From a virus: a stretch of DNA of 28,773 nt. Below the pieces are notes generated by a model. It searched no databases. It was not told where the DNA came from and was given only the letters and a program-made list of their open reading frames with translations. Made by a program: the position numbers and the translations under genes. Numbering within the stretch: the first letter of the stretch is position 1; the number at the start of each line of letters is the position of its first letter. This document shows, piece after piece, positions 1 through 28,773 of this stretch. The stretch spans positions 1 to 28,773 of IMG/VR virus record IMGVR_UViG_3300035670_001010, one strand, 5' to 3'.

Positions 1-1715
1 ACGGCGAAACAATTACAACTGACATTGTAGATTCAAATGGTGTTCTGATACAATTAGAGGCAGACACATTTTCAATTCTTACAAAAATAAATGTAATTGA
101 AGGTGGTGCAAATTATAATGTTGGTGATCCAGTAACCGTTGTTGGCGGTGGAGCCACAACACCTGCAACTGCTGAAGTTGAAACTATTACTGATGGTTTT
201 ACTGATAGATTTATAATCAACTATGGTGGTGCAGGTTTCAAAACTGCATCTATTATCACATCAGACCCAAGTGTCCCTGGCGTAATTACTGGTGCTGTTG
301 ATGCAGTAAATACAAGTCACTATACTGCAAATACTTTTAATGTTCTAGGCATTGACATTATTCAACCCTATGAAAATGTTACCATTGATGCAATAGATTA
401 TGGTTTCCCCGCTGCGCCAACAGAAAATGCAAATACAAGAATTGTCGATGCGCTCACAAACCTATTAGTGACTGATTTAGGTCCAATGACAAATGCCATT
501 GTGCTTTTCTCTAATGTTTCAGTAAATACCACATCATTAGATTCTGAAGGTGCAAAGTATGTTGCTGGCAATACATTCTATGATATTAAAGATTTTCGTT
601 CTATTGGAAGAATAGATGTCTATTCTGGTGGTACTGGTTATGCAATTGGTGATGAAATTATTTTTGGTCCTGACCCTAGTGGTATTGGTGCAGCTGCTGC
701 AGTAAAAACAGTTGATGGTTCTGGCGCAGTATTGACAATTGAAATTCAACCTTCACGAATTACTGGTACTGCAAATGTTCTAAACAATACAGTAGAAATT
801 ATTGGTACTGGTACAGACTTTACAAACGAATTGCAAGTTGGTGATAAAATTGTTATTCGCAGCCAAGAAAGATTTGTCAATGCAGTTACTTCATCAACTA
901 CTGCAAATGTAAATGTGGCATTCTCTTGGACAGATGGAACAACATATGCAAATAACTATAGAATTGGTTCATTTGCCAGAGGTCTTGTAGGTGGAACAAA
1001 CTATACACAAAATGTATTTCCAACAGTTACAGTTTCTACTGATTCTGGTGGTTCTGCCGCAAATATTGCAATCACTTCATTGATGGGTGACGGCGAATCA
1101 TTAGAAGCAATTGCAGACCAGATTGCTGGTGCTATTACATCGATTCGTCTGTTGACTGGTGGTATTGGATATCAATACATTCCAGAAGTCGACCTCACGA
1201 ACTATGGTGATGGCAGAGCTGTTGCAAATGCTACTTTGGGTGGAGTCTATACTACCTTACCAGGTCGTTGGACAACTTCTGATTCTATCATTTCCAACTC
1301 TGAAAGAAAACTGCAAGGTGCAAATTACTATGTTGACTATGCCTATGTGACTTCTTCGTTGACACAATTCGCAAGATACAAACAAGTTCTCAGAGAACTC
1401 ATGCACCCAGCCGGTTTTGTAAATTACGCAGATTTGAATAGACAATCTTCTGCGAATACTTCTGTTACCGTTCAAGATGAAATTTCAAATACGATTTCTG
1501 GTACAGTCGATGTTTCTTCTGGTTCTACCTTTATTCTTGGAACTGGTACAAGATTCGTTCTTGCAAACAATCGAGGCATTCTCACGGTTGGTTCAAATGT
1601 TGCGGTTAATGGTGAAATACGAACAATTGACACAATCATTAGTAACACAAATGTTTCGGTCACTTCTGCATTTACTTACTCTGCAAACGACCAGACACTC
1701 ATTATACTGACATAA
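1..1715 (+). CDS. Baseplate wedge protein, gp7-like (5' truncated by window start)
   Basis: The frame is open from base 3 with no stop until TAA at 1713-1715, so at least 570 residues of a longer protein are visible and the true start lies upstream; the GTG at 468 is internal. The protein is beta-rich and made of repeated modules: GGxGY/GGxNY-type segments (near bases 88, 605, 970 and 1140) and GTGTxF segments (near 795 and 1540). Near the C-terminus the segment NYYVDYAYVTSSL followed by LRELMHPAGF resembles the 'YYQDYSYVI...HPAG' segment I recall from wedge proteins of T4-like phages. It sits directly before gp8, where T4 has gene 7. It would be part of the baseplate wedge. The gp7 name rests on position plus this motif; gp6 or another wedge protein is possible. 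Confidence 0.62.
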   Translation, partial: GETITTDIVDSNGVLIQLEADTFSILTKINVIEGGANYNVGDPVTVVGGGATTPATAEVETITDGFTDRFIINYGGAGFKTASIITSDPSVPGVITGAVDAVNTSHYTANTFNVLGIDIIQPYENVTIDAIDYGFPAAPTENANTRIVDALTNLLVTDLGPMTNAIVLFSNVSVNTTSLDSEGAKYVAGNTFYDIKDFRSIGRIDVYSGGTGYAIGDEIIFGPDPSGIGAAAAVKTVDGSGAVLTIEIQPSRITGTANVLNNTVEIIGTGTDFTNELQVGDKIVIRSQERFVNAVTSSTTANVNVAFSWTDGTTYANNYRIGSFARGLVGGTNYTQNVFPTVTVSTDSGGSAANIAITSLMGDGESLEAIADQIAGAITSIRLLTGGIGYQYIPEVDLTNYGDGRAVANATLGGVYTTLPGRWTTSDSIISNSERKLQGANYYVDYAYVTSSLTQFARYKQVLRELMHPAGFVNYADLNRQSSANTSVTVQDEISNTISGTVDVSSGSTFILGTGTRFVLANNRGILTVGSNVAVNGEIRTIDTIISNTNVSVTSAFTYSANDQTLIILT

Positions 1716-1718
1716 ATA
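1711..1718 (+). promoter_or_regulatory. T4-type late promoter box CATAAATA before gp8
   Basis: CATAAATA matches T4 late consensus TATAAATA at 7 of 8 bases and overlaps the stop codon of the upstream gene. It ends only 6 bases before the gp8 ATG, so a normal late start site would give an almost leaderless mRNA. Because of that spacing it may be fortuitous. Confidence 0.4.
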
Positions 1719-1724
1719 ATACTT

Positions 1725-3341
1725 ATGGCTACATCTATTAATACAAGAAAACTTAGTTATAATTCTGCAAAACTTTGGCGAGATGCGCTTCTAAATGCCT
1801 CGACAAATGCCTGTCCAGTTTTGTATGTGACGATTGGTAACAATGTGCCGTATGCCAATGAGGCATCGCCAGATTCAATTGTTGACACAATCAATACAGA
1901 AAAAGAAGCATGGGACAACATCTTTGCAGGTAAAAGAGCCACAGGCAACGATGTTCAATTGGTTGTTCCTAGAGTTAACTGGACTGCCAACACCAAATAC
2001 AGACAATATGATGATACATCTGACATCATCGACCTTGTTACTGCAAATACAGAATTAAATCTGAAACCGATGTATGTCATTACATCGGCACGAAATGTCT
2101 ACAAATGTCTCTCAAATTCTGCTGGTGCCAACTCAACTGTTGAACCAACAGGTGACTATACAACTTCAAATGGTAACATTGCAACTTCCGATGGTTTCAT
2201 TTGGAAGTATATGTTCAATGTTCAACCGTCAAACAAATTCTTAGACGATTCTTGGATTCCAGCACCAACTTCTACAACTGCACTTGACTACGGTGTGAGT
2301 GATACTGGTGTTGTGATTGGAGAATTGACAACAATCATAATGACTGCCAATGGCACAAATTATCGTGAGGCATCTAATATTCGTGTAGACGGTTTTGTTT
2401 CAGGACAATCTACAATCCGTCTTTCAAATACTGCAAACACTCTTGCAATTTTCAGTATTCCTACTCTTGCAAATCTTTCCAACATGGCCATTTCTGGTAC
2501 TGGAATTGCAACAGATTCTTATATTACAGACATTGCAATTGCGAATGGTTTGATTACTCTTTCATCGGCAACAAATGCGGCCGGTGGAAACGCAAATAAC
2601 ATTACAATTTCTACCCGTGTTTATATTGATGGTGATGGTGTTGGTGCGGTTGCAAATGCTGTTCTTTCAAACACCAGTATTGATGTGACGGCTGCAAATG
2701 CCAATATTGCAAGAGTAAATGTAACAACAATTGGTACTGGATATACCCGTGCCAATGCATTCATTTATGGTTCTGGCACAGGTGCAAATACCCGTGTCAC
2801 CATTGGTCCTAAGTTTGGTCATGCATTCAATCCAGCAGAAGAATTATACTCAAATAGTGTTTTGGTTGTTGTGAGATTTGGTGAATTAGATTCTACTGAG
2901 AATGGACTTATTTCTGTTGATACTTCGTTCAGGCAGATAGGACTTCTTCAGAATCCGTATAAATATGATGCAAATAGTAGAGTTGAGGTTTCAAATGCCA
3001 ACACAGTCATTTCTCAAACGACTGATTTAAGTATTGTGGCAGGAACAGATTATACTCTCAATGAATATGTTTATCAAGGTTCTTCTGCAAACAATTCTTC
3101 TGCATATGGATATCTGTATGCTCAAACATCAAATGAAGCTCGTCTAACAAGAGTGACTGGCACATTTGAGACAGGTTTGCCACTCATTGGAGCATCTTCT
3201 GGTGTTTCTAGAACCGTTACCGGCATTGCAAATCCAGAGTTGAAACCATACTCTGGAGACATGTTATACATAGAGAATGCAGTTAAAACTGACCGTGCTG
3301 ATGGTCAGGCAGAAAATATTAAACTGACAGTAAGTTTTTAA
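1725..3341 (+). CDS. gp8: Baseplate wedge subunit gp8
   Basis: This is a 538-residue homologue of T4 gp8, which forms part of the baseplate wedge; T4 gp8 is about 334 residues. Shared landmarks are an N-terminal VTIGNNVPYANEASPDS segment with a following WD, VVPRVNW at 80-86, a DGFIWKYMFNV segment at 156-166 (T4: DGYVWEYLFEI), FRQIGLLQNP at 402-411 (T4: FRQISIITNP), and the C-terminal GDMLYIEN plus NIKLTVSF (T4: GEMIYMEN, NILFTF). The extra length lies between these landmarks, roughly residues 195-365 and 420-505. It contains GTNY/GTGY beta modules like those in the neighbouring wedge gene. There is no clear Shine-Dalgarno sequence before the ATG, which lies 9 bases after the previous stop, so re-initiation or leaderless translation is possible. 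Confidence 0.88.
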   Translation: MATSINTRKLSYNSAKLWRDALLNASTNACPVLYVTIGNNVPYANEASPDSIVDTINTEKEAWDNIFAGKRATGNDVQLVVPRVNWTANTKYRQYDDTSDIIDLVTANTELNLKPMYVITSARNVYKCLSNSAGANSTVEPTGDYTTSNGNIATSDGFIWKYMFNVQPSNKFLDDSWIPAPTSTTALDYGVSDTGVVIGELTTIIMTANGTNYREASNIRVDGFVSGQSTIRLSNTANTLAIFSIPTLANLSNMAISGTGIATDSYITDIAIANGLITLSSATNAAGGNANNITISTRVYIDGDGVGAVANAVLSNTSIDVTAANANIARVNVTTIGTGYTRANAFIYGSGTGANTRVTIGPKFGHAFNPAEELYSNSVLVVVRFGELDSTENGLISVDTSFRQIGLLQNPYKYDANSRVEVSNANTVISQTTDLSIVAGTDYTLNEYVYQGSSANNSSAYGYLYAQTSNEARLTRVTGTFETGLPLIGASSGVSRTVTGIANPELKPYSGDMLYIENAVKTDRADGQAENIKLTVSF

Positions 3342-3351
3342 GGCTGAATAA

Positions 3352-6300
3352 ATGGCACTTGATACAAATTTTAATGTAAATCCATACTATGACGACTATG
3401 ATGCGGATAAAAAATTCCTCCGCATGCTTTTCAAACCAGGTTTTGCTGTTCAGGCTCGTGAGTTAACACAACTCCAAACAATTCTTCAAAAGCAAGTTGA
3501 GCGTTTTGGTGACCATATTTTCAAAGATGGTTCTGTTGTCACTGGTGGTGAAACAGTTTATCAAAATACAACTTTCATTAATGTGTCTTCTTCTTATGCT
3601 GGCACGGCAGTAAACATCAATAGCTTTGTTGGTCAGACAATTGTTGACAACATTCAAAATCCTACCAAGAAGGCACAAGTTCTTAAAGTATATGATGAAG
3701 ATGCTGGTACGGGTGAACCAAAAACTCTTATCGTTTCACCACTCTTTGGTACATTTACTGGTAGTGAAACAATTCTTACATTTAGTTCTGCGCCAGTTTT
3801 TGCCAACACAACATCTGTTGGCACAAATCAAGTATTCTCAGTAAACGATGGCGTTTATTATTACGATGGTTTCTTTGTTGATGTTGATGCACAAACTGTT
3901 GCAATTTCAAAGTATAGTTTGACAGGAAACGCAAGAATTGGTTTTGAAATTACAGAATCAATCGTTACTTCAGCAACAGATACATCACTTTTAGACCCAG
4001 CACAAAATGCTTCTAACTATCAGGCACCTGGTGCTGACCGATATAAAGTGCAGATGATTCTTACGAATCGTTCATTAGATTCGACTGACGATACACAATT
4101 CATCGAACTTGCTCGTTTTGAAAATGGTAATTTATTAAAATTTGTTCAGTATCCCCTCTATTCAGTTTTAGAAGATACTCTTGCTCGTAGAACATATGAT
4201 GAATCTGGCAACTATACTGTTCGCCCATTCAAAATTGCTTTAGAGACAGACGCATCTAATACTGCAAACTTAGATGTCATTCTTTCGCCTGGTAAAGCCT
4301 ATGTTTATGGCTATGAGTTTGAGACAATTTCTCCAACAACATTGACTTTTGAAAAACCAAGAGAAACTGATAGTGCTGTAAATAGAAGATTGACTGCTGA
4401 TTATGGTTACTATGTTTTTGCAAATACGCCGCATGGTTCTTTTCCAATCAACAGTTTACAGACAGTAGATTTGCATTGCGTTGCAAATGCATCTATCAAT
4501 ACAACATCTTCTGGCACAGTTTCAAATACAAAAATTGGTACTGCAAGAGTCAAATCAATTTCATACGATTCTGCGGCCGATTCTGCCAACTCTGCATCTT
4601 ACGAATATAAACTTTTTCTGTTTGATGTAAATGTTGGTTCAATCAATGGTGGAAATACAAACGCAAGTATTTCTGCTGCAAACACATCATATGTTCAACT
4701 TGCAAATACACTTGATGGAGTAAATCTTTATTCGACAGTTGACAATGCTTATCGTGGCGCCAAACTTCGCATCTCTGCTGGTCCAGGTGTTGGTGAATTG
4801 CCAAGAACAATTACAAATTATAACGGAACAACTCAGACTGTTCAAATTGAAGAGCCGTTTACTGCCAATGTGAACCAAGGCACATCTACTTGGGCAATTG
4901 ACTTTGAATTCAATGACGCAAAAGCTGTCATCGTTTCAACTGGCACATCAATCACTTCCGCAATGAATATTGATGAGAGGTCTAAAGATGCGGCTTCTAC
5001 ATTTGATGACACATTTATTACTGATACAAGCACAGAAGTTTTGGTATTTCCATTAGGCGACCAATTTATTGCTAACGGTTCTATTTCCGACATTTCATAT
5101 TCTTATCGTAGACTTTATGAGTCGCAGGCATTTTCTGCTTCACAATCACCAGCACTTACTGTTGGAACTGGTGAATCTATTGCCTCTGCAACATCATCAT
5201 CTGCTCGTGCTGAAAATTATCAAATTGTTGTTACATCACAAGGTACAGGTGCATATGCTGTAGGACAAACTGTTCCGGCAACTGCAATTACAAGTGTTGA
5301 TACCGTTGCTCGTAAGATTACAATTACAAATGCAAACAACATGACAGCTAACATCATTGCAACAATCGATGTGAGCAATCCAACACAAAAAAATAAAACA
5401 TATGTCGTAGGTAATACCACAGTTCAAACTTCTGGTGGTGTTAATTTATTTGGTAACGGTGCAATTACTTTGTATGGTTCGCAAGGACAAATTCAAATTG
5501 CAGCCAATACGGTTGTAAAAACACCAGATACTCCACAGTCTCTTTATACATCCGATGTTGTAAATCTGATTTCTGTTTTAGATTTCAATGGCAATCCAAT
5601 TACTGCTGCTGAGACAGGTGCAATTAATGTCACATCTCGGTATGCTCTTGTAAATGGTCAAAAAGATTCTTACTATGACCATGCATACATCACATTGTTA
5701 CCTGGAGTTGCTGCGCCAGTAGGACCCCTTGTTGTCAAATTCAATCAGTTTGTTTCTTCTGGTCCTGGTTTCTTCACCGTAGATTCTTATACTGGTGGTG
5801 GTTATGCATACGAAAATATTCCAGCATACAATTCGCCAAACGGAACAAAATATGAATTGCGTGATTCGTTGGACTTTAGGCCAGTTCGTGCAAATGCTAC
5901 TGTCGCAACTGCTAGTTCAATTGTTTTTGATGTAGATTCTACAACAACCGGTCCTAAAGTACCAGAAAATGGTTCAGACATTATCCTCGATTTTGAATAT
6001 TATTTGGCAAGAAATGATAAAGTTGTTCTGAATAAAAATAGAACTTTTGAAATCGTAAAAGGAAATTCATCTTTACTGCCTGTTGATCCAAAAGATAAAG
6101 ACAACGCAATGACTCTTTATATTTTGCGGCATCCACCTTATGTTCTAGATTCATCAAATACACAAGTTCAGTATGTCAACAATAAACGATATACAATGAG
6201 AGATATCGGTCAGATTGAAAGGAGAGTAGAAAACTTAGAATATTATACCTCTCTTTCTCTGTTAGAACAAGAAACACTCAGCAAACAAGATTTAACAATT

Positions 6301-9300
6301 CTTGATTCTTCCAATTTAGCAAGATTTAAGAATGGTATTATTGTTGATTCTTTTAGAGGTCACTCGATTGCAGATGTCTCTAAAAATGAATACCGTGCTG
6401 CTATTGATCCAAATGAAAGAGAAATGAGGCCAACTTTTAATATTTCGGCTCATTCAATGACATTCGATTCTGCAAATTCTTCTGGTTATACACAGAACGG
6501 TGCATTTATCACAATTTCTACAAATGTCATACCTTTCATTACACAAAATCTTGCTTCCAAAGTAGTGAATGTTAATCCGTTTAATTTAGTCAACTATCTT
6601 GGTAAAATTGAATTAAATCCAAAATCTGATATTTGGATAGACACCAACCGTAATCCAGATGTTCTTGTTAATTTAGAAGGTGATAAAGATGCTTGGGATT
6701 TAATACTTGGTGACCGTCAACCTTGGAACTATGAGTGGGGTGATTGGCAAACATACAATGTTGGTACAACCGTTGAGGAAGCTAGGTTTAGAGGTTGGCT
6801 TCGTCTTAACAATGGCAGACGAGAAGATGTTTTTGAAAATGACCGGATCATAACAACAGAAGAACAAACAAGAACAGGTGTTGCAACGACCGTTGTTCCA
6901 GAAACAATCACACAGACTCTTGGTGACCGTGTTGTAGACATCTCAATCATACCATACATGAGAAGTGTTGGTGTGTTGTTTACGGCATCTGATTTCAAAC
7001 CGTTAACAACTTTGTTCCCATTCTTTGATTCTACACTGGTCGAAACATATACGGCTCGTGCAAATAAATTTAGATTGGTAAATAACAATCTTCGTTATCA
7101 GACAACAACTGGTAACTATGAAACTGTAAGTGTTATCAATAATGCGACAAGTACCACAAACGGTACTGCCGTCATTGTTAAGACATCGAACACAGAGGCG
7201 TTTGTTGTAAATATTGACCCATCAACTTCGTTCAATATTGCAAATGCCAATCTTGTTGGTGCTTCTTCTGGCACTTCTGTTCGCATCGATAGTTACGACC
7301 ATTATTCTGGTAATGCCAGTGCGGCAACAGTAAGTTCTATTACACTTAGAATCGACGCCTCTGGTTCCAGTAATGAAACTTTCTATGCCAATACCGCAAA
7401 CAGCAATACAATCTTTATTGTTTCTGGTACTGGTGCTGGCCAAGAACGAACAATGAATTCTTATAACTCTGTTACAAGAACAGCAAATATAACTTCAAAT
7501 TGGACTACAACTCCAGATACGACTTCGATTTACTCTATTGGTCGACCAACAACTACACAGGCTGGTGATGTTGCTGGTGTGTTTACAATTCCTACATCTA
7601 CATTCCGTATTGGTGAAAAACGATTTAGGTTGATTGACAATAATGTAAATGATGTTGGTGCATCTTCTACCAATGGTGATGCTTCTTTCTTTGCACAAGG
7701 TATTTTACAAACAGTTGAAGAAACAATTGTATCCGCAACAGTACCAACAATTCAACGAGTTGCTGTTCAAGAAGAAAGAGTTGTAACAACTGTAACTCTT
7801 GGTCAAAGAAGACATATTGGTTGGGTTGATCCACTCGCACAAACATTCTTAATTGCACCTGATGCTTATCCAAACGGATTGTTTGTCAATCGTGTAAGAT
7901 TCTGCTTCAAAACAAAAGACGATGTTGTACCAGTTACATTGCAAATTCGTCCTGTTGTCAATGGTTATCCGTCATATGCAGTAATCTATCCTTTTGCAAC
8001 AGTTACAATGACACCAGATAAAGTCAATATAACAGATGCACCAGATTTAGATGATCCAAACAAATATACTGACTTTGTTTTTGATACACCAATTTACATG
8101 CAACCTGGCGAACATTCATTTGTTCTTTTGGCAAACTCCAACAAATATGAAGTGTTTGTTGCAGAAGTTGGTGCATTAGATATTGTTACTGGTCGTCAAA
8201 TTTCTACACAACCATATCAAGGCTCTCTGTTCTTATCGCAGAATGGTTCTACATGGGAACCAGACCAACAATCTGATATGACATTTAGATTGTTTAGAAA
8301 TCAGTTCTCATTGACACCAGCAACCACACAATTCAAATTAAATGCTCCAGTTGCAAATACACCTACAGATTTAATCAATTTCAATATTGGCGATATGGTA
8401 ATTGCTGATACTTCACTGGTGTATAGATTTAATTCTATCATAGATTCCACTGGTTCTTCAACTGGTTTTGTACCATTTACGCCGTTGGAAGATTATGACA
8501 TGAACGACGGATTTGGTCGTAGAGTTCTTGTTGCCAATTCAAATAGTTCGTTTACTGTTCAGGCTACAATGGCAACAGATGACCCGGCTGTTTCACCAGT
8601 TATTGATACGACAAGATTTGGTTTTGTTGCGGTTGAAAACATCATCAATAATCTTCCATTGCAAAATACAGGAATTATTCTTACAAGTGGTGGTAGTGGT
8701 TATGCTAATTCATCAGATGTAACAGTTACAATTTCTGGTGAAAATGGTTCTGGCGCAACTGCAACTGCAAATGTGAACGGCTCTGGTATCATTGATGCTG
8801 TTACACTTACAAATGGTGGTTCTGGTTATACAACATCACCAACATTTACAATTACCCCAGGCTCTGGTGGTGGTTCTGGTGCAGTTGTGACTTACAATGG
8901 TGAAGATAAAAAATCTGGTGGCAACTCACAAGTTCGTTACATTACTCGCCGTGTTACACTTGCAGATGGATTTGATTCTGGTGACTTACGAGTTTATATT
9001 ACTGCTTATAAACCAACAGGCAGTAATATTCATGTTTACTACAAGTTGTTGTCTACATCTGATACTGATGACTTTGATGATAAAGAGTATCAGTTAATGA
9101 CACAGTTAGATAACAATAATTTTGTTTCGTTGAATGCAAATGACTATCGTGAATTGACTTTTGCACCAGGTATAAATGCAACTGCTAATAATCAAGTTTC
9201 ATACACTTCTGGCACGACATCTTATCGTAACTTTAGAACCTTTGCAATTAAGATAGTTTTGGCTGGCACTTCCACCGTTGATGTGCCAAAAGTGCAAGAT

Positions 9301-9336
9301 TTCCGTGCCATCGCTCTACCTGAGGGAACAGTATGA
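3352..9336 (+). CDS. Giant virion structural protein with DUF4815-type N-terminus (baseplate/fibre-attachment region)
   Basis: This 1994-residue protein has the N-terminus [20 protein letters not shown] followed by an [26 protein letters not shown] region. That is the hallmark of DUF4815 proteins found in marine T4-like phages and usually annotated as virion structural. Around residues 945-985 the segment [20 protein letters not shown] is a likely coiled coil. A conserved domain begins at [17 protein letters not shown] (about 1483) and runs through [20 protein letters not shown] and [20 protein letters not shown]. Two GGSGY modules lie near 1779 and 1821, followed by a C-terminal beta domain. 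It occupies the place of T4 genes 9-12, so it probably forms the baseplate periphery that carries fibres; that role is inferred. A plain SD-like AAGG precedes the ATG, and its stop overlaps the next start. Confidence 0.85.
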
Positions 9337-9563
9337 GTATCGTAGCAATTAAAGACCATCAAAAACTGGTTCGGGATACTAGTTCTAAAGCAGTTCTAAA
9401 TACAGACAAGGCTGGTCTACAAGAATATTATGCAAAACGAGAAGTTCTGAAAAAAGAACAACAAGAAAAAATAGAAACAAAAGAACGCTTAGCCAAGATA
9501 GAATCAGAGATGCAAGACATTAAGAATTTACTTATTGAAATTGCCGCACTTCGGAAGTCATAA
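9333..9563 (+). CDS. Small coiled-coil protein, unknown function
   Basis: This is a 76-residue highly charged protein. Residues 30-75 are dominated by K, E and Q with a regular hydrophobic spacing ([20 protein letters not shown]), which predicts one long coiled-coil helix. Its ATG overlaps the stop of the giant baseplate gene (ATGA, 9333-9336), and its own stop overlaps the next start (TAATG), so it is translationally coupled on both sides. Similar short coiled-coil genes sit after the DUF4815 gene in related phages. It could be an oligomerisation factor or chaperone for the adjacent fibre proteins; nothing in the sequence proves that. Confidence 0.75.
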
Positions 9564-10153
9564 TGGCAAACACAATTAATAATTTAACCACTTCTAATAC
9601 CTTTTTACAATGGTTGACTGCATCTCAATCAGTCATTTCTTCTTTGAATTCTCTGAGAGAAGGTGGCGTATCTAACACTTATGTTGTAAACACCAGTATT
9701 GAAATTGCTGGCGATTTACTTGTAACTGGTAATCTTACACTCGATTCAATTGGCTTCAATGACTTAAATGTTGCTGGCAATACTGTAATCAATGGCACTC
9801 TGACTGTTGGCGGAAACACATCGCTTGATAATGCCTATGTAACATATGGTAACTTTGAAACATCCAATGTCACAATTATGGTTGGTGATGCAAATACCGC
9901 CGTCTATGCAAACATTACGGCAGTTTCAGGATTTGCTTCTGCGGCAGGTTCGTATGCCAACTCTGCGTTCATTCATGCTAACTCTGCATATGAATCACAA
10001 AATACAACTGGTGTTTATGCAAATTCTTCGTATGACCATGCAAATAGTGGTTTTGAAACTGCCAATAGTGCAAGTATCTACGCAAATGGGGCTTTTGTTG
10101 CGGCGAATACAGCGGCCGCAGATTCTTTAGCATTTGCTATTGCATTAGGATAA
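9563..10153 (+). CDS. Fibre-like structural protein with heptad ANSAF repeats and IALG C-terminus
   Basis: This 196-residue protein has three parts. The N-terminal helix-rich segment (NNLTTSNTFLQWLTASQSVI, residues 6-25) resembles N-termini of marine-phage virion proteins. Residues 46-115 hold beta-helix-like repeats (GDLLVTGNLTL, GNTVINGTLTVGGNTSL). Residues 125-185 hold 7-residue repeats of the type xFxxANS. The last residues are SLAFAIALG, closely matching SLALSIALG-like ends (here LALSIALG) of the protein at 17142-17546. Heptads with small residues at the core positions suggest a trimeric coiled coil, as in fibres. It is coupled by a TAATG overlap to the preceding gene. A short tail or collar fibre component is the best guess. 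Confidence 0.72.
   Translation: MANTINNLTTSNTFLQWLTASQSVISSLNSLREGGVSNTYVVNTSIEIAGDLLVTGNLTLDSIGFNDLNVAGNTVINGTLTVGGNTSLDNAYVTYGNFETSNVTIMVGDANTAVYANITAVSGFASAAGSYANSAFIHANSAYESQNTTGVYANSSYDHANSGFETANSASIYANGAFVAANTAAADSLAFAIALG
9935..10117 (+). repeat. Heptad (7-codon) ANSAF repeat block
   Basis: The DNA encodes about eight tandem 7-residue units such as AGSYANS, AFIHANS, SYDHANS and GFETANS. A 17-base run TATGCCAACTCTGCGTT (9953-9969) recurs exactly at 15597-15613 in the large fibre gene, so the two genes share sequence that could recombine. Confidence 0.7.
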
Positions 10154-10161
10154 TATAAATA
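10154..10161 (+). promoter_or_regulatory. T4-type late promoter TATAAATA
   Basis: This is an exact match to the T4 late promoter consensus TATAAATA, located right after the stop of the preceding gene. It is 22 bases upstream of the ATG at 10184, which leaves room for a short leader holding the ribosome-binding site AAGGA (10170-10174). It is the best-formed late promoter in the window. Confidence 0.72.
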
Positions 10162-10183
10162 GAGTATCTAAGGAAAATATTAA

Positions 10184-10510
10184 ATGGCTAATACATTTAG
10201 AAGTAATGTTGCAATCAATGTAGAGACAACAGGAAACACAGTATACACTTGTCCTGGTGCCACTCAGACTACACTCATTGGATTGACCATTGCGAACAAA
10301 TCAAACGGTACTGTAACGGCTAATGCGTTTCTGCGTAGGTCTTCAGTAGATTATGCAATCATCGCAAATGCACCAATTTTAACTGGTTCAACTCTTGTGC
10401 CGATTGGCGGAGACCAAAAAGTTGTATTACAGGCAGCTGACGAATTAAAAGTTACAGTTTCTTCAAACAATGCAGTCGATGTGATTGCTTCACTTTTAGA
10501 GATTGCATAG
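10184..10510 (+). CDS. Small beta-rich virion-associated protein, unknown function
   Basis: This 108-residue protein alternates short hydrophobic and polar stretches typical of a beta sandwich (TVYTCPGATQTTLIGLTIAN, residues 19-38; STLVPIGGDQKVVLQAADELKV). It has no signal peptide, membrane segment or catalytic motif that I can see. Its layout (a pro- or cys-rich VYxxP segment, then TTLIGLTIAN, then a late beta hairpin) resembles the 112-residue protein at 11267-11605, and both flank the duplicated-domain fibre protein at 10514. Such small proteins next to fibre genes are often fibre-tip or decoration proteins. It follows an exact late promoter and a good ribosome-binding site. Confidence 0.72.
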   Translation: MANTFRSNVAINVETTGNTVYTCPGATQTTLIGLTIANKSNGTVTANAFLRRSSVDYAIIANAPILTGSTLVPIGGDQKVVLQAADELKVTVSSNNAVDVIASLLEIA

Positions 10511-10513
10511 TAA

Positions 10514-11260
10514 ATGTCATACATTGGTATAGTCGCACCATCATACGACCCAACAAGAGCACCAGTACCTCAGTTAGATGCTGAGCGTTTTAGTGGTGAC
10601 TCTGCAAATACTGCCTTTACACTTACACGAAAAGTTGTAAGCCCAACAGACATTGATGTAATTGTTGAAAATGTTCGTCAAGAACCAACAGTTGCATACA
10701 CAGTCGATGGTTACACTCTGACATTTTCAGAGGCACCACCAACAGGCACAAATAACATCTATGTAATCTATCGTGGTTCTGGTACATTCACTTATGCGTT
10801 TGTTCCAGATGGTTCGATTACATACGAAAAACTCGCACAAAACATTCGGCAATTTACAGTAGACCAATATACCGCAAATGGTTCTGGTCAGACATTTGTT
10901 CTTTCTGAGACACCTGCATCAGCAAATACACTGGTTGTTTCTGTTGATGGTGTTCTGCAAGTTGCACCAGAGAACTATTCAGTATCAGGTACGACACTTA
11001 CATTCACAGAGGCACCTGATGCATCTTCAAATGTTGTCGTTAAACATCTAGGATTTAGAACAACAGCTACAGTTACAGCTGTTCCTGCTGATTCCATTTC
11101 AGACATAGAACTTACAGATACGGCAGTCACACCAGGAACATATGGCGGTGAAGAACAAATACCAGTTATTGTAGTTAACCAACAAGGTCGTCTTACTTCT
11201 GCTGCAAATGTATCAGTATCAGCCCCATTACCAAATATCTTAATGTTATCAGGAATGTAA
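10514..11260 (+). CDS. Tail fibre protein with two tandem copies of a beta module
   Basis: The 248-residue protein contains an internal duplication. Residues 27-88 (FSGDSANTAFTLTRKVVSP ... YTLTFSEAPP ... NIYVIYRG) and 118-180 (YTANGSGQTFVLSETPASAN ... TLTFTEAPDASSNVVVKHLG) align along their length, each ending in a 'TLTFxEAP...N.Y/VV..G' strand pair. After them, TPGTYGGEEQIPVIVVNQQG (206-225) is a common phage fibre motif and is related to GADYGTASAVPAFRVEANGR in the fibre at 15207. It starts 4 bases after the preceding stop and has no strong Shine-Dalgarno sequence, so coupling is likely. Fibre identity is well supported; receptor and exact position on the virion are unknown. Confidence 0.78.
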   Translation: MSYIGIVAPSYDPTRAPVPQLDAERFSGDSANTAFTLTRKVVSPTDIDVIVENVRQEPTVAYTVDGYTLTFSEAPPTGTNNIYVIYRGSGTFTYAFVPDGSITYEKLAQNIRQFTVDQYTANGSGQTFVLSETPASANTLVVSVDGVLQVAPENYSVSGTTLTFTEAPDASSNVVVKHLGFRTTATVTAVPADSISDIELTDTAVTPGTYGGEEQIPVIVVNQQGRLTSAANVSVSAPLPNILMLSGM

Positions 11261-11266
11261 AAGAAA

Positions 11267-11605
11267 ATGGCTCAAACATATAAACGACTAGGCGCAATTG
11301 CTCCCTCAGCAAATACACAAACAAATGTGTATGTTGTTCCAGCGGCAACAGAAGTAGTTATGTCAACAATTACAATATGTAATCAGAATGCAAGTAATGC
11401 CCTTTACAGTTTGGCTGTAATGCCTGCGAGTGACTTTGCATCACCTGCTGGAACAAAAGACTTCATTGCAAGAGATGTTCTTGTACCTTCACTTGATACA
11501 ATCATTCTGACAATTGGTTTAACAGGAAATGCAGGCACAGTTTTTGCTGCAAATACAAATTTAGCAAATATTTCGTTTAGTATGTTTGGTTCAGAGATTA
11601 CCTAA
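11267..11605 (+). CDS. Small beta-rich virion-associated protein
   Basis: This 112-residue protein has the pattern NVYVVPAATEVVMSTITICN (20-39), then SLAVMPAS, a DTIILTIGLTGNAGTVFA stretch, and ends ISFSMFGSEIT. I recall this pattern (VYTVPAG...STI.VCNQ... ending FGSEI) from small proteins next to fibre genes in many marine and freshwater phages, where it is annotated as hypothetical or virion-associated. It shares overall organisation with the 10184 protein. A weak AAAAGAAA ribosome-binding region precedes the ATG, and its stop overlaps the ATG of the glycine-rich gene (TAATG). No enzymatic motif is visible. Confidence 0.75.
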   Translation: MAQTYKRLGAIAPSANTQTNVYVVPAATEVVMSTITICNQNASNALYSLAVMPASDFASPAGTKDFIARDVLVPSLDTIILTIGLTGNAGTVFAANTNLANISFSMFGSEIT

Positions 11606-13455
11606 TGAGTATAAAATCTGCTTCTGGTTTAATTATAGGTTCTGCTAGAGCTTCTGGATTTGCAGTAAGACCAATAGGGTTTGCATATCCTTCTGGCGGT
11701 GATCCAGGAAGGTTTCCAAGTATTTCTGTCGAACTCCTCGTCATCGCTGGTGGTGGTGCAGGTGGTTTTGGGCCAAACACAGGTGGTGGTGGAGGCGGTG
11801 GTGGTTATTTGGAAGGTAGCCTAACTGCTACCTTTGGAACTGCATACACAGTAACAGTTGGTGCTGGTGCGGCGGCAGACACAAGTGGTGCTGGAGGTGA
11901 CGGAAGCAACTCTGTGTTTGGAACTGCAACTGCTGTTGGTGGCGGCGGTGGGGGAGGAGGTGCTAATAGCCCTGGTCGTAGCGGTGGTTCTGGCGGTGGA
12001 GCGTCCTCTTACAATTCTCCAACCGCAACTGGAGGGCCATCAACCCAAAGTCCTTCTGGTGGTTTAACTGGTTATGGAAATGCGGGTGGGTCATCAACAG
12101 ACAATGGTGCTTATTACGGCTCTGGATCAGGTGGTGGTGCAGGGGCTGCTGGTGGTGCGGGTGGTGAAACCGCAACATCTCAGCCAGGAATAGCGGGTGG
12201 TGCTGGAAAACAAAGTTCAATTACAGGTATAAGCCCTTCACCTTATTATGCTGGTGGCGGTGGTTCGTGTGCTGAAGGTTCTCCAGGCGGTGCGGGTGGT
12301 GCGGGTGGCGGTGGAACGGGTATGAATAGCCCATCTGTTGCGGCAACCCCAGGAACTGCTTTAACTGGTGGAGGCGGTGGCGGTGCGGCTAATAATGATC
12401 CTGCACGCCCAGGCGGTGCTGGTGGTTCTGGTGTAGTTGTTATCAAAGTACCAGATACTGCGGCGGCAGTCTTCTCTGATGGTGTCGCCACACGCTCTTA
12501 CTCTGTATCTGGTTACAACATTTACGAAGTGCAAGCCACTTCTACTACAAGTGAGACAGTCACTTTTTATCCCGATGCCTTCTTAGCCGAGTACCTTGTT
12601 GTTGCAGGTGGTGGGAGTGGTGGTAGTGCAAGATATTTCAACGAAGGTGGAGGAGGCGGTGGTGCTGGTGGTTATTTAGCCTCTGCTGATGCGGTTGCTA
12701 TGGCGGTTGTTACTGGTCAGGCTTATCCCGTTATTGTGGGTGCTGGTGGTGCAGTAGTAAATTCAGCGGTTGGAAATGATGGTTCTAGTTCTCAGTTTGC
12801 ATCTATTATTGCTTCAGGAGGAGGCGGTGGGGGTTCTACGGGTGGGCCGTCATCAGAAAAAGCAGGGCGACCTGGAGGTTCTGGCGGTGGGGGCGGTGGT
12901 CAAGATACCGCAAATAATTTAGGTGGTTCTGGAAATACTCCTTATAGAAGCCCGTCACAAGGAAACAATGGAGGAAATAGTAATGGTTCAACCGCACCAA
13001 ATTACGGCTCTGCTGGTGGCGGTGGAGCAAATGCCGTTGGCGGGAATGGGTCAAATACAGCAGGAGGAACTGGAGGCGCAGGAAAATCAAACTCTATTTC
13101 TGGTTCCTCAACATATTATGCGGGGGGTGGAGGCGGTGCTTCATTAGGTGGTACTGTTGCTCCTGGCGGCACAGGGGGTGGTGGGGCAGGTAACAATGGT
13201 GGCCCTTCTCCTGCGGCTGGAATTCCTGGAACCGTAAATACTGGAGGCGGTGGCGGCGGTGCTGTTGCTACTTATCCAGCAGCAACAGTCAACAGCGGCG
13301 GTGGAGGTTCCGGCGTAGTCATCATCAAAATCCCAGACACCAAGACCGCAACATTCTCTGGTGGCGTAACGCAATCGTCTACTACTGGCGGCGGGTATAA
13401 GATTTACACAGTAACGGCTACTTCTACAACCAACGAAACGGTGACATTCTCTTGA
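11605..13455 (+). CDS. Duplicated glycine-rich adhesin-like tail fibre protein
   Basis: This 616-residue protein is dominated by glycine. It consists of two long tandem copies: about 42-321 (from VELLVIAGGGAGG to SGVVVIKVPDTAAAVF and ATSTTSETVTF) and about 328-615 (from AEYLVVAGGGSGG to SGVVIIKIPDTKTATF and ATSTTNETVTF). Each copy has runs of 6-8 glycines and SPG/GGP segments between two beta edges. The organisation matches glycine-rich domain proteins of phage tails and is reminiscent of the glycine-rich gp38 adhesins of T-even relatives, where polyglycine-II helices carry receptor-binding loops. Residues 1-41 lack the repeat and may attach the protein to the fibre. It would act at the fibre tip in host recognition. 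It overlaps the preceding gene (TAATG) and the next one (TTGA). Confidence 0.82.
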   Translation: MSIKSASGLIIGSARASGFAVRPIGFAYPSGGDPGRFPSISVELLVIAGGGAGGFGPNTGGGGGGGGYLEGSLTATFGTAYTVTVGAGAAADTSGAGGDGSNSVFGTATAVGGGGGGGGANSPGRSGGSGGGASSYNSPTATGGPSTQSPSGGLTGYGNAGGSSTDNGAYYGSGSGGGAGAAGGAGGETATSQPGIAGGAGKQSSITGISPSPYYAGGGGSCAEGSPGGAGGAGGGGTGMNSPSVAATPGTALTGGGGGGAANNDPARPGGAGGSGVVVIKVPDTAAAVFSDGVATRSYSVSGYNIYEVQATSTTSETVTFYPDAFLAEYLVVAGGGSGGSARYFNEGGGGGGAGGYLASADAVAMAVVTGQAYPVIVGAGGAVVNSAVGNDGSSSQFASIIASGGGGGGSTGGPSSEKAGRPGGSGGGGGGQDTANNLGGSGNTPYRSPSQGNNGGNSNGSTAPNYGSAGGGGANAVGGNGSNTAGGTGGAGKSNSISGSSTYYAGGGGGASLGGTVAPGGTGGGGAGNNGGPSPAAGIPGTVNTGGGGGGAVATYPAATVNSGGGGSGVVIIKIPDTKTATFSGGVTQSSTTGGGYKIYTVTATSTTNETVTFS

Positions 13456-14078
13456 AAACTGCTGAAGTAATTCCTATGCACTCGGCCCCAGAAGAACGGC
13501 AGACACCTAACCCTGCTTGGGCGTTTAATCTTGATCCTGTTCATTCTTGGGCGTACTGGGATAAAGCCTTCACCAAAGAAGAATGCGAGAGAATCATCGA
13601 GATCGGTAATGACCGCACACAGAAACAGGCACAAACCCGTGGCGGCAATATCGATAAAGTACGCAAGTCTGAGATTGCATGGCTCTACCCAAGTGACAAT
13701 CTTGACTGGGCTTACAGGCGCATGACTGACATCATCATGGACTTGAACAACAGGTTCTTTCAGTTCGACATCTTTGGTGCGACAGAGGGATTCCAATTCA
13801 CCAAATACACGGCACCTGGCGGCAAGTATGGTCGTCACATAGATTCTGCGCCTGGCACTCTTATTCGCAAACTATCTTTCACCGTTCAACTCTCTGAGCC
13901 TGAAGACTACAAGGGCGGTGACTTGTGTTTGTATCTAAGTGACAAAGCAGAAATAATGAAAAAAGAACAGGGCTTTGTAGCTTTGTTCCCATCATATGTG
14001 CTGCATGAGGTTAAGCCTGTTACGCAGGGAACAAGATATAGTTTAGTAAGCTGGATTACTGGTAAACCATTTAAGTAG
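13452..14078 (+). CDS. 2-oxoglutarate/Fe(II)-dependent dioxygenase, prolyl-4-hydroxylase-like
   Basis: This 208-residue protein has the double-stranded beta-helix dioxygenase signature. The iron ligands are H129 and D131 (GRHIDSA) and H185 (LHEVKPV), and R195 lies ten residues after H185 to bind 2-oxoglutarate (numbering from TTG). Length and the YTAPGGKYGRHID segment fit phage prolyl-4-hydroxylase-like enzymes, which couple 2-oxoglutarate decarboxylation to hydroxylation. The substrate is unknown; virion proteins, host proteins and DNA bases are all possible. I chose the TTG start because it overlaps the preceding stop (TTGA, 13452-13455); ATG at 13476, eight codons later, is the alternative and neither has a strong ribosome-binding site. 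Codon use is richer in G+C than the neighbours (30 of 60 bases at 13501-13560), which hints at recent acquisition. Confidence 0.88.
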   Translation: MKTAEVIPMHSAPEERQTPNPAWAFNLDPVHSWAYWDKAFTKEECERIIEIGNDRTQKQAQTRGGNIDKVRKSEIAWLYPSDNLDWAYRRMTDIIMDLNNRFFQFDIFGATEGFQFTKYTAPGGKYGRHIDSAPGTLIRKLSFTVQLSEPEDYKGGDLCLYLSDKAEIMKKEQGFVALFPSYVLHEVKPVTQGTRYSLVSWITGKPFK

Positions 14079-14089
14079 GAGATATATAA

Positions 14090-14494
14090 GTGGCTCATTT
14101 TGCAAGAATTAAAGATGGAATAGTTGATTTTGTAACTGTTGGTCGTGATGACGATGAGAATAGAGAAGACGAACTTGCGCATGATGGTTGGATCTATCGT
14201 AGGACTTCCTACAACACCCGTGGCGGTGTTCACTACGGTGCTGATGGTCAACCGTCTGCCGATCAGTCTAAAGCCTTCCGTAAGAACTACGCTGGTCTAG
14301 GCTATTCGTATGACGCAGGTAGAGATGCCTTTATTCCACCCAAACCTTTTAACTCATGGGTGCTGAATGAGACGACTTGCCTATGGGATGCGCCTGTTGC
14401 CATGCCAGAAGATGCGGGTACGGGTGAACCTCCTAAGAGATACACATGGAATGAAGAAACTACTTCTTGGGACTTAGTAGAAAATAACGAATAG
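14090..14494 (+). CDS. Small conserved phage protein with NTRGGVHY motif, unknown function
   Basis: This 134-residue protein starts at GTG, with ribosome-binding site AGGAGA (14077-14082) 7 bases upstream. It has the features of a protein common in marine and freshwater T4-like phages: N-terminal MAHFARIKDGIV, a central SYNTRGGVHYG, then FRKNYAGLGYSYDAGRDAFI with PPKPFNSW, and a C-terminal YTWNEETTSWD. It is rich in aromatic residues and lacks a signal peptide or catalytic motif. Versions of this gene are usually near fibre genes, so a small virion or fibre-associated role is likely, but function is not established. Like the dioxygenase before it, it is more G+C-rich than the core genes. It ends the first part of the accessory island, just before a terminator. 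Confidence 0.8.
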   Translation: MAHFARIKDGIVDFVTVGRDDDENREDELAHDGWIYRRTSYNTRGGVHYGADGQPSADQSKAFRKNYAGLGYSYDAGRDAFIPPKPFNSWVLNETTCLWDAPVAMPEDAGTGEPPKRYTWNEETTSWDLVENNE

Positions 14495-14533
14495 AATGAA
14501 TCAAGTCAATCTTAGGACACAACCCAATAAAAT

Positions 14534-14557
14534 AAACCCCGCATAGACGGGGTTTTT
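14534..14557 (+). terminator. Intrinsic (Rho-independent) terminator
   Basis: AAACCCCG (14534-14541) pairs perfectly with CGGGGTTT (14548-14555) around the 6-base loop CATAGA, giving an 8-bp stem with a G+C core that runs straight into five T's (14553-14557). It lies 40 bases after the stop of the preceding gene and would end transcripts of the first fibre and dioxygenase block. Confidence 0.9.
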
Positions 14558-14584
14558 CATTTCTGCTTTACAACTCTTGTTTTG

Positions 14585-14592
14585 ACTAAATA
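14585..14592 (+). promoter_or_regulatory. Late-type promoter box ACTAAATA
   Basis: ACTAAATA matches T4 late consensus TATAAATA at 6 of 8 bases, with the TAAATA core intact. It lies between the terminator and the GTG start at 14616, with ribosome-binding site GGGAG at 14605-14609. The 18 bases ACTAAATAGGCGATAAAA (14585-14602) recur exactly at 27091-27108, upstream of another gene, which supports a functional element. Confidence 0.65.
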
Positions 14593-14615
14593 GGCGATAA
14601 AAACGGGAGTTATTT

Positions 14616-14948
14616 GTGGCAGCTTTCACAGAGATAAATGTCGAGCAGTATGCGACTTTTTCAACAACAGTCAATGTAGAAGATAGTCAAGGTTCCGCAG
14701 TCAACCTTTCTGGTTACGCTGCGGCATCTCAACTTCGCAAATCTTACTACTCAACATCTGCGAATAATTTCACCGCAACCATTACTGGTACTGCAAATGG
14801 TGAAATTACGCTGTCAATGACGGCAGCAAATACTGCAAATTTAACTCCAGGAAGATATTTGTATGACCTTGTGATTACATCGCCAGAAGGCACGAAAACA
14901 CGGGTCGTAGAAGGCATTGTGAATGTATTAGCAGGTGTAACGCAGTAA
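14616..14948 (+). CDS. Small beta-rich structural protein (marine T4-like family)
   Basis: The 110-residue protein begins at GTG with GGGAG 6 bases upstream. The sequence is organised like an immunoglobulin-like or BppU-type beta sandwich: VEQYATFSTTVNVEDSQG (9-26), VNLSGYAAASQLRKSYYST (28-46), GEITLSMTAANTANLTPGRY and a closing LVITSPEGTKTRVVEGIVNV. I recognise this as a recurring small protein in the fibre region of cyanophage-like genomes (typically '...LSGYTAAAQMRKSYYST...'), with no proven function. It heads a short operon with the two fibre genes that follow, under its own late promoter. It could be a baseplate-to-fibre adaptor. Confidence 0.77.
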   Translation: MAAFTEINVEQYATFSTTVNVEDSQGSAVNLSGYAAASQLRKSYYSTSANNFTATITGTANGEITLSMTAANTANLTPGRYLYDLVITSPEGTKTRVVEGIVNVLAGVTQ

Positions 14949-14949
14949 A

Positions 14950-15207
14950 ATGGCGATTATTGCAAGAATTAACACGACAGGTTCTATTGGTCGTGCGATT
15001 ATTAAGTCATCGCCTAAGACTGCAATTGCGGCGGATACATTTGCGCCAAAACCTAATGTAAGTTTGAGTGAAGTGGGTGGTATTTCGACCACAGGTGTAG
15101 AAAATGGTTATACTTTAGTTTTCAATTCGACAACAAACAATTTTGAAGCACAACCAGCATCTAATGTGGCTGTTGATATATCACAAATAACCGGGGGCAC
15201 CTTCTGA
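14950..15207 (+). CDS. Small fibre-associated protein ending in GGTF
   Basis: This 85-residue protein has a basic N-terminus (MAIIARINTTGSIGRAIIKS) and a C-terminal part, NGYTLVFNSTTNNFEAQPAS, that resembles the 'GYVLVYNxxTxxFxxxP' strand pair found at the ends of phage fibre proteins. It ends ITGGTF, which matches the LQGGTF end of the next, much larger fibre protein. It starts one base after the preceding stop, and its stop overlaps the next ATG (TGATG), so three genes are tightly coupled. It may be a small accessory fibre subunit, or a module split from a fibre. No enzyme motif is seen. Confidence 0.68.
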   Translation: MAIIARINTTGSIGRAIIKSSPKTAIAADTFAPKPNVSLSEVGGISTTGVENGYTLVFNSTTNNFEAQPASNVAVDISQITGGTF

Positions 15208-16685
15208 TGGCCAACACAGTAATTCAACTAAAATTTTCCACAGTAACGGATAAACCGACTTCGTTAAATATTGCAGAGCCTGCTTATTCCTACAGTAGCA
15301 ATATCTTCTACATTGGTTCTCCAGCCAGTACCGGTTCGATTGCAATTGGTGGTAAGTTTTACATAGACCAACAACAGATAATTTTTGATACTGCCAATGC
15401 GGCATTTGCATCTGCGAACAATTCTACTAAAGCAAACTCTGCATTTGACCAGGCAAACGCTGCTTTTGAGGTTGCGAACTCTGCGGCAATTGCAGCCAAC
15501 ACACCAAGTCATGTTGCAAACTCAGCTGCCATTTACGCAAACGGTGCCTTTACTGCCGCAAACACCGCAGACAGTAAAGCCGTAAGTGCTGGCTCATATG
15601 CCAACTCTGCGTTTGTTCATGCAAATTCTAGTTTCGTTCATGCCAATGCTGCATTCAATCACGCTAACTCAGGATTTGACCAAGCCAATACTGCACAAGA
15701 TACTGCTGCGGCTGCGTTCATTCGTGCAAACAATTCTATCGATGCAAATAGTGGCGGTACAATTTCTGGTGACTTAACAATTACCGGTAACCTCATTGTT
15801 ACTGGTGAAGAAATTGTTCAAAATGTTCACACAATTGCAGTTGAAGATTCTCTGTTTGAACTTGCAGTCAACAATGCTGGCGATGGATTAGACATTGGTT
15901 TCTTTGGTCAATATGTTTCTGGCGGCACAAAATACACTGCCGTCTATCGTGACCATGATGATGGCAAGTTTAGAATCTTAGTTGATGGTACAGAAAAACC
16001 AACCGCAGGCAATACAGTCAATGCAGAGTCATTCTCACTTGCAACTGTTGTAACTAATGTCGAAGCAAATACTGTTATCATCAATGGTCAAAACATTGAG
16101 ACTTACACAACAAATGCGTTCAATCATGCCAATGCAGGATTCACACAAGCCAATACTGCACAGGCAACAGGTACTGCTGCAGGTAACTATGCCAACGCTG
16201 CATTCTTAGTTGCAAATAGTGCATCGATTTCTGCAACTGCGGCATTCAATCATGCCAATGCAGGCTTTGATGCTGCAAATACTGCTGATTCGAAGGCAGT
16301 AAGTGCTGGTTCATATGCCAACTCTGCATTTAGTCTTGCAAATGGCACTGCTGTTATTGCAAATACTGATGTCACAAACATTTCAATCACGGGCGCCGAT
16401 TATGGAACTGCATCTGCTGTGCCTGCGTTCCGTGTCGAGGCAAATGGTCGTATCAGTTCTGCCAACTCTACTGCAATCGCAATTGATGCTTCTGCAATTA
16501 CTTCTGGCACATTAGGAGTTACAAGAGGAGGTACTGGTGCAGGAACATTTACAACCAATGGTGTTCTGTTGGGGCAAGGTACAGGTGCATTTACAACTGC
16601 ATCGTCTTCAACAGAAGGACATGTTTTAACAATTAATAATTCTGGCGTTCCAACTTTCGCACACCTGCAAGGTGGAACATTCTAA
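15207..16685 (+). CDS. Tail fibre protein with two heptad-repeat shafts and GGTGxxTF C-terminal module
   Basis: This 492-residue fibre has a clear domain order. Residues 1-50 (NTVIQLKFSTVTDKPTSLNI...NIFYIG) resemble the small N-terminal domain found in phage receptor-binding proteins such as Mtd. Residues 61-180 form a 7-residue repeat shaft (AFNHANS, GFDQANT). Residues 183-300 are a beta domain (GGTISGDLTITGNLIVTGEE; LDIGFFGQYVSGGTKYTAVY). Residues 302-380 are a second heptad shaft. Residues 385-492 are a fibre tail module (SGTLGVTRGGTGAGTFTTNG, then GHVLTINNSGVPTF and a terminal GGTF). It should be a trimeric fibre at the baseplate or neck and a determinant of host range. It is coupled to the preceding gene by a TGATG overlap. 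Confidence 0.85.
   Translation: MANTVIQLKFSTVTDKPTSLNIAEPAYSYSSNIFYIGSPASTGSIAIGGKFYIDQQQIIFDTANAAFASANNSTKANSAFDQANAAFEVANSAAIAANTPSHVANSAAIYANGAFTAANTADSKAVSAGSYANSAFVHANSSFVHANAAFNHANSGFDQANTAQDTAAAAFIRANNSIDANSGGTISGDLTITGNLIVTGEEIVQNVHTIAVEDSLFELAVNNAGDGLDIGFFGQYVSGGTKYTAVYRDHDDGKFRILVDGTEKPTAGNTVNAESFSLATVVTNVEANTVIINGQNIETYTTNAFNHANAGFTQANTAQATGTAAGNYANAAFLVANSASISATAAFNHANAGFDAANTADSKAVSAGSYANSAFSLANGTAVIANTDVTNISITGADYGTASAVPAFRVEANGRISSANSTAIAIDASAITSGTLGVTRGGTGAGTFTTNGVLLGQGTGAFTTASSSTEGHVLTINNSGVPTFAHLQGGTF
15387..15746 (+). repeat. Heptad repeat shaft 1 (x-F-x-x-A-N-x units)
   Basis: About seventeen consecutive 7-codon units encode patterns such as AAFASAN, SAFDQAN, AAFEVAN and GSYANSA. 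The spacing is exactly 21 bases, with few non-synonymous breaks. Small alanine and asparagine at regular positions suggest a slender parallel coiled coil rather than a leucine-type one. Confidence 0.75.
16110..16346 (+). repeat. Heptad repeat shaft 2, partly duplicated from itself and shaft 1
   Basis: About eleven further 21-base units. The 20 bases TTCAATCATGCCAATGCAGG occur exactly at 16119-16138 and again at 16245-16264. The unit DSKAVSAGSYANSAF is present in both shafts at the protein level, indicating past duplication. Confidence 0.72.
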
Positions 16686-16704
16686 ACAATGAAAAGGGGT
16701 CGTT

Positions 16705-17142
16705 ATGAGTGTGGAATTTTCAAATGCTTACCAAGAAATTTTATTTGATAATATAGTTTCTGTAATTAAACAAAACTTTATTTTTCAAACGCAATTGAAA
16801 CTTGCAGAAGAAACAGGTAAAGCAAAAATAGAATTACAAGCAAAATATGATGAATTGATAAAAACAAAAAGTAATGTGTATGATACAGCACATGAAGAAA
16901 AAACTAGATTGCAAGGTGCCTTAAATGATGTGATGAAAAAGAAGTTAGGATTAGAAAAACAATTACAAGATAAAGATGTGGAGATTGTAAGTTTGAAAGA
17001 GTATATTGCAAAATTAGAAACTGTTGTTCCACAATCTAAATTGAAAAAAATTAATCCTGAAAAGATAGTCGATGAAAAGAACGAAGAACAGTCCGCACCT
17101 GACCTCTTTGCAATTAAGGCCAATGACGGTAGCTCGTTCTAA
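16705..17142 (+). CDS. Coiled-coil protein, unknown function
   Basis: This 145-residue protein is preceded by the strong ribosome-binding site AAAAGGGG (16692-16699). Its N-terminal 30 residues are mixed hydrophobic (YQEILFDNIVSVIKQNFIFQ). Residues 33-108 form a long charged helix with heptad spacing (KLGLEKQLQDKDVEIVSLKE), and the C-terminus is an acidic tail ending in LFAIKANDGSSF. Genes of similar size and charge lie next to fibre genes in related phages and are candidates for fibre assembly chaperones, by loose analogy with T4 gp57A and gp38-type factors, but I see no homology to those. Its stop overlaps the next ATG (TAATG). Confidence 0.75.
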   Translation: MSVEFSNAYQEILFDNIVSVIKQNFIFQTQLKLAEETGKAKIELQAKYDELIKTKSNVYDTAHEEKTRLQGALNDVMKKKLGLEKQLQDKDVEIVSLKEYIAKLETVVPQSKLKKINPEKIVDEKNEEQSAPDLFAIKANDGSSF

Positions 17143-17546
17143 TGTCTAACACAATCATTGAATTACGCCATAGTTATGTTACTGGCAATGTGCCAAGTAG
17201 CTTGGCTAATGGCGAAATTGCAATCAATACCTACGATGGAAAATTATTTTATCGTGGTGGGGCTTCAAATACAGTTCAAACGATAGAGCGTTTTACTGGC
17301 CCAGCAGGATTAGATGGTGAAGTTCAATTCAATGATTCTGGTAGTTTAGGTGCTGATTCTGGTCTAACATACAATAAAACCACAGATGTATTAACTATTA
17401 TTGGTGGAGTGAATTCTGGTGGAATCAATGTCACACCAACTCTCACTTCAGCATATGACCATGCCAATGCTGCCTTTAATGCGGCAAACACATCAGGAGG
17501 TGCCAGTATAGGTGATGTTCTTGCACTCTCTATAGCATTAGGATAA
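17142..17546 (+). CDS. Short fibre-like protein with receptor-binding-type N-terminus and IALG C-terminus
   Basis: The 134-residue protein begins MSNTIIELRHSYVTGNVPSS and continues LANGEIAINTYDGKLFYRGG. This 'IxLRxS...LxxGExxxNxxDGKLFxxG' pattern resembles the N-terminal domain of Mtd-like receptor-binding proteins and parallels the N-terminus of the fibre at 15207. A middle segment GPAGLDGEVQFNDSGSLGAD is typical of phage fibres. Two heptads (AYDHANA, AFNAANT) follow. The end, DVLALSIALG, matches SLAFAIALG at the end of the 9563-10153 protein. It looks like a minimal fibre: attachment domain, linker and C-terminal tag without a receptor domain. It is coupled to the preceding gene by a TAATG overlap. 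Confidence 0.75.
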   Translation: MSNTIIELRHSYVTGNVPSSLANGEIAINTYDGKLFYRGGASNTVQTIERFTGPAGLDGEVQFNDSGSLGADSGLTYNKTTDVLTIIGGVNSGGINVTPTLTSAYDHANAAFNAANTSGGASIGDVLALSIALG

Positions 17547-17549
17547 ATA
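17542..17549 (+). promoter_or_regulatory. Late-type promoter box GATAAATA before gp13
   Basis: GATAAATA matches TATAAATA at 7 of 8 bases and overlaps the stop codon of the preceding gene. It ends 6 bases before the gp13 ATG, exactly the spacing of the box before gp8. A late transcript from it would be nearly leaderless. An AGGA at 17540-17543 lies rather far (12 bases) from the ATG. Confidence 0.4.
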
Positions 17550-17555
17550 TCAACT

Positions 17556-18509
17556 ATGGCACAACCAACAACAAGACAACAATTCGTAGACTACTGCAAA
17601 CGCCGACTTGGTTGGCCAGTCATTGACATAAATGTGGATGATGACCAAGTGAGCGACCGCATTGACGATGCTTTACAATTCTTTGAAGACTATCATTTTG
17701 ATGGTGTCGAAAGAATCTATATGAAGCATCAAATCACACAAGATGACATCAATCGCCGTTGGATTTATTGTCCAGATGCCGTTACATTTGTTACCGGTGT
17801 ATTTCCTTTTGACGATTCAAATTCGTCAATCAATATGTTTGACCTCAGATATCAGTTGAGATTGCATGACCTCTATGACTTCACATCGGTATCGTATGTG
17901 TCATATGAAATTACGATGCAACATATTCGCACATTGAATCTGTTGTTCTCTGGTACTCCACAGTTTCGTTTCAATCGTAAACAAAATAAAATCTTCTTAG
18001 ATGTTGATTGGGAAAGAGATTTCAATGTTGGCGATTATGTTGTCATGGATTGTTATCGTGCAATGCGACCAACTACACTCATACTCACTGGTACTGGCAC
18101 TGCCGTAACATCTGCAAATACAGTCACAGGAACAAATACTGTTTTTGACCAAGAATTATTAGAAGGTGACATTTTCACACTTGACGGTGAAGAATTACAA
18201 GTTAAACAAATCATTTCGCCAACTGTTCTAACAACAATTGCACCGGTTACTTCTAATGTGACAAACGGTACTTTGACCAAACCAGGTAATTCTGAAGTTT
18301 GGAATGACCGATTCTTAAAACAGTATGCGACTGCACTCATTAAATACCAGTGGGGTTCGAATTTAAGTAAGTTTAGTGGCATTCAAATGCCAGGTGGTGT
18401 TACTCTCGATGGTGTTCGTATCATGCAAGAAGCAAGAGAAGAAATGGACAAAATCGAAGAACAAATGTTTAATTTCAACAGTCTGCCAAGTGAGATATTT
18501 ACAGGTTAA
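17556..18509 (+). CDS. gp13: Neck protein gp13
   Basis: This 317-residue protein matches T4-like gp13 (about 309 residues in T4), which with gp14 seals the filled head and joins it to the tail. Typical segments are an N-terminal QFVDYCKRRLGWPVIDINVD (9-28), QVSDRIDDALQFFEDYHFDG (31-50), FDLRYQLRLHDLYDFTS (95-111), FRFNRKQNKIFLDVDWERDF (137-156) and, near the end, YATALIKYQWGSNLSKFSGI followed by QMPGGVTLDG (257-286). Between residues 175 and 242 a beta segment (TGTNTVFDQELLEGDIFTLD) interrupts the place where related marine gp13 proteins, as I recall them, go straight from the RAM/KV...DP region to the VW...DRFLKQY region. That insert resembles modules in the gp7-like protein. Confidence 0.9.
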   Translation: MAQPTTRQQFVDYCKRRLGWPVIDINVDDDQVSDRIDDALQFFEDYHFDGVERIYMKHQITQDDINRRWIYCPDAVTFVTGVFPFDDSNSSINMFDLRYQLRLHDLYDFTSVSYVSYEITMQHIRTLNLLFSGTPQFRFNRKQNKIFLDVDWERDFNVGDYVVMDCYRAMRPTTLILTGTGTAVTSANTVTGTNTVFDQELLEGDIFTLDGEELQVKQIISPTVLTTIAPVTSNVTNGTLTKPGNSEVWNDRFLKQYATALIKYQWGSNLSKFSGIQMPGGVTLDGVRIMQEAREEMDKIEEQMFNFNSLPSEIFTG

Positions 18510-18514
18510 GATGA

Positions 18515-19408
18515 ATGGCAACCAATGTCTATTTTAATCCATTTCCATCTAGCCAGATAACTTCCGAGCAGCTGCTCGTTGAAGATTTGGTAATAGAAGC
18601 CATGCAAATTTATGGCATGGATATCTTCTATCTTCCTAGAGCAACAAGAGACCAAGTAGATTATCTCTATGGAGAAGACACACTTAAACAATATGTGACT
18701 GCATATCCAATTGAGATGTACCTAGAAAATGTCACTGGCATGGATGGTGAAAGAGAATTCATTTCTAAATTTGGTTTAGAGATTCGTGATGAAGCAACAT
18801 TCTTAGTTTCTCGCCGTAGATTTGCTGCAACTGTTCCGCAGTTGAGACCATTAGAAGGCGATTTAATTTACATTCCTCTGTTGCGTAATCTCTATGAAAT
18901 CACAAATGTAGAACACGAAAACGACCAGGCAATGTTCTACACACTTGGTCGTGGTCGTGGTGGTAATGTATATGTGTATGCATTGAAGTTGAAAATGTAT
19001 GTGTTCTCAAATGAAATCATACAAGTTGGTGTATCTGAAATTGATGACCAGATTCGTGACTACTATCCAAGGACAAATGTTGCACTAGAGGCAGGTGGCA
19101 CAGGCACATTTGTTAACGATGAGATTGTATATCAAAGTGCCAATACCTTTGCAAATGCTACTGCGACTGCTGTTGTGCATGACTTCTTGCCAAATTCACA
19201 AGTCACAATATTCAGAACAATTGGTACATTTACAGCAGGCGGTACAATTAGAGGCAATACATCAAATGCAGTATGGACAATTTCTACTGCCGATGACCTT
19301 GCACCACTCGACAATGCCTTCGAAGATATCATTGACAACAATCGTATACAGACAGAATCAAATGGCATCATTGACTTCTCTGAAACAAATCCGTTTGGTG
19401 AACCATAA
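18515..19408 (+). CDS. gp14: Neck protein gp14
   Basis: This 297-residue protein is the gp14 homologue (T4: 256 residues), which assembles with gp13 on the head-tail connector. The most telling stretch is HENDQAMFYTLGRGRGGNVY with VYALKLKMYVFSNEII (134-169), near-invariant in marine T4-like gp14. The N-terminal ATNVYFNPF, MDIFYLPR, KFGLEIRDEATFLVSRRRF (85-103) and GDLIYIPL also fit. After residue 187 the segment LEAGGTGTFVNDEIVYQSAN and the strands that follow (to about 262) form a beta insertion related to the GGxGY modules elsewhere. The C-terminus NGIIDFSETNPFGEP is typical. The ATG at 18511 is out of frame, so 18515 is the start. It overlaps gp15 by one base (TAATG). Confidence 0.9.
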   Translation: MATNVYFNPFPSSQITSEQLLVEDLVIEAMQIYGMDIFYLPRATRDQVDYLYGEDTLKQYVTAYPIEMYLENVTGMDGEREFISKFGLEIRDEATFLVSRRRFAATVPQLRPLEGDLIYIPLLRNLYEITNVEHENDQAMFYTLGRGRGGNVYVYALKLKMYVFSNEIIQVGVSEIDDQIRDYYPRTNVALEAGGTGTFVNDEIVYQSANTFANATATAVVHDFLPNSQVTIFRTIGTFTAGGTIRGNTSNAVWTISTADDLAPLDNAFEDIIDNNRIQTESNGIIDFSETNPFGEP

Positions 19409-20454
19409 TGTTAGGTAACGCACAATATTATAATCGTTCTATTCGTAAGATTGTCGTTGCATTTGGCACAATCTTCAATGACATTCAATTACAAAGATAC
19501 ACAAAAGATGGTCTTACTAAAAAAGAAATCTTTCGTGTGCCATTGTCATATGGTCCCAAAGAAAGATATTTAACTGCAATCACATCTGATCCAACATTGG
19601 TCAGAACAATCGGTGTTAATGTGCCAAGAATGTCATTTGAATTAACTGGCATGGCATATGACCCATCTCGCAAACAACAATCTCTTTTACAGAACTTTGC
19701 TCAAAATGCCAATGGTGGTTTGAACGCACAATATATTCCTGTGCCTTATGACTTCAATTTCTCAATGACAATCTATGTGAGAAATACTGAAGACGGCACA
19801 CAAATCGTAGAACAGATTTTACCATTTTTCAAACCAGACTTTACTGTAACGGTTGATATGATTCCTGACATGGATCAAAAGTATGACATGCCAATCATTC
19901 TCAATTCTGTGAACACAACGACAGAATATGAAGGTGCGTTAGAAGATGGCACAACTCGACTGATTACATGGGACTTAGAATTTACTGTTAAAAGTTTTCT
20001 CTGGCCTGCTGTTAAAACACCAAATGGTTTAATTGGTGCCTACAGTTCTGTTTCTGGTCGTTATGGACAAGCAAACACAAACATCTACATAGATACACAG
20101 AATCGTGATGCACAACAAGTAACTGTTGATTATGCAAATGGCAACAACTATTTCACAACAGGCGAAACGATTCGTGTTGACCGAACAGATACAAATGAAA
20201 TTACTGGTAAAGTTATCTACTTCAGTAACAGTAATAATGGTATTCTAATTGTAGGAGAACTCAGTCAATTATTACAGGCAAATGATGTTGTTGTTGGTGA
20301 CTATACAAATGCATCTTACAATGTGACAGCAGTATCGATTTCGCCTCTTAAAGCAGTAGCAATTGTAACCAAACCTGTGCCAGAGAATGCAGAACCAGAT
20401 GATGAGTTTGGTTTCTCTACTACTATCACAGAATGGCCTAACACATTATTATGA
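19408..20454 (+). CDS. gp15: Tail sheath stabiliser and completion protein gp15
   Basis: The 348-residue protein starts MLGNAQYYNRSIRKIVVAFG and continues TIFNDIQLQR, the normal start of gp15 in T4-like phages (T4: 272 residues), which caps the completed tail and connects it to the neck. VPLSYGPKERYL, SFELTGMAYDPSRKQQ (76-91), PVPYDFNFSMTIYVRNTEDG (111-130) and ITWDLEFTVKSFLWP (186-200) are the core. Residues about 235-312 add a beta segment (YFTTGETIRVDRTDTNEITG; ILIVGELSQLLQANDVVVGD) not needed for the T4 core length. The C-terminal DDEFGFSTTITEWPN is typical of the marine form. The stop overlaps the gp16 ATG (ATGA, 20451-20454). Confidence 0.88.
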   Translation: MLGNAQYYNRSIRKIVVAFGTIFNDIQLQRYTKDGLTKKEIFRVPLSYGPKERYLTAITSDPTLVRTIGVNVPRMSFELTGMAYDPSRKQQSLLQNFAQNANGGLNAQYIPVPYDFNFSMTIYVRNTEDGTQIVEQILPFFKPDFTVTVDMIPDMDQKYDMPIILNSVNTTTEYEGALEDGTTRLITWDLEFTVKSFLWPAVKTPNGLIGAYSSVSGRYGQANTNIYIDTQNRDAQQVTVDYANGNNYFTTGETIRVDRTDTNEITGKVIYFSNSNNGILIVGELSQLLQANDVVVGDYTNASYNVTAVSISPLKAVAIVTKPVPENAEPDDEFGFSTTITEWPNTLL

Positions 20455-20840
20455 AAAATCTAAATGAAAAACTTTCTGAAGCACTAAACATCGAACCAAT
20501 TGAATTAGAAACGACAACAGAAATAGTTGAAGTTAAAGATTCAGTTGAAGATGATGCTGAGTTTGCCAGACAAAACATTCGCAGTTTAATTGCCAAAGGT
20601 AATGATGCTGCATCTCACATTGTTGAGATTGCAAAACAGTCAGAACATCCTCGTGCATTTGAAGTTGCCGCAGGTATGTTAAAGAATCTTGCAGATATGA
20701 ACAAAGATTTGCTAGAGATTCAAAAACGCAAACAAGATTTACAACCAAAACAAATTACACAACAAAATATCAATGTTGATAAGGCAGTCTTTATTGGTTC
20801 AACTTCTGAATTGATTAAGCAGTTACGAAATGAAAAATGA
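20451..20840 (+). CDS. gp16: Terminase small subunit gp16
   Basis: This 129-residue acidic helical protein lies directly before the large terminase, as gene 16 does in T4 (164 residues there). T4-type gp16 forms a ring that recognises the concatemer and stimulates the gp17 ATPase. Residues 34-95 are the conserved helical core (EFARQNIRSLIAKGNDAASH; HPRAFEVAAGMLKNLADMNK), and the tail VDKAVFIGSTSELIKQLRNE is the usual C-terminus of this family in marine T4-like phages. The ATG overlaps the gp15 stop, and its last 11 bases overlap the gp17 start in another frame. The family assignment rests on position plus this core. Confidence 0.88.
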   Translation: MKNLNEKLSEALNIEPIELETTTEIVEVKDSVEDDAEFARQNIRSLIAKGNDAASHIVEIAKQSEHPRAFEVAAGMLKNLADMNKDLLEIQKRKQDLQPKQITQQNINVDKAVFIGSTSELIKQLRNEK

Positions 20841-22455
20841 TGGTTACTTAGGAAATGAACGCCTAAAGAAAGTTGGCGTTGAGATTTCTTTTACTGAAGA
20901 ACAGTTAAAAGAGATTATTCGATGCACCGAAGATCCGGTGTATTTCATTCGAACATATGTCAAGATTGTCAATGTGGACAAAGGTCTTGTGCCTTTTGAC
21001 ATGTGGCAATTCCAAGAAGACATGGTTCGTGACTTCCATGAAAATCGTTTCTGTATCTGCAAAATGCCGCGACAGGTTGGTAAAACAACCACGACAGTTG
21101 GTTATATGTTATGGTCTGTTTTGTTCCAAGACGATTACACGATTGCCATTCTTGCAAACAAAGGTCAACTAGCACAAGAAATTATGTCTCGTTTGCAAAA
21201 GGCATATGAGCATCTTCCTCTTTGGTTGCAACAAGGCATCATAGTTTGGAATAAAAGAAACATTGAATTAGAAAATGGTTCTAAGATATTTGCCTATGCA
21301 ACATCAGCTGCTGGTGTGCGAGGCGGTTCTTACAATTTAATCTTTCTAGACGAATTTGCATTTGTACCAAAGAACATGGCAGATGACTTCTTCACTTCTA
21401 CCTATCCTGTGATTTCTTCTGGTAAAACAACAAAAGTTATTATTGTTTCTACGCCATTTGGTCTGAATCACTTCTACAAGATGTGGGTCGATGCAACTGA
21501 AAAACGGTCAACTTATAAACCAATTGAAGTTCACTGGTCAATGGTGCCAGGCAGAGATGCAAAGTGGCGAGAAGAAACGATACGAAACACATCCGAAGAA
21601 CAGTTTCGACAGGAGTTTGAAACTGAGTTCATTGGTTCATCTGCAACACTTATCTCTGGTGCAAAACTTAGGTCATTGGCATTCTTTAATCCATTTTCTT
21701 CAATAGATAATTTAGATGTGTATGAGAATCCACAACCAGGCCATTTGTATATTGCAACAGTTGATTGTTCAGAAGGTGTGGGTTTAGACTATCACACAAT
21801 CAATATATTAGATGTGACACAAGTTCCTTACAAACAAGTCGCAAAGTATCGTAATAATAAGTTGCCACTATTGTTTTTTCCAACAATTGTCTACAGTATC
21901 GCAAAAAGATACAATGAGGCATTTATTTTAGTTGAAACAAACAATGTGGGGCAACAAGTAGTTGACATTTTACATTATGAATTAGAGTATGAAAACATCT
22001 ATAAAATTGACCATCATCACATCAAAGGTCAAACAATTTCAGGTGGTTTCAAAAGAGCCGCAAACTTTGGCATTAAAACAACCAAAACAGTTAAGAAAAT
22101 TGGTTGTGCCAATCTAAAGACACTGGTAGAATCAGACAAATTGATAGTCAATGACTTTGACACAATTGCTGAAATGAATACCTTTGTTCGTTTTCGTGAT
22201 TCATATGCAGCCGAAGAAGGTAATAATGATGACTTAGTGATGGGTCTTGTTCTTTTTGCCTGGTTGACTGCACAATCATACTTCAAAGATTCTACAAATA
22301 TTGATATACGCCGAGTTCTCATTGAAGAACAAAATCTTTCAGCAGAAGAAGACCTTACACCTGTTGGGTTCATTGATGACGGCAAAAGAGAAGAAGTTTT
22401 GATAGATTCTGGCGATGTGTGGACTGAAAGAGGGTATAGATCCTCAATTTTATAA
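20830..22455 (+). CDS. gp17: Terminase large subunit gp17 (packaging ATPase and nuclease)
   Basis: The 541-residue protein (T4: 610) has both domains of the DNA-packaging motor. ATPase: Walker A MPRQVGKTT at 79-87, Walker B NLIFLDEFAF with D174 and catalytic E175, and coupling motif STPFG at 207-211. The RNase H-fold nuclease supplies D312 (IATVDCSEGVGLDYHT), E369 (ILVETNNVG) and D468 (NNDDLVMG), matching the T4 Asp-Glu-Asp triad. It cuts concatemeric DNA and pumps it into the prohead through the portal gp20. The start overlaps gp16 by 11 bases. No intron or inserted endonuclease interrupts it. It is followed by a late promoter for gp18. Confidence 0.97.
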   Translation: MKNDGYLGNERLKKVGVEISFTEEQLKEIIRCTEDPVYFIRTYVKIVNVDKGLVPFDMWQFQEDMVRDFHENRFCICKMPRQVGKTTTTVGYMLWSVLFQDDYTIAILANKGQLAQEIMSRLQKAYEHLPLWLQQGIIVWNKRNIELENGSKIFAYATSAAGVRGGSYNLIFLDEFAFVPKNMADDFFTSTYPVISSGKTTKVIIVSTPFGLNHFYKMWVDATEKRSTYKPIEVHWSMVPGRDAKWREETIRNTSEEQFRQEFETEFIGSSATLISGAKLRSLAFFNPFSSIDNLDVYENPQPGHLYIATVDCSEGVGLDYHTINILDVTQVPYKQVAKYRNNKLPLLFFPTIVYSIAKRYNEAFILVETNNVGQQVVDILHYELEYENIYKIDHHHIKGQTISGGFKRAANFGIKTTKTVKKIGCANLKTLVESDKLIVNDFDTIAEMNTFVRFRDSYAAEEGNNDDLVMGLVLFAWLTAQSYFKDSTNIDIRRVLIEEQNLSAEEDLTPVGFIDDGKREEVLIDSGDVWTERGYRSSIL

Positions 22456-22458
22456 AAA

Positions 22459-22466
22459 CATAAATA
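22459..22466 (+). promoter_or_regulatory. T4-type late promoter CATAAATA before gp18
   Basis: CATAAATA matches the late consensus at 7 of 8 bases and lies just after the gp17 stop, 42 bases before the gp18 ATG. The leader carries the strong ribosome-binding site AAAAGGAGA (22495-22503). A dedicated promoter and a strong ribosome-binding site suit the tail sheath, one of the most abundant virion proteins. Confidence 0.72.
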
Positions 22467-22508
22467 CAAAATAAAAAGAAATTGACCCGATAACAAAAGG
22501 AGAAATCC

Positions 22509-24188
22509 ATGGCATTTCAATTATCCGCAGGGGTGAATGTATCAGAAGTCGATTTGACTACTATCGTTCCCTCAGTCGCCACCTCCATTGGCGCATTTGC
22601 CGGACCGTTTGCATGGGGACCTGCGAATACTGTCGTTACCATTTCTGATGAGGTTCGCCTCGCAGCAACATTTGGTAACCCTGGCAGCACAAATTATGAA
22701 CATTGGTTCTCTGCCGCAAACTTTCTTGCATATACCAACAATCTAAAAGTTGTTCGTGCTGTTAATGTTGCACAAACAAGAAACGCTACTGCAAATACTG
22801 CTGTCTTAATCGACAATGAAGATTCGTATGAAGCCAACTACTACACTGGTTCTTCAAACGCTTATGGCGAATTTGCTGCCCGTTATGCCGGCGCACTCGG
22901 AAACTCGTTAAAAGTTTCTGTTGCCGACTCTAACACTTACAGCTCTTGGACATACGCAAGTCAATTTACAGAAGCCCCAGGCACATCGAGCTATACTTCT
23001 AGTCAAGGTGGTTCGAATGACGAATTGCATGTCATCGTTGTTGACGAAGATGGTGTGATTACTGGTACACAAGGTACTGTCTTAGAGAAATATTCGTTTG
23101 TCTCTAAGGCTTCTGATGCCAAAGATGATAGTGGCAACTCAAACTATTACAGAAATGTGATTGAAGCACAATCGCAATATATCTACTGGATGGATCATCC
23201 TTATGCGAATGGCGCAAATGCCACATGGGGCTCGACTGCATCTGGTACAGGTTTCGCAAATCTGACTTCCAATGTGACAGTATCACTTGCTGGTGGTGTT
23301 GATGGTACAATCTCTACTGCTAATGTGGTTACTGCATATGACTTCTTTGATTCTGCCGAATCTGTTGATATCGCTTTAGTGATTTCTGGTCCTGCCGGCC
23401 AAACACTTGCAACTGACCTCATTTCTTTGTGCGAATCTCGTAAAGATTGCTTAGTCTTCTTGTCGCCAGAGAAAGCTGATGTTGTGAATAATCCAGGTGA
23501 TGAAGTTACTGATACTGTTGCCTATCGCAATACTCTGACTTCTTCTTCTTATGCTGTCATCGATAGTAACTGGAAGTATCAATACGACAAATACAACGAT
23601 GTTTACCGTTGGGTCCCACTCAACGGAGATATTGCTGGTCTATGTGCAAGAACAGACTTAGAAAGAGACCCATGGTTCTCACCTGGTGGTCTAAATCGTG
23701 GTATCATTAAGAATGTAATTAAACTGGCATACAATCCAACGAAAACAAATCGTGATGACCTGTATGTCAAAGGCATCAATCCGGTTGTTTCTTTCCAAGG
23801 CGAAGGCACAGTTCTGTTTGGTGACAAGACGATGTTGAGTAAACCATCGGCATTCGACCGCATCAATGTTCGCAGACTGTTTATCGTGCTTGAAAAGGCA
23901 ATTAGTCGTGCCGCAAGATTCTCGTTGTTTGAATTCAACGACCAGTTCACCCGTGCTCAGTTTGTTGCACTCGTTGAACCATTCTTGCGTGATGTGCAAG
24001 GTCGCCGTGGCATCACCGACTATCGTGTTGTCTGCGATGAAACAAACAATACTGGTGAAGTTATCGACCGCAACGAATTTGTTGGTGATATTTACATCAA
24101 ACCTGCCCGTTCGATTAACTTCATTCAACTTAACTTTGTTGCAGTTAGAACAGGCGTTTCGTTTGATGAAGTCGTAGGACAGTTCTAA
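22509..24188 (+). CDS. gp18: Tail sheath protein gp18
   Basis: The 559-residue protein (T4: 659) is the contractile sheath subunit. Its N-terminus LSAGVNVSEVDLTTIVPSVA with FAGPFAWGPANT and a following EHWFSAANFLAYTNNLKVVR is standard for T4-like sheaths. The conserved C-terminal domain contains VFRD-like FLRDVQGRRGITDYRVVCDE, then NNTGEVIDRNEFVGDIYIKP and ARSINFIQLNFVAVRTGVSF, the strands that interlock neighbouring subunits. The middle (about residues 120-300) is the variable surface domain, shorter than in T4. It has its own late promoter and one of the best ribosome-binding sites in the window, consistent with high expression. Codon use is slightly more G+C-rich, as often seen in abundant phage proteins. 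Confidence 0.96.
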   Translation: MAFQLSAGVNVSEVDLTTIVPSVATSIGAFAGPFAWGPANTVVTISDEVRLAATFGNPGSTNYEHWFSAANFLAYTNNLKVVRAVNVAQTRNATANTAVLIDNEDSYEANYYTGSSNAYGEFAARYAGALGNSLKVSVADSNTYSSWTYASQFTEAPGTSSYTSSQGGSNDELHVIVVDEDGVITGTQGTVLEKYSFVSKASDAKDDSGNSNYYRNVIEAQSQYIYWMDHPYANGANATWGSTASGTGFANLTSNVTVSLAGGVDGTISTANVVTAYDFFDSAESVDIALVISGPAGQTLATDLISLCESRKDCLVFLSPEKADVVNNPGDEVTDTVAYRNTLTSSSYAVIDSNWKYQYDKYNDVYRWVPLNGDIAGLCARTDLERDPWFSPGGLNRGIIKNVIKLAYNPTKTNRDDLYVKGINPVVSFQGEGTVLFGDKTMLSKPSAFDRINVRRLFIVLEKAISRAARFSLFEFNDQFTRAQFVALVEPFLRDVQGRRGITDYRVVCDETNNTGEVIDRNEFVGDIYIKPARSINFIQLNFVAVRTGVSFDEVVGQF

Positions 24189-24191
24189 ATA
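24184..24191 (+). promoter_or_regulatory. Late-type promoter box TCTAAATA before gp19
   Basis: TCTAAATA matches TATAAATA at 7 of 8 bases and overlaps the gp18 stop. The gp19 ATG is 20 bases downstream, with ribosome-binding site AGGAGA at 24199-24204. The spacing allows a normal short leader. Confidence 0.65.
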
Positions 24192-24211
24192 GAGAAACAG
24201 GAGAAAATTAA

Positions 24212-24757
24212 ATGGCATTTAATGTAAACGAATTTAGAAGCCAAATGATTGGTGACGGTGCCCGTCCTAATCTATTTGAAGTTTCTATGCCGTTTCCTGG
24301 GTTCTCTGCGCCAGGAAACGCACAGACAAAATTAACATTCATGTGTAAAACTGCACAATTACCTGGCGCTACGCTGGGTGTTGTGCCAGTTCAATACTTT
24401 GGCCGTGAGTTAAAGTTTGTTGGTAACAGAACATTTGCAGATTGGACAATTACAGTAATCAACGATGAAGATTTCGTAGTTCGTAATGCCTTCGAAAGAT
24501 GGATGAATGGAATCAATTCGCACAATCTGAATGTTCGTAATCCAGCTGCCCTTTCACCACTTGGTTATACTGTTGACGGTGATGTTACTCAGTTTGGTAA
24601 AAACGGTAACAACATTAAACAGTATAAGTTTGTCGGACTATTCCCAACAGACTTAACACCAATTGATGTTGATTGGGGTTCAAATGATACGATTGAGGAG
24701 TTTTCAGTAACGATGTCCTACCAGTGGTGGGAATCTGTAACAGACGGTGTAGTGTAA
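24212..24757 (+). CDS. gp19: Tail tube protein gp19
   Basis: The 181-residue protein (T4: 163) is the inner tail tube subunit, which polymerises from the baseplate and templates the sheath. N-terminal FRSQMIGDGARPNLFEVSMP, the CKTAQLPGATLGVVPVQYFG segment (residues 45-64), the TITVINDEDF strand with NAFERWMNGINSHN, and the C-terminal EFSVTMSYQWWE are diagnostic of T4-like tube proteins. It directly follows gp18, with its own late promoter and ribosome-binding site. A strong terminator lies one base after its stop, so its message is probably a short abundant transcript separated from the genes downstream. Confidence 0.96.
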   Translation: MAFNVNEFRSQMIGDGARPNLFEVSMPFPGFSAPGNAQTKLTFMCKTAQLPGATLGVVPVQYFGRELKFVGNRTFADWTITVINDEDFVVRNAFERWMNGINSHNLNVRNPAALSPLGYTVDGDVTQFGKNGNNIKQYKFVGLFPTDLTPIDVDWGSNDTIEEFSVTMSYQWWESVTDGVV

Positions 24758-24758
24758 A

Positions 24759-24790
24759 GATAGAGGGAATTTTCCCTCTATCAATTTTTA
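24759..24790 (+). terminator. Intrinsic terminator after gp19
   Basis: GATAGAGGGA (24759-24768) pairs perfectly with TCCCTCTATC (24773-24782) around the loop ATTT, and the stem is followed by AATTTTTA. It begins one base after the gp19 stop. It would limit read-through from the abundant gp18/gp19 transcripts into the homing endonuclease and portal genes. Confidence 0.85.
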
Positions 24791-24803
24791 GGATGATTTG
24801 TTA

Positions 24804-25448
24804 ATGGCAATATATCTTCTCGTCAAAGAACATGTTGACACAGGATTAAAATACTTGTGTAAGCATGTTGCATCTTCCTTTCCTGAGTGTGAAAAATACA
24901 AAGGTTCTGGCACATATTGGAAAAGGCACTTAAAAAAATATGGCAACAATATTAAAACTACATGTCTCTTTGTAACCGAAGATGAAAAACAATTCCGTGA
25001 AGTTGCTAAAAAATACTCTATAAGTTTTGATGTTATAAATTCCAAGGAGTGGGCAAATCTTTGTAATGAAGAAGGACAAGGTGGCGATACTGTTGTCGAT
25101 AGAAAAGTTCATGGTGAAAAAACTAAACATAGCTTACACAAACCAAAAGTTAGAGAAAAACATCTTAAACACCTAACAGAACACATAAAAATTATTCAAC
25201 CTTTAGCTGCTAAAGCAGCAAAAGAAAAATTAACTGGTGTTGCAAAAACAGAACAACACAAACAGAATATGCGTGGCAAAAGACCCCAGGTCAATCAAAC
25301 TGGCAGTAAAAACAATAATGCTAAATCCATTTATACTCCATTTGGTATATTTGATAGTATTCGTGAGGCATCTCAACAAATTGAAGGACATACATATAAA
25401 ATGATTTGGGATAGATTACAAAATGATAAAGAATGGAGATATATCTGA
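24804..25448 (+). CDS. Free-standing homing endonuclease (GIY-YIG/Seg-like with NUMOD-type DNA-binding repeats)
   Basis: The 214-residue protein has the pattern of phage homing endonucleases. AIYLLVKEHVDTGLKYLCKH (2-21) and YKGSGTYWKRHLKKYG (32-47) form a divergent GIY-YIG-like nuclease module. EWANLCNEEGQGGDTV (82-97) is the usual linker in this group. KTKHSLHKPKVREKHL and GVAKTEQHKQNMRGKRP (145-161) look like NUMOD3 helices, and IYTPFGIFDSIREASQQIEG (176-195) is a NUMOD1/IENR1-like helix-turn-helix. I chose ATG 24804, with AGGATGA upstream, over the in-frame TTG at 24798. It is clearly AT-richer than its neighbours (18 G/C in the 60 bases at 24901-24960), a sign of transfer. It probably spreads by cutting phages that lack it near the 19-20 junction; it could be inactive. 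Confidence 0.83.
   Translation: MAIYLLVKEHVDTGLKYLCKHVASSFPECEKYKGSGTYWKRHLKKYGNNIKTTCLFVTEDEKQFREVAKKYSISFDVINSKEWANLCNEEGQGGDTVVDRKVHGEKTKHSLHKPKVREKHLKHLTEHIKIIQPLAAKAAKEKLTGVAKTEQHKQNMRGKRPQVNQTGSKNNNAKSIYTPFGIFDSIREASQQIEGHTYKMIWDRLQNDKEWRYI
25435..25438 (+). promoter_or_regulatory. Ribosome-binding site of gp20 inside the endonuclease gene
   Basis: GGAG at 25435-25438 lies 9 bases before the gp20 ATG (25448) and is formed by codons for the last tryptophan and arginine of the endonuclease. It supports the ATG at 25448 rather than the in-frame ATG at 25433, which has no such site. Confidence 0.7.
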
Positions 25449-27106
25449 TGGCCATTCGCCTGTTTGGTTTCACCTTAGGTTCAAAAGATGTTGTTCAGAA
25501 GCAAGACCCTGAGCAACCATCTTTTGCACTTCCAACGGAAGCAATTGATGATGGCGCAGTTACCATCACTCAAAACGCATACTACGGCACATATGTTGAC
25601 TTAGAAGGTGCCGTTCGCAATGAATTAGAACTTATCACAAGATATCGTGAGATGGCAAATCATCCAGAATTGGAACAGGCCATCGATGATATTGTCAATG
25701 AAGCAATCACACACGATGTTTCTGGTCGAACAGTTGATATCGTTGTAGATAAACTCAAACAACCAGAGACAGTCAAAAAGAAAATTCGTGAAGAATTTGA
25801 AACGATTCTGAAGTTACTTAACTTTGGTAATCTTGCTGATGACTTGTTTAAGCGTTGGTATATCGATGGTCGCATTTACTATCATGTTGTAGTAGATGAC
25901 CGAGACCCAAAAGCAGGTATACAAGAATTAAGATACATTGATCCTCGTAAGATTCGTAAGGTACGAGAAATCAAAAAAGGTAAAGACCCAAAGACTGGTG
26001 CCGATATTATCTTATCGATTGCAGAATACTATGTTTATTCTGACCGTGGTACTGCATCACAATCTTATGGTGCATCAGTTAACTCTGGTTTAAGAATTGC
26101 ACCAGATGCAATCATCAATGTCAATTCTGGTTTGATGGATGCAAAAAACACATTCGTCATTTCATATCTTCACAAGGCAATCAAACCACTCAATCAGTTA
26201 CGAATGATTGAAGATGCCGTTGTGATTTATCGCATATCGAGGGCACCAGAACGCCGAATCTTTTATATCGATGTGGGTAATTTGCCAAGAGGTAAAGCCG
26301 AACAGTATCTAAAAGATATCATGGTCAAGTATCGTAACAAAATGGTTTACGATGCCAATACAGGTGAACTGCGTGATGACCGCAAACATATGTCGATGCT
26401 AGAAGACTTTTGGTTACCTCGCCGAGAAGGTGGTAAAGGTACAGAAATCACAACTCTGCCTGCTGGTCAAAACCTTGGTGAGTTAGAAGATGTAAAATAC
26501 TTTCAAAAGAAACTTTTACAATCTCTCAATGTACCAATCTCTCGTTTAGAACCACAACAAGGTGGTATGATTGGTCTTGGTCGCACAACAGAAGTGACCC
26601 GTGATGAAGTTAAGTTTCTTAAATTCATTATTCGTCTTCGCAATAAATTCTCACAGATTTTTGACCATGCATTAGAAAAACAATTAGTTCTCAAAGGTAT
26701 TTGTACCTTAGAAGAATGGCGTGAGTTTAGAGAAGAAATTTATTACGATTACAAGAAAGACAATAACTTTACTGAACTGCGTGATGCAGAGTTATTAACT
26801 TCTCGTTTGCAATTGTTGGCAACAGTTGATCCATATCTTGGTAGATACTTCTCTGCTAAATGGGTTAAGAAAAATGTGCTTCAACAATCAGATGATGAAG
26901 TCGAAGCAATGGAAAAAGAAATGGCAGAAGAATCTGAACAAGGCATTGGACAACCAGTTCAACAACCTGGATTCGAACAAGCCAATGTGACGGCAGAAGA
27001 TTATCCACCTGAAGACAATACGCAAGAGAGTGGTGCATCAGATTCAATGACGCCGATGCTTGATGCAGAAGTAGAACGGTATTCTTCTCTACTAAATAGG
27101 CGATAA
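25448..27106 (+). CDS. gp20: Portal vertex protein gp20
   Basis: The 552-residue protein (T4: 524) forms the dodecameric portal through which gp17 packages DNA and to which gp13/gp14 bind. MAIRLFGFTLGSKD is the usual marine gp20 start. ITQNAYYGTYVDLEGAVRNE, YREMANHPELEQAIDDIVNE, LFKRWYIDGRIYYHVVVDD and YIDPRKIRKVREIKKGKDP match the wing and stem; RISRAPERRIFYIDVGNLPR with KAEQYLKDIMVKYRNKMVYD is the conserved stretch used as a cyanomyovirus marker. LGRTTEVTRDEVKFLKFIIR follows, and the C-terminus is acidic and low-complexity. The in-frame ATG at 25433 would add five residues, but 25448 has GGAG at proper spacing and overlaps the endonuclease stop (TGATG). Confidence 0.96.
   Translation: MAIRLFGFTLGSKDVVQKQDPEQPSFALPTEAIDDGAVTITQNAYYGTYVDLEGAVRNELELITRYREMANHPELEQAIDDIVNEAITHDVSGRTVDIVVDKLKQPETVKKKIREEFETILKLLNFGNLADDLFKRWYIDGRIYYHVVVDDRDPKAGIQELRYIDPRKIRKVREIKKGKDPKTGADIILSIAEYYVYSDRGTASQSYGASVNSGLRIAPDAIINVNSGLMDAKNTFVISYLHKAIKPLNQLRMIEDAVVIYRISRAPERRIFYIDVGNLPRGKAEQYLKDIMVKYRNKMVYDANTGELRDDRKHMSMLEDFWLPRREGGKGTEITTLPAGQNLGELEDVKYFQKKLLQSLNVPISRLEPQQGGMIGLGRTTEVTRDEVKFLKFIIRLRNKFSQIFDHALEKQLVLKGICTLEEWREFREEIYYDYKKDNNFTELRDAELLTSRLQLLATVDPYLGRYFSAKWVKKNVLQQSDDEVEAMEKEMAEESEQGIGQPVQQPGFEQANVTAEDYPPEDNTQESGASDSMTPMLDAEVERYSSLLNRR
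27091..27098 (+). promoter_or_regulatory. Late-type promoter box ACTAAATA inside the gp20 3' end
   Basis: ACTAAATA lies in the last codons of gp20, 32 bases before the ATG at 27131, with ribosome-binding site AAAAGGA at 27117-27123. ACTAAATAGGCGATAAAA (27091-27108) is identical to 14585-14602. It would drive the prohead-core genes. Confidence 0.65.
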
Positions 27107-27130
27107 AACAAATTTCAAAAGGAATCCACC

Positions 27131-27631
27131 ATGGACGCAAAAACATTTATTGACAAAGTTGCTTCTGGCGATGCTAATGATGCAAAAGATTTAATTAATG
27201 ACCTTCTTTCTTCCCGTGCCTTTGAAGCATTAGAAGTAAAAAAGATTGAAATTGCACAATCTCTTTACAACAATGGTGAAGAAATTGAGGTGCAAGATAC
27301 CGCTGATACACCAATGGAAGACGAACTTCTGACACAAGAAGATATTCAAAAAACAAAAGAACAGATTAAATCTCGTTTATCAAAAGAAGAAGTAGAAAAA
27401 CTTGTTGAATCCGTAAAAATTGTTGGTAGAGATGCTGACCTTGACGAAGAACATTTCAAATTGCATGTAAATGGTAAACGAGAACATTTTATTCATACCA
27501 ACTATGAAAATAGTCATGCAACCGATAGTAAAAAAGAAATACATTCTCAAGTCAAAGAACAATTACCTCATTTGGCACCTGAACATCAAAAAGCAGTAAC
27601 AGATGCAGTTCATGCTTCTTATAGAAAGTAA
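27131..27631 (+). CDS. Putative prohead core (scaffold) protein, gp67/68 position
   Basis: This 166-residue acidic, helical protein follows the portal gene, where T4 has the prohead core genes 67 and 68. Its N-terminus FIDKVASGDANDAKDLINDL with LSSRAFEALEVKKIEIAQSL (residues 6-45) resembles the helical start seen in many T4-like prohead core proteins (a ~40-residue pattern ending in 'K..IAQSLF'). The middle, residues 54-95, is strongly acidic. The C-terminal part (HFKLHVNGKREHFIHTNYEN; HLAPEHQKAVTDAVHASY) is not one I recognise. It probably helps build the internal scaffold and may be degraded by the prohead protease during maturation; that is inferred from position and composition. A good ribosome-binding site and a late-type promoter precede it. 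Confidence 0.65.
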   Translation: MDAKTFIDKVASGDANDAKDLINDLLSSRAFEALEVKKIEIAQSLYNNGEEIEVQDTADTPMEDELLTQEDIQKTKEQIKSRLSKEEVEKLVESVKIVGRDADLDEEHFKLHVNGKREHFIHTNYENSHATDSKKEIHSQVKEQLPHLAPEHQKAVTDAVHASYRK

Positions 27632-27633
27632 AG

Positions 27634-28437
27634 ATGAAATCACTACAAGACTTTAAGCAACAACCAATAAATGAAGAAGAAAAGTCGGACTACAAAAAGT
27701 TCGATATGCTTGTTCGTGCTGGTCTTGCAAACAAAGCACAGTTACAGAGAATTCATCGTATTTTAGAAAAGATGAAAGAAGACAGACCGGTATTCAATAA
27801 TGCCGACAGAATGATTCTTCAAAATCTTTTCAATAAAATGGTTGATTTAATTTCGAACAACAAACAAATCTTTCAACAAACTCGGCGTGCTGTTCGTGAA
27901 GATGTAGAATTAGATGAGGCAGAATTAGATACTGCCGATTACAAGATTGGTTCTTCTGGTCGTAAAGTAAGAGCCCATCGTATTAAAGTTGGTGATGAGG
28001 TCAAAGAAGAATTTGAGATTGAAGAAGCAACAGAAGACATACCTAATGATCCGCCTTTTGTTTTGATGTTGAAACGAAAAGCAATTCGTATGTATCCAAA
28101 TAAAACAAAAGTTGCTTTGTATTACAATCAGAAGTTAGACAAATACTTTACAATACCTTATGGCAAAGGAGTTGATTCTCCTTTACAGGCAGAAGAAACA
28201 CAGATTGAAGAAGCAGTAATGGATCAATTGCATAAGATTGTTGCTGGCAAACAAGCAAGCACGGTTAAGTTTGCTAATGGTCAAACAAAAAAGATTGACC
28301 ACTTTACTGCGTCTGCAATCACACAGGTTCATAAAGCAGTAAATGATGAAAACAAAAAGAAGTTGGCTGACATGGTGCATAAATCACCAGAGCATCTTGC
28401 CAAAGTAGCATCTTTTGCTTTCAGTAAAGCAAAATGA
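27634..28437 (+). CDS. Putative prohead core protein, two-domain, gp67/68 region
   Basis: The 267-residue protein begins two bases after the preceding stop. Residues 17-90 are helical (KFDMLVRAGLANKAQLQRIH; RMILQNLFNKMVDLISNNKQ). Residues 88-135 are an acidic linker. Residues 140-180 contain PFVLMLKRKAIRMYPNKTKV with ALYYNQKLDKYFTIPYG, a segment I recall from proteins of T4-like phages in this genome position. The C-terminal 70 residues (LHKIVAGKQASTVKFANGQT; ALxN-like VNDENKKKLADMVHKSPEHL) form another helical unit ending KVASFAFSKAK. No enzymatic motif is seen. A role in the prohead core is inferred from neighbours. The stop overlaps the next start (ATGA, 28434-28437). Confidence 0.65.
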   Translation: MKSLQDFKQQPINEEEKSDYKKFDMLVRAGLANKAQLQRIHRILEKMKEDRPVFNNADRMILQNLFNKMVDLISNNKQIFQQTRRAVREDVELDEAELDTADYKIGSSGRKVRAHRIKVGDEVKEEFEIEEATEDIPNDPPFVLMLKRKAIRMYPNKTKVALYYNQKLDKYFTIPYGKGVDSPLQAEETQIEEAVMDQLHKIVAGKQASTVKFANGQTKKIDHFTASAITQVHKAVNDENKKKLADMVHKSPEHLAKVASFAFSKAK

Positions 28438-28773
28438 ATTTTATAGATTTTATTTTAGAAGGTAAATTAGACGAAGCAAGAAACGCATTACAGAATCGTC
28501 TAAATGAAATTACTTCAAAGAGACTTGCTGAAGCAAAACGATATGTTGAGGCAGATTTATTTGAAGAAGTAGAAGAACAACTTGATGAGAAAAGAAATCC
28601 TAATCTCGTCAAAATGGGAAGAATTACAAGAGTTCGCCGTAGAATTAGAAGAAATGCCAAAGGTCGTATTGTAGTTCAAAAGAATCGCAGACGGTCAGGT
28701 ATTAAAGGTTATCGTATCGTAGGTAATACTGTAAGAAGAATACCTGCGGCACAAAGATTAAGAAAAGCCCGTT
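28434..28773 (+). CDS. Basic prohead-core-like protein (3' truncated by window end)
   Basis: The frame is open from ATG 28434 to the end of the window (113 codons and one extra base). The protein starts MNFIDFILEGKLDEARNALQ, a helical N-terminus like those of T4-like core proteins. An acidic helix follows (EADLFEEVEEQLDEKRNPNL), and then a very basic region: MGRITRVRRRIRRNAKGRIV with VQKNRRRSGIKGYRIVGNTV and RRIPAAQRLRKAR. This R/K-rich region is familiar from short proteins between portal and prohead protease in marine T4-like phages. It could bind DNA or acidic scaffold inside the prohead; that is inference. It overlaps the preceding stop by ATGA. The prohead protease gp21 would be expected downstream. 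Confidence 0.68.
   Translation, partial: MNFIDFILEGKLDEARNALQNRLNEITSKRLAEAKRYVEADLFEEVEEQLDEKRNPNLVKMGRITRVRRRIRRNAKGRIVVQKNRRRSGIKGYRIVGNTVRRIPAAQRLRKAR

Follow-up and report, generated by a model that had tools for sequence, protein, structure and literature searches.

The window, the whole 28,773 nt stretch of IMG/VR record IMGVR_UViG_3300035670_001010, is a fragment of a T4-like myovirus that infects aquatic bacteria, and the features described here all lie on its plus strand. A tail-fibre-like protein (10514..11260; PHROG 18673, tail fiber, 7.7e-18) forms the upstream context. It is followed by a Gly-rich adhesin-like protein of 616 aa with 31 prolines (11605..13455; ATG start, stop TGA at 13453-13455; PHROG 2295), which is the proposed substrate, and by a 2OG-Fe(II) oxygenase of the prolyl-hydroxylase-like type (13452..14078; 208 aa, TTG start at 13452; PF13640 2.3e-15; PHROG 61 E=2.7e-34). 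Downstream lies F1 (14090..14494; 134 aa; PHROG 7759 2.1e-31), a conserved partner of the Gly-rich gene.

The start of the oxygenase was described earlier as overlapping the stop of its neighbour, and the open reading frame coordinates bear this out: the TTG shares the four bases TTGA (13452..13455) with the Gly-rich gene stop. The TTG start is credible, the N-terminus MxNTAEVIPM being kept in close relatives, where TTG or ATG stands at this position even when the genes do not overlap. The four-base overlap is a local feature, and conserved translational coupling is not upheld, since the common gene order is Gly-rich gene, F1, enzyme. A difference in G+C content was also reported and is present at third codon positions, with GC3 values of 0.474 for the enzyme, 0.266 for the Gly-rich gene and 0.197-0.361 for the ten other genes measured (F1 aside).

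The Gly-rich protein matches Gly_rich_2 (PF21722; 2.1e-38, 133 bits against a cut-off of 24.3) in two stretches, the top-scoring of which covers aa 41-281 (11725..12447). A second Gly-rich repeat is apparent from alignments at approximately aa 322-616 (12568..13452). Many of the 31 prolines sit in SPG, SPS, GPS or PGG contexts, in agreement with the Gly/Pro segments noted in the preliminary description, and proline makes up 5.4% of the 557 aa Gly-rich region, exceeding 94% of Gly-rich proteins without an oxygenase. A collagen-like fibre was considered and rejected, as Gly-X-Y runs are no longer than chance (longest run 5 vs a shuffled mean of 5.0). Prolines lie at a median distance of 9 from GGG runs vs 8 for other residues, a difference too small for loop-tip placement. 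A tblastn search of a phage collection with the Gly-rich protein gave no match, most likely owing to the low-complexity filter.

The translated oxygenase scores 57.8 bits against PF13640 (2OG-FeII_Oxy_3) in hmmscan, with a curated cut-off of 27. The expected ligands, namely the HxD pair H129 and D131 (13836..13844), H185 (14004..14006) and R195 (14034..14036), which we take to be the 2OG-binding arginine, are all present as claimed and are invariant in 36/36 aligned relatives. Tyr at H-3 and Trp at R+6 are each found in 35 of these 36; in prolyl 4-hydroxylases these two residues contact the substrate proline. When a profile of the 36 relatives was compared with the PDB, PiuC-type hydroxylases ranked first (E 4e-15 to 2e-13), then the P. 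putida prolyl hydroxylase (3e-7), P4HTM (6e-7) and Bacillus P4H (2e-6), and further down PBCV-1 P4H (1e-5), PHD2 (2e-5) and Chlamydomonas P4H (2e-4). The AF2 model (pLDDT 88.4) has a double-stranded beta-helix fold with 334 PDB matches at E<=0.001; it is most similar to P. putida P4H (VIA Z 21.2) and PHD2 (20.9), followed by algal P4H in complex with (Ser-Pro)5 (19.1), vCPH (19.0) and PiuC (18.9). By sequence and predicted fold the enzyme groups with the protein prolyl hydroxylases (P. putida EF-Tu P4H, PHD2, algal P4H, vCPH) and also with PiuC. The C-terminal extension of approximately 45 residues of PiuC/PKHD-type hydroxylases, presumably the PKHD_C domain, is absent: the aligned part stops at residue 203 of 208 in the window enzyme but at 194 of 243 in 3dkq, and the window oxygenase has no Pfam match to this extension at E<=0.1. 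A scan of bacteria and archaea for a recent cellular source gave eight loci, all distant (30-44% identity) and mostly partial. A PF13640 search of the window's own record returned 0 candidates despite the hmmscan score of the translated gene; this loose first-look search missed a real oxygenase gene, and oxygenase absences scored in the complete phage genomes may therefore include misses.

Gene association was counted with one sequence per 90% cluster, giving 77 clusters from the 119 of 120 sequences with an enzyme ORF. A Gly-rich gene lies within two genes of the enzyme in 42 clusters (17.4 expected) and within three genes in 51 (25.1 expected), so that the suggested co-occurrence across phages is found, while 26 of the 77 have no Gly-rich gene within three genes. 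Immediate adjacency is not enriched by this count (13/77 vs 11.6 expected); the signal sits at two to three genes because F1 usually lies between the Gly-rich gene and the enzyme. The enzyme is not routinely separate from glycine-rich fibres in the clade of the window; it stands apart from them in the more distant relatives PhiXhv-12, CRP-810 and AG-345-E15. Seen from F1, the Gly-rich gene is directly upstream in 50/70 F1-anchored loci, and oxygenases flank F1 in 7/65, 47/64 and 37/41 F1-Gly pairs of three F1-anchored samples drawn blind to the enzyme. Within the first sample, which holds the pairs nearest the window's own F1, 58/65 have no close oxygenase. An obligate enzyme-adhesin pair is thereby rejected, and the proposed modification would be dispensable. 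The Gly-rich gene and F1 (approximately 130 aa) form the core unit; oxygenases, up to five in succession, are optional extras. Methyltransferase, lysozyme and amidase genes are also found downstream of F1.

The composition of the Gly-rich domain was compared among F1-Gly pairs. Deduplication at 95% left 281 of 309, of which 260 had a Gly-rich gene, 247 had two downstream genes or an oxygenase, and 246 passed the length filter. Proline is 4.37% with an oxygenase (n=166) vs 2.47% without (n=80). Pairs qualified either by two visible downstream genes or by an oxygenase, a rule that slightly favours positives. In a phylogenetic regression (PGLS) using the F1 tree and GC as covariate, proline is the sole residue of 20 to survive Bonferroni correction (t=5.96, p=8.9e-9), and Lys, Asn and Asp of the same region do not change. 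Proline climbs with oxygenase number (2.5, 3.7, 3.8, 5.4 and 7.0% for zero to four), and the effect comes mainly from the family of the window enzyme (t=5.1). Among path-disjoint pairs, for which negatives needed three downstream genes (71/80 kept), 23 of 29 have more proline with the oxygenase (Wilcoxon 4e-4; no other residue below 0.05) and six show the opposite direction. The part of these proteins beyond the Gly-rich region shows no effect (t=-1.0), and the other proteins of the F1-Gly loci are not proline-enriched with an oxygenase. Six of the 80 negatives have at least 4% proline; three of these are on contigs ending just beyond the u167/u183 gene, and a fourth carries a similarly long gene at that place.

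The difference recurs in 21 complete phage genomes, with 6.0% Gly-rich proline in 12 with an oxygenase vs 1.7% in nine without (p=9.5e-4). Of 35 isolate records 22 were used, the other 13 being duplicate accessions or near relatives by name; of 25 phage loci, Melnitz-3, CRP-810, PhiXhv-12 and AG-345-E15 were excluded from the test, and Bellamy was entered as positive with oxygenases approximately 9 kb from F1. In Melnitz-3 the oxygenase is approximately 28 kb off, mean proline is 1.9% and the F1-linked protein has 1.4%. Among phages of one host, HTCC1062, proline is 9.3, 6.5 and 3.8% with an oxygenase vs 1.2 and 1.7% without. Laboratory phages with an oxygenase include S-SM1, S-RSM4, P-RSM4 and HTVC023P, whereas HTVC025P, which shares its host with HTVC023P, has none. 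Against the trend, ctNMl277 has a PF13759-type oxygenase adjoining the Gly-rich/F1 pair, yet its proline is just 1.4%. Host or GC bias was rejected as the cause, as GC is lower with an oxygenase (0.370 vs 0.442), other proteins are not enriched and isolates of the same host differ. The correlation could stem from an unmeasured lifestyle factor.

Attachment proteins are unusually proline-rich near an oxygenase in hundreds of related viruses, and the virus may thus modify its own attachment tip. The catalytic residues, the prolyl-hydroxylase fold of the model, the recurring association and the proline-specific enrichment of the partner adhesin, all read from sequence, suggest that the oxygenase is probably a phage protein prolyl hydroxylase acting on the Gly-rich-domain prolines of a co-produced tail-tip adhesin. 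The enzyme would be produced together with the adhesin, would hydroxylate loop prolines of its Gly-rich domain before or during virion assembly, and would so alter the chemistry of the receptor-binding tip, with a possible effect on binding or stability. The earlier proposal of an enzyme acting on fibre proline thus gains indirect support from association, predicted fold and enrichment, and loses its collagen-like substrate and conserved coupling.

The main rival, also raised in the preliminary description, is that the oxygenase is cargo, either a mobile accessory gene or an auxiliary metabolic one (with a role, for instance, in PiuC-like iron handling or in modulating 2OG levels), residing in a hypervariable fibre region without acting on the fibre. 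An optional gene, distinct in GC3 from its neighbours, with best PDB sequence matches to PiuC-type enzymes and with unrelated genes likewise placed downstream of F1, fits this account, as do metabolic readings in the literature: phage oxygenases have been interpreted as serving 2OG-level modulation and DNA repair (PMC3037559), and PiuC has been tied to iron uptake (PMC13184970). However, cargo does not predict extra proline confined to the Gly-rich part of a neighbour across independent pairs and isolates, and the window enzyme, unlike PiuC-type 3dkq, has no extension past the core; this explanation is rather unlikely. Action on another virion or assembly protein (F1, another fibre protein) or on a non-proline residue (Lys, Asn) is improbable: F1 is the nearest constant partner of the Gly-rich gene and the arginine at H+10 is present in PiuC too, but F1 proline falls with oxygenases (4.9 vs 6.2%) and Lys, Asn and Asp do not respond. 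Modification of a host protein during infection (EF-Tu, ribosomal protein), recalling the EF-Tu-bound P. putida prolyl hydroxylase that is the best structural match, is very improbable, as it leaves both the siting by the adhesin in a structural module and the adhesin proline enrichment unexplained.

The proline-specific signature in a neighbouring virion protein offers a concrete, testable substrate for phage oxygenases. 2OG-Fe(II) oxygenases are among the commonest accessory genes of cyanophages and pelagiphages, with 24 in one genome (PMC9602691), and a phage P4H has been the subject of speculation on tail-fibre collagen (PMC9301287). A literature search, with most subscription journals outside its scope, found in the available text no paper tying phage oxygenases to a Gly-rich adhesin. 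If hydroxylation of the adhesin is true, phage tail tips would carry hydroxyproline as a modification linked to host recognition, and metabolic gene counts in viral ecology would need revising. A more tentative and less likely reading is that many aquatic phages possess a cassette for modifying the adhesin, in which the Gly-rich gene and F1 are joined by between one and five distinct 2OG oxygenases and sometimes by a glycosyltransferase-like gene. Its enzymes would hydroxylate and perhaps then decorate receptor-binding tip residues as a post-translational diversification of host recognition, and a large share of the phage 2OG oxygenases classed as metabolic would then be virion-modifying.

Among known enzymes, P. 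putida PPHD (4iw3, 4j25) is the best whole-fold match to the model (176 aligned, rmsd 3.0), with the same ligands and with Tyr at H-3 and Trp at R+6 (both in 4iw3). Unlike the window enzyme, with which it shares 22-24% identity, it is cellular, has EF-Tu as substrate and has no phage fibre link. PiuC/PKHD-type enzymes (3dkq, 9ghl, 9qn0-4) are nearest by sequence (PiuC E 2e-13) and have equal ligand spacing, but PiuC has Phe, not Tyr, at H-3, unlike the relatives of the window enzyme. PBCV-1 vCPH (5c5t) is likewise virus-encoded with a prolyl-hydroxylase fold (VIA Z 19.0, profile E 1.4e-5), but comes from a eukaryotic algal virus; we know of no tail adhesin pairing for it. For the adhesin, a PDB profile search with the window Gly-rich family gave no match to chains of the gp38/gp24 polyglycine-lattice type, characterised by stacked Gly-rich strands and a distal loop tip. 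Unlike at the window locus, no hydroxylase is described for Pam3 gp24 or S16 gp38 in the available text of PMC9608196. As proposed for the window protein, both display a Gly-rich domain on the fibre of a phage; its variable loop tip is the presumed receptor-binding part, and a helper protein accompanies it, which in Pam3 is chaperone gp25 (PMC9608196).

The window, a 28,773-base IMG/VR virus record, is a piece of a T4-like myovirus genome, with identifiable genes for baseplate wedge, tail sheath stabiliser, large terminase, sheath and portal. Its fibre region holds, in order, the Gly-rich adhesin ORF (11605-13455, 616 aa), a 2OG-Fe(II) oxygenase (13452-14078, 208 aa) and F1 (14090-14494, 134 aa), a small conserved gene 3' of the oxygenase. 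The features that the preliminary description read from this region stand: the first two ORFs overlap by TTGA, the catalytic ligands H129, D131, H185 and R195 are all found and are invariant in 36/36 relatives, and the oxygenase is distinct in third-position G+C (0.474 vs 0.266 for the Gly-rich gene and 0.356 for F1, with ten further genes at 0.197-0.361). A small protein at 14616-14948 matches the L-shaped tail fiber assembly family PHROG 3304 (9.2e-22) and, under the cut-off, an LtfC-like Pfam family.

Two IMG/VR scans gave 119 enzyme loci (77 clusters at 90% identity). Of the 77 clusters, 13 have a Gly-rich gene within one gene of the enzyme (11.6 expected from other genes in those same loci), 42 within two (17.4 expected) and 51 within three (25.1 expected). 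The most frequent order is Gly-rich, F1, enzyme, often with more oxygenase families next. The reverse view came from three F1-anchored scans, blind to the enzyme. The Gly-rich gene is immediately upstream of F1 in 50/70 cases in the first sample, and the two genes are the constant core of the module. Oxygenases flank only part of the F1-Gly pairs (7/65, 47/64 and 37/41 in the three samples), which makes the enzyme an optional extra on that core; it is rare around the lineage of the window's own F1 and nearly universal in other lineages. Lineages of the latter kind show recurrent runs such as Gly-Gly-F1-u183-OXa-OXb-OXd, u183 being a gene recurrent near F1 and the OX genes oxygenase families. 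The same arrangement occurs in the isolates S-SM1, S-RSM4, HTVC023P, HTVC033P, 023Pt_psg01 and HTVC008M, the last with five oxygenase-family genes on the opposite strand. At loci L201, L230, L237 and L215, Gly-rich and F1 modules stand in two or three tandem copies ahead of the oxygenase run.

If the enzyme hydroxylates adhesin prolines, oxygenase-partnered adhesins should differ in proline. Across 246 pairs, proline makes up 4.37% of the Gly-rich region with an oxygenase (n=166) vs 2.47% without (n=80; p=1.6e-16), and rises as oxygenases are added, from 2.5% with none to 3.7, 3.8, 5.4 and 7.0% with one, two, three and four; with five it is 6.0% (n=4). Phylogeny was handled by regression on the F1 tree with a G+C covariate and by path-disjoint with/without pairs. 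The regression gives an oxygenase effect of +1.31 points (t=5.96, p=8.9e-9), proline being the sole survivor of Bonferroni correction over 20 residues; proline is higher with the enzyme in 23/29 path-disjoint pairs (Wilcoxon p=4.1e-4), where no other residue falls below 0.05. The effect persists when the F1-anchored samples are taken by themselves (t=3.08, p=0.0025) and in loci that carry no more than one oxygenase (t=5.24), and comes mostly from the window enzyme's own family (t=5.1; other families 1.8, 2.4 and 0.8). The rest of these proteins, beyond the Gly-rich region, shows no proline effect (t=-1.0, n=146), nor is there enrichment in other locus proteins (3.48 vs 3.75%) or in F1 (4.9 vs 6.2%). 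By F1-anchored set, proline is 3.98 vs 2.16% in the first (7 with, 58 without oxygenase; p=0.05), 3.48 vs 2.38% in the second (47 and 17; p=6e-4) and no different in the third (6.67 vs 7.34%; 36 and 4; p=0.64), where three of the four negatives are contigs stopping just past the u167/u183 gene.

The difference recurs in complete phage genomes with F1, divided by whole-genome search for two oxygenase families: their Gly-rich proteins have 6.0% proline in 12 carriers vs 1.7% in 9 non-carriers (p=9.5e-4), with serine lower in carriers (p=0.014). All carriers but ctNMl277 (1.4%), that is 11/12, exceed every non-carrier. Among five phages of host strain HTCC1062, proline is 9.3, 6.5 and 3.8% with an oxygenase and 1.2 and 1.7% without. 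Melnitz-3 has its oxygenase elsewhere in the genome and an F1-linked adhesin of 1.4% proline. The genome-search tool behind this division, run with PF13640, missed the enzyme of the window itself, though the translated oxygenase is well over the cut-off; absence calls may thus include misses, which would blur the contrast, not create it.

These data fit the earlier suggestion that the oxygenase hydroxylates the adjoining fibre. Adhesin and hydroxylase, encoded by neighbouring genes on one strand, would be made together, and the enzyme, using Fe(II), 2OG and O2, would hydroxylate prolines in loops between glycine runs. Adhesin prolines are frequent in SPS, GPG, SPT, TPS, SPG and NPG contexts. 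The resulting hydroxyproline could stiffen the loops, add hydrogen-bond donors or be a glycosylation handle. The observations behind this proposal are the gene order, the invariant catalytic ligands, the predicted fold and the proline correlation; substrate, target residue, timing and benefit are inferred. Cryo-EM of Pam3 (PMC9608196) describes such Gly-rich domains as a conserved stem and a variable receptor-binding tip with chaperone-aided folding; by analogy, the window protein may fold likewise. A putative glycosyltransferase-like gene (PHROG 1574, a family without a functional annotation) is often beside the oxygenase (L033:2072-2824, L034:4734-5486, L036, L092 and L097) and could decorate hydroxylated residues.

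Other genes occur within oxygenase runs. Those annotated 'ferrochelatase' or 'DNA endonuclease V' (L318:7313-7933, L333:5985-6626, L316:7344-7832) have neither name backed by a Pfam family at E<=0.1, and the window oxygenase itself matches PHROG 3531 ('ferrochelatase', 8.8e-14) and PHROG 2297 ('DNA endonuclease', 1.4e-8); they may therefore be misannotated oxygenase-like proteins. Another recurrent gene, about 167-190 aa long, stands between F1 and the oxygenases (L288:5112-5660, L318:5560-6063). One copy weakly matches the PHROG 81 2OG oxygenase (2.9e-4), another has no match, and the gene may be a degenerate oxygenase.

The window oxygenase belongs to Pfam 2OG-FeII_Oxy_3 (2.3e-15) and PHROG 61 (2.7e-34). 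With a profile from 36 relatives, the best PDB sequence matches are PiuC-type hydroxylases (4e-15 to 2e-13), and nearly all the remainder to E 1e-3 are protein prolyl hydroxylases (P. putida, P4HTM, Bacillus, PBCV-1, PHD2, Trichoplax and Chlamydomonas). The predicted structure (pLDDT 88.4) most resembles the prolyl hydroxylase of P. putida that acts on EF-Tu (Foldseek rank 1-2; VIA Z 21.2, 176 residues, rmsd 3.0), followed by PHD2 (Z 20.9), algal P4H with a Ser-Pro peptide (19.1), vCPH (19.0) and PiuC (18.9). PiuC-type chains have Phe at H-3, whereas the window family has Tyr, and the PiuC-type 3dkq has a longer C-terminus. In prolyl hydroxylases a Tyr at H-3 and a Trp at R+6 contact the substrate proline; each is present in 35/36 relatives. 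A common fold does not establish a common substrate.

Phage 2OG oxygenases have been variously proposed to serve 2OG modulation and DNA repair (PMC3037559), host reprogramming (PMC9602691), ferrochelatase partnership (PMC9599517) and PiuC-type iron uptake (PMC13184970). No link to Gly-rich adhesins and no proline signature was found in the published literature searched on these enzymes; P4H and collagen in tail fibres appear as speculation in one paper (PMC9301287). The enzyme chemistry is known, and the viral substrate is very likely new.
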